Assembly: GCF_024438035.1 (NCBI RefSeq)
Contig: NZ_JANFQF010000022.1
Span: forward strand, 1 to 64,000
Length of the DNA stretch: 64,000 bases
Direction of reading: 5' to 3'
DNA from: Rhodococcus tibetensis
GTDB taxonomy: Bacteria > Actinomycetota > Actinomycetes > Mycobacteriales > Mycobacteriaceae
Below the pieces are notes generated by a model. That model was given only the letters and a program-made list of their open reading frames with translations, did no database searches and had not been told where the DNA came from. Of this stretch, positions 1 to 64,000 are shown piece after piece (position 1 is the first letter of the stretch; every line of letters begins with the position of its first letter). A program made the translations under genes and the position numbers.

Positions 1-533
1 TCGGCGCCGCGTCCACTGAGCCCCTGAGACAGGGCACCGAGCGTGTTCGCCAGGTCCTGCGGCGGAATCGCCTGCAGCAGCGGCAACAGTCCGTCGAGAA
101 CCTCGCCGATCTCGACGGCATTCCCGCTCTTGTCCTGCTCGAGGGTGTCACCGGCCTGGATCGGCGGAGCCGTGTCTCCTTCCGGCACGATCAGCGAGAC
201 ATATCGTTCACCGAACAGGGTCTTGGGTAACAGTCGCGCCGTGGCGTTGGACGGAATGAGTTCGGCCTTGTCCGGTTGTATGGCCAGATCCAAGGTGACT
301 TCACCCTCCTTGGTGGAAGCCGAGCGCACCTCACCGACGATCAGGCCACGCACCTTGACGTCCGCATTCGGTGGCAGCGCATTTCCGACCGTGTCGGTGA
401 CCAACCCGATCTTGACCACCTTGGTGAACGTCTTGTTGAACATGCCGATGGTGACGGCGAGGAACAGGGCCAGGACAAGGAAGAACACCAGCCCCAGTAT
501 CCGTCGGCCCACGACAGACGTCGTGTTGCTCAT
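1..533 (-). CDS. Mce family protein, 5' part (runs off the left edge)
   Basis: Only the first 177 codons are in the window. The product opens with a short cytoplasmic stretch and one hydrophobic anchor (about residues 9-30). An MCE domain follows, with the family-typical VKVRGLIVGEV and LLPKTLFGERYVSL segments, and then DKSGNAVEIGEVLDGLLPLL, the start of the helical region seen in MceA-type proteins. Mce proteins form cell-envelope lipid/sterol import tunnels with YrbE permeases. The start is an ATG after GGTGAGGGTGG. No yrbE gene lies upstream; the next gene is a divergent kinase. The gene either heads an mce run without its own permeases or is a solitary paralogue. The family call is firm; the subtype is uncertain. 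Confidence 0.88.
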   Translation of the reverse strand, partial: MSNTTSVVGRRILGLVFFLVLALFLAVTIGMFNKTFTKVVKIGLVTDTVGNALPPNADVKVRGLIVGEVRSASTKEGEVTLDLAIQPDKAELIPSNATARLLPKTLFGERYVSLIVPEGDTAPPIQAGDTLEQDKSGNAVEIGEVLDGLLPLLQAIPPQDLANTLGALSQGLSGRGA

Positions 534-821
534 TCGACCACCCTCACCGTTGCCGTCGGCGGTCAGCGGCTGAGACTGTGTCAGCAGGCCAACCCGATCT
601 ATCGTGCCTCGCGCCGGGTGGATCCGGTGCTGCATCGGCGCAGTTGCCGACAAATGCTCGACCGCGGGCGATCCCCGCTTCTGCGCCCATGTTCGCGTAC
701 CGGAGCGATACCCTTGAGCGGGGAGGTTCGGCGGAAGGAAACAATGTGGGGAGACAACAAAACATGGCCCCAGCGCGCGTAGCCGCTATGTGACCGCCTT
801 GGGCGGCACTCGGAGCTACCG

Positions 822-3035
822 ATGCACGAGCCGACCGATCTGGTTGAATCTGCTGAACGAACCCGCACAGCGCTTGCCACCGTCGTGGCACAGTTTTCAG
901 GGGCTTGGGGGTCCGGGTTCCCACCTGACCTGTCCGGCTACTTACCCCGTGAACCGGCTGAGCGGCGATCGATACTGATCGAATTGATCAAAATCGACCT
1001 CGAATACCGCTGGGTTCGCTATCACTTCCCTAAACGACTGACCGAATATCGCGCGGAGTTTGCAGAGCTGCAAGAGGGTCCGCTTCCCGCCGACCTGGTC
1101 TACGAGGAATTCCACGCCCTGCGCCGAAGTGCGCACGGGGTCGATACGGCAACCATGGCCGCTGAGGCAGCCACTATGGCGGGTGGTCCTGAGCTCGAAG
1201 AGTTCACGAGTGACTACTGCAGCACGATGATTGCTCGACCAAGGGCGCAAGTGGTTCTCGGCGCGATCGACGCCGGCGACCGTGTCGACGACTTCGACCT
1301 CCTGATGAGGATTGGGTCCGGCGCCTTCGCCCAGGTGTATCTGGCTCGGCAACAATCGATGCAGCGACTGGTTGCGGTCAAGATTTCCCATAACCACGGC
1401 ATCGAGCCGCAGACCCTCGCGCAATTGGATCACGAATACATCGTGCGAATCTTCGACCAGCGACTGATTGCCGACGGCGAACTGAAGCTGCTCTACATGC
1501 AGTATCTACCGGGAGGAACGCTGCTCGACGTGGTGCACTTGCTGCGCTCGACGCCGCCGGAGCACCGCAGTGGTCAACTGCTGCTCGATGCCGTCGACGG
1601 GGTTCTTGCCGCCAAGGGCGAGGTTCGGCCCAGCGAATCCGCTGTCCGAGCAAGGGCCGCCTCACTGACGTGGCCCGAGACAGTCGCCTGGCTGGGCCGC
1701 CGACTCGCAGACGCGCTTGCGCACGCATCCGAGCGAGGGGTATTGCATCGAGACATCAAACCCGCGAACGTGCTGCTGAGCGCCGAGGGAATTCCGAAGC
1801 TGGCCGATTTCAACGTCAGCTCCAGCAATCGGATCAAGGGCACCAGTCCGCTGGCGTACTTCGGCGGGTCGCTGGCGTACATGTCGCCCGAACAGCTCGA
1901 AGCCTGCCATCCGTGCTCGCCGACCACCCCCGCCGACCTCGACACACGAAGCGACATCTTCGCGCTCGCTGTCATGCTGTGGGAGTTACTCACGGGACGC
2001 CGTCCCTTCGCGGACGAAACGTCCGCCGGCGAGTCCGAGACGTCGCTGGCCCGCATGCTCGAACTGCGGCGCAGACCCGTCGAGGCGAGATTCCTGTCCG
2101 AGCTTCCGCCGGATTGCCCCATGGCTTTGCGCCGCGTGCTTCTGAAGTGTCTCTCGCCGGACCGCGAAGATCGCTACCCGTCCGGTTCGGAACTGGCCCA
2201 GCAGCTCGACTTGTGCCTCGAGCAGAGGTCGCGCGACCTGGTCTATCCGCCCCCGGGCAGTTGGCGGGCGCGACTTTCACGAGCACCCACCCCCGTCCTG
2301 TGGTCGTCCTCGCTGGTCGGCATCGGCCTTGCGACGATCTATCTGGCTGTGCACCTTCAGGCACTGCTCAACGAGCGCTTGTCCGATGCCACCTATTCGA
2401 AGCTCTACACGAGCACCGTCGTTTTCAATCTCTGTGCCTGGCCGCTGGCGGTCCTCATCTACGCCTACATGTCGCGTGATCTGCTCGCGGTTCCCCGCGG
2501 CTTACGCAAGGGCAGACGCTACGACGAGGCCGTCCTCGGGCAGGTGCGGTCGCGAACACTGGTCTGGGGCGATATGTGTGCGCTGAACACGTTCGTGTTC
2601 GCGGTCTGCGCCTCCGTGGCGGGAGTGATGTTTCTTCGCTGGTTCACCGACCTTCCGGCCCGGCTGATGGTCCATGCGGCGACGACTGTTCTGGTGGCGG
2701 GCACCATCTCCGTTGCCTACACATTCTTTCTGTCGACGTTCTACGTCGTTCGCTGTGTTTATCCCATTTATCTGCGCCACGGCCTCACAACCGCGCACGA
2801 CGCCGTCGTGCTCCGCGGGCTGCGCCGCAGAACCACGATCTATCTGGCGGTGACGGCATCGGTGCCGCTGGTCGGCGTGCTGGCCGGATTCAGCACGCTC
2901 GAACCCGCGGAGCTTCCGCTCGTCCGAGATTCGGTCCTGGGGCTGTGCGCGGCATCCGGTCTGGCGTTCGTCGCGGTGTACTGGTTGTACAGGAAGTTGG
3001 ATGCCGACGTGCGCGCCCTGGAGCGGGTGGTTTAG
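822..3035 (+). CDS. Membrane-anchored Hanks-type serine/threonine protein kinase
   Basis: 737 residues. A pre-kinase region (about 40-105) holds LIKIDLEYRW and PLPADLVYEE. The kinase domain (about 157-450) has glycine loop IGSGAFAQV (164-172), VAVK lysine K186, HRDIKPANVLL with D311, and SPE (355-357). The metal-binding DFG triad reads DFN (329-331), which is unusual. There is an insert of about 40 residues between the N- and C-lobe motifs. The C-terminal third (about 495-725) carries several hydrophobic segments, probably four to six membrane spans, and no PASTA repeats. It is clearly paralogous to the kinase at 58097-60439. The ATG lies six bases after GGAG. It likely phosphorylates Ser/Thr; whether the DFN form is fully active cannot be judged here. 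Confidence 0.9.
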   Translation: MHEPTDLVESAERTRTALATVVAQFSGAWGSGFPPDLSGYLPREPAERRSILIELIKIDLEYRWVRYHFPKRLTEYRAEFAELQEGPLPADLVYEEFHALRRSAHGVDTATMAAEAATMAGGPELEEFTSDYCSTMIARPRAQVVLGAIDAGDRVDDFDLLMRIGSGAFAQVYLARQQSMQRLVAVKISHNHGIEPQTLAQLDHEYIVRIFDQRLIADGELKLLYMQYLPGGTLLDVVHLLRSTPPEHRSGQLLLDAVDGVLAAKGEVRPSESAVRARAASLTWPETVAWLGRRLADALAHASERGVLHRDIKPANVLLSAEGIPKLADFNVSSSNRIKGTSPLAYFGGSLAYMSPEQLEACHPCSPTTPADLDTRSDIFALAVMLWELLTGRRPFADETSAGESETSLARMLELRRRPVEARFLSELPPDCPMALRRVLLKCLSPDREDRYPSGSELAQQLDLCLEQRSRDLVYPPPGSWRARLSRAPTPVLWSSSLVGIGLATIYLAVHLQALLNERLSDATYSKLYTSTVVFNLCAWPLAVLIYAYMSRDLLAVPRGLRKGRRYDEAVLGQVRSRTLVWGDMCALNTFVFAVCASVAGVMFLRWFTDLPARLMVHAATTVLVAGTISVAYTFFLSTFYVVRCVYPIYLRHGLTTAHDAVVLRGLRRRTTIYLAVTASVPLVGVLAGFSTLEPAELPLVRDSVLGLCAASGLAFVAVYWLYRKLDADVRALERVV

Positions 3036-3148
3036 CGCATCAGCCGGCCGGTGTTCGCCCCCGGCGTTGAGCACCACGACCGGATCGTCGGTGCCTCCAC
3101 TCGGCCGTGGACTATCGGTCCCGCCCGTGCCACGGTGGAATAGGAACA

Positions 3149-3334
3149 ATGTCTCCCAGAAAGCGCAGCGCCATGGAACACACCGCACAACCGGGTCCCG
3201 CATCCTCGGAATGCCCCGACTGCCACGCCCTCACCGCAGACCTCGAGGCACACAAGCACTGGCACTCCCGCCTCGTCCACGACATCGCCACAGCCGTCGA
3301 CAAGGACATCAACCGACGAACGCACTCCTCGTAA
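3149..3334 (+). CDS. Small hypothetical protein with CPDC motif
   Basis: 61 codons, beginning MSPRKRSAME, with a Cys pair ECPDCHAL and a charged helical tail rich in His, Asp and Lys. The ATG follows AATAGGAACA, a modest ribosome site; a second ATG eight codons later is possible. The family is not recognised. The CxxC pair with nearby His could bind a metal, but this is a guess. It stands alone between the kinase gene and the iron-box-preceded lipoprotein gene. Confidence 0.5.
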   Translation: MSPRKRSAMEHTAQPGPASSECPDCHALTADLEAHKHWHSRLVHDIATAVDKDINRRTHSS

Positions 3335-3417
3335 CCCGAGGTGACCGTCCTCGATGACGTCGACCGCATCCAGCGAGGTTGGTTGCGCATTTCGCCGAAT
3401 CCGACCCACGGTCGATG

Positions 3418-3436
3418 CTAAGTTAGCCTTGCCTTG
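3418..3436 (+). promoter_or_regulatory. Candidate IdeR/DtxR iron box
   Basis: CTAAGTTAGCCTTGCCTTG matches 12 of 19 positions of the classical DtxR/IdeR consensus TTAGGTTAGGCTAACCTAA. Read on the other strand it contains AAGGCTAACTTAG, a typical form of the better half-site. It sits 31 bases before the start of a P19-type iron-transport lipoprotein gene, where iron-dependent repression would be expected. Sequence match and context agree; binding is inferred. Confidence 0.6.
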
Positions 3437-3467
3437 TTCCGGATACGGTGCCTTTGAGGAGAACCCG

Positions 3468-4079
3468 ATGGGACGGATGCCTCGTACGTTCATGACCATA
3501 GCGGCTGTCGGCGCAGTGTTGGTCGCCTCTGCCTGCGGTGACAACAGCAGTGAACCTGCCGATGCGACGTCCGGCGCGACGGCATCAGCCGAGGCGGACG
3601 GAGTGCCGGCCGGCGTCGTCGAGCAGTACGAGACCGTCGAGAAGGAGATCGCCGCCGAGGGTGGTGAGACGAATTCCGGGGCGTGGCGGGTGGCTTACAT
3701 CGTCGAGCCGGCCGAGCCGTGGTACCAACCGGACGGGTCCGGTCAGCGTTTTCGCGAGCCGGCTCCGGGGGAAACTCATCACATCGAAATCATCCCGTTC
3801 GAGGCGGCAACCGGTCGGATCGTGCCGAACGTGCCGATCACGCTCGAGGTGGTGGCAGCCGACGGTCGAGTGGTGGAGGCGAAGCCGCTGAACTTCTACT
3901 ACAGCACCTTCTTCCACTACGCCAACAACTTCTCGGTACCCGAGCCGGGGCGCTACACCCTGCGCGCCGCGCTGGGGGCGCCGACGTTCTTCCGGCACGC
4001 CGAAGCCGGAGAAGCTGCACCGTTGGCCGAGGGTGTAACGGTGGATTTCTCCGATGTGGAACTGTCACCGGAGAACTGA
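3468..4079 (+). CDS. P19/Tp34-type iron-transport lipoprotein
   Basis: 203 residues. A signal peptide ends at a lipobox-like ASAC with the acylated Cys at residue 23, so the protein is predicted to be anchored outside the membrane. The body contains HHIEIIPFE, a TFFHYANNF segment and PGRYTLRAAL, resembling the Fe2+-transport (P19/Tp34) beta-sandwich family that holds metal with His, Met and Glu ligands. ATG 3468 is preceded by GAGGAG with six bases spacing. The candidate IdeR box just upstream supports an iron role. No permease lies beside it; the DinB gene 9 bases downstream is probably co-transcribed. Confidence 0.72.
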   Translation: MGRMPRTFMTIAAVGAVLVASACGDNSSEPADATSGATASAEADGVPAGVVEQYETVEKEIAAEGGETNSGAWRVAYIVEPAEPWYQPDGSGQRFREPAPGETHHIEIIPFEAATGRIVPNVPITLEVVAADGRVVEAKPLNFYYSTFFHYANNFSVPEPGRYTLRAALGAPTFFRHAEAGEAAPLAEGVTVDFSDVELSPEN

Positions 4080-4088
4080 ACACTTCCG

Positions 4089-4670
4089 ATGCACTTACTC
4101 GATTGGCGGCACGAACTGGCTGACCAGCTGAGCTTGCACTGGCAGCAGTTGCGTCCCAGGCTCGAGGGGCTGATAGACGAGGAGTATTTCTGGGAGCCGG
4201 TCCCCGCCTGTTGGAGCGTCCGCCCGCGCGGCACTTCTCAGGCTCCCGTTCAGGCAGGTAGTGGGGCTTTCACCATCGACTTCGCGTTTCCCCAACCCGA
4301 CCCTGCACCGGTCACGACCATCGCGTGGCGTCTCGGCCACATCGTCGTCGGCGTGTTCGGGGCTCGAATCGGCGATCATTTCGGGGGTCGTTCGGTCGAC
4401 TACCAGACGTTCGACTACGCCGGTACGGCCGCCGGAGCGTTAGATCAACTCGACGAGATGTACAGCCTGTGGATTCGGGGAGTTACAAGCCTGGGGGACG
4501 AAGGGCTCGCCCGCCCCTGCGGCCCGAGCGAAGGACCGTTCGCGGACCGTTCGATGGCAGCCCTCGTGATGCACGTGAACCGGGAAGTCATCCATCACGG
4601 CGCCGAGATCGCCTTGCTGCGCGATCTGTACCTGCGTAAGACGGCGCTCACTTCCGACGGGCCGGCGTAA
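4089..4670 (+). CDS. DinB-like four-helix metal-binding protein
   Basis: 193 residues. The DinB superfamily pattern is visible: an N-terminal WxxELADQLSLHW helix, an internal RLGHIVVGVFG His, and the C-terminal HVNREVIHHGAEIALLRDL helix that carries the metal-binding histidines. Members of this superfamily include thiol-dependent S-transferases that use mycothiol or bacillithiol; the substrate here is unknown. It begins nine bases after the iron lipoprotein gene, without a clear ribosome site, suggesting translational dependence on that gene. Its end is one base from the convergent FAH gene. Confidence 0.78.
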   Translation: MHLLDWRHELADQLSLHWQQLRPRLEGLIDEEYFWEPVPACWSVRPRGTSQAPVQAGSGAFTIDFAFPQPDPAPVTTIAWRLGHIVVGVFGARIGDHFGGRSVDYQTFDYAGTAAGALDQLDEMYSLWIRGVTSLGDEGLARPCGPSEGPFADRSMAALVMHVNREVIHHGAEIALLRDLYLRKTALTSDGPA

Positions 4671-4671
4671 G

Positions 4672-5577
4672 TCAGGCCGTGATGCGGTGTTCGACCTCGC
4701 CCACCCGGTCGAGTGTCAGGGTGAGGGTCTGTCCCGGTTGCGGCCAATGACCGTTCTCGAGGGCGCATCCACCCGGCAGGGTGCCCGTCGCGAACAGTTC
4801 ACCGGGGAGTAGTCGTTCGGACCGGCTGGCATGGGCGAGCGCCTCACCGATCCCCCACTGCATCCCTGCGCTCGACACGGTGGCCACCGTCTTGCCGTCG
4901 AGACGTACTGTGCCGGTGAGCTGGTCGAGGTACGGCAGTATCTCGTCTGCCGTCACAGCGGTCGACGACATGGAGCTCGCGAAGTGCTTCGCCTTCTGCA
5001 GTCCGAAGCCACTGTCCATCTCGTCTTTCTGGACGTCGCGGGCGGAGAAGTCGTTGACGAGTACGAACGCTCCGACAGCGGCGAGTGCTTCCTCCGGGGT
5101 GGCGTCGAGTAGTGGCTCGGCCAACACGAAACCGAGTTCCAGCTCGTAGTCGAGAGCGGAAGAGTACGACGGCGCACCGATCGGTGTGCCCGAGGGGACG
5201 AAGGCCAGGTGGTTGCCCATGTAGTACATGGGCTGCCGATAGAACAACCGCGGCGGAGTGAAACGCGGGAAGGGAGCCCGCCGGAGAGTTTCATAGGCCT
5301 GCGTCACCCGATATGCGGCAGGCATGAATCGTCGGGCATAGCCACGAGACGCATCGATATTGTGCTTCTCGTACAACATGAAGTCGCGAAAAGACAACGG
5401 CTGGAACGGCAACAACTGCTCGGAAGTGCGGAGTTGCCTGTCCGCGGTGCCGATGTCCCACTCACTGCTGAAGGGCGAGTAAGCCCATGCGGGCACCGGA
5501 TTGGCCTTTTCCCAGCCGTCGGCGCGCCACTCTTGATGCTGCAATCCTGCCGTCGTCCGTACTCGCCGGATCTGCAT
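4672..5577 (-). CDS. Fumarylacetoacetate hydrolase family protein
   Basis: 301 residues. The FAH-fold core shows the metal-binding acidic pair in DYELELGF (about 143-150) and the following VNDFSARDVQ and KAKHF segments, which in this family coordinate Mg2+ and bind the beta-diketo acid. Members hydrolyse C-C bonds in aromatic catabolism. The N-terminal 110 residues resemble the larger fumarylacetoacetase form more than the short isomerase form. The ATG is preceded by GGGGAGAGGAAAG, so I place the start here although the frame stays open further upstream. The gene is divergent from the MBL gene and has no pathway neighbours that fix its substrate. Confidence 0.85.
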   Translation of the reverse strand: MQIRRVRTTAGLQHQEWRADGWEKANPVPAWAYSPFSSEWDIGTADRQLRTSEQLLPFQPLSFRDFMLYEKHNIDASRGYARRFMPAAYRVTQAYETLRRAPFPRFTPPRLFYRQPMYYMGNHLAFVPSGTPIGAPSYSSALDYELELGFVLAEPLLDATPEEALAAVGAFVLVNDFSARDVQKDEMDSGFGLQKAKHFASSMSSTAVTADEILPYLDQLTGTVRLDGKTVATVSSAGMQWGIGEALAHASRSERLLPGELFATGTLPGGCALENGHWPQPGQTLTLTLDRVGEVEHRITA

Positions 5578-5685
5578 GGCGTCTTTCCTCTCCCCCTCGG
5601 TAGTGACCGCTCCGGTTATACAGTGTCGACTGCTAGCGTGAAAGGGTGACGCTCTGGGGCGTCGTGACGTGCTGAGGGGGAATCC

Positions 5686-6459
5686 GTGCCGAGTCCTACT
5701 GTGGTCGAGGTCGAGCAGGACGTGTTCTGCGTGACCGGTACCGATGTCAACTGGGTCCTGTTGCGCGAGGGCGCCGACCTGACGCTGATCGATGCCGGCT
5801 ACCCCGCCGACATACCCGCCGTCGAAGAGTCCATCCGTTCCATCGGTGCCCGGCCGGATGATGTTCGCGCGATCCTGTTGACACATGCGCATATCGATCA
5901 CATCGGAGCGATCAACCACTTCCACGACAAGTACGGAACACCTGCGTACATGTCCGCGGTGGAGACATCACACGCAAAGCGCGAGTACCTCGAGCAGGCC
6001 GGTGAGATGGATGTCGTCAAGAACATCTGGCGGCCGGGAATGTTGCGCTGGTCCTTGCGGATTGCCCGAGCGGGCGCGACGCGTCATGTCACCGTGCCCC
6101 ATGCCGCCGAATTTCCCACCGCCGGTGCTCTCGACCTTCCCGGCGCCCCGGTACCGGTGGCGACCACCGGGCACACCTCCGGGCACACCTCGTACTTCCT
6201 TCCGTCCGTCGGCGCGGTGGTGACAGGGGACAGTCTCGTGACGGGGCATCCCACTTCTCGCAGAGTGGGTCCGCAACTGCTGCTTCCGATGTTCCACCAC
6301 TCCGAGCAGGAGACCTTGGCGTCGCTCGACGCGCTCGCCTCGCTCGACGCCGGCCTCCTCATCCCCGGACACGGTCGGCCGGAGCGTATCCCGATCCGGG
6401 AAGCCGTCACGACGGTGCGGGAACGTGCCATCGGGAAGAGCGGTTCCGCCCACGCCTGA
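5686..6459 (+). CDS. Metallo-beta-lactamase fold hydrolase
   Basis: 257 residues with the MBL signature LTHAHIDHIGA (H67, H69, D71, H72), a later GHTSGHTSYF histidine motif and a C-terminal LLIPGHGRPE, giving a complete dinuclear metal site. The GTG start follows GAGGGGGAATCC. It is likely a general thioesterase- or glyoxalase-II-like hydrolase; no specific substrate can be assigned. It is divergent from the FAH gene and shares a 108-base promoter region with it. Confidence 0.85.
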   Translation: MPSPTVVEVEQDVFCVTGTDVNWVLLREGADLTLIDAGYPADIPAVEESIRSIGARPDDVRAILLTHAHIDHIGAINHFHDKYGTPAYMSAVETSHAKREYLEQAGEMDVVKNIWRPGMLRWSLRIARAGATRHVTVPHAAEFPTAGALDLPGAPVPVATTGHTSGHTSYFLPSVGAVVTGDSLVTGHPTSRRVGPQLLLPMFHHSEQETLASLDALASLDAGLLIPGHGRPERIPIREAVTTVRERAIGKSGSAHA

Positions 6460-6490
6460 ACGAACCGGCCCTACTGCCCGTGGCGATTCC

Positions 6491-7069
6491 TCAGACGGCG
6501 GGCCGGTGCATTCTCCACACTTCGAGTGTGTCGTCGAGGACGACATGGTCGGCAATCGTGAAGTTGTGACGTTCGTACAACGGCAAGTTCCGGTGCGTCG
6601 AGGTATCGAGCCAACATGCCGCATTGCGTCGGTCGAGTTCTGCGAGACCAACTTTCAGAAGGTCACCGCCCAGTCCTCGGCCTCGAGCCTCGCGCGAAAC
6701 TCCTGCGGTCGCCAAGGACCAGGCGTTCTCCGGAACGGCCATGGCAGACATACGTTCTTCCGCTTCGACGGCGCGCTCTAAACGATCGCCATGGAGTTCG
6801 ACGATCTTCGCGACGAGCGATTCGTCCGGCTCCGGTAGGTCCGGCGGGATGAACGCTACGACACCGTTGTGCGCGTCGTCGGTGTACGCAAGACCGTGTG
6901 GCAGCGCCATGTGCTCGAGGTACAGGCGCTGCAGTTCGGTCACACGCTGCTTGTGCGAGTCGGCGGCGACGCACCAGTTGGTCCAGGGGTAGTCGGCGAA
7001 GGCGTCGCCGAGAACGGTCGCGGCGCGGTCGAGGTCCGCCGTCGTCATCCGGCGAATGGAGATAGGCAT
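6491..7069 (-). CDS. GNAT family N-acetyltransferase
   Basis: 192 residues. It begins ISIRRMTTADLDRAA, the usual first strand and helix. Acetyl-CoA-binding motif A is GVSREARGRGLGGDLLKVGL, followed by the C-terminal ACWLDTSTHRNLPLYERHNF strand and helix. The substrate is unknown. The start ATG has no strong ribosome site. It lies tail-to-tail with the MBL gene and divergent from the PfpI-MarR pair. Confidence 0.85.
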   Translation of the reverse strand: MPISIRRMTTADLDRAATVLGDAFADYPWTNWCVAADSHKQRVTELQRLYLEHMALPHGLAYTDDAHNGVVAFIPPDLPEPDESLVAKIVELHGDRLERAVEAEERMSAMAVPENAWSLATAGVSREARGRGLGGDLLKVGLAELDRRNAACWLDTSTHRNLPLYERHNFTIADHVVLDDTLEVWRMHRPAV

Positions 7070-7145
7070 GACCGCACTACATCACGTTCGCTGATCCTGA
7101 TGCGACCGATTATCGAGTCCGCGGGACAGAGCGCGAGTTCGTGTC

Positions 7146-7181
7146 TTGACAGAATGCTGTCACAATGCCAGCATTCTGTCA
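7146..7181 (+). promoter_or_regulatory. Perfect 13-bp palindromic operator overlapping promoter and start codon
   Basis: TGACAGAATGCTG (7147-7159) and its exact reverse complement CAGCATTCTGTCA (7169-7181) flank a 9-base spacer. The left arm overlaps a consensus -35 TTGACA (7146-7151), and the right arm covers the first base of the downstream ATG. The left arm plus two bases, GACAGAATGCTGTC, is itself a near palindrome. This is the expected placement for repression by the MarR protein encoded at 7789-8250. The mRNA may be leaderless, as there is no ribosome site before the ATG. Confidence 0.75.
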
Positions 7182-7792
7182 TGATGAAAACAGTGCACGT
7201 CGCCGTTTACGACACCTTCGCCGACTGGGAGATCGGTCACGCAATCGCCCACATCAACAAACCCACGTGGCACAAGCAGCCCGGTCGCTACGCCGTCGCC
7301 ACGGTCGGTGCCACCCTGAGTCCGATCACCACGATGGGCGGCATGCGGGTGGTCCCGGACATCACGTTGGACGAGGCTCGCCCGCAGGACAGTGCGATCC
7401 TGATTCTGGCCGGCAACGACATCTGGCCCACCGAGCAGTTCACGCCCTTCGCCGAGAAGGCGCGCGAATTCCTCGCTGCCGGTGTTCCGGTGGCGGCAAT
7501 CTGTGGTGCAACAGGTGGTCTCGCCCTCGCCGGGTTGCTCGACGATCGCGAGCACACCAGCAACGCCGCCGAATTTCTCGAGGGTGTCGGATACGCGGGC
7601 GCAAGCCTCTACCGGGATGAACCGGCCGTCACGGACCGTGACCTCATCACCGGTAGTGCCACTGCGCCAGTAGAGTTCGCGCGAGCGATCCTCGAACGGC
7701 TCGATGTGTTCGAGCCGAGCGTTCTCGCGTCGTGGTTCAAGCTTTACGGCCACCGCGATCCGGCCGGTTTCTACGAACTCATGGCCGTATGA
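7181..7792 (+). CDS. DJ-1/PfpI family protein
   Basis: 203 residues. The class I glutamine-amidotransferase-like fold of DJ-1/PfpI is visible: VAVYDTFADWEIGHA at the start, LILAGNDIW in the middle, and the nucleophile elbow VAAICGATGGLALAG with the conserved Cys. Relatives act as stress-response hydrolases, glyoxalases or isocyanide hydratases. The start is ATG 7181 or 7184, both within or next to the operator; the open frame extends further upstream without a credible start. It overlaps the MarR gene by four bases (ATGA), indicating translational coupling and a shared regulon. Confidence 0.87.
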   Translation: MMKTVHVAVYDTFADWEIGHAIAHINKPTWHKQPGRYAVATVGATLSPITTMGGMRVVPDITLDEARPQDSAILILAGNDIWPTEQFTPFAEKAREFLAAGVPVAAICGATGGLALAGLLDDREHTSNAAEFLEGVGYAGASLYRDEPAVTDRDLITGSATAPVEFARAILERLDVFEPSVLASWFKLYGHRDPAGFYELMAV

Positions 7793-8250
7793 GCCAGCGA
7801 GCCGAACAGGAATTGCTGAGCGGGGCCGCTCTCGCGACCTTTCGCCTCAACGGTCAGTTTCTCTCTGTGGCCGAGGAATTGGCGCGGCCGGCCGGGCTCA
7901 CTGCGGCGTGGTGGCAGGTTCTCGGCGCCGTACTGGCCGAGCCGCTGCCGGTCGCCGGCATCGCACGGGAGATGGGCATCACTCGTCAGAGCGTGCAGCG
8001 GATCGCCGACCTGCTGGTTGATCGCGGACTCGCCGAGTATCAACCGAATCCAGCGCACCGGCGCGCCAAGCTCATCACCCCCACCCCGGCGGGACGTGAG
8101 GCGGTGTCCGGCATCGACCCTGCGCATGCTGCGTTCGCCGCTCGTCTGGCCCAGGCGATGGGCCCCGAAAAGCTGCGCGATGCGTTGGCAGCGATGCGTC
8201 GGCTCTCGGCCGTCCTCGACGAGCTCACCGACGGCCAGGAAAGTCCGTAG
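7789..8250 (+). CDS. MarR family transcriptional regulator
   Basis: 153 residues. The winged helix-turn-helix is seen in PLPVAGIAREMGITRQSVQRIADLLVDRGL, and the wing follows in NPAHRRAKLITPTPAGR. Flanking helices form the usual dimerisation region. It starts within the PfpI stop codon (ATGA) and probably represses the PfpI-MarR operon through the palindrome at 7147-7181, relieved by a phenolic or oxidative ligand as in other MarR proteins. The ligand is not deducible. Confidence 0.88.
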   Translation: MSQRAEQELLSGAALATFRLNGQFLSVAEELARPAGLTAAWWQVLGAVLAEPLPVAGIAREMGITRQSVQRIADLLVDRGLAEYQPNPAHRRAKLITPTPAGREAVSGIDPAHAAFAARLAQAMGPEKLRDALAAMRRLSAVLDELTDGQESP

Positions 8251-8269
8251 AAGATGCTCCGCGTGAATC

Positions 8270-9658
8270 TCATGGCGAGCGTGCGGGAAGGATGTGGGGG
8301 TTCAGGATTCCCGCGGGGTCCAGTGCTGCTCGTATCGACCGCATGACGTCGAGGTCGACCGGACTTCGCCCGAGTGTTATCCAGGGGGCTTTGGCCCTGC
8401 CGACACCGTGTTCGGCGCTGATGCTCCCGTTGTGTTCGGTGACGAGTCGTAGGGCGAAGTCGGACACGGTCTCCCGCTGGGCCGGCGCGACGTCGAGAAG
8501 ATTGACGTGGATGTTGCCGTCAGCGACGTGCCCGAAGCAGATCGCCCGCACTCCGGGAAAGCTACGTCGCAGGCCGGTGGTCAGATCATTCAGGAAGGCC
8601 TCGATGTCGCGCAGCGGTGTCGAGATGTCCAACTTCACGGGTGGTGTGGACGATGCTGCGCCGACCGACTCGGTGTGGCTTTCCCGGTACTGCCACAGCC
8701 TGTGGGCCGGCCCTTCCTCGACGACGGCGTCGAGCACGAATTTGTCGAACTCGTCGAGAACCTCGAGGAGAGTGGTCTGGGCGTCTTCCCGACCGGACAC
8801 CTCCACCAGGAGAGAAAACGGTGTTTGGGCGGAAAGTGGCGGCCGGAGTTGGTGATGCTCGCAGACCAGGTCGATACCCGACTTGGTCATCAGCTCTGCT
8901 GCGTCGAGAGTCAGTCCGGCCCGCTCGAGGCGATCGACCACCGCCAATGCACTCCGAACCGATTCGACTGCGGCGAGAGCGACCTGAGTGTGGCTGGGTG
9001 GCAGTACGAGTCGCATCAGTACACGAGTGATGACGGCGAGTGTGCCCTCGGAGCCGGCGAGGAGGCCGGGCAGATCGTATCCGACGTTGTCCTTCGTCAG
9101 CTCCTTCCAGCGGGTCAGAATGCGGCCGTCGGACAGCACCGCCTCGACGCCGAGTAGTTGAGATCGGGTGTCGCCGTTTTTGATGACTCGGATGCCGCCT
9201 GCGTTGGTGGCGACGATCCCACCGAGGGTGGCCGATTCGCGGGAGGCGAGGTCCACCCCGAGATCGACTCCGTGTTCGCGGGCCGTGTCGCGGGCGCGGG
9301 CAATGGTCACACCCGCGCCCGCGCCGATCGTGCGACCGATCGGATCGACGTGTTCGATCACGGAGAGTCGGGTGGTGCTGAGCACCACCTCACCGTCCAT
9401 AGGGATCGACCCACCGACCAGACCGGTGTTGCCGCCCTGGGGAACCACGGCGACTCCGACACGGGAGCAGAGGGCGAGGACCGCCGCAACCTGCCCGGTA
9501 TCGGCGGGGCGAACCACAGCGATGGTGTGTCCCTGCCAATGTCCGGTCCAGTCGGTGACGTATCCGGCAACTACGCCGGGATCGGTGAGCACGTGCGACG
9601 CTCCCACGATGTCGGCGAGCTCGTCGAGTAACGACTGCTGCGACGACCACGCGGTCAT
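8270..9658 (-). CDS. FAD-linked oxidase/dehydrogenase (GlcD / D-2-hydroxyacid type)
   Basis: 462 residues. The N-terminal PCMH-type FAD-binding domain includes VVPQGGNTGLVGGS, TLGGIVATNAGG and LAGSEGTLAVI. The C-terminal cap has the metal/substrate histidines in GHVADGNIHVN and SAEHGVGRAK. These motifs place it with D-lactate, glycolate and D-2-hydroxyglutarate dehydrogenases; the exact 2-hydroxy acid is not determined. The ATG is preceded by GAGAGGAGAAGG. No partner iron-sulfur subunit is present, so it is probably a single-subunit enzyme. Confidence 0.9.
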   Translation of the reverse strand: MTAWSSQQSLLDELADIVGASHVLTDPGVVAGYVTDWTGHWQGHTIAVVRPADTGQVAAVLALCSRVGVAVVPQGGNTGLVGGSIPMDGEVVLSTTRLSVIEHVDPIGRTIGAGAGVTIARARDTAREHGVDLGVDLASRESATLGGIVATNAGGIRVIKNGDTRSQLLGVEAVLSDGRILTRWKELTKDNVGYDLPGLLAGSEGTLAVITRVLMRLVLPPSHTQVALAAVESVRSALAVVDRLERAGLTLDAAELMTKSGIDLVCEHHQLRPPLSAQTPFSLLVEVSGREDAQTTLLEVLDEFDKFVLDAVVEEGPAHRLWQYRESHTESVGAASSTPPVKLDISTPLRDIEAFLNDLTTGLRRSFPGVRAICFGHVADGNIHVNLLDVAPAQRETVSDFALRLVTEHNGSISAEHGVGRAKAPWITLGRSPVDLDVMRSIRAALDPAGILNPHILPARSP

Positions 9659-9746
9659 ACGGCCTTCTCCTCTCGGCGAGATCTCACACTTCCCACTCCA
9701 TCATCGGCCCCACTCCATCATCGGCGATGACGAGTGGGTTCGGGAA

Positions 9747-10664
9747 TCAGCGTTCGAAGGTGAGAACCCAGCGTCCACGCGAGCCGCCCGCATCCAGTGC
9801 CGCCACCGCCTCGTCCGCTCGAGTGAGGGGGTATGTTCCGGCGATCCGTGCCGCGAGCGGTTCCTTCTCGTTCCCCGTGCGTGCGACCGAGCGCAGCAGT
9901 TTTTCGAGCCGGGCTCCGTCATGGTGGACCATCACCGCCTGAACGTCGATGCCGCGCACTGCCTCGGGCATTGCCGGCGGCACGACGCCCACGTAGGTTC
10001 CGCCGTCCACCACTGCGACAACCGCCGCCTCTCCCAGCACCGCGGCATCGAACACGGCATCGAACCGGGTCGAGGGAAGTTCGCCGAGAACCTCTACCGC
10101 TCCCGCGGAAACCAGAAAGTCGGTGTCGGTGGGGCGGCCGAGTGCGCTGACGGTCCATCCCCGCGCGACCGCGAGCGGGACCGCGAACCCGCCCACTCCT
10201 CCGGCCGCACCGGTCACCAGGAGCGTTCTGCCTGTGGGGTCGCCGAGGAGATCTAGCGCCTGGTCTGCGGTCGACAGATTGAGTGGCAGCGTCGCCGCCC
10301 CGACGAAGTCCAGGCCGTCGGGGATGTGGGCCACCGCAGTGGCCGGAACGACGACGTAGTCCGCGAAGGCGCGGAGTGGCGCATCCAACCGGTCGTGCAG
10401 GGCGACCACCCGTGCGCCGACGACGGGTCCCGCCACGCCGTCACCCAGCGCGTCGACGATTCCGGCCACATCCCAGCCCAGTCCAGCGCCGTCCGGCTGA
10501 TCTATCCATCCGAGCCGGTGATAGTTGCCCCGCCTGGTCTGAGAGTCCACCGGATTCACCGCCGCCGCGCGAAGTTCGATGCGGATCTCCCCCGGTCCTG
10601 CGTTCGGCACGGCCACCTCGATCGTCTTCAAGTCCTCGGCCCCGGTCGTCACGATCGCTCGCAT
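9747..10664 (-). CDS. NAD(P)H:quinone reductase-like MDR oxidoreductase
   Basis: 305 residues. It is a medium-chain reductase without zinc ligands: an N-terminal GroES-like domain (ELRAAAVNPVDSQ, GLGWDVAGIV) and a nucleotide-binding fold with TGAAGGVGGFAVPLA. This is the quinone oxidoreductase pattern, which reduces quinones or enones with NAD(P)H. The ATG follows GAAGGGTG. It is divergent from an HxlR regulator in the arrangement known for QorA/QorR-type quinone sensing, so regulation by that neighbour is likely. Confidence 0.85.
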   Translation of the reverse strand: MRAIVTTGAEDLKTIEVAVPNAGPGEIRIELRAAAVNPVDSQTRRGNYHRLGWIDQPDGAGLGWDVAGIVDALGDGVAGPVVGARVVALHDRLDAPLRAFADYVVVPATAVAHIPDGLDFVGAATLPLNLSTADQALDLLGDPTGRTLLVTGAAGGVGGFAVPLAVARGWTVSALGRPTDTDFLVSAGAVEVLGELPSTRFDAVFDAAVLGEAAVVAVVDGGTYVGVVPPAMPEAVRGIDVQAVMVHHDGARLEKLLRSVARTGNEKEPLAARIAGTYPLTRADEAVAALDAGGSRGRWVLTFER

Positions 10665-10709
10665 GTTGCACCCTTCGATAGTCGCTGTTGCCGGTTCAGA
10701 CTTGCCTGG

Positions 10710-10730
10710 CTACTCTCCGTTGGGAAGTAG
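10710..10730. promoter_or_regulatory. Candidate HxlR operator (imperfect dyad)
   Basis: CTACTCTCC and GGGAAGTAG form an imperfect inverted repeat with perfect outer CTACT/AGTAG arms around GTT, centred in the 104-base divergent region. HxlR/QorR-type regulators bind such dyads in the same kind of intergenic position. A second small dyad, GCAC-N6-GTGC, follows at 10731-10744. Confidence 0.4.
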
Positions 10731-10768
10731 GCACCTGAAAGTGCGTAACGAAGCAGAAGGGGCGCGCG

Positions 10769-11170
10769 ATGGCGACGGCAACCGCAGCACAAGCGCGACA
10801 TGCGGCAAAGAGCGAGTACGACGCGTACCTCGCGAACTGTCCGAGTCGGCAGCTACTCGACCGCATCAGCGACAAGTGGGTGTCGCTCATTCTCGTCGCG
10901 CTGGGTGACGGTTCGCGAAGGTATTCCGAATTGGCGCGCGAACTTGCCGGCGTCAGCCAAAAGATGCTGACCCAGACACTGCGAGCACTGGAACGTGACG
11001 GTCTCATCGATCGCGAAGTGACTGCGTCGGTGCCGGTCCGCGTCGACTACTCGCTGACCGAACTCGGCAGGTCGCTACTCCCGATCCTCAGGGCGGTCAA
11101 GGTGTGGTCAGAGCACAACATGGATGACGTGACGGCGGCCCGTGCGAGGTACGACAGCCGCGCGCACTAG
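10769..11170 (+). CDS. HxlR (DUF24) family redox-sensing regulator
   Basis: 133 residues. The HxlR winged helix is complete: NCPSRQLLDRISDKWVSLIL, RRYSELARELAGVSQKMLTQ, LRALERDGLIDREV. The single N-terminal Cys24 in the NCPSR position is the residue oxidised in QorR, HypR and related quinone- or disulfide-sensing regulators. The ATG follows GAAGGGG. It probably represses the divergent quinone reductase until Cys24 is modified. Confidence 0.88.
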   Translation: MATATAAQARHAAKSEYDAYLANCPSRQLLDRISDKWVSLILVALGDGSRRYSELARELAGVSQKMLTQTLRALERDGLIDREVTASVPVRVDYSLTELGRSLLPILRAVKVWSEHNMDDVTAARARYDSRAH

Positions 11171-11196
11171 TTCGGCGGGAGAAGTCCGCGGACGGA

Positions 11197-11436
11197 TCAA
11201 TCGGTAACGCGGCCCCCCGTCCGATCCGGGAGCACACCCGCTGCCACGAGGTCGTCGTAGATGCGCTGCTGCTCGGCGTCGAGACCGGAATACAACATGT
11301 CGTAGGCGCGCTCTTCTTCGGCGAGGACGGCGACAGGGTCCCAGTTGTCACCGATCGCTTCGAGCACCGCGGTACGCCGTCGTGCCTCGTCGAGCGTGAG
11401 ATCGAGCGCGAATGACAGTTCGGAATGGCTGCTCAT
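11197..11436 (-). CDS. Conserved small actinobacterial protein (DUF6400-like)
   Basis: 79 residues, highly charged and helical: LDLTLDEARRRTAVLEAIG, DNWDPVAVLAEEERAY, YSGLDAEQQRIYDDLVAAGV. I associate this pattern with the DUF6400 family of small actinobacterial proteins of unknown function; the assignment is from memory. The start at 11436 has AAGGTGA upstream and is preferred over the ATG 14 codons earlier. It is divergent from the acyltransferase gene. Confidence 0.65.
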   Translation of the reverse strand: MSSHSELSFALDLTLDEARRRTAVLEAIGDNWDPVAVLAEEERAYDMLYSGLDAEQQRIYDDLVAAGVLPDRTGGRVTD

Positions 11437-11669
11437 CGGATCACCTTCGTTTTCGCAGTCGCCGATATCGAAGGGCACAGGGTTACTCGAACAGGTCCAA
11501 GATCACAATGATCTGGATCACGCTCCGGTGGATGACCCCACGGCGATGCAGCCCGCCTCATGCTGTGGCCTGCTCCGGCGTGGCTCTCGGGTAGCCCGCA
11601 GCATCGTTGGCAATATGACGGGTGCCACAGTGATCCGGGGGTTGGATTCGGGAGAGGACCGCTGGTCGA

Positions 11670-13881
11670 GTGAACATCGTCGAGACTCCGGAACGACGGC
11701 GCGGACCCGGTCGTCATCGCCCTGACCGCGGAGCGTCGGAGCGGGTAGACACTCGGCGAGCGCCGGGCACCGGGTTCCGCACCGACATCGAGGGATTGCG
11801 GGCTGTCGCAGTGCTGGCAGTGGTGCTGTTCCACGCGGGCGTACCCGGTCTCGACGGGGGATTCGTCGGCGTCGACGTGTTCTTCGTGGTGTCCGGCTTC
11901 CTCATCACCGGGCTGTTGTGGCGAGACGTGACCAGCACGGGGAATGTCCGGCTCGCCCGGTTCTATGCCGCGCGGGCCAGGCGGCTGCTGCCCGCCGGTG
12001 TCACCGTGCTGGTGATCACCGCGATCGGGACCGCCCTGCTCCTGCCCCCGCTGCAGGCCCGGGCAGTTCTCGGTGACGGGATAGCCAGCGCGCTCTACGT
12101 CGGCAACTACCGGCTCGCCCTGCAAGGCACCGACTACCTGTCCGCCGATACACCTCCGTCACCTTTTCAGCACTATTGGTCCCTCGGTGTGGAAGAACAG
12201 TTCTACCTCTTGTGGCCCGCGCTGATCATCGGCACGGTCTGGCTGGTTCGGCGCGCGCGACGGCGCTTTGACGGCGACACCGCCCCCTCGGTGTGGCCGT
12301 ATCTGTTCGGTCTCGCACTCGTGACGGCCGTGTCGTTCGCGATTTCGATGGCCTGGACGAGCACGCTGCCCCCGTGGGCATACTTCTCGCTGCCTTCGCG
12401 AGCCTGGGAACTGGCCGCCGGTGGACTGGTGGCCTTGTCCGTCCCGGTGTGGCGCCGCCTGCCGGCGCTTCCCGCTGCAGTCGCCGGGTGGACGGGGCTG
12501 GTCCTGATCCTTCTCGGCTGCTTCGCACTGAACGAGACGACGCCCTACCCCGGGACCGCCGCGCTGCTGCCCGTGCTCGGCACGGTGTTGGTGATCGGTG
12601 GAGGCTGCGCCGAACCCCCACGGGGAGTCAGCCGCGGGCTCTCGCTACCCCCGATGCGAGCGATCGGTCGTGTGTCGTACTCCTGGTACCTCTGGCACTG
12701 GCCGGTGCTGCTGCTCTTGCCGCCACTGCTCGGCCATTCGCTGGGCCTGTTCGACCGGCTCGCGGCGGTCGCGCTGTCGGGGGGTCTCGCCGTCCTCACA
12801 CTGCGACTCATCGAGAACCCCGCGCGATTCGCTGCTCCACTGCGCCGGTCGGACACGCGCAGCCTGGCTCTCGGCGGCGCCGTCACCGTGCTCGCCGTCT
12901 GCGCGGCGCTCGTACTGCTTGTCTTGCGACCCATACCGGTCGGCCAAGGTGCTGCGGCCGAGGCCCTCACGGTCACCGCGCCCTCGACCACGGCGGTACC
13001 CACTGCCGACCCGCACGACGCGGCGGTGCAGCAAGTGACCGCGCAGGTGGCGGCCGCGGTCGCGCAATCGGCCGACTTGCGCGCCGTCCCGTCCAATCTG
13101 ACCCCGCCGCTCGCCGACGCCCCGGCCGACAAGCCGGCGGTCTTCAACAACGGCTGCGTTCGCTCCTGGCTCGAGGTCGGGCTGGAGGAATGCGTGTCCG
13201 GTGATCCCGGCTCGCCCACGACGGTGGCACTGGTCGGTGACTCACATGCCGCGATGTGGCACCCGGCGTTCGAACCGGTCGCCGAGCAGCGGCACTGGCG
13301 ACTCACGACCATGGGCAAGGTCACCTGCCCTCTGATGGATCTGCCCATCACCAGTCCTTACCTCGGCCGTCAGTACTCCGAGTGCGAGCAGTGGCGCAGT
13401 GAGGTGGTCGCCCGGCTGCAGGCCGAGCGTCCGCAGTTGATCGTGGTGAGCATGTCCCGGCGGTACGGCGGCGACTTCGGGTTCACCACCTACGACCAGG
13501 CCTGGATCGACAGCGTGACCCGCATGGTGGCGCAACTGCGGACCACGGGCGCGGCCGTCCTGATTCTCGGCCCCATCCCCGATCCGCGCTCCACCGTGCC
13601 GACCTGCCTGTCTGCCCATCTGGACGACGCCACGGCCTGCTCGCCGCCGCACGGTGTGGCGGTGAACGCCGCCCGGTATCGCGGCCGAGGCGGCGGCGAC
13701 CGCAGCCGGCGGTGGTCAGTACGCCGACCTCACTTCGCTCTTCTGCACACCCGACCGCTGTCCGGTGATCGTCGGCAACGACCTCGTGTTTCGCGACGAC
13801 AACCATCTGACCCTCGGGCACGCCCAAGCACTCGCTCCCGTCGTCGGTGCCCTCGCCGACCGCGCCCTCGCCCGGCGCTGA
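11670..13881 (+). pseudogene. OafA/YrhL-type acyltransferase with SGNH domain, frameshifted near the 3' end
   Basis: The N-terminal half is an acyltransferase-3 membrane domain: FRTDIEGLRAVAVLAVVLFHAG, GGFVGVDVFFVVSGFLITG, SLGVEEQFYLLWP, and about ten spans. The C-terminal half is an SGNH hydrolase domain with VALVGDSHAAMW (S525). Such proteins O-acetylate cell-wall sugars. The open frame from GTG 11670 loses sense after NAARY and runs on as an Arg-rich tail to 14051. Removing one base, most simply the T at 13677, restores NAARIAAEAAATAAGGGQYA and an end with RDDNHLT, the catalytic Asp-x-x-His, stopping at 13881 (736 residues). The break removes the catalytic dyad, so it is either a recent pseudogene or a sequencing error. 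Confidence 0.82.
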
Positions 13882-13916
13882 CCACTCCACCGCCTGCAGC
13901 TCGGGCCTGCAGACTC

Positions 13917-15611
13917 CTACTGCACGGGCGACGGCGGGACGGTGGTGGTCGTCGGGATCGTCGTCATCTCCGGTTCGGTCACCTCGACCGTCTTCGGAAC
14001 CTCCTGCTGCGTGGACGGTGTTTCGGCAGCTGCAACCGCCGCGGACGGTGACGGCTCCGATGATGCGGGCGGAACGACTGCAGCTGTGGGCACCTGGGTG
14101 GCGGCGGTGGGGACGAGCGACGGTGTCGTGGTCGGGATGGCGGACGAGTCAGTCGCAGACAGAAGGTCTTTGGACGTGGAGGACGTCGTCGACGTGGTTT
14201 CGCTCGTGTCCGTCGGGTCGGTGGACGACGCGACGAGGGCCGCAGCGGACGTGTCGGCCTTGGTGATGGTGGCAGGCTGCCCCTTCTCCGCTTGCTGGGC
14301 CAGGTGGGTCAACCAGGCTGCAGCGTATTGCGAAGACGTCAAGGGCTTTCCGCCCGCGGGGTCGGCATCGCGCCAGTAGTCGAAGTGATGGCCCGTACCC
14401 GGGCCGAGGGTCTGCTGATACGGATCGCTCATCACCACCTCGACGGTATTCTCGTTGTCCGCGATGAACCCGATGATCTCGTTGCGAACCTTCGTAGGCA
14501 GGTAGACCAGGTCGATAGCCTGGTTCGGCGACAGGGGGTCAGTTGTTGTATCTGCCTGTGCCACTTCGGTGCCGAGCTTGTAGGCGGGGTCCGATACCTT
14601 GATGAGAACGTCGAGGAACGTCTCGTCGGATTGCATCCAGTTCTCTTGCGATTGGATGTCGGCGAACGCTGCGAGGGCGATTCGTCCGAGAACCGTCGCC
14701 ATATCCTGGGCCGTCGCGACGGTCAGGCCCTCACGTTCGAGCGCATCGACATTCAGTTGCCGGCCCACGTTGACGGCCAGCTGCAACAAGCCGATGTTTT
14801 CCGGTGCGGAGCAGGTCAGGTCTCCCTCCGAACAGAAGGACGCCACCTTGCCGTCCAGCGCCCCGAAGCCGCCGGCTGTGCCCGGCAGGGAGCCCCGTCC
14901 CGGCGCGCTGTTGCCGCCGGACTGGTAGGCGAGATCGAATCCGTCGGGATTGCGAAATTCGTTCTCGGCGCCGGGAAAGGGACCCTCACCGAACTCACGT
15001 CCGGCATCCGCCAGGATCACCACGCCGACCACGGATGCGGGGTCGACGATGTCGTACCCGTCCTCCCCGACCTCCTGGTTGCCGACTTCCATCGCGACCC
15101 GGCGCGCCACATCGGCGCCCTCGCTGTATCCGACGATGGCGAACTTCGTGTCCGGGCAGGAGGCGGCGATCGTGCGCATGACGGTTTCGGTGTTGTCCAC
15201 GCCGACATTCACCGCGTCCTCGTACGACGCCATGTTTGCGGGATAGTCGATGTAGACGGCGGCGTAGGAACCCTCGCCGACGGCCTGCCCGGGTGCGTTG
15301 ACCACCGGATCTACCCAGTCGCTGCTGTACTCGCTGGACAGAGCCGCGGGGAGCGGGGTGCCATCGGGAGCCACGAGCATCTGGTGCGTGCCCGCGCGCG
15401 GGGCGTCGTTGCGCCCGGCCACCGCGATGCTGACCATGTCGTAACAGGCGGGCCCGGCCGCCGCCGTCAGGGCCGTGGCGGTCGTCGTCGGTGCACCGGG
15501 ATTCGACCAGGGGGCGGCGAGCAGCGCAGCCAGCCCCAGCACACCGGGCGCCAGCAGCCCCGATGCCATCCGGCGTCGGCGTGCTGCAGGTGTCGTTACG
15601 CCATGCTTCAT
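13917..15611 (-). CDS. Secreted cutinase-family esterase with long Thr/Ser/Pro tail
   Basis: 564 residues from the second ATG, which has GAGGT five bases upstream; an ATG at 15623 is the alternative. A signal peptide with an Arg-rich start and a hydrophobic core is followed by a cutinase-like alpha/beta hydrolase: ACYDMVSIAVAGRN, then the nucleophile elbow VGYSEGADVARR, and a late GPGTGHHFDYWRD that may hold the catalytic His. The last 130 residues are low-complexity Thr/Ser/Pro/Val, as in wall-spanning linkers. It is much larger than a plain cutinase (about 220 residues), like the extended Cut/Culp esterases of mycolate-making bacteria. It is convergent with the acyltransferase gene. Confidence 0.85.
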   Translation of the reverse strand: MKHGVTTPAARRRRMASGLLAPGVLGLAALLAAPWSNPGAPTTTATALTAAAGPACYDMVSIAVAGRNDAPRAGTHQMLVAPDGTPLPAALSSEYSSDWVDPVVNAPGQAVGEGSYAAVYIDYPANMASYEDAVNVGVDNTETVMRTIAASCPDTKFAIVGYSEGADVARRVAMEVGNQEVGEDGYDIVDPASVVGVVILADAGREFGEGPFPGAENEFRNPDGFDLAYQSGGNSAPGRGSLPGTAGGFGALDGKVASFCSEGDLTCSAPENIGLLQLAVNVGRQLNVDALEREGLTVATAQDMATVLGRIALAAFADIQSQENWMQSDETFLDVLIKVSDPAYKLGTEVAQADTTTDPLSPNQAIDLVYLPTKVRNEIIGFIADNENTVEVVMSDPYQQTLGPGTGHHFDYWRDADPAGGKPLTSSQYAAAWLTHLAQQAEKGQPATITKADTSAAALVASSTDPTDTSETTSTTSSTSKDLLSATDSSAIPTTTPSLVPTAATQVPTAAVVPPASSEPSPSAAVAAAETPSTQQEVPKTVEVTEPEMTTIPTTTTVPPSPVQ

Positions 15612-15759
15612 GGTCAACCTCATTCGGTCCGGCCCCGACCAATGACAATGCGTTACCAGGCACGTCGTGAATCGACGCCGATGCGTTACATAGTGAGACC
15701 GAAGATGCGCTCGTGACCGTAAGGTGACCCTGCGCCGCGACCGTCGCCGGATTTCGGCG

Positions 15760-16161
15760 CTAGCAGGGCGCCGGCACCCGACGCCGAGTGATAGCCCGAC
15801 CGGTGAGACGGCCCGTCGAGTGGGCGTCGATCATCCGCTGTTCGCCTCGTTGTGCGACGCGCAGTGGCGGAGACACGGCGGCACCTGCATCGAGGAGCGC
15901 GCGAAGCGCCGGCTGTTCGGCAGCCAAGTGGAACCACTCCTCCTCGAGCGGGGTGCCGTTCTCGAGTGCTTGGTCGAGTTTCGCGGCGAGATGGTTGCTC
16001 CATCGATGTTGCAACGCAAGGAGGAGGTTGTCAGCACAACCGAAAAGTTCTGCTGCCCCCGGTATTTCGTCGATCTGCAGGGCCGCGTCCACATTGTGCT
16101 GCGCTAATGACAGCATGCCTTCGAGCACGGCCCGCCGTTCGTGGAAATCACTCCAGGACAT
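15760..16161 (-). CDS. Conserved actinobacterial hypothetical protein
   Basis: 133 residues. It opens MSWSDFHERRAVLEGMLSLA, which resembles a family of small helical proteins in mycobacteria and rhodococci, and includes NLLLALQHRWSNHLAAKLDQAL. There are no catalytic motifs, membrane segments or signal peptide. The ATG is preceded by a strong GGAGGTGG. It is divergent from the sensor kinase gene. Function unknown. Confidence 0.72.
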   Translation of the reverse strand: MSWSDFHERRAVLEGMLSLAQHNVDAALQIDEIPGAAELFGCADNLLLALQHRWSNHLAAKLDQALENGTPLEEEWFHLAAEQPALRALLDAGAAVSPPLRVAQRGEQRMIDAHSTGRLTGRAITRRRVPAPC

Positions 16162-16331
16162 TTCGCCACCTCCGTCGAATCTTGTGATGCCGGAAACGCT
16201 ACGGGGCTGCCGAAGCGATTTCGCCGTGCCAGGGTCGTGACTACTACTCCTACCGTGGGCGGAGAAACAAGTCCGCTCCCGGAACGATGCTCAGCGGAAC
16301 GCCACCCGGCTACGCTGGTCAGGTGCAGGTC

Positions 16332-17528
16332 ATGGAGTACTTTCGCCGTCGCATGACGATGAGTGAGTACGACTACCCGCCCGGTGTCCCGATCTTCGGC
16401 CATGTCGCCATAGTTGCCGTGGCCGGAGTCGCCGTCGCGCAGCGGGACGCGTTTGTGCCCCCCGGATGGGCGTTGCCGGTCGCGCTTGTGGCCGCGGGAA
16501 CGTCCTTGGCAGGAGATGTGGTGAGACCGGGTTCCATGATTCCCCGACCCCTCCTGGCGGTGATCGTCACTGCAGCGACGGCACTGCTGCTGGTGCAGCA
16601 GGTGGTCGGTCAGTTCGATGTGGCTCCGTTCATCCTGGTGTTCATGGTCGGCGAGGTCGCAGCGACGGCGCCGCTGGCCGTCAGCCTTGCCACCGCAGCG
16701 GGTGCTGTAGCGGTGCTGTCGGGATTCGCCGTCGCCGGCCGCCTGAGCGATGTGCCCTGGTACTTCGCCGGTGTCGCGGTCGGGTGGATCATCGGGCATC
16801 TGCTGCAGACCCAGCTCCGCCTCCTTCATCAGGAGCGCGCATCCCATGCCATCCAGACCGAGCAAGCCGCCACTCGCGAACGCCAGCGCATCGCCCGGGA
16901 AATCCACGACGTAGTCGCCCACTCGTTGAGCATCACCATGCTGCACCTCACCGGCGCCCGCCGCGCCCTCGAGGAGGATCGCGACGTCGACGACGCGGTG
17001 GAGGCCCTCGCCGACGCCGAGCGTCTCGGGCGTCAAGCGATGGCCGACATCCGGCGCACGGTCGGGCTGCTGGATGTGAAGCCGGCCGGAACCCGCCCCG
17101 AACCTGCCATCACCGATGTCCCGGATCTGATCGACGACTTTCGCCGCGCAGGACTCGCGGTGTCCTTCGAGATGCGGGGCGACCCGGCGGCCGTGAGCGG
17201 CGCGACCGGTCTCAGTTTGTATCGGATATCGCAGGAGTCCCTGGCCAACGTCATCAAACATGCGCCGGGAGCGGACGCCGAGGTGAAGCTGACGATTGCG
17301 CCGAACTCGATCACGCTGGTAGTTCGAAATTCGATCACTGACCCGGACGCCTCGTCGAACGGTTCGAACGGTTCGGGTCTGCGAGGGATGCGCGAGCGCG
17401 CCGAACTCCTCGGTGGCACGTTGCAGGCCGGCCGGGGTGAGCACGGTTGGTCGGTGCGCGCGGAGGTTCCGCTCCCGACCGACTCCTGCCCTCTGTCGCT
17501 CCGGCGGCGCACCCCGGAGCAGTCGTGA
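16332..17528 (+). CDS. Sensor histidine kinase of NarL-type two-component system
   Basis: 398 residues. Five or six N-terminal membrane spans (about 20-160) precede a HisKA_3 dimerisation domain with TRERQRIAREIHDVVAHSLS (phospho-acceptor H192) and an HATPase domain with N-box LYRISQESLANVIKHA and G-box GSGLRGMRERAELLGG. The ligand sensed by the membrane domain is unknown. ATG 16332 was chosen because it precedes MEYFRRRM and the first span; GCAGGT lies just before it. It overlaps the response regulator by four bases (GTGA), so the two form one operon. Confidence 0.9.
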   Translation: MEYFRRRMTMSEYDYPPGVPIFGHVAIVAVAGVAVAQRDAFVPPGWALPVALVAAGTSLAGDVVRPGSMIPRPLLAVIVTAATALLLVQQVVGQFDVAPFILVFMVGEVAATAPLAVSLATAAGAVAVLSGFAVAGRLSDVPWYFAGVAVGWIIGHLLQTQLRLLHQERASHAIQTEQAATRERQRIAREIHDVVAHSLSITMLHLTGARRALEEDRDVDDAVEALADAERLGRQAMADIRRTVGLLDVKPAGTRPEPAITDVPDLIDDFRRAGLAVSFEMRGDPAAVSGATGLSLYRISQESLANVIKHAPGADAEVKLTIAPNSITLVVRNSITDPDASSNGSNGSGLRGMRERAELLGGTLQAGRGEHGWSVRAEVPLPTDSCPLSLRRRTPEQS

Positions 17529-18196
17529 CCGCGCCCGAGATCAGAGTGCTGCTCGTCGACGACCAAGAGTTGGTGAGATCCGGGCTGCGGCGGATCCTGC
17601 GGCGAAAGGACGGTTTCGTCATCGTCGCCGAATGCGCCGACGGCTCCGAAGTGCCCGACGCTGTGGCTCAGCACGCGCCCGATGTCGTGCTGATGGACCT
17701 GAGGATGAAGCGGGTCGACGGAATTTCGGCGACGCGCGAACTCCAGGCCGGCGACCGACCACCGCCCGTCTTGATACTCACCACCTTCGACGACGACGAA
17801 CTGCTGTCCGGCTCACTGCGCGCCGGGGCCGCCGGATTCCTTCTCAAGGACTCACCTGCGGAGGAGTTGATCCGTGCGGTGCGTACGGTCGCGGACGGGG
17901 GCGCCTGCCTCGATCCGGCGGTGACCGGCCGAGTACTCACCACCTATCGCACCGCCGCCCGGTCGACCAACGGTGCGGGGCGCAGTCTCGACGAGTTGAC
18001 GACGCGTGAACTCGATGTGCTCGCTCTGATCGGCAGGGGATACAGCAACAGCGAGATCGGCCGCGAACTGGGCATCTCTGGAGTGACAGTGAAGAGCCAC
18101 ATCGGGCACATCTTCGTCAAACTCGATCTTCGCGACCGTGCCGCCGCCATCGTCTACGCGTTCGACCACGGCGTCGTCACACCCGGTCAAGCTTGA
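17525..18196 (+). CDS. NarL/FixJ-family response regulator
   Basis: 223 residues. The receiver domain has the acidic pocket LLVDDQ, phospho-acceptor D58 in VVLMDLRM, T86 in LTTFDD and K108 in GFLLKDS. The C-terminal LuxR-type helix-turn-helix reads LTTRELDVLALIGRGYSNSE through GVTVKSHIGHIFVKLDL. It is the cognate partner of the overlapping histidine kinase. The likely targets include the small genes immediately downstream, but this is inference. Confidence 0.92.
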   Translation: MTAPEIRVLLVDDQELVRSGLRRILRRKDGFVIVAECADGSEVPDAVAQHAPDVVLMDLRMKRVDGISATRELQAGDRPPPVLILTTFDDDELLSGSLRAGAAGFLLKDSPAEELIRAVRTVADGGACLDPAVTGRVLTTYRTAARSTNGAGRSLDELTTRELDVLALIGRGYSNSEIGRELGISGVTVKSHIGHIFVKLDLRDRAAAIVYAFDHGVVTPGQA

Positions 18197-18301
18197 ACGA
18201 GTGTCCAGTTGCAGTCGGGCGGGGAATGGGTCAGCGTTGTTGGTGTTCATCACAAGTGGCATTCGTCACCTTGATGATGTACAACTAACGCCATGACCGA
18301 T

Positions 18302-18317
18302 TGTGATCCAGCACACA
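18302..18317. promoter_or_regulatory. Candidate CRP/GlxR-type cAMP-receptor box
   Basis: TGTGATCCAGCACACA matches the 16-bp consensus TGTGA-N6-TCACA in 9 of 10 defined positions. It lies 70 bases upstream of the first of three tiny genes. Binding is not shown. Confidence 0.4.
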
Positions 18318-18387
18318 TCTGGCCGTGACCTCAGGCTACGTCTATTTCCACGCATTTCGATCGGCCCCGACCCGGAAAGGACCCGGC

Positions 18388-18582
18388 GTGCACACCACCC
18401 ACCACACCCCGCTTCCTGACGAGTCGACGACATCGCCGGTGCGCTCAGGCGCATCAATAGCGCTCGGTGCCGCGGCCGCGGCTGCGGCACCCGCCGTGGT
18501 AGTGACCGGATCCGTGCTTCTGGCCGGCGTCGCTGCGCTCGCGACCCTTGCCTGCGTCGCCGCCGCATCGATGATGATCTGA
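18388..18582 (+). CDS. Small hydrophobic membrane peptide
   Basis: 64 residues from GTG 18388, which follows GGAAAGGA with seven bases spacing. A polar N-terminal third (HTTHHTPLPDESTT) is followed by an Ala/Val-rich hydrophobic stretch (about 22-62) long enough for two spans or one helical hairpin; it contains SVLLAGVAALATLACVAAAS. No family is recognised. It is the first of three small genes in a row (18388-18928). It could be a small membrane regulator or a secreted hydrophobic peptide. Confidence 0.5.
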   Translation: MHTTHHTPLPDESTTSPVRSGASIALGAAAAAAAPAVVVTGSVLLAGVAALATLACVAAASMMI

Positions 18583-18629
18583 ACATTACTTCTCACCCAA
18601 ACCATCTCATCGACAGGACACATACATTC

Positions 18630-18803
18630 GTGAGCATTCCCGTTTCAGGATCGACGACCCCACCTGTACGCGCATCGCGCCGGGCGGGGTCGATCTCCAC
18701 CGAGGAAATCAAGTTCCGCATCGAGGCGATGTTCGCCGGTGAACGCTCCGAACCCCGACCGCTTCGGGGTGACTACGCCGCGCCGGAGAGGATGTCGGTA
18801 TGA
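18630..18803 (+). CDS. Small soluble hypothetical protein
   Basis: 57 residues from GTG 18630: a Ser/Thr/Pro/Arg-rich start, then STEEIKFRIEAMFAGE, a predicted amphipathic helix, then an Arg/Pro-rich tail. A weak CAGGACA precedes the start. Its stop overlaps the start of the next small gene (ATGA), which supports real translation. No family is recognised. Confidence 0.5.
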   Translation: MSIPVSGSTTPPVRASRRAGSISTEEIKFRIEAMFAGERSEPRPLRGDYAAPERMSV

Positions 18804-18928
18804 CCAACGTGGCACTGCTGCTGGGCCTGCTCGCCAGCGGAATCGGCGGCCGCGCGGTACTCCAGCGTGTCCTCGCCAAGCCCAGTTCACACCGGACACC
18901 CGGTGCACTGTTCTACCCGAACGGCTGA
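18800..18928 (+). CDS. 42-residue single-span membrane peptide
   Basis: It begins MTNVALLLGLLASGIGGRAV, one short hydrophobic helix with small residues, followed by a basic tail ending ALFYPNG. The ATG overlaps the preceding stop codon and is preceded by GGAGAGG at seven bases, a strong ribosome site. This makes it the best supported of the three tiny genes. Function unknown; possibly a small envelope peptide co-produced with its neighbours. Confidence 0.55.
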   Translation: MTNVALLLGLLASGIGGRAVLQRVLAKPSSHRTPGALFYPNG

Positions 18929-18998
18929 CCCCGCCGGGACACTGAGGGCCAGCGCATTATCGTCAGATCGATGCACCAATGCAGCGACATGACCCGCT

Positions 18999-19036
18999 AT
19001 GCGCAAACATCTGGTAGAAATCAAGCAGAATGCGCA
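18999..19036. promoter_or_regulatory. Two ATGCGCA repeats 31 bp apart upstream of the Lrp/AsnC gene
   Basis: ATGCGCA occurs at 18999-19005 and 19030-19036, each containing the palindrome TGCGCA. The spacing of 31 bases is close to three helical turns, as expected for an octameric Lrp-type protein contacting one face of the DNA. The position, within 75 bases of the start of the Lrp/AsnC gene, suggests autoregulation. Confidence 0.3.
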
Positions 19037-19072
19037 GTGCCCGATGAGTCGTCCAGTGGCATACTCCGCCAT

Positions 19073-19543
19073 ATGACGAGACTCGATCGGACCGACGCCC
19101 GCCTTCTGCTTGCGCTCTGCGACGTACCTCGGGCGACCGGGGTGCAGTTGGCGTCACTGTTGGGCATGGCGCGTAATACGGTGCAGGCAAGGATGTCTCG
19201 TTGGGACGAGCATAAGGTGCTCGCGCCTGTCGATCGCTGCGTCGCGCCCCGAGACCTCGGTTACCCCTTGCAGGCGTTTGTCACTGCGGTCGTCGATCAG
19301 CATCGTCTCGAGGACGTCATCGACCATTTGCGGGACATCGCCGAGGTCACCGAGGTCGTCGGCATCTCCGGGGTGGCGGACCTGCACATCGGTGTGGTGG
19401 CCATCGATGCCGATGATTTGTACCGGGTCGCCGGCCTCATTCTCGCTGTGCCCGGGATCGAGCGCACGACGGTGTCTGTCGCGATGCGCGACGCCATCCC
19501 CTATCGAACCCGTCCCCTACTCGAACGGTTCGCCGGGGAATGA
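19073..19543 (+). CDS. Lrp/AsnC family transcriptional regulator
   Basis: 156 residues, normal for the family. The N-terminal helix-turn-helix is DRTDARLLLALCDVPRATGVQLASLLGMARNTVQARM, and the C-terminal RAM/Lrp ligand domain is VTEVVGISGVADLHIGVVAID and later. I chose ATG 19073 because it matches the family start; an upstream in-frame ATG (18971) would add 34 unrelated residues. There is no ribosome site, so the message may be leaderless. It lies upstream of the alcohol/aldehyde dehydrogenase cluster and may sense an amino acid. Confidence 0.82.
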   Translation: MTRLDRTDARLLLALCDVPRATGVQLASLLGMARNTVQARMSRWDEHKVLAPVDRCVAPRDLGYPLQAFVTAVVDQHRLEDVIDHLRDIAEVTEVVGISGVADLHIGVVAIDADDLYRVAGLILAVPGIERTTVSVAMRDAIPYRTRPLLERFAGE

Positions 19544-19719
19544 ATAGTCGAGGCACTGGTCGAGCAGCCATGACCCCGTGACCTGGCCTGCCTGAATCCG
19601 CTCATGCTGCCGGCTGAGTTGATGATCGCGATGCCCACCGCCGCGCCCGCCCGGTAACAGCAGCCCGTGTCCAGAAATGGAACACGCGGCACCCTTGGTC
19701 GGCTGTGATGCTCGTGACT

Positions 19720-19741
19720 ACGGACGAGATGTGACGTCCGT
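19720..19741. promoter_or_regulatory. Dyad in the alcohol dehydrogenase promoter region
   Basis: ACGGAC and GTCCGT form a perfect 6-bp inverted repeat around a 10-base spacer, ending 9 bases before the ribosome site of the alcohol dehydrogenase gene. It could be an operator for the AcoR-like regulator encoded at 22482 or for another protein. The surrounding 216-base gap (19544-19759) holds no convincing gene. Confidence 0.35.
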
Positions 19742-19759
19742 TACATGAGAGGAGATCAA

Positions 19760-20869
19760 GTGAAGACTCAGGCAGCGATTTTGTGGGAGCGCGGAGGTCC
19801 GTGGACCGTCGAGGAGATCGAACTGGATCCGCCCAAGCACGGTGAAGTGCTTGTCGAGATGGGCGGTAGTGGTTTGTGCCACTCGGACGAGCACGTGCTG
19901 ACCGGTGATCTGCCCTGGCCGCTGCCGATGATTGGTGGACACGAAGGTGCGGGCACCGTCGTCGAGGTCGGTCCCGGTGTCGAGGGTCTGGCTGCGGGCG
20001 ACCGGGTCATCTTCGGGTTCCTCCCCGCGTGTGGACGATGTGCGGCGTGCTCGGCCGGCATGCAGAATTTGTGCGAACTGGGCCAGTACCTCGGTGACGG
20101 CACCCAGATTTCCGATCACACGGCCCGGCATCACGCCCGCGGACAGGACCTGGGTCTGATGTGCCTGCTGGGTACGTTCGCTCAGCACACCGTGGTGAGC
20201 GAGGCCAACTGCATCAAGATCGACGATGACATCGCACTGGACAAGGCCTGCCTGCTCGGCTGCGGCGTCGTCACCGGGTGGGGCTCGGCCGTCTTCACGG
20301 GTGGGGTCCAGCCGGGCGATACCTCCGTGGTCGTCGGTGTCGGCGGCATCGGCATCAACGCGGTCCAAGGCGCGGCGCTGAGCGGATCACAGTATGTCGT
20401 GGCCGTCGACCCGGTGGAGTTCAAGCGCGCCAAGGCCCTCGAATTCGGTGCCACGCATGCGGTCGCCACCAGCGAGGAGGCACAGGCTCTCGTCACGGAT
20501 CTCACGTATGGCCGCGGGGCGAACGTGGTGGTCAACACCATGGGCGTCGGTGACGGTGAGCAGATCGGGGCCAGCCTGGCGATGACCGCGAAACGCGGCA
20601 CCGTGGTGGTGACCAACCTGCACCGCGCGACGGAGGAAACCGTATCGATGAGTGCGCTGGACCTGGTGCTGATGGAAAAGCGCGTGGTCGGTTCACTGTT
20701 CGGTTCCGCGAACCCTCGCCTGCACATCCCCAAGCTGCTCGGCCTGTACCGCAGTGGTCACCTCAAGCTCGACGAACTGGCCACCCGAACCTACAAGCTC
20801 GACGAAATCAATACCGGGTACCAGGACATGCGCGACGGCCGAAACCTCCGCGGCGTCATCACCTTCTGA
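19760..20869 (+). CDS. Zinc-dependent alcohol dehydrogenase, NDMA-dependent/class III-like
   Basis: 369 residues. Catalytic zinc ligands C40, H61 (GGHEGAG) and C168 and structural zinc ligands C91, C94, C97, C105 (CGRCAACSAGMQNLC) are all present; the Rossmann motif is GVGGIG (193-198) with D217 selecting NAD. The pattern resembles actinobacterial NDMA-dependent alcohol dehydrogenases, which keep a tightly bound cofactor and oxidise primary alcohols. GTG 19760 is preferred over ATG 19745 because the ribosome site GAGAGGAG lies between them. It is followed after 29 bases by an aldehyde dehydrogenase, forming an alcohol-to-acid pathway. Confidence 0.88.
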   Translation: MKTQAAILWERGGPWTVEEIELDPPKHGEVLVEMGGSGLCHSDEHVLTGDLPWPLPMIGGHEGAGTVVEVGPGVEGLAAGDRVIFGFLPACGRCAACSAGMQNLCELGQYLGDGTQISDHTARHHARGQDLGLMCLLGTFAQHTVVSEANCIKIDDDIALDKACLLGCGVVTGWGSAVFTGGVQPGDTSVVVGVGGIGINAVQGAALSGSQYVVAVDPVEFKRAKALEFGATHAVATSEEAQALVTDLTYGRGANVVVNTMGVGDGEQIGASLAMTAKRGTVVVTNLHRATEETVSMSALDLVLMEKRVVGSLFGSANPRLHIPKLLGLYRSGHLKLDELATRTYKLDEINTGYQDMRDGRNLRGVITF

Positions 20870-20898
20870 CCTTTCTCGACGACATCAAGGGACATTCC

Positions 20899-22347
20899 AT
20901 GGACGTGCACTACGACTCTCTCTTCATCGGCGGCGACTGGGTTACGCCCTCGTCGAGTCAGCGGATCACCGCTGTCTCGGCCAGTACCGAGGAGGTGATC
21001 GGCTCGGTACCCGAGGCCCAGGACGCCGACATCGACGCCGCCGTTGCCGCCGCCCGCCGCGCTTTCGACGACCCGGCCGGGTGGGCGCACTGGGCTCCGG
21101 CCGACCGCGCCACCGCCATGGAACGCCTCGCCGACGCACTCGAGCGCCGCGCCGAGGACGTCGTGCAGCGAGTCAGTTCCCAGAACGGCATGCCCGTCGC
21201 CGTGGCCCGGCAACTCGAAGGCGCGTTCCCGGTAATCCTGCTGCGCTACTACGCCGGTCTGGCCCGCGAGACCGCCACCGAGGAGACCCGCCCCGGACTG
21301 CTCGGCGGTAACACCCTGGTCCGCCGCGAACCGATCGGTGTGGTCGGGGCGATCGTGCCGTGGAACTTCCCTCAGACTCTGGCCGCGTTCAAGTACGCTC
21401 CCGCGCTGGCTGCCGGTTGCACGCTGGTGATCAAGCCGTCACCGGAGACCGTCCTCGACAGCTACATTTTTGCCGAGGCCGTGGCCGAGGCCGGGATTCC
21501 CGCCGGAGTGGTCAACATCGTCCCCGGTGGCCGCGACGCCGGCGCGTACCTGGTCGCGCATCCGGGTGTGGACAAGATCAGCTTCACCGGTTCCACCGCC
21601 GCGGGCCGGTCCATTGGTGAGGTGTGCGGCCGACTGCTGCGGCCGGTGACCCTGGAACTGGGCGGCAAGTCCGCCGCGATCATCCTCGACGACGCCAGTC
21701 TGAACTTGCAGGAGGTGGCCGAGAAGCTGTTCACTGCAACACTTCTCAACAACGGACAAACCTGTTTCCTTGGGACGCGGGTGCTGGCGCCGCGGTCGCG
21801 GTACTCCGAGATCGTCGATCTGTTCACCGATTTCGCGGGAGCTATGAAGGTCGGTGACGCGCTGGACGAGACCACGCAGATCGGTCCGATGGCCACCGCG
21901 GCGCAGCGCGAGCGCGTCGAGCGGTACATCGCCAAGGGTCGCGGTGACGGTGCCCGCGTCACCATCGGCGGCGGCAGGCCCGTGGACCGCGACAGGGGGT
22001 GGTTCGTCGAGCCGACGATCTTCGCCGACGTCGACAACAACCACACCATCGCCCAGGAAGAGATCTTCGGCCCGGTGCTGGCCGTGATTCCGTACGGCGG
22101 CGACGACGAGGCGATCCGCATCGCCAACGACTCCGACTACGGCCTCGGCGGAACCGTGTGGACCGGCGACCACGACCGGGGGCTCGCGTTGGCGAAGCGG
22201 GTGCAGACCGGCACCATCGGCGTCAACACCTACCTCCCCGAACCCACCGCTCCCTTCGGCGGCGTCAAAGCCAGCGGTCTCGGCCGTGAACTCGGTCCGG
22301 AAGCCCTGTCCAACTACCAGGAACTGAAATCCGTGTACTTGGGATGA
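20899..22347 (+). CDS. NAD(P)-dependent aldehyde dehydrogenase
   Basis: 482 residues with the full ALDH set: VPWNFPQT, K179 in VIKPSPET, FTGSTAAGR (229-237), the general base E253 in LELGGKS and the nucleophile C289 in NNGQTCFLG, and the C-terminal EEIFGPVLAVIPY. Length is normal. The ATG is preceded by AAGGGA. It should oxidise the aldehyde made by the upstream alcohol dehydrogenase; the natural alcohol is unknown. Confidence 0.92.
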   Translation: MDVHYDSLFIGGDWVTPSSSQRITAVSASTEEVIGSVPEAQDADIDAAVAAARRAFDDPAGWAHWAPADRATAMERLADALERRAEDVVQRVSSQNGMPVAVARQLEGAFPVILLRYYAGLARETATEETRPGLLGGNTLVRREPIGVVGAIVPWNFPQTLAAFKYAPALAAGCTLVIKPSPETVLDSYIFAEAVAEAGIPAGVVNIVPGGRDAGAYLVAHPGVDKISFTGSTAAGRSIGEVCGRLLRPVTLELGGKSAAIILDDASLNLQEVAEKLFTATLLNNGQTCFLGTRVLAPRSRYSEIVDLFTDFAGAMKVGDALDETTQIGPMATAAQRERVERYIAKGRGDGARVTIGGGRPVDRDRGWFVEPTIFADVDNNHTIAQEEIFGPVLAVIPYGGDDEAIRIANDSDYGLGGTVWTGDHDRGLALAKRVQTGTIGVNTYLPEPTAPFGGVKASGLGRELGPEALSNYQELKSVYLG

Positions 22348-22481
22348 TGCAGTTTCGCCCCGGCGGGTCAGGGCCGGACGAGGTTACGACCGGTCGCCTC
22401 GATCCGCCGGGGTGTAGGGGAACTAGGGAGTCGAACGTAGACTCGCAAGTGCGTGACACGGTGTGGAAGGACGTCGAGACC

Positions 22482-24092
22482 ATGACCGAACTCGACAATT
22501 CGTCACGACCACTCATCGCGCAGTCCTGGCAACGAGTGGCGATGAGCGGACTGTATCCGGGAGCGTCCGTCGACGATGCCGCGATCGAGGAAGTCGACAG
22601 GCGCAGCCGGCTGATGGTCGCTGCCGCACCGGTGCTCGACGAAATGGCCGGTGAACTCGAGGGATCCGGTTTCGCCGTCATCCTCGCCGACCGTAATGCA
22701 CGTCTGGTCGATCTCCGCTACGGCGAACGGCGCCTGCAACCCAAACTCGAGAAGGTCGGCGCCGTGGAGGGCCGCCGATTCCTCGAGGAAACCACAGGTA
22801 CCAACTCGATCGCCACCGCCTTCGAGCTACGCCGGGGCCTCGCGGTCCGCGGCGAGGAGCACTACATCGAGGCCCTCAAGAGGTTCAGCTGTTACGGCCA
22901 GCCCGTGCTCAACCCGGTGACCCGCCGGATCGAGGGTGTCCTCGACATCACCTGTTTGAACGAGGACGACAGCCCGTTGCTCGCGCCTTTCGTGATTCGT
23001 TCGGCGCGTCAGATCGGTGAGCGGTTGCTCGAAGAATCCCGCCAGGCCGAACAGCGAATCTTCCGCAGTTTCCAGGATGCGACCGTACGTGCCCGCAACC
23101 GCCCGGTGATCGCCATCGGGGACGACATTCTCCTCGCGAACACAGCCGCGATTCAAATCCTCGAACCGGCCGATCACGCCCTCCTTCGTGCGTTGGCGAT
23201 AGACGCGCCGATGGACCGGGAGGTGACTCGCGACATCGATTTGTCGACGGGCAGGCTGTCGGCGTCGGTCCTGCGGATTCCCGGAAGCGGAGCGGCTCTC
23301 TTCACCCTCGACGAACCACTCACCCGTTCGAAGACGCTGCAGCCGGGGCCGGTCGCGTCGATCGGGTCGGTCCTCATCACTGGTGAGCCGGGCTCTGGTC
23401 ACACGACAGCCGCCCGCGCGGTTGCCGACGAGCAGGCCGTCTGGTTCGACGCTGCACAGGTCTCGGAGTGGGGTGAGCGACAATGGGCCGAGCAGCTCCG
23501 GCGGCAGCTCGACCAAAGCCGATGCGTCGTAGTCGAAGCGATCGAATTTCTCCCACCCGCGCTCGCCAGGCGGGCTGCAGAATACCTACGCTCGGCGCGA
23601 GCGAGGGTCATCGTCACCAGCGCGCCGGTCGACGAGCTGCCCCCAGAGCACGCCGCACTCGTCGCACACTGCACGGAGAGAATCGAGCTCGCGCCGCTGC
23701 GTCACCGCCGCGCCGACATCCCCGGACTCGTGAAGAAGATGCTCGACGACCTCGGTACAGCGACGCAAGTGCGTTTCACACCGGCAGCGCTCGAAGCTCT
23801 TGCCGGGCAACAGTGGGCGGGGAACTTACGCGAACTGCACACCGCCGTGACAACGATAAGCACCTCTCGGAGCGCGGGGGATATCACCGTGAGCGACCTG
23901 CCGGAGCAGTACCGTGGCAGGCTGACCCGACCGCTCACAGCACTCGAGCAGGCCGAACGTGATGCAGTCGTCAAGGCGCTCAAGGACTTCAAAGGAAATA
24001 AGAAGGCTGCCGCCCAGCAGCTGGGAATCAGTCGCACCACCCTGTACCGCGTTATCCGCTCATACGGAATCGTCACCACGCCCACTCGATAG
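22482..24092 (+). CDS. AcoR-like GAF/AAA/Fis transcriptional regulator with degenerate ATPase domain
   Basis: 536 residues. It has an N-terminal SQSWQR-like start (PLIAQSWQRVAMSGLYPG), a GAF-type sensory region with ETTGTNSIATAFELRRGLAV, and a central AAA-like domain. The C-terminal Fis helix-turn-helix is FKGNKKAAAQQLGISRTTLY. The central domain is reduced: the Walker A reads GEPGSGHTT with His307 in place of Lys, and there is no GAFTGA sigma-54 contact motif. Actinobacteria lack sigma-54, and AcoR/MimR-type regulators there often keep this architecture. It most likely controls the alcohol/aldehyde dehydrogenase pair. ATG 22482 chosen; the frame is open 138 bases further up. Confidence 0.83.
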   Translation: MTELDNSSRPLIAQSWQRVAMSGLYPGASVDDAAIEEVDRRSRLMVAAAPVLDEMAGELEGSGFAVILADRNARLVDLRYGERRLQPKLEKVGAVEGRRFLEETTGTNSIATAFELRRGLAVRGEEHYIEALKRFSCYGQPVLNPVTRRIEGVLDITCLNEDDSPLLAPFVIRSARQIGERLLEESRQAEQRIFRSFQDATVRARNRPVIAIGDDILLANTAAIQILEPADHALLRALAIDAPMDREVTRDIDLSTGRLSASVLRIPGSGAALFTLDEPLTRSKTLQPGPVASIGSVLITGEPGSGHTTAARAVADEQAVWFDAAQVSEWGERQWAEQLRRQLDQSRCVVVEAIEFLPPALARRAAEYLRSARARVIVTSAPVDELPPEHAALVAHCTERIELAPLRHRRADIPGLVKKMLDDLGTATQVRFTPAALEALAGQQWAGNLRELHTAVTTISTSRSAGDITVSDLPEQYRGRLTRPLTALEQAERDAVVKALKDFKGNKKAAAQQLGISRTTLYRVIRSYGIVTTPTR

Positions 24093-24123
24093 GCGGAACG
24101 ATTCGCACCTCGAGGAGATCACA

Positions 24124-24936
24124 TTGCCTACCCTTACAGTTCACGGCGCGACCCTGCATTACCGGGAAGTCGGTGAGGGCCCCGTCCTCGTTCTGGTCCA
24201 TGGCTCGGCCACCGACTCGACCACGTGGGAGGGTGTCCTCGACGACCTCGCCCGGGATCACCGGGTCATCGTCTACGACCGGCGAGGATACGGAGAGTCC
24301 CGGCACAAGCCGGTGCGAGATCACCGAATCCACGCGCGAGACCTGGAAGCCGTGCTCGAGCGGGTAGTCGAAGAACCCGCGAAGGTTGTCGGTTGGAGTT
24401 CCGGTGGGAACATCGTGCTCGCCACGGCCGCCCGCAGACCTGAACTCTTCCGAGAACTCGTCATAGTAGAAGCACCCTTTCACGGCCTGCGGTACGCCGA
24501 TCGATCGGTTCTGGCTGCTGGGTTGCGGTTGAAGCTGAACCAGGTGAGAGGCCGGCCCCTCGAGGCGGCTGAGGTCTTCTTTCGCTTCGCCACCACCTTG
24601 CAGTCGGGCGGCAACAGCTATGACATGGCCGACGATGCGGTTCGGTCGAACATCCGGCGTAACTCCACCCCGGTACTGGCGGAATGGGACCCGCATCCGT
24701 TCGGCGTCATGGCCGAGCACGTGCCGCTCGACGCGATAGTGGACCTGCCGGTTCCGATCACCTGGATCCTCGGAGCGGAGAGCTCCCCGTGGATGACCGG
24801 CCTCCACAAACGTATCATTCGGCGGCGGAGCAACATTCACACAATCACGGTGGAAGGAGCCGGTCACCTGGTTCATATAGAACGTCCCACCGAGTTCGTC
24901 GCCGCTGTGCGGTCGACGGCACGAATGACTCAGTGA
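24124..24936 (+). CDS. Alpha/beta hydrolase
   Basis: 270 residues from TTG 24124, chosen because GAGGAG lies six bases before it and no ATG fits the family start. The fold is clear: LVLVHGSATDSTTW (oxyanion loop), YDRRGYGESR, the nucleophile elbow VVGWSSGGNIVL and the catalytic His in GAGHLVHIERP. The acid residue is not certain. It begins 31 bases after the regulator gene and probably belongs to the same transcript. The 3' end overlaps the convergent ABC permease gene by seven bases. Confidence 0.85.
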   Translation: MPTLTVHGATLHYREVGEGPVLVLVHGSATDSTTWEGVLDDLARDHRVIVYDRRGYGESRHKPVRDHRIHARDLEAVLERVVEEPAKVVGWSSGGNIVLATAARRPELFRELVIVEAPFHGLRYADRSVLAAGLRLKLNQVRGRPLEAAEVFFRFATTLQSGGNSYDMADDAVRSNIRRNSTPVLAEWDPHPFGVMAEHVPLDAIVDLPVPITWILGAESSPWMTGLHKRIIRRRSNIHTITVEGAGHLVHIERPTEFVAAVRSTARMTQ

Positions 24937-25721
24937 GCTGTTCGACGGACGTACAACCTTCTGGCCCACAAGTAGGAGAGTGCCGCGATCGCGACGCTCC
25001 ATCCGATGGCCAGCACGGCGTTGTTGCCGATGGGGCCGCCCAGTAGAAGCCCGCGCAGTGTTTCGATGACCGGGCTGAACGGCTGGTACTCGGCGAACCA
25101 GCGGAGTCCCACCGGCATCGAATCCGTAGGGACGAAGCCGCTTCCGAGGAATGGGAGCAGCACCAGGACCATGGGCAGATTGCTTGCCGTCTCCACGCTC
25201 TTCGACACGAGGCCGAGCGCGACGGACAACCAGACGAGCGCGAAGGTGATCATCGCGAGTACGCCGACCGCGGCGGTCCACTCGACCAATCCGGCGGTGG
25301 GCCGAAACCCGATGAGCACCGCGACGCCGATGACGACGCCCAGACTCAGCGCCGCTTGAATCAGGCTGCCGAGCACGTGCCCGGTCAGCACCGAGGCGCG
25401 AGCGATGGCCATGGTGCGGAACCTCGCGATGATGCCCTCGGTCATGTCCATGGCCACCGAAATCGCTGTGCCCTGAGCCGTACTGGCGATGGTCATCAGG
25501 ATAATCCCCGGCGTGACGTAGTCGACGTAGGCGGCTCGCCCGCCGCCTGGTGCGCCGAGTCCTGTTCCCAGGGTGCCACCGAAAACGTACACGAACAGGA
25601 GTAGGAGAATGATGGGCATGCCGACGAGCATCACGGTCATCGATGGGTAGCGCACCAGGTGCCGGAGATTGCGGCGCAGCATGGTCGCCGAATCGCTTAC
25701 GGTCAGCGAGAGAGTAGTCAC
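24930..25721 (-). CDS. ABC-2 type transporter permease
   Basis: 263 residues with six hydrophobic segments in the ABC-2 (DrrB-like) arrangement, beginning LRRNLRHLVRYPSMTVML with the elbow helix and including a conserved DMTEGIIARFRTMAIARASVL cytoplasmic loop. It exports lipids, drugs or glycolipids together with the ATPase encoded just upstream; the two genes overlap by four bases (ATGA). It is the last gene of the four-gene minus-strand operon. Confidence 0.88.
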   Translation of the reverse strand: MTTLSLTVSDSATMLRRNLRHLVRYPSMTVMLVGMPIILLLLFVYVFGGTLGTGLGAPGGGRAAYVDYVTPGIILMTIASTAQGTAISVAMDMTEGIIARFRTMAIARASVLTGHVLGSLIQAALSLGVVIGVAVLIGFRPTAGLVEWTAAVGVLAMITFALVWLSVALGLVSKSVETASNLPMVLVLLPFLGSGFVPTDSMPVGLRWFAEYQPFSPVIETLRGLLLGGPIGNNAVLAIGWSVAIAALSYLWARRLYVRRTAH

Positions 25722-26680
25722 TGCAGGGTCTCCTTCTGATGGTTCGGGCTGCCGGTCAGTGCGAGGAACACGTCGTCGAGGTCGGGTGTGTGTACGGAAA
25801 GCGCTGCGCGGTAGATCGATTCGGCACTCAGTCGCGCGAGAAGGGTCTGCAGCGACTGCACGCTACCGTCGCTCGGAAGTTGCAAGGTGAGCGCATCCGC
25901 GTCGTGTGTCGCGTCGCCGAGAACGCTCGCCGCTGTCTCGAACGAATCCACGTCGGCGAACTGCAGGACGACGTGACCGCCCGGTACGAGCCGCTTCAGT
26001 TCAGCCGGAGTGCCTTCTGCCACGAGCTTTCCGTGGTCGAGGAGTGCGATGCGATCGGCGAGCCGGTCTGCCTCCTCCAGATACTGGGTGGTGAGAAGAA
26101 TCGTGATGCCGTCGTCCACCAGGTCGCGGATGATCTGCCAGAGGGTGCGGCGACTACGCGGGTCCAACCCAGTGGTCGGCTCGTCCAGGAAGATGACGCG
26201 TGGGCTGCCCACCAGGGTCATCGCGAGATCGAGTCGCCGCCGCATCCCCCCGGAGTAGCTTCCCGCCGGCCGGGTGCGGGCCTCCGTGAGGTCGAACTGC
26301 TCCAGGAGTTCGGTAGTGCGCCGTCGTCCTTCCCCACGGCCCAGGTGGTGCAGGTCGGCCATCAGGATCAGGTTCTCTTCCCCGGTGAGCAGATTGTCGA
26401 CTGCGGAGAACTGGCCGGTGACACCGATCGCTGCCCGCACCGAATCCGGTTCACGAACCAGATCGTGTCCCGCCACTCGGATGTCGCCGGCGTCCGCATC
26501 GATCAAGGTGGAGAGGATGTTGACGGTGGTGGTCTTGCCGGCACCGTTGGGTCCGAGGAGTGCAAACACCGTTCCCTCCGCGATGGTGAGGTCGATGCCG
26601 TCGAGGACGACTGTGTCGCCGTAGGACTTTCGAAGCCCGATTGCCGAGATGGCTGGGCGTGTGGAAACTGCGGTTGTCAT
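25718..26680 (-). CDS. ABC transporter ATP-binding protein (DrrA-like)
   Basis: 320 residues. Walker A GPNGAGKTTT, signature YSGGMRRRLDLAM, Walker B VIFLDEPTTGLD and the H-loop region (TTQYLEEADRLADR, with Gln in place of the usual His) identify a daunorubicin-resistance-type exporter ATPase, including the DrrA-like C-terminal region ending DLDDVFLALTG. The ATG follows GAAAGGAAG. The partner is the overlapping permease. Natural cargo is unknown; these pairs are often named for drug resistance without proof. Confidence 0.9.
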   Translation of the reverse strand: MTTAVSTRPAISAIGLRKSYGDTVVLDGIDLTIAEGTVFALLGPNGAGKTTTVNILSTLIDADAGDIRVAGHDLVREPDSVRAAIGVTGQFSAVDNLLTGEENLILMADLHHLGRGEGRRRTTELLEQFDLTEARTRPAGSYSGGMRRRLDLAMTLVGSPRVIFLDEPTTGLDPRSRRTLWQIIRDLVDDGITILLTTQYLEEADRLADRIALLDHGKLVAEGTPAELKRLVPGGHVVLQFADVDSFETAASVLGDATHDADALTLQLPSDGSVQSLQTLLARLSAESIYRAALSVHTPDLDDVFLALTGSPNHQKETLQ

Positions 26681-26709
26681 TGCGCTTCCTTTCGAGGTGC
26701 TTCCGGGGC

Positions 26710-27555
26710 TTATGAACGTCGAATGACGATGTCGCCGTGGCTGGTGTGGGCGCGAACGTCGATCGTCTCGTTGGACGATCCGGGGCTGTCCGCGGTATCG
26801 AGGTGGTTGTCGACCTTGCCGAATGAGGTGCGCACGTCGAGCCGCGCCGCTGTCCCCGCCCGGATCCCCATCTCGATCTGTCCGAATGCGGTGTCGAACG
26901 AGGCTGTGCCGCGGACGATCTCACCGATTCGAATGTCACCGTTTGCCGTTGCGCAGGTAATGCCACGGTGCGCGCAGTCCACGGAGATGTCACCGTTGGC
27001 CGTGTTGACGCGGCTGTCACCGGTGACGTCACCGATCCAATTGTCGCCGTTGGAGTTCTTGATCACCGCAGTGCCGTCGATCGCGCGGACGCGTATCTTG
27101 CCCGACCCGGTGCGCACGTCGGCGTCGCCCAGAACTCGTCCGGCAACTACGTCGCCGGCGCCGGTGCCGGCGTCGAGTGAGCCGGTGTCGCCGAGTTGGA
27201 TGTCACCCGTCGACGTCTTGATCCGGCACTCCCCGAGCCGGCCTGCAGATCGGAAGGCTGCCACGGCCGCCTTCGCCTCCAGGCGGGAACCCGTCGGCAG
27301 TTCCACGGTGACGTCGACCGACCCGGTTCTGCCGAACAGACCGAGACCGCGCTGCCGTGGAGCCTTGACCAGTAAGTGACCGGCGGAGTAGTCGACGCGA
27401 GTCTGTTCGGCTGCCCGGACGTCCGGTTCGTGGGAGCTGTCGCTCGGGCGTACCTCCACGACGGTGTCTTTGCTGTCGCGTGCGGTGACGCGAATGTCGC
27501 CGACAACGAGTTCGATCGTCGCCTCGATCGGTTCCGGGGTGCTGAAGGTGGGCAT
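26710..27555 (-). CDS. DUF4097 beta-helix repeat protein
   Basis: 281 residues with no signal peptide. Repeated short beta units of the form xxTxxGDIxxG (TSTGDIQLGD, GSGKIRVRAI, NSNGDNWIGD, NTANGDISVD, ATANGDIRIGE, TSFGKVDNHL) are typical of DUF4097, predicted to form a beta-helix. The ATG follows GGAGGATCACC. It sits between the RHH regulator and the ABC genes, 29 bases before the ATPase; this gene set recurs in actinobacteria. Its role is unknown, perhaps a cytoplasmic scaffold or sensor for the transporter. Confidence 0.82.
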   Translation of the reverse strand: MPTFSTPEPIEATIELVVGDIRVTARDSKDTVVEVRPSDSSHEPDVRAAEQTRVDYSAGHLLVKAPRQRGLGLFGRTGSVDVTVELPTGSRLEAKAAVAAFRSAGRLGECRIKTSTGDIQLGDTGSLDAGTGAGDVVAGRVLGDADVRTGSGKIRVRAIDGTAVIKNSNGDNWIGDVTGDSRVNTANGDISVDCAHRGITCATANGDIRIGEIVRGTASFDTAFGQIEMGIRAGTAARLDVRTSFGKVDNHLDTADSPGSSNETIDVRAHTSHGDIVIRRS

Positions 27556-27608
27556 GGTGATCCTCCGATAGATGATGAAGTGGGTGCTGGATGCGAGCGG
27601 AGGATGCG

Positions 27609-28127
27609 TCAGCGCACCCAGCCGGTGTAGCTGTCTCCGCCCCGGGGTGCGCGACGCTCGGGGCGAGAAGGGCTGTTTCCGACGCCCAGCGCTGCTGTCG
27701 CCGAACGGACAAGCCAGGCGTTCACCGACAGTCCCGACTCGCGCGCCGCTTCCTCCACTCGGTCCTTCATGTCCTGCGTGAGACGGAGGTTGATCCGGGT
27801 CATTGCGCCGTCGTCACCTTCGGGCAGACGGCGGGTGGAGGTGTTGACGGTGGGCGCCTCCGCCTCGTCGAACGAAGCGTCGACCGGGGGTGGCGTGACG
27901 ACGAAACTCGGTTCCTTCCCGCGCAGACGGAGATCGACCGAGCCCGGCGCGAGGTCCCGGGTGATTTCACTGGCCGCTGTCGACAGAACATCCAACATCG
28001 CGAGCCGCACTGCCGATTCGAGTGGTGCCACCAATCGCTCGGCTACGGCGAGGGCATCCTCCCCACCCGCTTCGGCGGCAACGGCAAGTTGGGAGCGGAG
28101 AGCGGCGACGTAGGGCGCGAGATCCAT
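27609..28127 (-). CDS. HicB-like/ribbon-helix-helix regulator
   Basis: 172 residues. The C-terminal part (MTRINLRLTQDMKDRVEEAA, then RESGLSVNAWLVRSATAAL) is a ribbon-helix-helix DNA-binding module as in HicB/Arc proteins; the N-terminal 100 residues are acidic and unrecognised. It is the first gene of an operon with DUF4097 and an ABC exporter and probably represses it by binding the dyad overlapping its own start. ATG 28127 was chosen; an ATG 30 bases upstream would start in the dyad. There is no HicA toxin beside it, so toxin-antitoxin activity is unlikely. Confidence 0.75.
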   Translation of the reverse strand: MDLAPYVAALRSQLAVAAEAGGEDALAVAERLVAPLESAVRLAMLDVLSTAASEITRDLAPGSVDLRLRGKEPSFVVTPPPVDASFDEAEAPTVNTSTRRLPEGDDGAMTRINLRLTQDMKDRVEEAARESGLSVNAWLVRSATAALGVGNSPSRPERRAPRGGDSYTGWVR

Positions 28128-28157
28128 GGCATCAGCATGGCACCAATGTGATGCCAT
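28126..28157. promoter_or_regulatory. Inverted repeat overlapping the RHH-regulator start
   Basis: ATGGCATCA (28126-28134) and TGATGCCAT (28149-28157) are perfect reverse complements around 14 bases, with a second nested dyad TGGCA/TGCCA (28139-28143, 28152-28156). The left arm covers the start codon region of the regulator gene. This is a typical position for autorepression by a ribbon-helix-helix protein, which binds paired short half-sites. Confidence 0.55.
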
Positions 28158-28204
28158 TACAAGGCGTCGGTGGCACCATGTGGTCGCGAGCGCTGCCTTT
28201 GGCC

Positions 28205-29596
28205 CTACCTCGGGGTGACGCGGAAGCGAAGCCCGAAGTTGTTCAGGGTCGGCGGCAGACGCCGCTCCGGCGTCAGTGCGGGGGTGGAGGTGAGCTCGAA
28301 GTCGGCGGCCTCCAGCAACAACGCCAGCATCGTGCTCGTCACGAACAACACGAGGTTTCGGCCCGGGCATTCGGCGGGACCTGCGCTGAAAGGCACCAAC
28401 TCGGGACGAGACTGCGCCATTCCGTCGAGCCAGACCGCCGGCGCGAACTCGTCGGCGAACGAGAATGTTTCACCGTCGCGGTGAAATGCGGGCGCGAGAA
28501 TCAGGAAAGCGGTTCCCGCCGGAATCGTGAACTCGACGTCCGCGGCGCCCCACGTGGTGTCGCTGGTGGAGTCACGCAGAATGGTCGGCGTCGTCGGCCA
28601 CAGCCGCACCGACTCGAGCACACACGCGCGAAGATACGGGTATTGCTGGGGAACTGCCGTGTCACAGGCGGCAATCTCCTCCTGGGCGAGTCGACGTTGC
28701 TCGGGGTGACTGGACAGCAGAGCCAGAGCGCGACTGCTGGCGATGCCTGCCGCATCGAAAGCGAAGAGCCAGTGCGGTATCTGACCGACCGGGTCGATGG
28801 CCCCGCCGGCGGGTAGGGCGGCGAGGGCACTGACCACGCATCCCGGCTCCGCTTTGTCGACGTAGGAGTACAGGCTCTCGATGAACCGGTCATGGAGTTT
28901 GCGTCGCTGCGGGAGAAAGTAGGACCAGTTGCCGTTCGACCGGAGCTTGCGGAGCTGATCGGTGACCGTGTTGTCATCGCGGGCCGACTTGCCGAGGACG
29001 ATCTGACGCACCATGCGCCACCACGTGCGGGTGAACTCGTCGTTGTCGAGGGTTCCCTTCGCCTGCACGGATGCCATCAGTGCCGCCATCTCGTGCCGGA
29101 TCACCTCCACCATCGGGCCGGCGAGGTGATGCATCGCGTGCGAAGTGTCGAGGGCCTCCTCGTTGACGCGCCGACGTTCCCGCCGGATGTGTCCCTCCGA
29201 AATCAGCACACCGTGCGGCTGGAACGGCGACAGCGCCCCCTTCTTCTCCCTGTTGGCAGGATTGAACGGGTCGGGTGTGCCGCCCAGGACGCGACCTGCA
29301 TCGGTCCCGGTCAACACCACTGCGAGCCGCCGGCCCGGTATCCGCAGCTGCAGCGGTCCGGGCCCATAGCGCTCCCGCAACTCGCGAACGAACGGCACGG
29401 TGGGCGCGTCGGCACCGAGTCGCTCCAGCGCGGCCATCATGCGGGGACGCCGCGCGATGACACCGGCTGCGATCGGGCTGAATCCCAGTACTGCCGCTAT
29501 ACGAAGTGCCTCGAGTCCCGACACCGTCGGGCCACCGCCCAGGGCTGCGGTCTCGAGTGCACGATGCTCCGCGTCTCGCGTGGTGTTGGTCGCCAT
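28205..29596 (-). CDS. Cytochrome P450 with atypical I-helix
   Basis: 463 residues from this ATG; ATG 29623 and GTG 29644 are in-frame alternatives. The heme loop is FSAGPAECPGR with the thiolate Cys at about 410, and the K-helix ExxR is ESVRLWP (about 328-331). The I-helix oxygen-activation motif, usually AG-x-(D/E)-T-(T/S), reads AGIASS: the acid is Ala and the Thr is Ser. Proton delivery may differ from a standard monooxygenase. No redox partner gene is nearby. The ATG has only a weak purine tract upstream, so the start is uncertain. Confidence 0.82.
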   Translation of the reverse strand: MATNTTRDAEHRALETAALGGGPTVSGLEALRIAAVLGFSPIAAGVIARRPRMMAALERLGADAPTVPFVRELRERYGPGPLQLRIPGRRLAVVLTGTDAGRVLGGTPDPFNPANREKKGALSPFQPHGVLISEGHIRRERRRVNEEALDTSHAMHHLAGPMVEVIRHEMAALMASVQAKGTLDNDEFTRTWWRMVRQIVLGKSARDDNTVTDQLRKLRSNGNWSYFLPQRRKLHDRFIESLYSYVDKAEPGCVVSALAALPAGGAIDPVGQIPHWLFAFDAAGIASSRALALLSSHPEQRRLAQEEIAACDTAVPQQYPYLRACVLESVRLWPTTPTILRDSTSDTTWGAADVEFTIPAGTAFLILAPAFHRDGETFSFADEFAPAVWLDGMAQSRPELVPFSAGPAECPGRNLVLFVTSTMLALLLEAADFELTSTPALTPERRLPPTLNNFGLRFRVTPR

Positions 29597-29736
29597 GGAG
29601 GTGGTGGTACCCCCGGCCGCCATCGGTAAACCGATGGCTCTCACTTCGGCATCGGTGGGTCGGTCACCGAGAGCATGTCAGCCCAATGCAGCTGTCCTGC
29701 AGACTTGTCCGCTGCGGTACGCGCCACTGGGCGGAT

Positions 29737-30180
29737 TTACACCCCGGGGCACAGGTACTGGCGCGCCCGGTTCCAGAAGGGAAAGAGCTGCGGGCTGCCT
29801 GCCTCCGGGTGGTCGCGCCGAGCGAGTTCGACGAACTCGAGGATGGTCTTACCCGACGTCTCCGAAAGCCTGCAGGCCTGCAGGCTCAACTTGGCCGACG
29901 CCGCGAACCCGATGTCCCGCGCGTAGGGACCGAGGTCGCTGGTATCGACGAAGTTGTCGAGCCGCTCACCCCACCGGTTGTACGAATTCTGCAGGTCGAA
30001 GTCGCAGCCCGGCGGAAAGAGTTCACGACACGTCATCGGTCTCCCGTCGATCATGAACGCCTTGTCCTCGACCGGACGCGCGGGGGTGTCCTGCGGCGAC
30101 CGGGACGTGACATAGAACAGGGCAACTGCCACCGCACACAGGGCCAGCACCACTAGCAATGTCGACGCCAAACGCCTCAT
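29737..30180 (-). CDS. Exported hypothetical protein with four cysteines
   Basis: 147 residues. An N-terminal RRLASTLLVVLALCAVAVALF segment is a signal anchor or uncleaved signal peptide. The exported part has four Cys (MTCRELFPPGCD, LQACRLSE, QYLCPGV) that could form two disulfides. No catalytic motif and no recognised family. The start is the ATG before the hydrophobic stretch; ribosome site weak. It is divergent from the pseudo-receiver gene across 203 bases that hold no other gene I can support. Confidence 0.62.
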   Translation of the reverse strand: MRRLASTLLVVLALCAVAVALFYVTSRSPQDTPARPVEDKAFMIDGRPMTCRELFPPGCDFDLQNSYNRWGERLDNFVDTSDLGPYARDIGFAASAKLSLQACRLSETSGKTILEFVELARRDHPEAGSPQLFPFWNRARQYLCPGV

Positions 30181-30383
30181 GTCCGTACCGTCCGTTCGAT
30201 CGTCGTGCTTCGAGACCGTGTATCCATCCTGACGGATGTGAAGCGGGGCCGGTAGCGGTGTTCGGAAGCCGGTGCAAGGGTTCGATCGGACGGCCCGTGG
30301 CGTGGCACCCGGCCACCCCGCTGACGCCGGATCATCCTGAAAGCAACGCAATCCGGCCACGCCGGGCCGGTAGCATCGGGTCC

Positions 30384-30806
30384 GTGACCGACGCGACCGC
30401 CCGTCCCAGCCGCCCCGACTCGCTGCGCGTCCTTGTCTACAGCGATGACCCGAACACCCGCCGGCAGGTCATGTCGGCTCTGGGTAAGCGTCCGCATCCC
30501 GATCTGCCGGAACTCGAATACGTGGAGGTGGCGACCGGCCCGGTGGTGATCCAGCACCTGGATGCGGGCGGGATCGACTTGGCCGTCCTGGACGGGGAGG
30601 CATCCCCGGCCGGGGGGATGGGAATTGCCAAGCAGCTGAAGGACGAAATCGACCCGTGCCCGCCTGTGCTGGTGCTGACCGGGCGAGTTGACGACGCGTG
30701 GCTTGCCAACTGGTCACGGGCCGAGGCCGCGGTTCCTCATCCGATCGACCCCATCCGGCTCGGCGAGGCGGTTGTCGCGCTGCTCCGCACTCGTATTTCG
30801 TCTTAG
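30384..30806 (+). CDS. Atypical response-regulator receiver protein upstream of nuo
   Basis: 140 residues from GTG 30384; a receiver fold without an output domain. D21/D22 (VYSDDPNT), D70 (LAVLDGEA) and T99 (VLTG) match the acidic pocket and switch residue, but the invariant Lys position reads His119 (VPHPIDP), so phosphorylation signalling is probably altered. In mycobacteria an orphan response regulator (Rv3143) also sits just upstream of nuoA, and it is conserved here in position. It may act on complex I or its expression. Confidence 0.78.
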   Translation: MTDATARPSRPDSLRVLVYSDDPNTRRQVMSALGKRPHPDLPELEYVEVATGPVVIQHLDAGGIDLAVLDGEASPAGGMGIAKQLKDEIDPCPPVLVLTGRVDDAWLANWSRAEAAVPHPIDPIRLGEAVVALLRTRISS

Positions 30807-30830
30807 GGCCGGCTCTCCGAAGCCCATCGA

Positions 30831-30850
30831 CGCGGGCAGGTCTGCCCGCG
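30831..30850 (+). terminator. GC-rich hairpin between the pseudo-receiver gene and nuoA
   Basis: CGCGGGCA and TGCCCGCG pair perfectly around GGTC, 25 bases after the pseudo-receiver stop codon, followed by CGATATTGCCTCTT, which is only moderately T-rich. It could be a terminator or attenuator separating this gene from nuo. Confidence 0.45.
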
Positions 30851-30974
30851 CGATATTGCCTCTTGACCTGCATCTTTACTGACCGATCCGCCATCCGCAA
30901 ACTGTCACGTGGCCGACGCGGTGGGAGGGAATTACACCCACGTAAATCTCTGGGGAACTGCGGGCGCTGAAACC

Positions 30975-31009
30975 GAGACAAGACCGCCGAAACCGGTAGT
31001 CTGTGTCTC
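30975..31009. promoter_or_regulatory. Inverted repeat upstream of nuoA
   Basis: GAGACA-AGAC (30975-30984) and GTCT-G-TGTCTC (30999-31009) form an interrupted inverted repeat ending about 83 bases before the nuoA start, in the 286-base region that must carry the nuo promoter. TTGACC at 30864 is a possible -35. Regulator unknown. Confidence 0.35.
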
Positions 31010-31092
31010 AACTCACATATCTACGCGCTGAGGGATTCTCGGTTCGAGGAGATGGGGTATCGCGGACAGGCTCGCAGGGAGGTGCTCAGCGC

Positions 31093-31452
31093 ATGAACGT
31101 TTACGTGCCGATTCTCGTGCTCGGAGCGATTGCTGTCGCCTTTGCGGTCGTATCGGTGATCTTGGCGTCGGTCGTCGGTCCGAAGCGCTACAACCGGGCC
31201 AAGCTCGACGCTTACGAATGCGGAATCGATCCCACCCCCCAGCCGGTGGGCGGAGGCCGCTTTCCTGTGAAGTACTACCTGACCGCCATGTTGTTCATCA
31301 TTTTCGATATCGAGATCGTGTTCCTCTACCCGTGGGCGATCCATTTCGATGCCCTCGGTTTCTTCGGTCTCGTTGCTATGGCTCTCTTCATTTTCAGCGC
31401 TGCGGTGGCCTACGTATACGAGTGGCGGCGTGGCGGTCTCAGTTGGGATTAG
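31093..31452 (+). CDS. nuoA: NADH-quinone oxidoreductase subunit A
   Basis: 119 residues, three transmembrane helices, with the conserved loop LDAYECGIDPTPQPVGGGRFPVKYY between helices 1 and 2 and FIIFDIEIVFLYPWA in helix 2. NuoA is a small membrane subunit at the junction of the quinone site and the proton channels of complex I. ATG 31093 has GGGAGGTG upstream. It is the first gene of nuoA-N; nuoB follows after 88 bases, the widest gap in the operon. Confidence 0.96.
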   Translation: MNVYVPILVLGAIAVAFAVVSVILASVVGPKRYNRAKLDAYECGIDPTPQPVGGGRFPVKYYLTAMLFIIFDIEIVFLYPWAIHFDALGFFGLVAMALFIFSAAVAYVYEWRRGGLSWD

Positions 31453-31540
31453 GTGCTTTTCGGTTGCTCGCAGTGCTCACGTATCTGCCGGGCCCCCGGA
31501 AGCGGATGAATAGCGAAACCGGAAGTAGGAAGAGTCGGAT

Positions 31541-32095
31541 ATGGGTATCGAGGAGAAGGTGCCGAGCGGCTTTCTGCTGAGCACGGTGGAAGGTCTGGCC
31601 GGCTATGTGCGGAAGGGTTCGTTGTGGCCCGCGACTTTCGGCCTCGCGTGCTGCGCTATCGAGATGATGGCCACCAGTGCCGGGAGGTTCGATATCGCCC
31701 GATTCGGTATGGAAGCGTTCCGGGCGTCTCCGCGCCAGGCCGACCTGATGATCGTCGCCGGCCGGGTCAGCCAGAAGATGGCACCGGTGCTTCGCCAGAT
31801 CTACGACCAGATGGCCGAGCCGAAGTGGGTGCTGGCGATGGGTGTCTGCGCCTCGTCGGGGGGCATGTTCAACAACTACGCCATCGTCCAAGGTGTCGAC
31901 CACGTGGTTCCGGTGGACATTTATCTGCCGGGCTGCCCTCCACGGCCGGAGATGTTGCTGCACGCGATCTTGAAGTTGCACGAGAAGATCCAGGAGATGC
32001 CGCTGGGCGTGAACCGCGAAGAGGCGGTACGTGCGGCGGAGGAGGCCGCCCTGGCCGTCACTCCGACGATCGAGATGAAGGGCTTGCTCCGATGA
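31541..32095 (+). CDS. nuoB: NADH-quinone oxidoreductase subunit B
   Basis: 184 residues. The four ligands of cluster N2 are C37 and C38 (LACCAIEMM), C103 ([10 protein letters not shown]) and C132 (LPGCPPRPE), so the terminal electron transfer to menaquinone is intact. The stop codon overlaps an ATG (ATGA, 32092) that was evidently the original nuoC start, now followed by an inserted repeat array. Confidence 0.97.
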
Positions 32096-32181
32096 CCGCC
32101 CCGAGCAAACCGAGCCATGTGGTTGTGTGCTCGGCCCGTGGGGCCTGGACTGAGGAGCGAGGGAGCGTAGCGAGTGAGTGA
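32092..32181 (+). other. Stranded original nuoC start: 29-codon ORF ending inside the repeat
   Basis: The ATG overlaps the nuoB stop in the ATGA arrangement used elsewhere in this operon. The ORF encodes MTAPSKPSH and then repeat-derived sequence, stopping at 32179-32181. The first eight codons are what remains of the nuoC N-terminus. Removing 390 bp (32111-32500) joins them in frame to [13 protein letters not shown] of NuoC. It may now act as a leader ORF that ribosomes finish before nuoC. Confidence 0.75.
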
Positions 32182-32509
32182 CGAGGGAAGGGTCCGCGAG
32201 GAAGGCCGAGCATTCGTGAGCGAAGCGAGCCATGTCTCAGCGAGCCATGTGGTTGTGTGCTCGGCCCGTGGGGCCTGGACTGAGGAGCGAGGGAGCGTAG
32301 CGAGTGAGTGACGAGGGAAGGGTCCGCGAGAAAGGCCAAGCACCTGCGAGCGAAGCGAGCCATGTCTCAGCGAGCCATGTGGTTGTGTGCTCGGCCCGTG
32401 GGGCCTGGACTGAGGAGCGAGGGAGCGTAGCGAGTGAGTGACGAGGGAAGGGTCCGCGAGGAAGGCCAAGCACCTGCGAGCGAAGCGAGCCATGTCTCAG
32501 CGAGCCATG
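32111..32509 (+). repeat. Three tandem 130-bp repeats inserted in the 5' end of nuoC
   Basis: Units at 32111-32240, 32241-32370 and 32371-32500, then the first nine bases of a fourth. Units 2 and 3 differ at one base; unit 1 differs from unit 3 at five. Each holds the hairpin GGCCC-GTG-GGGCC, purine-rich GAGCGAGGGAGCG tracts and two copies of GCGAGCCATG. I recognise this repeat style (AGCGAAGCGAGC, ACGAGGGAAGGGTCCGCGAG) as a dispersed element of rhodococcal genomes. Three units equal 390 bp, an in-frame length, but every frame carries stops. The long minus-strand frames through it are artefacts of the repeat. Confidence 0.95.
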
Positions 32510-33168
32510 ATTCAGTGATCGGTGTGCGCCGGGGGATGTTCGGTGTGCGCGGTAGTGGGGATACGTCGGGGTATGGGCGGTTGGTGAGCCCGGTGGCGTT
32601 GCCGGGCGGTTCGCCTCGCCCTTTGGGCGGGTATTTCGATGAGGTGGCGGATGGCCTCGAGGCTGCGTTGGCGGAGCGGGGTGTGGGTGTGGGGGAGGCG
32701 ATCGAGCGGATTGTCGTTTTCCGTGAGGAGTTGACATTCCATGTTCGCCGCGAGTTCTTGCCGGTGGTGGCCCGCTCGTTGCGGGATGAGCCGGGGCTGC
32801 GTTTCGAGTTGTGTTTGGGCGTCAGTGGTGTGCATTACCCGCAGGAGGTCGGCCGGGAATTGCATGCGGTGTATCCGTTGATGTCGATTACGCATAACCG
32901 TCGGGTCCGTGTGGAGGTGGCGGTGCCGGATGCGGATCCGCATGTCCCCTCGCTGTATGGCGTGTATCCGACGAATGATTGGCACGAGCGGGAGGTGTAT
33001 GACTTTTTCGGCATCGTGTTCGATGGTCATCCGTCGTTGACTCGGATCGAGATGCCTGATGACTGGTCGGGGCATCCGCAGCGTAAGGATTATCCGCTCG
33101 GCGGTATTCCTGTGGAGTTCAAGGGTGCGGAGATAGCGCCGCCCGATGAGCGGAGGGGGTACAACTGA
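32434..33168 (+). CDS. nuoC: NADH-quinone oxidoreductase subunit C with repeat-derived N-terminus
   Basis: 244 residues from GTG 32434, which lies in repeat unit 3 behind GAGGGAG; GTG 32515 just after the array is the alternative and gives 217 residues. The body is a standard actinobacterial Nuo[57 protein letters not shown] and the end [15 protein letters not shown]. NuoC is a peripheral-arm subunit that contacts NuoD and the quinone site. The core is intact, so complex I should still assemble, but initiation no longer uses the nuoB-overlapping ATG. Overlaps nuoD by one base. Confidence 0.93.
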
Positions 33169-34508
33169 TGGGCGAGGGTGCGGCGCGTGCGGAGCGGCCG
33201 GAGGTCATGGTCACTGTCGCCGGGCAGGATTGGGACGAGATCATCGCCGCGGCGAGGGTGCCTGCGGAGGGTACGGCGCAGGGGACGGGCGAGGAGCGGA
33301 TTGTCGTCAACATGGGCCCCCAGCACCCTTCTACGCATGGTGTTTTGAGGCTCATCCTGGAGATCGAGGGTGAGACGGTCACCGAGGCGCGTTGTGGAAT
33401 CGGCTACTTGCACACGGGGATAGAGAAGAACCTGGAGTACCGTAACTGGACTCAGGGTGTGACGTTCGTGACGCGGATGGATTATTTGTCACCGTTCTTC
33501 AACGAGGTGGCGTACTGCCTGGGTGTGGAGAAGTTGCTGGGGGTCACCGAGGAGGTTCCGGAGCGGGCCACGGTTGTCCGGGTGATGCTGATGGAGCTCA
33601 ACCGCATTTCGTCGCATTTGGTGGCGTTGGCCACGGGTGGCATGGAGTTGGGTGCCGTCACGGCGATGTTGTTCGGTTTCCGTGAGCGTGAGCTGATTCT
33701 GGACGTCTTCGAGGCCATCACGGGGCTTCGGATGAATCATGCTTTCATCCGGCCGGGTGGGCTCGCCCAGGACCTTCCGGCCGGTGCTGTGGAAAAGGTT
33801 CGTGAGCTGCTGACGGTGATGCCGTCGCGGATACGGGATATGGAGAACCTGCTCAACGAGAACCGGATCTGGAAGGCCCGTACCGAGGGCATCGGGTACT
33901 TGGATCTTACGGGTTGTATGGCGTTGGGGATCACCGGCCCGATGCTTCGTGCCACCGGGTTGCCGCACGATCTGCGGAAGTCGGAACCCTACTGCGGTTA
34001 CGAGAGTTATGAGTTCGACGTCTGCACCCACACGGGTTGTGACGCGTACGGCCGGTATCTGATCCGAGTCGACGAAATGAAGGAGTCGCTGAAGATCGTC
34101 GAGCAGTGCCTCGACCGTTTGCGTCCCGGCCCCGTCATGATCGAGGACAGGAAGATTGCCTGGCCCGCGGATTTGACCTTGGACAGTGACGGATTGGGAA
34201 ACTCGACCAAGCATGTACGCAAGATCATGGACACCTCGATGGAGTCGTTGATCCACCACTTCAAGTTGGTGACCGAGGGTTTCCGGGTACCGCCAGGCCA
34301 GGTGTATGTGGCGGTGGAATCTCCGCGTGGAGAATTGGGTGTGCACATGGTCAGCGACGGCGGCACCCGCCCGTATCGGGTGCACTACCGCGACCCCTCG
34401 TTCACCAACTTGCAGGCTGTCGCCGCCATGTGTGAGGGCGGCATGGTGTCGGATGTCATCGCCGCGGTCGCCAGCATCGACCCTGTCATGGGCGGAGTGG
34501 ACCGATGA
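33168..34508 (+). CDS. nuoD: NADH-quinone oxidoreductase subunit D
   Basis: 446 residues. [23 protein letters not shown] carries the His of the quinone pocket, followed by [32 protein letters not shown] and a C-terminal VGGVDR-type end (DPVMGGVDR). NuoD is the 49-kDa-type subunit that forms the quinone-binding cavity with NuoB. The ATG overlaps the nuoC stop (TGATG). Confidence 0.96.
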
Positions 34509-35479
34509 AACCTCTGCCTGGTAGTTCAGCGCAGGTACCCGCGAGCGCAGTGAGCCAAAGTACGCGCGTGTTCATCGAATTCGGCCCGCGGCCTGAGGAG
34601 AACGGCCAACTCGTAAGGCCGGGTGCCCGAGAGAGCTATCCGCCGGAGGTTCGGGCCAGGTTGGGCGCGGACGCCGCCGAGATCATCGGCCGCTATCCGA
34701 AGCCGGGGGTGGAGCCGGGCGAGCGACCCCAGAACACCGCACGGTCAGCGTTGTTGCCATTGCTGCACTTGGTGCAGGCGGAGGACGGGTACATCAGTCC
34801 GGCGGGCGTGGACTTCTGCTCCGATCAGCTCGGTCTCACAGGGGCGGAGGTGGCTGCGGTGGCCACCTTCTATTCGATGTACCGGCGCAATCCGACCGGT
34901 GACTACTTCGTCGGAGTCTGCACCAACACGTTGTGCGCGATCATGGGCGGTGATGCGATTCTCGCTGCGCTCGAGGATCACCTCGGTGTGCGACCGGGCG
35001 AGACGACGCCGGACGGCAAGGTCACCGTGGAGCACATCGAATGCAACGCGGCCTGCGATTTCGCGCCTGTCGTCATGGTCAATTGGGAGTTTTTCGACAA
35101 CCAGTCCCCGGAATCAGCACGCACATTGGTGGATTCGCTTCGGTCCGGGGAGAAGGTCACGCCCAGCCGGGGAGCGCCGCTGTGCACGTTCCGGGAGACG
35201 GCTCGCGTGCTTGCCGGTTTCCCCGACGAGCGGCCCGGGGCGTTGGAAGCCGGCGGCGGCGCCGGCCACGCCACGTTGGCCGGGTTGCAGGTTGCCCGGA
35301 AACTCGACATGGATGCGCCATCTCCGTCGGCCGGACCATCTGGGTCCGGGCCGCAGGCCGAGATCGGCGAGTCGTTGGCGGCGGAGTCGACGAAGGACAA
35401 GCCGGCTCCCGCACCGTCCGAACCGGCGCCGCCGGGCGCATCCACTTCTGGGACCGACCCGACACACAAGGGAGACTGA
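34505..35479 (+). CDS. nuoE: NADH-quinone oxidoreductase subunit E with long C-terminal tail
   Basis: 324 residues. The thioredoxin-like [2Fe-2S] N1a domain has C-x4-C (CTNTLC) and C-x3-C (CNAAC). Beyond about residue 225 it continues as a Pro/Ser/Gly/Glu-rich, disordered tail ([24 protein letters not shown]), so it is about 70-100 residues longer than typical NuoE. It works with NuoF and NuoG in the NADH-oxidising module. The start overlaps nuoD (ATGA). Near the start it has a 19-bp sequence resembling the nuoC repeat tail. Confidence 0.94.
34538..34556. repeat. 19-bp sequence resembling the 130-bp repeat tail (nuoE copy)
   Basis: CCCGCGAGCGCAGTGAGCC here and CCTGCTAACGAAGTGAGCC at 36791-36809 (codons 6-12 of nuoG) each match 16 of 19 bases of CCTGCGAGCGAAGCGAGCC from repeat units 2 and 3. 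All three lie within the first codons of nuo genes. They may be degenerate remnants of the same element or chance in GC-rich sequence. Confidence 0.35.
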
Positions 35480-35480
35480 G

Positions 35481-36779
35481 GTGCCGCTGACTCCTGTCCT
35501 GAGCCGGTATTGGGATGACCCCCAGTCCTGGACTCTCGACACCTACCACCGCCACGACGGGTACGAGGCGCTGCGTAAAGCGCTGAAGATGCAGCCGGAC
35601 GAGGTCATCGACACGATCAAGGATTCGGGGCTGCGCGGTCGTGGTGGTGCCGGATTCCCGACTGGGGTGAAGTGGGGTTTCATCCCGCAGGACGACGCCA
35701 AACCGCACTATCTGGTGGTCAACGCGGACGAGTCCGAGCCCGGCACCTGCAAGGACATTCCGCTGATGCTGGCCACCCCGCACGCGCTGGTCGAGGGTGT
35801 CATCATCGCCGCGTACGCCATTCGCTCGAGCCACGCCTTCATCTATCTGCGCGGCGAAGTGGTGCCGGTGCTGCGTCGCCTGCAGGCTGCGGTATCCGAG
35901 GCGCACGCCGCCGGGTACCTGGGCCGCAACATTCTCGGTAGCGGGTACGACCTCGACCTCGTGGTCCACGCCGGTGCGGGCGCGTACATCTGCGGCGAGG
36001 AAACTGCTCAGCTCGATTCTCTGGAAGGACGGCGCGGACAGCCCCGGTTGCGTCCCCCGTTCCCCGCGGTGGCGGGGTTGTACGCCTGCCCGACGGTCGT
36101 CAACAACGTCGAATCGATCGCGAGCGTGCCGCCGATCCTGAGGAACGGGATCGAGTGGTTCCGTTCGATGGGTACGGAGAAATCGCCCGGATTCACCCTC
36201 TACTCGCTGTCCGGTCACGTCACCCGGCCCGGACAGTACGAGGCGCCGCTCGGCATCACGCTGCGGGAGCTGCTCGAGTACGCGGGGGGAATGCGCGCGG
36301 GGCATCAGCTGAAGTTCTGGACCCCGGGTGGTTCGTCGACCCCGATGTTCACCGACGAGCACCTCGATGTTCCGCTCGACTACGAGGGTGTGGGCGCAGC
36401 AGGATCGATGCTGGGCACCAAGGCTTTACAGCTGTTCGACGAGACCACCTGCGTGGTGCGCGCGGTGCTGCGCTGGACGGAATTCTATGCCCACGAATCG
36501 TGTGGCAAGTGCACACCCTGCCGGGAAGGCACCTACTGGCTGGTGCAAATTCTGCAGCGTCTCGAGAGCGGCGGCGGTTCCGAGTCCGACCTGGAGAAGT
36601 TGCTCGACATTTCCGACAGCATCCTCGGGAAGTCGTTCTGTGCCCTCGGTGACGGGGCGGCCAGCCCGATCATGTCTTCCCTGAAGTACTTCCGGGACGA
36701 GTATGTCGCGCACTTCGAACAGGGCGGCTGCCCGTTCGACCCCCACCAGTCAACTCTCATGGCAGGAGTTCACGCGTGA
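35481..36779 (+). CDS. nuoF: NADH-quinone oxidoreductase subunit F
   Basis: 432 residues. The FMN/NADH-binding motif [13 protein letters not shown] and the [12 protein letters not shown] segment are intact, as are the [4Fe-4S] N3 ligands in [12 protein letters not shown] and the distant Cys in SFCALGDGA. It takes hydride from NADH to FMN and passes electrons to the Fe-S chain. The GTG start lies one base after the nuoE stop, with GGGAG upstream; the frame stays open well into nuoE, but that part is out of frame with nuoE and not coding. Confidence 0.96.
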
Positions 36780-39235
36780 CAGCCCAGGTGCCTGCTAACG
36801 AAGTGAGCCTCCTCATCGACGGCGCCGATGTCAGCGTTCCGAAGGGCACCCTGTTGATTCGCGCCGCTGAGCTGGCCGGAATCCAGATTCCGCGGTTCTG
36901 TGACCATCCGCTGCTCGATCCGGTGGGCGCCTGCCGTCAGTGTCTGGTCGAGGTGGAGGGGCAGCGAAAGCCGTTGGCCTCCTGCACGACCACCGTCACC
37001 GACGGCATGGTGGTGCGCACTCAGCTCACCTCGGCTGCCGCAGACAAGGCGCAGAAGGGTGTGATGGAGTTGCTGCTCATCAACCATCCGCTCGACTGCC
37101 CGGTCTGCGACAAGGGCGGCGAGTGCCCCCTACAGAATCAGGCCATGTCCAACGGGCGGGCAGAGTCGCGTTTCGAAGAAGTCAAACGCACGTTCCCCAA
37201 GCCGATTCCACTCTCCTCACAGGTGTTGCTGGACCGGGAGCGGTGCGTGCTGTGCGCCCGGTGCACGCGATTCTCGCAGCAGGTCGCCGGCGATCCGTTC
37301 ATCGAACTCCAGGAGCGGGGTGCGCTGCAACAGGTCGGCATCTATGCCAAGGAACCGTTCGAGTCGTACTTTTCCGGCAACACCGTGCAGATCTGCCCGG
37401 TCGGTGCGCTGACGGGTGCTGCGTACCGGTTCCGTGCGCGTCCGTTCGACCTCGTCTCCAGTCCCAGCGTTTGCGAGCACTGCTCGAGCGGCTGCGCCCA
37501 GCGCACCGACCACCGCCGCGGCAAGGTGTTGCGACGATTGGCCGGGGACGACCCGCAGGTCAACGAGGAGTGGAACTGCGACAAGGGGCGGTGGGCTTTC
37601 ACCTACGCCACCGAGGGCGACCGCCTCACCACCCCGCTGGTCCGCGACGACACGGGCACGCTGGTGCCCGCTTCGTGGCCGGATGCCCTCGCGGTTGCGT
37701 CCCGGGGGTTGGCGGCCGCACGAGGCAACGCGGGGGTTCTCGTCGGCGGCCGGGCGACGGCGGAAGACGCATACGCCTACGCGAAATTCGCGCGAGTTGC
37801 GCTGGAGACCAACGATATCGACTTCAGGATCCGGCCGCATTCCGCCGAAGAGGCCGACTTCCTGGCGGCACGGGTCGCGGGCCGCGGACTCGAGGTCACA
37901 TACGACGATCTGGAGAAGGCCCCCGCCGTCCTCCTCGTCGCGTTCGAGCCCGAGGAGGAGTCGCCCATCATCTTCCTGCGGCTCCGCAAGGCGGCACGCA
38001 TGAAGGGACACGGGGTGTACTCGATCGCCCCCTTCACCACCCGCAGCTTGTCGAAGATGTCGGGTCGGTTGCTGCGTGCGGTGCCCGGAGCCGAGCCGCA
38101 GCTGCTCGAAGCGCTCGTCAGCGACCCGGAAACCCGGCTCGACGAACATGGCGTGGCCGTCGCGGATGCGTTGCGTCAACCGGGCGCGGTCATCCTCGTG
38201 GGCGAACGACTGGCGAACGTTCCCGGCGGGCTCTCCGCGGCCGTGCGCCTCGCGGACGCCACCGGCGCGCGCCTGGCGTGGGTGCCGCGACGGGCCGGTG
38301 AGCGGGGCGCGCTCGAAGCGGGCGCCCTGCCCGGACTTCTACCCGGGGGTCGGCCCATCGATGATTCGAAGGCGAGGCGGCAGGTGACGTCAGTTTGGAA
38401 CGTGCCGGAGCTGCCGTCGGATCCTGGTCGTGGCACCGAGGAAATCCTTGCCGCGGCGGCAGCCGGCACGCTCGGCGCACTGGTGGTCGGTGGGGTGGAG
38501 GTCGCCGACCTGCCCGATCCCAGGGCTGCCCTGTCGGCAGTCGAGGCAGCCGACTTCGTCGTCAGTCTGGAACTGCGCAGCAGTGAAGTGACCGAACGGG
38601 CGGACGTGGTCTTCCCCGTCGCACCGGTGGTGGAGAAACCGGGCACCTTCCTCGACTGGGAGGGCAGGCCGCGGGTGTTCGAGGCGGCGTTGCGCGGAAC
38701 GGGTGCCATGCCCGACCAGCGGGTGCTTCATGCCCTCGCTCACGAAATGAACATCCCGCTCGGGCTTCCGGACGCCGCCGCGGCGCGCGCGGAACTGGGG
38801 CGACTCAACCTTTGGGACGGTGAGCGACCGGCCGGGCCTGCGTATTCTCCGCGGGAGGTGCCGCAGCCCGGTCCGGGTGAAGCCGTTCTGGCGAGTTGGC
38901 GGATGCTCCTCGATTCCGGCCGTCTGCAGGACGGGGAACCCCATCTTGCCGGGACCGCTCGAACACCGGTCGTCCGCTTGTCGGCCGCGTCGGCTACCGA
39001 GATCGGTGCCGGAGAGGGTTCTGCGGTGACCGTCAGCACCGAACGAGGATCGGTCACCCTCCCGTTGGTGATCGCCGACTTACCCGATCGGGTGGTGTGG
39101 ATTCCACTCAACTCACCCGGTTCCGCAGTCTTCCGGCAACTCGCAGTCTCGTCGGGGAGCGTCGTCCGCGTCGCGAGTGCGGTCGGCGCCGAGTCGACGA
39201 GTTCGACGCCGAATGCGCCCGAGGAGGTCTCGTGA
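36776..39235 (+). CDS. nuoG: NADH-quinone oxidoreductase subunit G with N7 cluster ligands
   Basis: 819 residues. N-terminal Fe-S ligands: C42, C53, C56, C70 ([2Fe-2S] N1b); H104, C108, C111, C117 (N5-type HxxxCxxCxxxxxC); C157, C160, C163, C207 (N4). A further C233-x2-C236-x3-C240-x27-C268 set matches the extra N7 cluster found in E. coli and Thermus. The rest is a molybdopterin-oxidoreductase-like domain without cofactor function in complex I. The GTG start overlaps nuoF by four bases. Confidence 0.95.
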
Positions 39236-40584
39236 CCGTTCTTTCGCTCGACTACCCCGACCCGTCGTTGTTCGGCCACGACCCGTGGTGGCTGATCCTC
39301 GGGAAGGCTCTCGCCGTCTTCGTGTTCCTCATCCTGACCCCGCTGATCGCGATCCTCGCCGAGCGCAAGGTCATGGCCAGGATGCAGATGCGGATCGGCC
39401 CCAACCGCGTGGGCCCTGGAGGCATGCTGCAGAGCCTCGCCGACGGGGTCAAGCTGGCGCTGAAGGAGGGCATCACCCCGAAGGGCGTCGACAAGCCGAT
39501 CTATCTGCTTGCGCCGATCATCGCCGCAGTGCCCGCGTTCATGGCCTTTGCGGTCATCCCGTTCGGCCCGGAAGTCTCGATCCTCGGTCACCGCACGGCA
39601 CTTCAGCTGACGGACCTCCCAGTGGCCGTCCTGTACGTCCTCGCGGTCACTTCCGTCGGTGTCTACGGGATCATCCTCGCCGGGTGGGCGTCGGGCTCGA
39701 CCTACCCTCTGCTCGGCGGTCTGCGGTCGACGGCGCAGGTGATCTCGTACGAGATCGCGATGGCGCTGTCGTTCGCCGCTGTGTTCCTGCACGCGGGCAC
39801 GATGTCCACGTCGGGGATCGTGGCGGCGCAAGACCGTATCTGGTACGTATTCCTCTTGCTCCCTTCGTTTCTCATCTATGTCACCTCGATGGTCGGGGAG
39901 ACGAACCGTGCCCCGTTCGACCTGCCCGAGGCCGAGGGTGAGCTCGTCGGCGGATTCCACACGGAGTACTCCTCGCTGAAATTCGCCATGTTCATGCTCG
40001 CCGAATACGTGAACATGGTGACGGTGTCCGCGCTCGCCACCACACTGTTCCTCGGTGGCTGGCATGCGCCCTGGCCCTTCAACATGTGGGAAGGCGCCAA
40101 TACGGGTTGGCTGCCCGTCTTGTGGTTCACCCTGAAGGTCTGGGGATTCCTCTTCGTCTTCATCTGGTTGCGGGGCACGCTTCCGCGACTGCGCTACGAC
40201 CAGTTCATGAACATGGGCTGGAAAATACTGATTCCGGTGTCGCTGGTGTGGATCATGATCGTCGCCACGGTGCGGGCATTCCGCAACGACGGGTACGACT
40301 TCTGGCCGGTCGCCCTCGTCACCGCAGGCGTGACCCTCGGGCTGGTGGTGCTCGCGATGCTGTGGGCCCGCCTCCGTCGCAGTCGAACTCGCGCTTCTGG
40401 CGAAGCCGCGCAATCCCATACCGGAGGTGACACTCCTGCCGCTCGCCCGTTCGACCCCATGGCAGGAGGTTTCCCGGTGCCGCCGATGCCCGGACAGCGC
40501 ACACCAGTGCCCCCACGCACCCCCGTCGCCGTGGGTCGTTCCGCAGGCTCCGCTCGAACGAACAAGGAGGACAGCGATGTCTAA
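39232..40584 (+). CDS. nuoH: NADH-quinone oxidoreductase subunit H
   Basis: 450 residues, about eight membrane helices. It has the NuoH loops [21 protein letters not shown], the SYEIAMALS stretch, and the acidic quinone-channel motif [24 protein letters not shown]. NuoH links the quinone cavity to the membrane arm. A C-terminal extension of about 60 residues rich in Pro, Ala and Arg follows the last helix. The GTG start overlaps nuoG (GTGA) with GAGGAGG upstream; the end overlaps nuoI by eight bases. Confidence 0.96.
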
Positions 40585-41176
40585 GTTCCTCGACCCCATT
40601 GCCGGTTTCGGTGTGACGTTCTCGACGATGTTCAAGAAACCGAATACCGAGTACTACCCGGAGGAGAAGACCCCGACCGCTCCCCGCTACCACGGCCGGC
40701 ACCAGCTCAACCGCCACCCGGACGGGCTGGAGAAGTGTATCGGGTGCGAACTGTGTGCCTGGGCATGCCCGGCCGACGCCATCTATGTGGAGGGCGCCGA
40801 CAACACGGCGTCGGAGCGTTATTCACCGGGTGAGCGGTACGGCCGGGTGTATCAGATCAACTATCTGCGCTGCATCGGCTGTGGGCTCTGCATCGAAGCG
40901 TGCCCCACGCGGGCGCTGACGATGACCAACGAGTACGAGCTCGCTGACGACAATCGGGCAGATCTCATCTACGACAAAGACCGTCTCCTCGCGCCTCTCG
41001 AGCCGGACATGGAGGCAGCACCGCACCCCATGGCTCCGGGCACCACAGCCGAGGACTACTACCGCGGCACGGTGACTGCCGCGGCGACGGCAGACACGCC
41101 TGCCGCGGAAGCCGAAGACGACGAACGGCAGGTCGAGGTGAGCGAGACGATCAGGAAAGAAGAGGCACGGTGGTGA
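40577..41176 (+). CDS. nuoI: NADH-quinone oxidoreductase subunit I
   Basis: 199 residues. Two [4Fe-4S] ferredoxin motifs, [12 protein letters not shown] and [12 protein letters not shown], bind N6a and N6b, which pass electrons to N2 in NuoB. An acidic C-terminal tail ([19 protein letters not shown]) is longer than in proteobacterial NuoI. The ATG follows AAGGAGGACAGCG, and the gene overlaps the nuoH stop. Confidence 0.96.
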
Positions 41177-42054
41177 CCACGTTGTCTTCCGCTGTGCTGG
41201 CCGCGGAGCCCCTGACACGGACATCGACGGGCGAGGCCGTGCAGTTCTGGATCCTCGGTGCAGTAGTGATCATCGGCGCTGTGGGCATGGTGATTGCCCC
41301 GAAAGCGGTGTATTCGGCCGTCTTCCTCGCCATGACGATGATCATCCTGGCCATCTTCTACATCGCCCAGGGCGCACTGTTCCTCGGTGTCGTGCAGGTG
41401 GTGGTGTACACCGGGGCGGTCATGATGCTGTTCCTGTTCGTGCTCATGCTCGTGGGCGTGGACTCGTCCGACTCGCTGGTCGAAACGATCCGAGGCCAGC
41501 GCGCTGCCGCGGTAGCGGCGGGAATCGGATTCGGGCTCCTGCTGATCGGCGGCCTCGGTAACGCGTCGACGCAGTGGGCGCGTTCGGCTGAAGGTCCCGG
41601 CTTCGCCGATCTGGAGCAAGCCAACGCCGGCGGAAATGTCGAGGGCCTCGCCGAGCTGATCTTCCTGCAGTACGTATGGGCGTTCGAGCTGACCGGCGCC
41701 CTCCTGATCACCGCGACCATCGGCGCTATGGTGCTGGCGCATCGCGAACGGTTCGAAATCCGCAAGGGTCAGCGCGAGTTGTCACAGGACCGCTTCCGTC
41801 GATGGGCGCAACGGAGTGTCGGCGACACTCCCGACGCTCACGTCACCCCGCTGCCCAGTCCCGGTGTCTACGCACGGCACAACGCCGTCGACATGCCGGC
41901 CATGCTGCCGGACGGCTCCTATTCTCGGCTGTCGGTCAGCCGGGTTCTCCAACAGCGCGGACGTCACCCCAGCGGGTCCGTGACGGGTGAGGTGCACGGC
42001 GCAGAAGTTTCGCCGACACAGTCCGCAGCGTTCGGTGAGGAGGGCACCCGGTGA
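41173..42054 (+). CDS. nuoJ: NADH-quinone oxidoreductase subunit J with long C-terminal extension
   Basis: 293 residues from the GTG that overlaps the nuoI stop; a GTG one codon earlier is also in frame. Five transmembrane helices include the pi-bulge helix [22 protein letters not shown]. The last 90 or so residues are a soluble tail ([20 protein letters not shown] and on) not found in short NuoJ proteins but common in actinobacteria. It belongs to the proton-translocating membrane arm. Confidence 0.94.
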
Positions 42055-42350
42055 ACCCGGAAAACTACTTGTACCTGTCGGTCCTGCTGTTCACGATCGG
42101 CGCGGCGGGGGTTCTTCTCCGTCGCAACGCCATCGTCGTGTTCATGTGCATCGAACTGATGCTCAACGCTGCCAACCTGGCGTTCGTCACCTTCTCCCGA
42201 ATGCACGGCAACCTCGACGGGCAAGTCTTCGCGTTCTTCACCATGGTCGTCGCAGCGGCCGAAGTGGTGGTGGGTTTGGCGATCATCATGACCATTTTCC
42301 GGTCGCGCCGCTCGGCGTCGGTCGACGACGCCAACCTGCTGAGGTACTGA
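42051..42350 (+). CDS. nuoK: NADH-quinone oxidoreductase subunit K
   Basis: 99 residues, three transmembrane helices, with the two buried glutamates of NuoK in [14 protein letters not shown] and [11 protein letters not shown], part of the E-channel linking quinone reduction to proton pumping. The GTG start overlaps nuoJ (GTGA). Confidence 0.96.
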
Positions 42351-42351
42351 C

Positions 42352-44280
42352 ATGAGCGGGGGGATTACGTCGCTCGTGTGGCTGCTGCCCGCTCTACCGC
42401 TGTTCGGTGCCGCCGTGCTGCTGCTGACAGGCCGCCGCAGCAACAGGTGGGGACACCTGCTCGGTTGCGGGACGGCACTGGCCGCGTTCGCACTGGGTCT
42501 CGCGCTCTTCGTCGACATGCTGGGCGCGGACAAAGCCGATCGTGCGGTACACCAGAATTTGTTCAGCTGGGTTCCGGTGGCCGGCCTGCAGGTCGACTTC
42601 GGACTGCAACTCGACCAGTTGTCCATCTGTTTCGTGCTGCTGATCACCGGCGTGGGGTCGCTGATCCACCTCTATTCCATCGGATACATGGCACACGGGC
42701 CCGACCCCGCCGGCCGCACCGCAGGCTCCGCGCCTGGCAGACGCCTGTTCTTCGCCTACCTCAACCTCTTCCTCGCCGCGATGCTCCTGCTGGTGCTAGC
42801 AGACAATTACCTGGGCCTGTACGTGGGCTGGGAGGGTGTCGGTCTCGCGTCCTACCTGCTCATCGGCTTCTGGCAGTACAAGCCGACGGCAGCGACCGCC
42901 GCCAAAAAGGCCTTCGTGGTCAACCGTGTGGGAGACATGGGGTTGGCCGTCGCGATGATGATCATGTTCGCGACCTTCGGCACCATTTCCTTCGCCGGAG
43001 TGTTCGCCGGCGCAGAAGGCGCGGGCCAGAGCATCACGACCGCAATCGGATTGACGCTACTCCTGGCCGCCTGCGGAAAGTCGGCGCAACTGCCGCTGCA
43101 GTCGTGGCTCGGTGATGCCATGGAGGGACCCACCCCCGTGTCGGCCCTCATCCACGCCGCAACCATGGTGACCGCCGGTGTCTACCTCATCGTCCGGTCC
43201 GGTCCGATCTTCGATCTCGCTCCCACCGCCCAGTTGGCTGTCGTCATCGTCGGAGCCGCCACCCTGCTGTTCGGGGCGATCATCGGTTGCGCCAAGGACG
43301 ACATCAAGAAGGCGCTCGCCGCCTCCACGATGAGCCAGATCGGATACATGGTGCTGGCCGCCGGACTCGGCCCGGCCGGGTACGCATTCGCAATCATGCT
43401 GTTGCTGGCCCACGGCTTCTTCAAGGCCGGACTGTTCCTCGGCGCCGGATCGGTCATGCATGCCATGAACGACGAGACGGATATGCGACGCTACGGCGGA
43501 CTGCGCACCGTCATGCCGATCACCTTCGCGACATTCGGTCTCGGCTACCTGGCCATCATCGGAATCCCGCCCTTCGCGGGCTTCTTCGCCAAGGATCCGA
43601 TCATCGAGGTGGCCTTCGCCGCGGGTGGCGTCAAGGGCGTGATCCTCGGAACGGCCGCACTGCTCGGCGCCGGAATCACTGCCTTCTACATGACCCGCGT
43701 CATGCTCTTGACGTTCTTCGGGGACCGGCGCTGGGCGGCCGACGCGCATCCGCACGAGTCACCCCGGGTGATGACGATACCGATGCTCGTACTCGCGGTG
43801 GGTTCGGTCGGATCCGGTGCGGCACTGGCCATCGGTTCGTCGTTGGTGAACTGGCTGGAACCAGTTGTCGGCGCTCACCACGAGGAGGCGGCAATCCCGG
43901 TGTGGATGATGACCGTCCTCATCCTGGTGGTCGTGCTCGCCGGTGTCGCCGCGGCCTATCGGCAGTATGCCGCAAAGGAAGTGCCCGAAACCGCTCCGGT
44001 CGCGGTCTCCCCGCTCACCCTCGCAGCCCGCAACGACCTCTACGGTGACACCGTCAACGAGGCGGTCGTGATGCGTCCCGGCCAGTATCTGACGCGGCTG
44101 CTGGTGTACTTCGACAACAAGGGCGTCGACGGCGTCGTCAACGGTGTCGCCTCCGCGGTGAGTGGGGGGTCAGGATTGATCAGGCGCCTGCAGACCGGCT
44201 TCGTCCGGTCGTATGCACTGTCCATGTTCACAGGTGCGGCACTGGTGGTCGCGACGATGATGCTGGTGAGGCTGTGGTGA
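42352..44280 (+). CDS. nuoL: NADH-quinone oxidoreductase subunit L
   Basis: 642 residues, antiporter-like, with 14 or more transmembrane helices. [22 protein letters not shown] carries the key Glu, and [33 protein letters not shown] the conserved Lys/His helix region, followed by a C-terminal lateral helix region. Distal proton pump of complex I. It starts one base after the nuoK stop and overlaps nuoM by four bases. Confidence 0.96.
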
Positions 44281-45878
44281 ACAACTTTCCCTGGCTGACG
44301 GTCCTCTGGGTGCTGCCGATGGTCGGCGCCGGCGTGGTCCTGGCAGTTCCCGCGCGCAGACGGCACCTCGCCAAGTCGATTGCGCTGGGTGTGGCCATAG
44401 CCGTTCTCGTCCTCGCGGGCGGGCTGGCGATCGGATTCGATGCAGGCGGCGCTCAATACCAGTTCGTCGAATCCCACTCGTGGATACCGGCTTTCGGTAC
44501 CGGTTACACCCTGGGACTGGACGGCATCGCGCTGGTGCTGGTTCTGCTGACCGCGGTGCTGGTGCCGCTGCTGTTGCTGGCAGGCTGGAACGACGGCCAG
44601 GACGCGCCCGACTACACGCAGCGACGGGTGGCCCATACGTATGTGGCGTTGATCCTGATGGTCGAGGCGATGGTGCTGGTGTCGTTCACCGCCCTCGACA
44701 TCCTGCTCTTCTACGTGTTCTTCGAGGCGATGCTCATCCCGATGTATTTCCTCATCGGAGGTTTCGGCGGGGCGCGCCGCTCGTATGCTGCGGTGAAGTT
44801 CCTGCTGTACAACCTCTTCGGCGGCCTGATCATGCTCGCTGCGGTGATCGGCCTCTACGTCGTGACCGCCGACGGGGGCACCGGGACGTTTGACTTCAGG
44901 GAGGTCGTGGCAGCCGCATCCGCGGGAGAGCTCGGCGCCGACCCCGCCGTTCTCAATGCACTGTTCCTCGGCTTCATGTTCGCCTTCGCCGTCAAGGCAC
45001 CGCTGTGGCCGTTTCACTCCTGGCTCCCGGACGCGGCCGTGGAGGCGACACCGGCAAGTGCGGTGCTGATGATGGCCGTCGTCGACAAGGTGGGCACCTT
45101 CGCGATGCTGCGGTACTGCCTTCAACTGTTCCCCGAGGCGTCCGCTACGTTCGCGCCCCTGATCGCCACGCTGGCGGTGATCGGCATTCTCTACGGCGCA
45201 GTGCTCGCTATCGGCCAAACCGACATGATGCGGCTGATCGCTTACACGTCGATTTCGCATTTCGGGTTCATCATCCTCGGGATCTTCGCCATGACCAGTC
45301 AGGGCCAAGCCGGCTCCACGCTCTACATGGTCAACCATGGAATCTCGACTGCGGCACTGTTCCTCATCGCCGGGTTCCTGATCTCGCGCCGCGGCACGCG
45401 CCTCATCGACGCCTACGGCGGCGTGCAGAAGGTCGCGCCCGTTCTGGCCGGCACGTTCCTCGTCGCAGGGCTCGCGACGCTGTCCCTGCCCGGGCTGGCA
45501 CCGTTCGTCAGTGAATTCCTCGTCCTCGTCGGCACCTATCCGCGCTACCAGGTTGCCGCCGTGTTCGCGGCCGGTGCACTCGTCCTCTCCGCCGTCTACG
45601 TGCTGTGGCTGTACCAGCGGGTGATGACCGGTCCGATCACCGAGGACAACGAGAAAGTCCGGGACCTCGTGCCCCGTGAACTGGCTGTGGTCGCACCGCT
45701 CATCGCTCTCTTGATCATCCTCGGCGTGTATCCCAAGCCCGCCCTGGACGTGATCACACCCGCCGTCGGCCAAATCCTCACCACGATCGACCGGCAAGAC
45801 CCGGCGCCCACTGTTCCCACCGACCCCCGCAGCGGCTCCGTAGCCGAACAGGCACCGGACGGAGGTACTCACCCATGA
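44277..45878 (+). CDS. nuoM: NADH-quinone oxidoreductase subunit M
   Basis: 533 residues from the GTG overlapping the nuoL stop (GTG 44274 is also in frame). Antiporter-like subunit with [22 protein letters not shown] (key Glu) and [24 protein letters not shown]. About 14 transmembrane helices; middle proton pump of the membrane arm. Overlaps nuoN (ATGA). Confidence 0.96.
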
Positions 45879-47497
45879 GTCCCGACACATTGCTCGCGCA
45901 GAGTCCGGCGCTGCCCACCCCGGACATCGAGTACGGTCAGCTTTCACCGATGCTCATCGTGTTCGGGGTGGCCGTGGCCGGCGTGCTCGTCGAGTCCTTC
46001 CTGCCACGCCGGGCCCGCTACACGAGTCATCTCGTTCTCAGCCTCGGTGGTCTCGCGGCGGCGTTCGTCGCCGTCGTCCTGCTCGCGGGAACACGTAGTT
46101 CGGCGGTCATGGGCGCCGTGATCATCGACGGACCGACCCTGTTTCTGCAAGGGACGATTCTGCTGGTCTCGATCCCGGCGATTCTGCTGATTGCCGAGCG
46201 GGGCCTCGACCGCATGCGGGTGTCGGCCGGTGTCGCGGTCAGTGCAGGCCGGGCAACCGCCGACGCCGCCGTGGTGGCGGATGCATTCGCCCCTCAGGCG
46301 GCGGCCCTACCCGGGAGCGCGGCCGAACGGGAGGCCGAGGAAGCCGGCGCCGCCCAGACCGAGGTCTTCCCCCTCACGTTGCTCGCAATCGGCGGGATGC
46401 TGTTGTTTCCCGCCGCAGGTGACCTTCTCACCATCTTCGTTGCCCTGGAAGTGCTGTCGCTGCCGCTGTACCTGCTGTGCGGACTGGCCCGCCGCCGACG
46501 CCTGCTGTCCCAGGAAGCTGCGCTCAAGTACTTCCTCCTCGGCGCGTTCTCCTCGGCGTTCTTCCTCTACGGAGTGGCGCTGCTCTACGGTTACGCCGGG
46601 ACGGTCCAGCTGGCAGGGATCGCTGATACCGTCGCCGATGGTTCCGGCAACGAGGGAATGGCCCTGATCGGCACCGGACTGCTCGCGGTGGGGTTGTTGT
46701 TCAAAGTCGGTGCGGTGCCGTTCCATTCGTGGATACCGGACGTTTACCAGGGCGCCCCCACCTCGATTACCGCATTCATGGCGGCGGCTACCAAGATCGC
46801 GGCCTTCGGCGCGATGCTCCGCATCTTCTACGTCGCCCTCCCCGGCCTCCGCGACGACTGGCGGCCCATGCTGTGGGTGGTTGCCATCCTCACCATGGTC
46901 ATCGGTGCGGTCCTGGCGGTGACTCAGACCGATGTGAAACGTATGCTCGCGTACTCGTCGATCGCCCACGCCGGGTTCATCCTCACGGGTCTCATCGCCG
47001 CCAACGACGCCGGGTTGTCGTCGACGATGTTCTACCTCCTCGCCTACGGCTTCAGCACCCTCGGCGCCTTCGCTGTCGTCACCCTCGTCCGGGACTCCGA
47101 CGGGGAGGTCACGGAGATGTCGCGGTGGGCGGGAGTGGGCAGGCGTTCACCTCTCGTCGGGGTGGTATTCGCCTTGTTCCTGCTCGCTTTCGCCGGTATC
47201 CCGCTGACCAGTGGGTTCGTCGGCAAATTTGCGGTCTTCCAGGCCGCGATCGAGGGCGGCGCCACCCCACTCGTCCTCGTCGGGGTAGTGAGCAGCGCGA
47301 TCGCGGCGTTCTTCTACGTGCGCGTTATCGTGCTGATGTTCTTCTCGGAGCCGCGGGACGACGCGCCGACGGTCGTGATACCCAGCGTGCTGACCACAGC
47401 CGCCGTCTCCGTCTCCGTCGTGGTCACCATTGTTCTGGGCATCCTGCCGCAGACCGCGCTCGATATCGCCGACCGGGCTGCAGTATTCGTGCGCTGA
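45875..47497 (+). CDS. nuoN: NADH-quinone oxidoreductase subunit N
   Basis: 540 residues. Third antiporter-like subunit, with LTIFVALEVLSLPLYLLCGLAR and VGAVPFHSWIPDVYQGAPTSITAFMAAATK. A loop near residues 110-160 is rich in Ala and Glu (AAALPGSAAEREAEEAGAAQ), longer than in E. coli. The ATG follows GGAGGT. Last gene of the operon; it faces a tiny minus-strand gene 43 bases downstream. Confidence 0.96.
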   Translation: MSPDTLLAQSPALPTPDIEYGQLSPMLIVFGVAVAGVLVESFLPRRARYTSHLVLSLGGLAAAFVAVVLLAGTRSSAVMGAVIIDGPTLFLQGTILLVSIPAILLIAERGLDRMRVSAGVAVSAGRATADAAVVADAFAPQAAALPGSAAEREAEEAGAAQTEVFPLTLLAIGGMLLFPAAGDLLTIFVALEVLSLPLYLLCGLARRRRLLSQEAALKYFLLGAFSSAFFLYGVALLYGYAGTVQLAGIADTVADGSGNEGMALIGTGLLAVGLLFKVGAVPFHSWIPDVYQGAPTSITAFMAAATKIAAFGAMLRIFYVALPGLRDDWRPMLWVVAILTMVIGAVLAVTQTDVKRMLAYSSIAHAGFILTGLIAANDAGLSSTMFYLLAYGFSTLGAFAVVTLVRDSDGEVTEMSRWAGVGRRSPLVGVVFALFLLAFAGIPLTSGFVGKFAVFQAAIEGGATPLVLVGVVSSAIAAFFYVRVIVLMFFSEPRDDAPTVVIPSVLTTAAVSVSVVVTIVLGILPQTALDIADRAAVFVR

Positions 47498-47539
47498 GCC
47501 GGGCCGGCAATCAGGCTGGGTGCGTCCGACGTATCGGGC

Positions 47540-47620
47540 TCAGAAGATCGTCCCGAGATTGCCCTGCAACAGAGCCGACACTACATACAGCACAATGACC
47601 AGCGGATAGTACAGGTTCAT
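47540..47620 (-). CDS. 26-residue single-span membrane peptide
   Basis: The ORF begins MNLYYPLVIVLYVVSALLQG and ends NLGTIF, one hydrophobic helix with almost no charge. The ATG is preceded by GGAGGTGACAGCG, a near-perfect ribosome site at ideal spacing, so translation is credible despite the length. It lies between convergent nuoN and a minus-strand cold-shock gene. It resembles in kind the tiny subunits of respiratory complexes and small stress peptides, but I recognise no family. Confidence 0.6.
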   Translation of the reverse strand: MNLYYPLVIVLYVVSALLQGNLGTIF

Positions 47621-47767
47621 CGCTGTCACCTCCATGGGAGCCCGGTCGTTCGTGATCGTGCGACGACCACCGGACGAGTACCCACTTGCCGCACGGCATA
47701 CGAGTGCACTGCATCACGATTGGGTACCCCACACCGCGCGGGTGGAGAAGCGCCCCGAGGCCTCGCC

Positions 47768-47817
47768 GTAACGTGCGAAGGCCGCACCCGAAACAATCGG
47801 GCGCGGCCTCACGTTAC
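47768..47817 (-). terminator. Long stem-loop downstream of the cold-shock gene
   Basis: AGGCCGCACCCGA (47779-47791) pairs with TCGGGCGCGGCCT (47797-47809) with one mismatch (a G-U wobble on the minus transcript) around AACAA, and outer arms GTAACGTG/CACGTTAC extend the stem with a 3-base bulge. It starts 11 bases after the cold-shock stop codon. There is no U-tract, as is common for actinobacterial terminators. Confidence 0.75.
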
Positions 47818-47828
47818 GTCTGGATCCG

Positions 47829-48032
47829 TCAGACGGGATGCACGTTCTGGGCTTGCGGGCCCTTCTGTCCCTGGCCGACCTCGAACTCCACACGCTGGTT
47901 CTCGTCGAGCGACTTGTAGCCGCTGCCCGAGATCTCCGAGTAGTGAACGAAAAGGTCGGCACTGCCGTCATCCGGTGCGATGAACCCGAATCCCTTTTCG
48001 CTGTTGAACCACTTCACAACACCCTGCGCCAT
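47829..48032 (-). CDS. Cold-shock domain protein
   Basis: 67 residues: a single cold-shock domain with RNP1 KGFGFIAPD and RNP2 LFVHYSEI, beginning [13 protein letters not shown]. CspA-type RNA chaperones bind single-stranded nucleic acid. The ATG follows GGGAG; an ATG six codons earlier lacks a ribosome site. It stands alone, with the strong stem-loop just behind it and a 146-base gap upstream. Confidence 0.94.
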
Positions 48033-48178
48033 ACCGTTAACTCCCTGCAACTGTCCGCCGAACGCTCATATCGAGGCCCGGTCGTACACCCATACTGCCA
48101 CCCTCTGCCGCGGAACGAGTGCATTTACCGACGTTCGGCTTCCGACCGGGCGAAAAACCGTGGTAGCGCGCCTGCGCA

Positions 48179-48589
48179 TCACTGCGGCTGCGTGATGTTC
48201 ACCATCCATGAGATGCCGAACCGGTCCACGCAGGCGCCGAACTCGTCGCCCCACATCTGCTTCTCGAGGGGGACGGACACCGTCCCGTTCTCGGAGAGTT
48301 TCGTCCAGTAGCCGCGCAGCTCGTCGGCGTCGTCACCGGAGAGACTGACGGCAATGTTGTCGCCCGGGTTGTGCGGCATCCCAGGAGGGGTGTCGGCGCC
48401 CATCAGCACGAATCCGTTGTCGGCTTCGAGCAGCGAGTGCATGATCTTGTCGCTGCTCTCGGCGTCGGGCGCACCGAATTCTCCGAAGGTGTTGATCGAC
48501 AGCGAACCGCCGAACACCTCCTTGTAGAATTCCATCGCCTCTCGTGCGTTGCCGCCGAAGCTGATGTACGGATTGAGACGTGAGGCCAT
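48179..48589 (-). CDS. VOC/PhnB-like glyoxalase-superfamily protein
   Basis: 136 residues with the PhnB-like start SRLNPYISFGGNAREAMEFYKEVFGG, the central HSLLEADNGFVLMGAD, and the final MWGDEFGACVDRFGISWMVNI. Family members are small beta-alpha-beta proteins, some metal-dependent lyases or dioxygenases, others drug-binding; function here is unknown. The ATG follows AAGGAG. It lies downstream of the CHAT gene, separated by 110 bases, and is probably not part of that operon. Confidence 0.85.
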   Translation of the reverse strand: MASRLNPYISFGGNAREAMEFYKEVFGGSLSINTFGEFGAPDAESSDKIMHSLLEADNGFVLMGADTPPGMPHNPGDNIAVSLSGDDADELRGYWTKLSENGTVSVPLEKQMWGDEFGACVDRFGISWMVNITQPQ

Positions 48590-48699
48590 GGCGAAGCTCC
48601 TTCTCGGTGCAGAAATTGTTTCTCGTGGCGATCCGACACACCGACGGTACAGCGAAGAGCGGTCGCTCGACCCCGGATCAGTGCAGCCCTGGATCGGTT

Positions 48700-49968
48700 C
48701 TAAGTGGACACCGTCGCGAACGCTCCCCACAGCACCGGCGAGTGGGCGATGGTCCGCTCCTCTCGCCACGCCGACGATCGCTCTCGCTGCCAGTCGCAGA
48801 GCGCGTTGACCGCATCCGGGCTCTCGTGTGCGGAGTCCACGGAACAGATTGCCGACTGCAAGGGACGTTCCCCGGGACGTGCCCCCGCCAGGCGCTCGAA
48901 GGCGAGGTCGGTGGGCAGAGTCCACCGACTGGCCGTGACCAGTTCGGCGCCGCCGCTGATCATCGCCGAGACCAGGCCCAGCGCCTCACCGAAGCGGAGG
49001 TCGCCGCCGCTCTCACAAGCGATGAGGGCAACCCTGCTAGGGATGGGCCACAAGTCGGGTCCGGCAACGGGGTCGTCGGTGAGGGCGTGGGTGCCCAAGA
49101 GCAGGTCCTTCGCCGACAGCGGTCGGTGTGCCCGCGTCGCCTCCGCGAACCCGATCGTCTCCGCCCGGCACGCCAGATGCAGCTCTGCGTGCTCGCTCTG
49201 GCCGGACTCGGGCACCGCTGCGGTCACATGGCCGACATAGATCAGTCTGCTGGCGCCGCCCCGCAGCGCTTCGCCCAGCCACTCCCGGTCCACGTCCTCC
49301 CGACGGAACATACCGGTGGGGTCGGTGACCCTTGGCTCGAGCCGGTTCTGCTCGGCATACTCGGCGATGTGTCGGGACAGGGGCGCCTCCCCCGACATCC
49401 GGCCCAGCACCGAGCCGAGTACGGAATCCGCTCGATATCCCGGTACTCGTGGATCGAGGACGGCGACGACGGGCAGCTCTCGCGTGTGGCGCCACGAGCG
49501 CGGAGAGCGCCCGGGGGCGTGGACGATACTCAGTGGTGCGAGCAGGCTGATGTCCGCAATATCGATCAGGCGCATGTGGGCGTCCGGGGCGATCAGTTCC
49601 CATGGAACCTGCGCGACGCGGGGTGACGGCTGGATCCGGATGTGTGGCCGGACCCCGCGGGTATACAACTCGTGCAGTTGCGCGGCGAGACCGAACGGGA
49701 GGAACGTTCGCGAAAGCTGCTGTGCCAGTGCGTGCTCTGCGTCGTACGTGGCAAAGTCGGCGACCGTCAGAACATATTCGAGATTTTCCGGTACGGCGGC
49801 GTTCGGCACAGCAGGTGTCAGCGCGGCGAGTGCCTCGTCCAGTTGTGCCGCCGTCACGACCGAGACTCCGCCCGAATAGGTGTCGCCCGACCACCGCCAC
49901 GACGTATACAGGTCTCCCGCATCGGCCATCCGCACGAAGACGGTGGGACGCTCCGTCGACATCACCAT
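48700..49968 (-). CDS. CHAT-domain cysteine protease
   Basis: 422 residues (ATG 49968; GTG 49965 or ATG 49962, both overlapping the TPR stop, are alternatives). The C-terminal half is a CHAT (caspase-HetF-TPR) domain: VPWELIAP (121-128), catalytic His247 in LIYVGHV, catalytic Cys318 in ALIACESGG, GGAELVTASRW and the closing SPVLWGAFA. The N-terminal 110 residues are unassigned. CHAT proteases cleave partner proteins, often when triggered by a TPR or sensor subunit, as in Craspase and gasdermin-linked systems. It is the last gene of a five-gene operon, directly after the TPR gene. Confidence 0.85.
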   Translation of the reverse strand: MVMSTERPTVFVRMADAGDLYTSWRWSGDTYSGGVSVVTAAQLDEALAALTPAVPNAAVPENLEYVLTVADFATYDAEHALAQQLSRTFLPFGLAAQLHELYTRGVRPHIRIQPSPRVAQVPWELIAPDAHMRLIDIADISLLAPLSIVHAPGRSPRSWRHTRELPVVAVLDPRVPGYRADSVLGSVLGRMSGEAPLSRHIAEYAEQNRLEPRVTDPTGMFRREDVDREWLGEALRGGASRLIYVGHVTAAVPESGQSEHAELHLACRAETIGFAEATRAHRPLSAKDLLLGTHALTDDPVAGPDLWPIPSRVALIACESGGDLRFGEALGLVSAMISGGAELVTASRWTLPTDLAFERLAGARPGERPLQSAICSVDSAHESPDAVNALCDWQRERSSAWREERTIAHSPVLWGAFATVST

Positions 49969-51425
49969 GCCGGGACCGATCGGCCGTCGCGGACCGGGTG
50001 GCCGTAACGCTTCTCGGCCATCGCGATGTGCGGCTCGAGCGCGACGCGGCCACCGTGAGACACTGTGAGCTGCGGTGGCAGACAAACGGGCAGGCCGACG
50101 CCCGCGGCAACCCCGGCCAGGGCGGTTCCGAGCTGGAATGCGGTCGACACGTCGAGAGTGTGGTCCGGAAGGGCAGGCATCACGAGCGGTAACGTCGCCG
50201 CCGGGCTGCCGGTGGAGCGGTCGAGATCCAATGTGGTGCCCGCGCACTGCGCCTCGATGAGATCACTGACGAGAAGGGCATCACCGCAGCCGTAGGAAAG
50301 GCGGAATGCCAACGCCATAGCCGGGTCCGCGATGTGCCGGTTCCATTGCTCGCGCTGAAAACCGTTCGGGAGGGTGTAGCGCACGGCGTTGACGGTGAGT
50401 GCCGCGGGCACTGCGAGGTCGACGGCTCGCTTTCGCAGCGCCGGGTCGGGGTGGTCGTTCAGCATCGCTTCCAACAGTGTCGCGTGCCAGACGTCGACCT
50501 GTGCGCAGTGCAATCCCAGGCCCAGCTCGGCGTACGTCTCGACAGCGGAAGCGAGGAGAGCCTCACCCTCGTCCCGGCGTCCGGCGCCGAAAGCCAGCGT
50601 GGCGAGGCGAGTGTTGACGTCCGCGACATCGAGTAACGCCCCGGAATCCGCGAAGTGCTGGGCGCTGCGCCGGTAGAGCGCGCTCGCGCGCTCGGTCTGG
50701 TCGCGTCTTTCCGCCACAAATGCCAGGACCTTCAGTCCGATCCCCACCCGATGGCCGACCCCGGCCTGCTCGAAGTGTGTCTGGATGCCCAAATTCTGCT
50801 GTGTTTCGGCGACGGCGTTGTTGTCACCGGCCTCGGCGAAGGCGGCGAGAGCTTGGCCGGCGAAATCGTCAGCGAGGTCGAAGCGGCCGGTCTCGAAATG
50901 GACCGCCGCCAGATTCATCAATGGGTGGCCGGCAAGGTGTGGCGCGGAATGTACTGCGGCCCCAAGTGACTCGTGGGCCAGGTCGGCCGCGTACGCCCAT
51001 TGCTGCCGGTGGATGGCGACGGCTGTCAACGACAACAGGCAAGGGATGCGGAGGTCCTCGAGGTCGTCGTGACCGGTCAGCAGGGAGCGCGCCTGCTCGA
51101 GTGCGGTCTGCGCACCGTCGAGGTCCCCCACGTGCTGGAGGGTCTGTGACAGATTGATCAACGCGACGGGACGAATCCTGCGAGCGTCCGCCGACATGGC
51201 GGCGAGGGCCTCGCGGTAGCGGTCGACGGCCGTGACGTGGTCACCCAACTCGTCGGACATACTGGCGGCGTTGATCATTGCGCTGATCCGTAGATCGTCG
51301 GAGGCGGTGCGCGCAACCTGCTCGAAGGTGTCCCGCGCTGCGGTGAGGTCACCGCGGGCGTACGCGGCGCCGCCTGCGGCGAGCAGGTCACGGGCCTCGT
51401 CCGGCGACAGTGGGTGATCCGTCAT
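49962..51425 (-). CDS. Tetratricopeptide-repeat protein, CHAT partner
   Basis: 487 residues. The first 330 residues are tandem helical TPR-like repeats (ARGDLTAARDTFEQVARTAS, ELGDHVTAVDRYREALAAM, HVGDLDGAQTALEQARSLL, ETGRFDLADDFAGQALAAF). The last 140 are different, Pro/Leu-rich and unrecognised, ending GRSVPAW. TPR and CHAT are often fused or adjacent; here they are separate overlapping genes. The TPR arm probably recognises the trigger or holds the CHAT substrate. It starts one base after the preceding gene ends. Confidence 0.83.
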   Translation of the reverse strand: MTDHPLSPDEARDLLAAGGAAYARGDLTAARDTFEQVARTASDDLRISAMINAASMSDELGDHVTAVDRYREALAAMSADARRIRPVALINLSQTLQHVGDLDGAQTALEQARSLLTGHDDLEDLRIPCLLSLTAVAIHRQQWAYAADLAHESLGAAVHSAPHLAGHPLMNLAAVHFETGRFDLADDFAGQALAAFAEAGDNNAVAETQQNLGIQTHFEQAGVGHRVGIGLKVLAFVAERRDQTERASALYRRSAQHFADSGALLDVADVNTRLATLAFGAGRRDEGEALLASAVETYAELGLGLHCAQVDVWHATLLEAMLNDHPDPALRKRAVDLAVPAALTVNAVRYTLPNGFQREQWNRHIADPAMALAFRLSYGCGDALLVSDLIEAQCAGTTLDLDRSTGSPAATLPLVMPALPDHTLDVSTAFQLGTALAGVAAGVGLPVCLPPQLTVSHGGRVALEPHIAMAEKRYGHPVRDGRSVPAW

Positions 51426-51426
51426 G

Positions 51427-52461
51427 TCAGAAGTCCGATTCCGAGGCAGCGGCGCCGATCTCGGCGAGCAGGGGGGTGTCGCCGTCGTCGTCAGGTGTGG
51501 CGGCTCGCTGCAGCCGTTGCCGCACGAGGTCCCGGATTCGATCGCGGACCTCGCGCCCGCCGAGTTCGGGGTGGAGGTTTCCGCCGAACCCGGGGAGGTA
51601 GACCTCCACGGTGACCCCCCCTTCAGATCCCGGTGGGGCGTGGGTGGCGCCGACCCAGGTGTCGCCGGTCAGGTGCAGTGCGACATCGACGGCGCGTGAC
51701 GGATCGGCGCCGGCCACTGTGGCACGCGGGCGCAGGTGTGCGGGTACGGCTCCGACGAGGTGCGGTGAGGCCACCACAGCCACGCGCACGGCGGTGTTGC
51801 CGGCAACGTGTGTCACTTCCCAGGACACTGCCCGCTCGGACGCGTCGACGATGCCGGGAGGGTAACGGCGCCAGTCGGTTCCGCTGATGCCGCGGGCGAG
51901 GACGAGGGTGCCGGGCCTGACCGCCGCCGTGCCGGCTGCGAGAGCGTAATCCTCTGCGCGCGCCGAGTCTCCCGCCGGTGGCGGTGAAACGGCGACGAAG
52001 AGCGCGTCAGCGCCGGCGACCACGGACTCGCAGTCGTCGACGAGTCCGGTGATGTCGCGGTCCAGCAGGGCGTCGTCGAGGGTCGGGATGTCATCGATCG
52101 TCGAGGCCGGCCACCATCGTGCGGCCCAGAGCGCGAAGGCGAGTCGCCGCACCTTCGCGGCGAGGTCCGGGCGTGCCGGTGCGTATTCGACCTCGTCCAC
52201 AGACACACCGGGCTCGGCCAGCGCCAAAGCCACCGGCTCTCCGTACAGCGCCCACACCCAGTTCTGCGCGGAGGTCACGTTGTCGATCACTGCGGTGGGT
52301 GGGGCGGATTCGGTGAGCACACTCCAGCTGAGGTGTCCGCCGGCGACCTCCAGGACGGCGACGTCGATACCCGGATTGTCGTCCAGAACGCTGGGCGCGG
52401 CCCCGGGCGTGATCGCGCAGAGGCCTGCGGCTACTGCCCTCACGGTCACCGAGTCCGGCAT
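51427..52461 (-). CDS. Unrecognised protein of the CHAT-TPR operon
   Basis: 344 residues from ATG 52461, which overlaps the upstream stop (TGATG); the frame is open further but that part lies inside the previous gene. Alternating hydrophobic strands and acidic stretches (DDNPGIDVAVLEVAGGHLSW, ALFVAVSPPPAGDSARAEDY, PRATVAGADPSRAVDVALHL), no signal peptide, no membrane helix, no motif I know. The acidic end DDDGDTPLLAEIGAAASESDF is distinctive. Its place between two other operon genes suggests a sensor, substrate or regulator of the protease. Confidence 0.7.
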   Translation of the reverse strand: MPDSVTVRAVAAGLCAITPGAAPSVLDDNPGIDVAVLEVAGGHLSWSVLTESAPPTAVIDNVTSAQNWVWALYGEPVALALAEPGVSVDEVEYAPARPDLAAKVRRLAFALWAARWWPASTIDDIPTLDDALLDRDITGLVDDCESVVAGADALFVAVSPPPAGDSARAEDYALAAGTAAVRPGTLVLARGISGTDWRRYPPGIVDASERAVSWEVTHVAGNTAVRVAVVASPHLVGAVPAHLRPRATVAGADPSRAVDVALHLTGDTWVGATHAPPGSEGGVTVEVYLPGFGGNLHPELGGREVRDRIRDLVRQRLQRAATPDDDGDTPLLAEIGAAASESDF

Positions 52462-53378
52462 CAGCTTGCCCGCGATCGAGATGAATCCGTGGAGTCGGCG
52501 AGCGGCACCACGCTGAGTGCCTGCTTGACCCGCATCCGGTGGTCGAGGATGACCGATCGGGCGACACCGTCGAGTAGATTCCACACCTCGTCGAGTTCGT
52601 GCACCGAGGACTCCCGGGCATCGCGGCCGTGCAAGCGCACCCAGAGACGCCGCAGGTACGGCCGCCACGGCTTCTGCAGTTCGGCGGCGATGGCGGCAAG
52701 CGGATTCGTTTCGGGTAACGACCGATCTTCGGTGCTCAGCGCGAGCCGGCGAGCCTGCAGCACATACGCTTCGCGTTGCCAGCGGCCGTTGATCGCTCGA
52801 CCCGCCGCCGTGTCCGCGACAGGATCGCGACCGCCGGCCCCGATCGGCCGTAAGTCGACGGCCAGCGTGGCGCCCGCCGTCGCAACCACCCTCAACGACT
52901 CGTCGAGCAGGGCCCACGGCGAGCAACTCCGCGCAATCTCCGTCGTCACCAACTCGGCTAGGGGCGGAAGTTCGGCGCGCTCACTCGAAGCGCGCAGCAC
53001 GGTGAAGGCACGTTCGTGGACGGTGCGGTCGAAGGGAAGTCCCAGTGCCGTGGTGGATGCAGACATTCCCAGGACGGGCGCCACAGGCACCGGATGCGTG
53101 GTCAATCCCAGCTCGTGAGCCGTGTACGCAGGGGGGGGTGTCCACAGCGCAATTCCGAAGTGGGTTCCGGCGGAACCGGAGACCAACCCGTCGAACACGC
53201 ACTGGCCGGAGTCGTCCGACTCGTCGAGCCGTGCGCCGGGGCAGGCGTCGAGAAGTGCCTCGATCTCCGAGGTGTCGTCCGCGAGGGCGACGCGCGAGAG
53301 CGGTCGCCGGCCCCAGGCGAGATCGATGAGTGCCGTGAGTTGCCGGGCCTGCGATGGGTCGGTGATATGGGCTTTCAA
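52461..53378 (-). CDS. Unrecognised protein of the CHAT-TPR operon (TTG start)
   Basis: 305 residues from TTG 53378; there is no good ATG near the start, and the next in-frame ATG would remove about 100 residues. The C-terminal half is helical and basic (RWQREAYVLQARRLALSTED, PWRPYLRRLWVRLHGRDARE, HELDEVWNLLDGVARSVILD). No signal peptide or membrane segment. Family unknown. The stop overlaps the next start by one base. Confidence 0.68.
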   Translation of the reverse strand: MKAHITDPSQARQLTALIDLAWGRRPLSRVALADDTSEIEALLDACPGARLDESDDSGQCVFDGLVSGSAGTHFGIALWTPPPAYTAHELGLTTHPVPVAPVLGMSASTTALGLPFDRTVHERAFTVLRASSERAELPPLAELVTTEIARSCSPWALLDESLRVVATAGATLAVDLRPIGAGGRDPVADTAAGRAINGRWQREAYVLQARRLALSTEDRSLPETNPLAAIAAELQKPWRPYLRRLWVRLHGRDARESSVHELDEVWNLLDGVARSVILDHRMRVKQALSVVPLADSTDSSRSRAS

Positions 53379-53399
53379 AGCCTGAGTGGTGCGTCCGGC

Positions 53400-53840
53400 C
53401 TAGTATTCGTGCACGTCGCGCAGGGTGTTTGCCGCGATCGACTCGCCGCGGTCAGAGTCCGGTGGGCCGGCCGTGGCGGCCAGCTCGAAACAGCGCTGAA
53501 AGTACAGGTCCTGCGGATTGCCCTCGGTGATCCGTAGTGCACGGCGGACCCGCTTGAGCAGCGTGAACCATGCTGCCGTGGCACGCAGCAGATCAGCGGA
53601 GGCGTGCAGGCGTGTCGCCAGAAGCTCCGCGCCGTCAGAGGAGATGACCGGACCGGCACACGCCGGGTTCTGCACCGGGCGAATCACCAGCGGATCGAGA
53701 ATCAGTTTGACTGTGCGGCTGAGCGGCCCGCCGTCCGGGCCGCTCAGCGGTTCGACGCCGTGCAGTTCCCGCCACACCTCGTCCACGACCATGGCGCGGG
53801 GTCGTCGAGTAGCCGTCGCCCCCATCGCTCCCGTCCGCAT
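53400..53840 (-). CDS. Unrecognised first gene of the CHAT-TPR operon
   Basis: 146 residues. Mixed alpha/beta composition with AELLATRLHASADLLRATAAWFTLLKRVRRAL as a likely helical pair and a final ESIAANTLRDVHEY. No known motif. Start at ATG 53840, without a good ribosome site; ATG 53825 is an alternative. It is 21 bases ahead of the next gene. The promoter must lie in 53841-54000, shared with the divergent lpqH gene. Confidence 0.65.
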   Translation of the reverse strand: MRTGAMGATATRRPRAMVVDEVWRELHGVEPLSGPDGGPLSRTVKLILDPLVIRPVQNPACAGPVISSDGAELLATRLHASADLLRATAAWFTLLKRVRRALRITEGNPQDLYFQRCFELAATAGPPDSDRGESIAANTLRDVHEY

Positions 53841-54000
53841 TCGTGCAGGCTACCGCAGGTATGCCCGGTAGAGGTCGGCAGAAATCTGGGATCGGTAGGG
53901 CGCGGGCCGTCCATACCTTTCAGCCATCGGCCCCACACCGCGGGACGAAGAGATCGGAGACGGGCGCCGAGCGCCCCTCACCACATGCGAAGGACGGATC

Positions 54001-54555
54001 ATGAACAAGATCATTCGGACTCAGCCGAAGCGCGCATACACCGCAGGCATCGTCGCGGTTGCGGCTGCAGCCCTGCTGCTCTCGGGTTGCAGTGACAGCA
54101 AGGGGTCCAATGGCAGCTCCGACGCCTCCACGGCCGCCTCGGAGACGTCGAACGCCCCGAGCCCGGCCGGTGCGTCCGCGGCCGTCATCGACGGGAAGGC
54201 GTTGGACGCCACGTTCGACGCCACATGCGCCAAGCGGGGTGACACCTTGGCGCTGGCTCTCGCCGACACCGGCAATGCCACGTACGGGGACCTGGCCGTG
54301 AGCGCGACCATCACCGGCGCGGACACCGTCCAGGCCGTCGGGATCGCCGGCAGCAAGGGCGGATCCAACGGATTGCCCTACGCCCTCGGGTTCGGCCAGG
54401 GAATGCCCGGTGGCACCGCGACGGTCGTGAAGGACGGTGACGTGTACAAGGTGACGGGGGAAGGCGTCGGCGCTCCCGACATGAGCAATCCGACCGCGCC
54501 GACCACGGCGAAGTTCGACATCACCTTCGCGTGCTCCACCATCGTCGACGGCTGA
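54001..54555 (+). CDS. lpqH: LpqH-type (19-kDa antigen) lipoprotein
   Basis: 184 residues. Lipoprotein signal peptide with lipobox LLSGC (Cys30), a Ser/Thr/Ala-rich linker, then the LpqH beta domain: VIDGKALDATFDATCAKRGD, TVQAVGIAGSKGGSNGL, ATVVKDGDVYKVTGEGVGAPDM and a final FDITFACS. The two Cys of the domain form the conserved disulfide. In mycobacteria LpqH is an abundant surface lipoprotein. The ATG follows AAGGACGG. Confidence 0.88.
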   Translation: MNKIIRTQPKRAYTAGIVAVAAAALLLSGCSDSKGSNGSSDASTAASETSNAPSPAGASAAVIDGKALDATFDATCAKRGDTLALALADTGNATYGDLAVSATITGADTVQAVGIAGSKGGSNGLPYALGFGQGMPGGTATVVKDGDVYKVTGEGVGAPDMSNPTAPTTAKFDITFACSTIVDG

Positions 54556-54670
54556 GCCCCACACCACTAGCACCACGGCGCGCGCGAGTCTCGGACAGAT
54601 GCTGCGACAACGGGATTCGCGCGCACCAGGGCACTGCCCTCACCGCCCACACGTATCGAAAGGGAACATC

Positions 54671-55473
54671 ATGAGCAAGATCCTGCGCGTCACAGCGCTC
54701 ACGTTCTTCGTCGGGTCCGTCGGCTACTACCTCTGGTACGGCCTCGGTAACCAGGGGGCAACGGACTACGGGATCGAAGGTCTCGCCTGGGTCGGTCCAC
54801 AGATGATCTGGCCGATCCTCGCCACGACCCTCGTCATCATGGTCTTCGCCTTCACCGGCGACAGCGTGATGGCGGCACTGACCGGCACGAACAGCGCAGC
54901 GTTCCGCAACGGGTCTGTCGGGATCGGTACCGTTCGCGCGGTCCGCCAGACCGGAATGACCCTCAACGATCAGCCGGAGGTCCGAATCGATCTCGGTGTC
55001 GAGGACGCCGACGGAAAACATTCGAATCGCACGCGAAAATGATTGTGCCGTTCACCGAACTGGCGCTGATTCAGCCCGGTGTCGTGCTACCCGTGCGGTA
55101 CGTACCGGGGCGCACGGACAAGGTGGAGATCGATCGCTCCGGCGACACCGAGGCGGTCACCGTAGCGTGGAATCACACCATGATCCGGCAGGGCATCACC
55201 TCTGCGGACAAGCTCGACGTTGCCGCGCGGGGAGTCGCGGCCCGGGCGGTGGTGCAGTCGCTGAGCGTTCCGGGGGAGATCCGCAACGGACATCCCAAGG
55301 TGCACCTCGGCCTGGTGGTCAATCGGCCCGACGGATCGACGTTCACCACCCCCGTCGAGAAGTTCCTGCCGTCACGCAGCGTCGCGCACGTGCAGGTGGG
55401 ACGAGTACTCGACGTCCGCTACCTTCCCACGAACGAGCGCGAGGTCGTGCTCGCGCTGCCGGTGAATGTGTGA
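54671..55473 (+). pseudogene. Two-span membrane protein with tandem beta domains, split by a one-base deletion
   Basis: Two frames make one apparent protein. 54671-55042 encodes two membrane spans (ALTFFVGSVGYYLWYG, WPILATTLVIMVFAF) and the start of a beta domain (LNDQPEVRIDLGVEDADGK), then breaks to HSNRTRK and stop. 55039-55473 (ATG, ATGA overlap) carries on with MIVPFTELALIQPGVVLPVR and a second similar domain (NGHPKVHLGLVV onward). Adding one A to the AAAA run at 55015-55018 joins them as DGKTFESHAKMIVPF. The two domains look like a repeat of each other. Either a homopolymer error, a real pseudogene, or two coupled genes. Function unknown. Confidence 0.72.
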
Positions 55474-55574
55474 CCGGACGGGCCACCGTGGACGTCGTCC
55501 GGGCGTCTCCGCCCGCCCGGGTACCCGAACGGTCATAGTGGACAGGGAAAGGTACACGCGACGAGGGGAGCATT

Positions 55575-56081
55575 GTGGATCACAGTGCGTTGTTGACCGA
55601 CGCTTTCGATCGCATTCAGGAGACCGTGCACGAGGCGCTGTCAGAGCTGCCGTCGGGCGCTCTCACCTATCGGGTGGACGAGGACGCGAACACCATCGCC
55701 TGGCTCGTCTGGCATCTCACCCGTGTGCAGGACGACCATGTTGCCGGGGTGGCGGGAACCGAGCAGGTGTGGACGTCGGGCGGGTGGTGTGAACGTTTCG
55801 ACCTGCCCTTCCCGGTGGCCGCGATCGGGTACGGGCAGTCTTCCGCCGAGGTGGCGAGGGTGACGACCGCAGCCGGGCTCCTGCTCGGGTATCACGACGC
55901 GGTCCACGACCGAACCGTCGACTACGTCCAATCGATCGGTCCGGACGACCTCGATCGCATCGTCGACGAGAACTGGGATCCACCGGTCACCCTCGGTGTG
56001 CGGCTGATCAGCGTGATCTCCGACGATCTGCAGCACGCCGGGCAGGCGGCGTACATCCGCGGAATCTACGAACGGCGCTGA
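55575..56081 (+). CDS. DinB/DUF664-type four-helix protein
   Basis: 168 residues. The His positions of a DinB/DUF664 metal site are visible: WLVWHLTRVQDDH, YHDAVHDRT and DDLQHAGQAAYIRG. The superfamily includes mycothiol-dependent transferases. The GTG start follows GAGGGGAG. The last 16 bases overlap the end of the convergent MpaB-type gene. Substrate unknown. Confidence 0.82.
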   Translation: MDHSALLTDAFDRIQETVHEALSELPSGALTYRVDEDANTIAWLVWHLTRVQDDHVAGVAGTEQVWTSGGWCERFDLPFPVAAIGYGQSSAEVARVTTAAGLLLGYHDAVHDRTVDYVQSIGPDDLDRIVDENWDPPVTLGVRLISVISDDLQHAGQAAYIRGIYERR

Positions 56082-57277
56082 CGCGGCCCGCGCTTCGGTT
56101 CGTTGTCGGCGAGCCAAGATTCCACTCGCAGCCGTGAGCGCCGGCTCACCCCCTCCCGGACCGCCGGGCTCAGTCTCGCCGCACCGTGCAGCACACCGTT
56201 CCCGGCGAGCGCCAACGGCACGTACCAGGGAAGTGCGGACGGCAGTCCCAGTTCCTGCATCCCGGTCTTGCCGGAGAACAGCCGCTGGATGCTGAGGAGG
56301 CGCTGCTGGTTTATTCTGCGTCGCAACGATTGCGCGCGGGCGTAGGAGAAGTTGCCCCAGGATTTCTGCAAGGCGTCTGCCAGAACTCTCGAGTTCTCAT
56401 CCGGGCCGGGGGCGAACATTCCGATCTGGCACAGGTTCCGTCGCCCGGTGTTCTCGTCGTCGACCAGCCAATGGTCGTCGATGCCCATCAGCCACCCGAT
56501 GTACCGCCACAGGTGCATGACGTCGCGGCCCTCGTCGGCGGAGACCCACACACCCAGCGACCTCAGGCCGACGAGGAAGGTCGTCGAAAAGAGCCCAAGC
56601 GTGCCGGCCTGATCCGACTGATTGATCGGCATTCCCCACTCGGCGACATCCCAGTCCTCGTCCCGCAGCAACGAGTGGTTGACGAACGCATGCATCAACC
56701 GGACGTGCACCGACAGCTGCCAGCCCTGGCGATCGCGGTCCATCCCGCCGGGCAGGACGCACTCGTACCACCACCGGACCGTCTCTGCGACGCGCCCACC
56801 CGCTCCAGCGCCGACGAGCCGGCCCGTGGACACGAGCTGCCGGGTGGTCGCCGAGCTCCGGTACCCATTCATCAACGAGCCAGTTGCGAGCAGGTCGAGT
56901 CCCGTCATGCCGCTGCGCAGGCAGACCGCCGCTCCTCGCGCGAGTCGTGCATCGTCCACCCAGGAGGGCCGGTGACCCACCGAGTCGAAGAATGCAGCGA
57001 GTGGCGCCGGGGGCTCGTCCACGCCGGCGATCCCGCGGGAAAGCGCGGTGTCGAACTGCGTCATCGTCACCGTTTTGTCGACGAGGATGGCGTGCGCAAG
57101 CGCAGCACCGAGCTCGTCCTGACTCATCACCGCCCGGGCGTGACGGTCCTCCTCGGCGGGAGTCGGCCGCGTATCTCCGCGGGTGAGCAGCGACAGCGCC
57201 CGCATCGACCGGCGCCCCCACTCGAGGTCGCGGGCGAATCGGCGCGGAGGGATGAACTCGGTCTGTACTTCAGTCAT
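56066..57277 (-). CDS. MpaB/DUF2236-type oxygenase
   Basis: 403 residues. Conserved features of the DUF2236/MpaB/rubber-oxygenase group: ARGAAVCLRSGMTGLDLLATGSLMNGYR, the heme-pocket helix SVHVRLMHAFVNHSLL, GMPINQSDQAGTLGLFS and WRYIGWLMGIDDHWL. Members are b-type heme enzymes such as latex-clearing protein; the substrate is unknown. No signal peptide. Start ATG 57277 precedes the family-like TEFIPPRRFARDLEWGRR. Divergent from a TetR gene that probably represses it. Confidence 0.83.
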   Translation of the reverse strand: MTEVQTEFIPPRRFARDLEWGRRSMRALSLLTRGDTRPTPAEEDRHARAVMSQDELGAALAHAILVDKTVTMTQFDTALSRGIAGVDEPPAPLAAFFDSVGHRPSWVDDARLARGAAVCLRSGMTGLDLLATGSLMNGYRSSATTRQLVSTGRLVGAGAGGRVAETVRWWYECVLPGGMDRDRQGWQLSVHVRLMHAFVNHSLLRDEDWDVAEWGMPINQSDQAGTLGLFSTTFLVGLRSLGVWVSADEGRDVMHLWRYIGWLMGIDDHWLVDDENTGRRNLCQIGMFAPGPDENSRVLADALQKSWGNFSYARAQSLRRRINQQRLLSIQRLFSGKTGMQELGLPSALPWYVPLALAGNGVLHGAARLSPAVREGVSRRSRLRVESWLADNEPKRGPRQRRS

Positions 57278-57405
57278 GTGGATGAACTCGATTCGGGCGC
57301 GTAGGTACTTCCGACCAGCTTTCGCGGCTGCCTGAGTTACAGTGCACACCACCGAATCGGACGGGTACAAGTCGCATTGAGGCACAGAAGGGACCGGTCT
57401 ACGCA

Positions 57406-58029
57406 ATGGGCACTGGCCAGCGGAAAGGCCCGTCTCAGCAGCGATCGCAGGCGACGGTGGCACGCATCTTGTCGGCCACTGGTCAGGTTTTGGAAGCCAA
57501 GGGTTACGCCGGGTGCAGCACTGGCGCCATCGCGGAGGCGGCCGGTATCTCGAAGGGCTCGGTGTATCAGTACTTCGCCAACAAGGACGAGATCATCGAG
57601 GTTCTCCTCGACGGCATCGTCGACGAGACGACGCGCACCTTCGGAGAGCACCTCGAGCGGTCGCTCGGGCAGGGGGCCTTTCTGCGAGACCCCGCCCTCC
57701 AAGGGCAACTCCTGGCCGTGCTGGACAGTTATCGAGGGATACTCGCGCCTTTGCTCAACGACGCGCCGCACCTCGGACTGACGCACCGCTCGGCCCGCCT
57801 CGAGGAGCGCTGCCGGGACCTGCTGCGCACGTACGTCACGCTCAATCCGTCGGCGATCGCTCCCGGCGTGGATCTCGAATCGCTGCTGCTGGTCCTCACG
57901 GTCAGCTACCGCGCGCTCAGCCTCGAGTACCTGCGCCGAGACCTCCGGGAGCGCCGGAACGAGCTGGCGGCGGTGTTGTACGACATGACGATGGGCGGCC
58001 TGGCAGGCGGAAATCTCGCCGGCCTGTAA
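57406..58029 (+). CDS. TetR family transcriptional regulator
   Basis: 207 residues. N-terminal helix-turn-helix: ARILSATGQVLEAKGYAGCSTGAIAEAAGISKGSVYQYFANKDEII. The C-terminal ligand domain is not diagnostic. It is divergent from the MpaB-type oxygenase across 128 bases, which should contain the shared operator, though I see no clean palindrome there. Confidence 0.9.
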   Translation: MGTGQRKGPSQQRSQATVARILSATGQVLEAKGYAGCSTGAIAEAAGISKGSVYQYFANKDEIIEVLLDGIVDETTRTFGEHLERSLGQGAFLRDPALQGQLLAVLDSYRGILAPLLNDAPHLGLTHRSARLEERCRDLLRTYVTLNPSAIAPGVDLESLLLVLTVSYRALSLEYLRRDLRERRNELAAVLYDMTMGGLAGGNLAGL

Positions 58030-58096
58030 CACAAACGGGCCCTCCGGAGAAATACCAGTTGAGCCCGTGGCGCTGTCGGACCCCGACCCGGCAGCG

Positions 58097-60439
58097 TCAG
58101 GGGCTTTCTCCTTGCCGGAGCCGCACGGCGAACGGCTGCCGACGTCGCCCGGCAGGTGCGCCGGGCACCTCTATCCGCACGACTCGCTCCAGCGCCCGCA
58201 AGTCGCTCTCGATCCGCCGGAACAGCTGGTACACGCCGATGAACGCGAAGATGCCGCCCAGGCACAGTCCTCGAACGGTCGCGTTGACGGCGTCGCTCGG
58301 GTCGCCGCCGACGAAACTGAGTCCGGCGACGCCGATCAACGGCACCGACGCCGCGACCGCGAGGTAACGCGGCATGCTGCGGCCGAGGCTCCGGATGCTG
58401 CGGCCGTCATTGCTCCGCAACTCGCCGTGGGAGAGCAGGATCGGCGACAAGCATCGGACGCCGTAGAACGTGAGGATGAAGAAGGGGTACGCCACCGCCA
58501 CCGCTCCGCACACCGCGAGTGAGGCGAGGACTTGGGTGAATGCGTGGAGCGGAATCCCACCGGCGGTGATCTGCAGGGCTATCGGATAGGCGACGCCGGC
58601 CACAACCCACAACGCGAAACTCACGACGACGCCGCGATGGCCGAGGGTCAGCGTGGCGACGCGGGCTTTGCCGAGAAGGCCGGAACTGTAGGTGCGGCCC
58701 TGGCTGAGACCACGCGGCACCGTCATCGACAGTCGACACCAGTAGAGGATGAGAACCGCGCCGAGCGGAAAGGCGACACCGCCGATGATCAGGTGGACCC
58801 GCTCGAGATTCTGCTGTGCTTCCGCAGGGAGCGCGGAAATGATCAGAACCTTGTTGTAGTAATAGTTGTATCCGGCCGCCAGCACGTTGGGGATACCGAT
58901 CGCAGCGAGCAGGATGGCCGGGGCCCACCGCCACATCGTGGCACGCAAACTACCCGGCGTCGGGTCGACGAGGTCGCGTGCGTGCGGGTCGAGACACAGC
59001 GCGAACTGGCGGGCGAGCTTGCGGCCGCTCGACCACCGGTCGTCCCGGTCGGGTGCTAGCGACTTCACGAGGATGCGCCGCAGCGCCGCGGGACAACCGT
59101 CGGGCAACGGGTTGCGCTCGAGGTCGACGCCCCCGCGCCGGGATTCGAGGAGCACGTGCGGCGACGGGGGCGCCTCTCCTGCTTCGCCGTCGGGGAACGG
59201 TCGGCTCCCGGTCAGCAGTTCCCACAACAGGACGCCGAGAGCGTAGATGTCGCTCCGGGTGTCGAGGTCACCGGCGGTCCGCGCGGCAACCGGGTCGCAG
59301 GCCTCGAGCTGTTCGGGCGACATGTAAGCCACCGAGCCGCCGATGAACCCCGCAGAGCCCGGCGTTGCCACACAGTCGCTGGAGCTCACGTTGAAATCGG
59401 CCAGCTTGGGCACGCCCTCCACGCCCAGCAGTACGTTCGCCGGTTTGATGTCGCGGTGCAGTACTCCGTGCTTACGCGCGTATTCGAGGGCGTCGGCCAG
59501 ACGCAAGCCGATCCAGGCGACAGTCTCCGGCCAGGACAAGGCCGCGATCTCGCTGCGCACACTGGAATCCTCGGGCCGCATCTCGCCCTTCTCGTCCAGA
59601 ACGAGGTCGATCGAAGCGAGAAGAAGTTGTCCTGAGCGCTTGTCGGGCGGTGTGGTGCGCACGAGCCGGACCACGTCCAGCAAGGTGCCGCCTGGCACGT
59701 ACTCCATGAAGAGCAACCGGAGTTGACGCTCTTCCAACAGCCGCTGATCGAAGACACGCACGATGTACGGATGGTCGAGCTGGGCCATCGTCTGCGGCTC
59801 GGTGCCGACGTTGCGCGAAATCTTGAGTGCCACCCAGCGTTGCATCGAGTGCTGCCGGGCGAGGAACACCCGCGCGAACGCTCCCCGGCCCAATTCCCGT
59901 ACGAGTTCGAAATCGTCGAGGCGAGCTCCGACGTCGAATGCGTCGCCCGCCGTCGACTTCGGAGTGAGCGTGCGCCGATGCCGATCGAGGGTGAGCAGGC
60001 TTTCGAAGCGGTTCGCCTGAGCGGGATATGCCTTCACATACTCGTCGGCCGCCACCTTCTCTCCGCTGTCGCGTCTGACGCGGTATTCCTCGTAGACGAG
60101 ATCGGCCGGCAGTGGTTCGGCCAGGAGTTCCGGGAATTCGAGGCAGTAGTCGGCAAGCCGTTTCGGCTGCCCCGCACGCAGCCATCGGTATTCGAGATCC
60201 ACCTTGATCAGTTCGGATAGTGCTGCCCGTCGAATGGCTGCCGTATCGGGGAGATACTCGGTGAGCGCGGCCGGAGAGCCGGACGACTCCCAGTCGGCGA
60301 CCAGTTGTTCGACGCCGCTCTCCACGACGAATCCGTTGTCCGACGAGGTGACGGGAGACGACGCGACGGCTGTGTCCGGCCCCAGTTCGGTGGGTGGACC
60401 GGTCGCGACCGTCACGTCACTCTGCGGGCGATCGTTCAT
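58097..60439 (-). CDS. Membrane-anchored Hanks-type serine/threonine kinase, paralogue of the kinase at 822
   Basis: 780 residues. Pre-kinase region LSELIKVDLEYRWLRAGQPKRL, DYCLEFPEL, PLPADLVYEEYRVRRDSG, ADEYVKAYP (about 70-140). Kinase domain: LGRGAFARVF (183-192), WVALK with K206, HRDIKPANVLL with D330, DFN (348-350) instead of DFG, MSPEQLEA. C-terminal part with about six membrane spans. Nearly every motif is shared with the kinase at 822-3035, including DFN and the SPE loop. No strong ribosome site before the ATG. Likely a duplicated signalling kinase with altered metal binding. Confidence 0.9.
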   Translation of the reverse strand: MNDRPQSDVTVATGPPTELGPDTAVASSPVTSSDNGFVVESGVEQLVADWESSGSPAALTEYLPDTAAIRRAALSELIKVDLEYRWLRAGQPKRLADYCLEFPELLAEPLPADLVYEEYRVRRDSGEKVAADEYVKAYPAQANRFESLLTLDRHRRTLTPKSTAGDAFDVGARLDDFELVRELGRGAFARVFLARQHSMQRWVALKISRNVGTEPQTMAQLDHPYIVRVFDQRLLEERQLRLLFMEYVPGGTLLDVVRLVRTTPPDKRSGQLLLASIDLVLDEKGEMRPEDSSVRSEIAALSWPETVAWIGLRLADALEYARKHGVLHRDIKPANVLLGVEGVPKLADFNVSSSDCVATPGSAGFIGGSVAYMSPEQLEACDPVAARTAGDLDTRSDIYALGVLLWELLTGSRPFPDGEAGEAPPSPHVLLESRRGGVDLERNPLPDGCPAALRRILVKSLAPDRDDRWSSGRKLARQFALCLDPHARDLVDPTPGSLRATMWRWAPAILLAAIGIPNVLAAGYNYYYNKVLIISALPAEAQQNLERVHLIIGGVAFPLGAVLILYWCRLSMTVPRGLSQGRTYSSGLLGKARVATLTLGHRGVVVSFALWVVAGVAYPIALQITAGGIPLHAFTQVLASLAVCGAVAVAYPFFILTFYGVRCLSPILLSHGELRSNDGRSIRSLGRSMPRYLAVAASVPLIGVAGLSFVGGDPSDAVNATVRGLCLGGIFAFIGVYQLFRRIESDLRALERVVRIEVPGAPAGRRRQPFAVRLRQGESP

Positions 60440-60534
60440 GGCGGTTCGATTCAGGACAACGGTGGCGGGGAGCCGCGTGCGACGTGGCTACTGCCAGGAT
60501 ATTCCGGGTCGAGTCCGATCGGGGCGAAAGTCCG

Positions 60535-61830
60535 TCAGGCGCTGCGCAACGGCATGTGAGGCGGATCCCGGCGCATGGGATCTACGGCCTCAGGCGGCGC
60601 CGCGACCAGGGCCGGGGACCGAGTTCTGCGCGCGAAAACGGCCGATGCGACAAGGACGGGGACGTAGACGACGAGGTAGATGTTCTGCAGTATCGGGGCG
60701 ACCGGCCAGGAGGGCGGGTACAGGAACAACCCGATCACGATGAAGTCGGGGCTCCACCAGTACGGCCACGCCGCGGTCGCGGCGAACAATGCTGCCGCGG
60801 CCCACCACCAAGGCCGGCGCACGGTCAGCGCACGGTGCACCACATCGACGAGCAGGGGAATCAGCCACACCCAGTGATGACTCCACGAATACGGCGACAC
60901 CACGGCCATGGTGAGTCCGCTGAGGGCGACTGCGAGGAGGTGCTCGCCGCGCTGGTACAGCCGCACCGACACCACGAGGCTGATCGCGGCCACGGTGCCC
61001 GCCACGACGAACCACAACCACAGCGGCGCGGTTCCGTCGGTCAGCCGGGCCAGGGTTCCACGCAACGACTGGTTCGACGGATGTCTGTTGTCGGCTATCC
61101 GCGTCGAGTCGAAGAACGTGCTGGTCCAGTACTGCCGTGAATCTCCGGGGATCACCACCCAGGCCACGCCCACCGTCGCGAGAAAGGCCGCCGTGGCGAC
61201 GGCAGCGGCGCGCCACTGGCGCAACGCCAGGAACACCACCACGAAGTAGGCGGGAGTCAGTTTGATCCCAGCGCCGATGCCCGTGCCCACTCCTCGCAGG
61301 AGGCTGCGATTCGGCCGGGAGAAATCCCACAGCACCAGCAGCATCAGCACCAGATTGATCTGGCCGTAGAACAGGGTGGTTCGTACCGGTTCGACGAGAG
61401 TGCAGTTAATTGTCGCCAGGGCTGTGACGAGCAGCAGGTAGGGCGTGATCCGGTATCCGAGCACGCGCCAGCACAGCAGGATGCACGCCGCCAGCACGCA
61501 CAGATTCAGTGCCATCCACAGGTTGTCGACATAGGCGCCGGGGATTCGTTCGACGGGGATGAACACCAGCGCCGAGAACGGGGTGTAGGTGTAGTGCAAT
61601 CCGAGTACGACAGGCCCGCCGTAGAGCGGCAGGTCGTGCTGCACCCGCCACCCGCCGTCCCGGTACACGTGGAGGTCGGCGCCGCCGGCGAACAACCCGA
61701 TGTCCGGGGTCCACGGATCGACAGGGCCGAGAACCAAGGCTGCCGCAACCGTCGCGCTCACCACCAACCCGATCACGAGTGTCAGGCTGCGCGGAAACAG
61801 AACGCCGCCACCTGCCTCCGATCCGGCCAT
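60535..61830 (-). CDS. GT87-type polyprenol-phosphate-mannose-dependent glycosyltransferase
   Basis: 431 residues with about eleven hydrophobic segments. GGADLHVYRDGGWRV with the catalytic Asp region, LHYTYTPFSALVFIPVE, FYGQINLVLMLLVLWDF, GIGAGIKLTPAYFVV and PYSWSHHWVWLIPLL are typical of DUF2029/GT87 mannosyltransferases (PimE group), which add mannose to lipomannan-type glycolipids from polyprenyl phosphate donors on the outer face. The ATG follows AAAGGGGG. The exact acceptor is unknown. Confidence 0.85.
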   Translation of the reverse strand: MAGSEAGGGVLFPRSLTLVIGLVVSATVAAALVLGPVDPWTPDIGLFAGGADLHVYRDGGWRVQHDLPLYGGPVVLGLHYTYTPFSALVFIPVERIPGAYVDNLWMALNLCVLAACILLCWRVLGYRITPYLLLVTALATINCTLVEPVRTTLFYGQINLVLMLLVLWDFSRPNRSLLRGVGTGIGAGIKLTPAYFVVVFLALRQWRAAAVATAAFLATVGVAWVVIPGDSRQYWTSTFFDSTRIADNRHPSNQSLRGTLARLTDGTAPLWLWFVVAGTVAAISLVVSVRLYQRGEHLLAVALSGLTMAVVSPYSWSHHWVWLIPLLVDVVHRALTVRRPWWWAAAALFAATAAWPYWWSPDFIVIGLFLYPPSWPVAPILQNIYLVVYVPVLVASAVFARRTRSPALVAAPPEAVDPMRRDPPHMPLRSA

Positions 61831-61989
61831 GCCGTCCCCCTTTCTTCTCCCCTCCCGAGTACACGCTAACCGGCGGGAGGCACCGGCTTTGGTATCGCAG
61901 GCCGGTCAGCGGATTCGTTATCGATCCGTACCGGCGCCGAGACGCGTGCGCGCGCCGAGGGGTTGACCGCACACACAGCGGGTGCAACA

Positions 61990-62007
61990 CTGAACTAGAT
62001 GGTTCAG
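61990..62007. promoter_or_regulatory. Palindrome centred on the ArsR start codon
   Basis: CTGAAC-TAGATG-GTTCAG is a perfect 6-bp inverted repeat whose spacer contains the ATG of the ArsR gene. A repressor bound here would block initiation directly. No ribosome site is present, so a leaderless transcript starting at this ATG is plausible. Confidence 0.55.
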
Positions 62008-62331
62008 CATTCAGATCTCGATACTTCGTTCGCCGCACTGGCCGACCCCACGCGACGTGGGATCCTCCAACGGCTCGGCCAAGGCGCCAGCACGATCAGC
62101 GATCTGGCGGAGCACTTCGAGATGACCCTCACCGGCATCAAGAAGCACGTGCACCTGCTCGAGGTTGCAGGCATGGTCGTGACGGAAAAGCGCGGGCGGG
62201 TGCGGTACTGCACGCTCGGCCCGAATCCCCTCGAGCGCGAGGTGGCCTGGATACGGGGCTACCAATCGTCGCTCGAAAGCCGACTGGACCGTCTGGACGA
62301 ATTCCTCTCACGAACGGAAGGCACCTCATGA
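61999..62331 (+). CDS. ArsR-family (HTH_20) regulator of an SRPBCC cassette
   Basis: 110 residues with winged helix [47 protein letters not shown] and wing [10 protein letters not shown]. No metal-binding Cys pair. These regulators occur in two-gene cassettes with an SRPBCC (AHSA1) protein, and here the next gene overlaps by four bases (ATGA). It probably binds the palindrome over its own start codon. Confidence 0.9.
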
Positions 62332-62644
62332 GCACATCAACTCCCCCCACGGCTGCAACACTCACCACCCCGGCGGACCGCGAAATCCACGTCGAGCGCA
62401 TCTTCAATGCCCCGCGCGAGCGTGTGTGGGCAGCCTTCACCACACCCGAACTGCTGGCACAGTGGTGGGGCCGCGGCAATCGGCTCGACGTGGAGCGCTG
62501 GGTGACGGTCGCACCAGACTAACCGTCGTCAGCCAGTTCCACGCGCCTGAAGAGCGCGACGGCATGCTGCAATCCGGCATGGAAGGTGGCATGAACGAAA
62601 GCTACGTGGCCCTCGATGCGGTCCTGGCGCAGACGAATTGGTGA
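62328..62644 (+). pseudogene. SRPBCC (AHSA1) protein with internal out-of-frame deletion
   Basis: The first 59 codons are normal: [41 protein letters not shown]. They then run to VTVAPD and stop at 62522. In the next frame the C-terminal part resumes directly as [20 protein letters not shown], then [21 protein letters not shown], ending at 62644. The middle of the usual ~150-residue fold (about 60 residues) is missing at the junction near GAGCGCTGGGTGACGG, and the frames differ. The gene cannot make a complete SRPBCC fold; the ArsR gene ahead of it is intact. Confidence 0.82.
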
Positions 62645-62661
62645 GCGGTACGGTGCCGGGT

Positions 62662-64000
62662 TCAGCCGATAACCGACACGCTGTGCCTACGTCCCACCAA
62701 CCAGCACGCCACGGTGATCGCGCACGTGAAGGTGAGTGTCGCGATGAGCTGGTTCCGCGCTGCGTCGTCGAACAGAGCCAGCACCGCCACCGCGGCGAGC
62801 AGGGCGAGAGCGACGTAGGACAGATACGGGAAGCCCCACATCTTCAACGGCAGGTCGCTGAGGCCCTCCTTTTCGGCGCGGCGGCGTAGCACGATCTGCG
62901 ACACCGTGACGAACGTCCACAACACGAGGATCGTCGACCCGACGGCGTTGAGCAGCAGGGGAAGTACCCGGTCGGGCGCAAGGTAGTTGAGAATCACCGT
63001 CAGGAAGCCGAAGGTCACCGACGCGAGCACCGCGAGGCGGGGTACGCCGTTGCGAGACACCCGCCCGAAGATCTTGGCCGCGGCGCCGCGCTCGGACAGC
63101 GAGTAGATCATCCGAGAACCACTGAACAGCATGGCGTTGAGCGAAGACAGCAGGGCGATCACCACGACGACGGTCATCACCGCGGCGGCCCCGGGTACGT
63201 GTGCGGCGTTCAGCACCGCCACGAAGGGGCCGGTGGCGAGTTCGTCGGCAGTCCACGGCAACACCGTCACCATGATCAGAACGGAACCGATGTAGAACAC
63301 CAGGATTCGCCACACGATTGAGCGCACCGCCCGGCTCACGTTGCGGCGCGGCTCGGACGTCTCCGCGGCGGCAATGGCCATCACCTCGGTGCCGCCGAAC
63401 GCGAACACCACGATGAGCAGTCCGGCCGCAATGCCGGTGATCCCGTTCGGGGCGAATCCGCCGTGGCCCGTGAGGTTCGCCAGCGCGGGAGCGTCGAAGC
63501 TCGGGATCCAACCGAAGATCATCGCGGAACCGATACCCAGGAAGGCGACGATCGCCGCGATCTTCAGTGCAGCGAACCAGAATTCGAACTCACCGAACCG
63601 GGAGACACCCGTCAGGTTCACAGCGGTCAGCACACTCATATAGACGAGCGCCGCCGCCCACTGCGGCACCGTCGGTATCGACGACGCGGTGATGGCTGCT
63701 GCAGCGGTCGCCTCGGCCGCCACCACGATGACCACCTGCACCCAGTAGAGCCATCCGATGGTGCGTCCCGCGACCGGGCCCATCGCGTTCTCGGCGTGGA
63801 CCGAAAAGGCGCCGCTGTCGGGATCGGCGGCCACCATTTCGCCCATCATGCGCATGACGAGGACGACGAGGAAGCCGGCGATCAGGAACGACACGAGCAC
63901 CGCCGGACCCGCGACAGCGATGCCGGCGCCGGAACCGACGAACAACCCGGCCCCGATCGCACCCCCCAGGCTCATCATCACGAGCTGTCGCGGCTTCATC
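62662..64000 (-). CDS. APC-family amino-acid permease (5' end beyond the window)
   Basis: At least 445 residues and about twelve transmembrane helices. MSLGGAIGAGLFVGSGAGIAVAGPAV is the unwound TM1 substrate motif of amino-acid/GABA permeases, with EFEFWFAALKIAAIVAF and FAFGGTEVMAIAAAETSEPRR (TM6 and following loop). The Met at 63999 is probably internal, since family members start about 10-30 residues earlier. It ends 17 bases after the SRPBCC remnant, convergent with it. Substrate not determinable. Confidence 0.88.
   Translation of the reverse strand, partial: MKPRQLVMMSLGGAIGAGLFVGSGAGIAVAGPAVLVSFLIAGFLVVLVMRMMGEMVAADPDSGAFSVHAENAMGPVAGRTIGWLYWVQVVIVVAAEATAAAAITASSIPTVPQWAAALVYMSVLTAVNLTGVSRFGEFEFWFAALKIAAIVAFLGIGSAMIFGWIPSFDAPALANLTGHGGFAPNGITGIAAGLLIVVFAFGGTEVMAIAAAETSEPRRNVSRAVRSIVWRILVFYIGSVLIMVTVLPWTADELATGPFVAVLNAAHVPGAAAVMTVVVVIALLSSLNAMLFSGSRMIYSLSERGAAAKIFGRVSRNGVPRLAVLASVTFGFLTVILNYLAPDRVLPLLLNAVGSTILVLWTFVTVSQIVLRRRAEKEGLSDLPLKMWGFPYLSYVALALLAAVAVLALFDDAARNQLIATLTFTCAITVACWLVGRRHSVSVIG

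Follow-up and report, generated by a model that had tools for sequence, protein, structure and literature searches.

Across the start of nuoC in Rhodococcus tibetensis, within the 64,000-nt stretch of DNA that was analysed (the window), stands a three-unit array of a structured repeat that probably settled long ago where start and stop codons overlap in the nuo operon of a single Rhodococcus clade, would act there as a translational relay and has lately been tripled. On our best reading of the sequences, this is a MIRU-like element kept as a start/stop relay that would preserve translational coupling, and only the amplification to three units would be recent; the element looks like an old, adopted link between genes and not like a fresh, gene-breaking insertion.

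In the proposed mechanism, ribosomes ending nuoB would restart at the ATGA overlap, translate a mini-ORF into the hairpin of the repeat and so open it, halt at the TAG/TGA/TGA stops around the GTG in the hairpin head, and restart there on NuoC, which as a result would bear a repeat-encoded N-terminal peptide. Such a relay would tolerate any number of units: with one ORF closed and another opened in every unit, NuoC should be indifferent to how many there are.

The three-unit array at the nuoB/nuoC junction

Tandem Repeats Finder reported a period of 130 in 3.1 copies at 32111-32509 (97% matches, score 756), and comparison of the units (6 differing positions between units 1 and 2, 5 between units 1 and 3, and 1 between units 2 and 3) confirmed that the 3 x 130 bp array at 32111-32500, a tandem element in the nuoC start region as initially annotated, is real. 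An assembly artefact is conceivable, but the three units are not identical, and related copies occupy the orthologous place in other assemblies. The whole assembly (5.8 Mb) was also searched for the repeat, as had been suggested, and the array was found at one place only: a DNA search found no further copy of the 400-bp array stretch, and both the 13-mer GAGCGAAGCGAGC and the 26-mer of the head, with up to 3 mismatches allowed, were found at the array only.

The open reading frames of the junction form a chain from nuoB over a mini-ORF and two further short frames to nuoC (Table 1). The first reading of this DNA had correctly placed an ATG at 32092 over the nuoB stop (ATGA) and seen its frame, MTAPSKPSH, run into the array, where it ends at the TGA at 32179-32181 inside unit 1. 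The stops that it noted in the array look like the ends of relay ORFs and not like damage. Both NuoC starts that it considered, GTG 32434 behind GAGGGAG and GTG 32515, are present, and 32434 is the likely start, with the N-terminal extension of predicted NuoC being repeat-encoded. Among 20 of 120 listed proteins, predicted NuoC P0002-P0006 and P0008 start at the corresponding codon in the head, the nearest NuoC with the extension being P0002 of R. oxybenzonivorans (90% identical), and P0007, a predicted Rhodococcus NuoC, is annotated from a later start (MGIRRGLF). Omitting 32111-32500 does, by inspection, give an open frame, but this apparent restoration of the gene is incidental, because relatives with one or two units keep the in-frame geometry and 130 is not a multiple of 3; the geometry is kept since the NuoC start is taken from the last unit. 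Recent amplification, also proposed at the outset, agrees with the near identity of units 2 and 3 and with the single unit of the nearest relative, G013.

Table 1. Coordinates of repeat-associated features in the window
Feature	Position	Strand	Basis or remark
nuoB	31541..32095	+	ORF; stop overlaps next start as ATGA
Mini-ORF 1	32092..32181	+	From nuoB ATGA overlap to TGA at +5 of unit 1 start codon
Repeat unit 1, 130 bp	32111..32240	+	Tandem Repeats Finder, unit comparison
Repeat unit 2, 130 bp	32241..32370	+	Tandem Repeats Finder, unit comparison
Repeat unit 3, 130 bp	32371..32500	+	Tandem Repeats Finder, unit comparison
9-base beginning of further copy	32501-32509	+	Directly after unit 3
Unit 1 hairpin: 20-pair stem, 42-nt head, 5-nt bulge on 3' side	32127..32213	+	R1 model columns 10-96
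Unit 2 hairpin	32257..32343	+	R1 model
Unit 3 hairpin	32387..32473	+	R1 model
Unit 3 head	32407..32448	+	Drawable as tandem G.A steps plus Watson-Crick/wobble pairs, GUA triloop
Unit 1 and unit 2 heads	32147-32188; 32277-32318	+	Same as unit 3 head
GAGGGAG, Shine-Dalgarno-like	32419..32425	+	Sequence; 8 nt upstream of GTG 32434
GAGGGAG of units 1 and 2	32159-32165; 32289-32295	+	Sequence
Three-frame stops around start codon	32428..32441	+	TAG 32428, TGA 32435, TGA 32439
Relay ORF 2, 45 codons	32174..32311	+	Starts at unit 1 GTG, ends at unit 2 TGA
Relay ORF 3, 45 codons	32304..32441	+	Starts at unit 2 GTG, ends at unit 3 TGA
Accessory 3' mini-hairpin GCGAGCGAAGCGAGC, unit 3	32476..32490	+	
GAGCGAAGCGAGC in units 1 and 2	32218-32230; 32348-32360	+	
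nuoC, most likely translated form	32434..33168	+	ORF; predicted NuoC P0002-P0006 begin alike
Probable remnant of lost copy, nuoD/nuoE	34505..34559	+	Weak model match, E = 0.02; comparison with G005
Possible remnant, nuoF/nuoG	36776..36812	+	Model match, E = 1.1, not significant alone

Further down the same operon, the window may hold traces of lost copies. In R. opacus (G005), the element at nuoD/nuoE is flanked by a mini-ORF beginning MRPLPRSS... and by an extension ...QAQAPASAASQS, and from comparison of the window NuoE start with these two the window nuoE looks like a fusion left by the loss of a copy. At nuoF/nuoG, G013 has VTAQVPASAASK, which resembles the 3' end of the element, and the window NuoG start may be another scar.

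Orthologous and dispersed copies

Of 28 Rhodococcus genomes, 11 have the element at the nuoB/nuoC junction, the present one included: the other ten are R. koreensis DSM 44498 (G001), R. opacus ATCC 51881 (G005), G006, G013, R. wratislaviensis NCTC13229 (G016), G019, G020, R. jostii NBRC 16295 (G023), G024 and G026, and it is absent from the 14 other Rhodococcus nuoB/nuoC junctions that were read. The alignment of this junction across Rhodococcus that had been suggested as a check thus found one or two copies in other genomes (mostly one, two in G024, and extra partial pieces in some), but it does not bear out a recent insertion. The window NuoB is 84-100% identical to the NuoB of 34 loci, those of the own genome counted in.

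Whole nuo operons were read in 20 of 60 relatives, which we chose ourselves and of which a few loci end before nuoN. In these and the window, copies occur at nuoB/nuoC, at nuoD/nuoE in G005, G012 and G007 and at nuoF/nuoG in G001, G005, G016, G019, G020 (twice), G024 and G026; over all nuo junctions the number of units ranges from one to three. The copies at nuoD/nuoE and nuoF/nuoG are missing from several genomes of the clade, so a relay must be dispensable there. A NuoB+NuoD tree (22 rows, midpoint-rooted) unites all 11 Rhodococcus genomes that carry the nuoB/nuoC element in one supported group (99/94) with G012 and G007, which carry the element at nuoD/nuoE only. At nuoF/nuoG of G024 (L050), the mini-ORF upstream of the element contains several in-frame 30-bp repeats (ARAVTRRRGD), so the frame also stays open when the leader itself lengthens in tandem.

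A covariance model (R1) built from 21 of the 25 nuo elements gave 26 matches at E <= 1e-3 in 13 of the 28 Rhodococcus genomes, counts that are lower bounds, as at most 131 candidates per genome were scored, and all 26 fall, by position, in the nuo operon. A weaker match in G006 (position 6533678, E 0.035) is its nuoB/nuoC element, and weak matches outside nuo were seen in G010 and G017 (E about 0.05).

Beyond the genus, the family is dispersed. With at most 18 candidates per genome scored, 34 of 201 family genomes gave matches at E <= 0.1, and six of the 34 belong to the own genus; dispersed copies occur in Williamsia (g32), Antrihabitans (g37), a genus g44 that is probably Nocardia, and a metagenome-assembled genome (MAG), RYN_227, which is the source of 15 of the 34 element-bearing stretches. 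Scoring at most 150 candidates per genome, hence again with lower bounds, we counted at least 14 copies in G186, 25 in G108, 15 in G110 and 83 in G130, and one in G028; G186 and G110 are assigned to Williamsia and Antrihabitans by genus labels that they have in common with named genomes. Tandem or inverted pairs are frequent among the dispersed copies, and tandem growth seems usual for this hairpin family. Many of the hairpin copies on G130:C1 (genus g44, at least 83) form tandem pairs about 121 bp apart. Of 79 elements, 25 lie between convergent genes, 32 between co-directional and 4 between divergent ones, while 14 fall within a called gene and 4 at the edge of a locus, a rough division by a crude GC3 gene caller that mis-called the co-directional nuoB/nuoC element of L108 as convergent. 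The record of one locus (L181), titled Kitasatospora arboriphila NRRL B-24581 contig3.1, is equal in length to G152:C3, which bears the genus label of the Williamsia genomes, and its name looks wrong.

Three Williamsia and two g44 genomes that carry dispersed copies have nuoB/nuoC junctions without the element. Of the two Antrihabitans genomes looked at, G110 has it at nuoB/nuoC in the same geometry, with the mini-ORF stop at +5 and the GTG in frame with NuoC, and G092 (Antrihabitans stalactiti) does not. The element-free junction of the latter (L189) reads ATGAGCCAAACAAGCACC, near the 3' tail of the element, GAGCCAAACCAACAC, and could be what a deletion left behind or else point to the target site. 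As for the target suggested for the array itself, CGAGCCATG, this sequence is in many relatives part of the element's own 3' end.

Hairpin structure and start/stop geometry

The stem of the hairpin is maintained by compensatory change. In alignment A1, comprising 21 of the 25 nuo elements (left out were the nuoB/nuoC element of G013 and the second nuoF/nuoG unit of G020, both without the 5' arm, and the old nuoD/nuoE copies of G012 and G007), 94.5% of the cells of the 20-pair stem are paired as against 31-53% in slid controls, and 13 of 20 stem pairs have changes on both sides, with 7.7 in shuffles. Alignment A3 holds 97 matches, of which 84 are distinct; having been fitted to the model, it is biased towards pairs. 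In it, compensatory changes affect 19 of 20 pairs (16.3 in shuffles, of which 3 in 500 reached as high a value), and double-change cells number 405 versus 108 in shuffles. Among imperfect cells, G.U outnumbers A.C on the strand as read (25:4 in A1, 63:5 in A3; the fitting of A3 leans the same way, that of A1 does not), which suggests that it is the purine-rich strand that folds, and in nuo this strand is the mRNA. Some junctions do without the complete hairpin, since the nuoB/nuoC element of G013 has only its 3' half and the second nuoF/nuoG unit of G020 likewise lacks the 5' arm.

The conserved head of 42 to 44 nt can be drawn as tandem G.A/A.G steps with Watson-Crick and wobble pairs under a GNA triloop, and the heads of Williamsia and g44 follow the same G.A zipper pattern in other letters. 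By a zipper score devised after the pattern was seen, 40 of 60 loops beat all of their 60 shuffles (for a 61st loop z was undefined), as did 40 of the 56 full-length distinct loops, at a mean z of 2.97. The nuo start codon breaks one pair of the drawn zipper. Standard RNA energies give paired probabilities of 0.30 for the ribosome-binding site and 0.15 for the GTG, meaning that both are mostly unpaired, so any gating of initiation by the hairpin would rest on the non-canonical G.A pairs.

All 21 element-bearing junctions have an upstream ATGA or GTGA overlap, and from each of these overlaps a mini-ORF stays open to the head, with 12.0 such cases expected from dinucleotide shuffles, at a chance of P 0.19-0.88 for a single junction; the other two frames are open to the head at 13 and 10 of the 21 junctions, which are related by descent and not 21 independent events. 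At 20 of 21 junctions the stop codon of the mini-ORF lies at -6, +1 or +5 relative to the start in the first unit; the exception is nuoF/nuoG of G020, where the frame runs on past that start and ends at +5 relative to the start in the second unit. In all 25 nuo elements the head start codon is GTG or ATG, and the last unit at each of the 21 junctions is in frame with NuoC, NuoE or NuoG. The nuoF/nuoG heads of three genomes carry a synonymous change after the start codon (AGT GAC to AGC GAT), and the nuoD/nuoE head of G005 carries a non-synonymous one (MSIE).

Of the 96 other matched rows, with duplicate loci counted, 60 read CTG at this position of the head and 4 read GTG, and 32 have another head. 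The commonest nuoB/nuoC head is one base, the G of GTG, away from the head of seven other matched rows, and the three of those seven that were displayed come from MAG RYN_227. A GTG at the head start position was also seen in L152, L171, L132 and L140, loci without a nuo match, of which the MAG copy L152 carries the nuo-type head. Stops in all three frames are found outside nuo as well, as dispersed MAG copies have the same head bases, and the TAG among them is absent from nuoF/nuoG and nuoD/nuoE heads.

Competing readings and related systems

A once-mobile hairpin could have remained in nuo as a passenger with no function beyond a tolerable start codon, surviving only because nuoC, nuoE and nuoG now take their starts from it and nothing short of an exact in-frame deletion would remove it cleanly. 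Such a history, which we consider rather unlikely, would suit a family that is dispersed elsewhere and mostly intergenic by the rough gene call, whose copies come and go at nuo junctions and have left probable scars in the own genome, and whose unit number varies from 1 to 3 per junction, but against it stand the confinement of the Rhodococcus family to nuo (26 of 26 matches at E <= 1e-3) at three different junctions, the retained compensatory stem changes and the open mini-ORFs. If the element is the translational relay that we favour, selection for coupling would have kept it in nuo.

Alternatively, the hairpin might bind a protein or mark sites of nuo mRNA processing and thereby set segmental stability or subunit ratios, with translation being secondary. 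The pairing biased to the RNA sense, the strongly conserved head and the recurrence of the element at three junctions within the same operon would fit a regulatory RNA of this kind; we nevertheless hold it to be improbable, given that no partner protein is known, that dispersed copies adjoin genes other than nuo, and that the nuo start codon breaks a zipper pair, which points to translation.

The view of the initial annotation, in which a recent and still unstable mobile insertion disrupted a working nuoC in the present lineage, draws on the near-identical units and on an in-frame excision that is possible on paper, but it can hardly be right, as no other copy was found in the own genome and the orthologous elements in ten other Rhodococcus and one Antrihabitans led us to reject a fresh insertion. 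Its interpretation as a whole is partly supported.

Several origins and known families were set aside. The array has no match in plasmids or phages; two dispersed copies searched against plasmids and one searched against phages gave no match either. Rfam covariance models matched nothing in window positions 30500-40000 at E <= 1 or in 8 element-bearing loci at E <= 0.1, which speaks against a known RNA family. A REP/RAYT system was rejected because no Y1 transposase (PF01797, RAYT/IS200-like) was found in any of 8 genomes from four genera, with the control set positive in 5 of 14 named genomes. Among the top-listed titles and abstract beginnings of a mostly open-access literature we found no description of the element or of a repeat in Rhodococcus nuo, and no paper on a DTGA target; the element may be previously undescribed.

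The closest likeness is to MIRUs, which, according to a 2025 review (PMC12548453, citing Supply 1997), appear mobile, insert at start codons and are short repeats at operon start/stop overlaps with an internal ORF coupled to the neighbouring gene at -4 nt. The nuo element likewise lies at overlapping stop and start codons between operon genes at 21 of 21 junctions. Its mini-ORF overlaps the upstream gene by 4 nt and stops at -6, +1 or +5 of the downstream start. To our knowledge, however, MIRUs are without dyad symmetry, whereas the nuo element is a long covarying hairpin with the downstream start inside its head, and it is not interspersed at many loci, being found at nuoB/nuoC only in the own genome and in one operon within Rhodococcus; the likeness drawn here is one of description.

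REP and BIME elements are hairpins scattered through genomes, for the most part between genes and often as pairs or tandem arrays, and the present family resembles them in all of this but differs from REP/BIME with RAYT in its long hairpin, conserved head, variable stems and lack of a Y1 transposase in the 8 genomes. The head also ends in GCGNAGC, the 3' tail contains GCGAAGC and tandem G.A steps can be drawn, as in d(GCGNAGC) mini-hairpins. These mini-hairpins and tandem sheared G.A motifs, which are unusually stable, are known from structural work on synthetic DNA; the RNA fold proposed for the element is drawn from sequence.

Models of translational coupling, as treated in the same review (PMC12548453), invoke termination-reinitiation or RNA unfolding, in which an upstream ribosome opens a hairpin. 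The start/stop overlap and a hairpin in the path of the upstream ribosome correspond to the ingredients described there, but ordinary coupling is built into one junction and the present repeat is a module found at three junctions that can be multiplied in tandem.

More tentatively, and as a possibility rather than an expectation, we suggest that Rhodococcus has domesticated, within its complex I operon, an undescribed and otherwise dispersed structured-RNA repeat of Mycobacteriales with a G.A-zipper head, which the change of one head position to a start codon would have made an initiation module. Its copies at nuoB/nuoC, nuoD/nuoE and nuoF/nuoG might then equip three subunits with repeat-encoded N-terminal peptides of one kind and make the translation of each depend on that of the subunit before it, independently of copy number and, at nuoB/nuoC, of the incoming frame.

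The relay would mean that a repeat can lodge where a respiratory operon leaves least room, at an overlap of start and stop codons, and yet leave the operon intact by bringing its own stop and start. With 0, 1, 2 or 3 units, at three junctions, and with and without the 5' arm, Rhodococcus offers a natural series that could be used for tests of termination-reinitiation and RNA unfolding in actinobacteria. The element also belongs to a hairpin-repeat family in Williamsia, Antrihabitans and probably Nocardia that is missing from Rfam, and it may add a shared kind of N-terminal peptide to NuoC, NuoE and NuoG that annotators would read as ordinary coding sequence.
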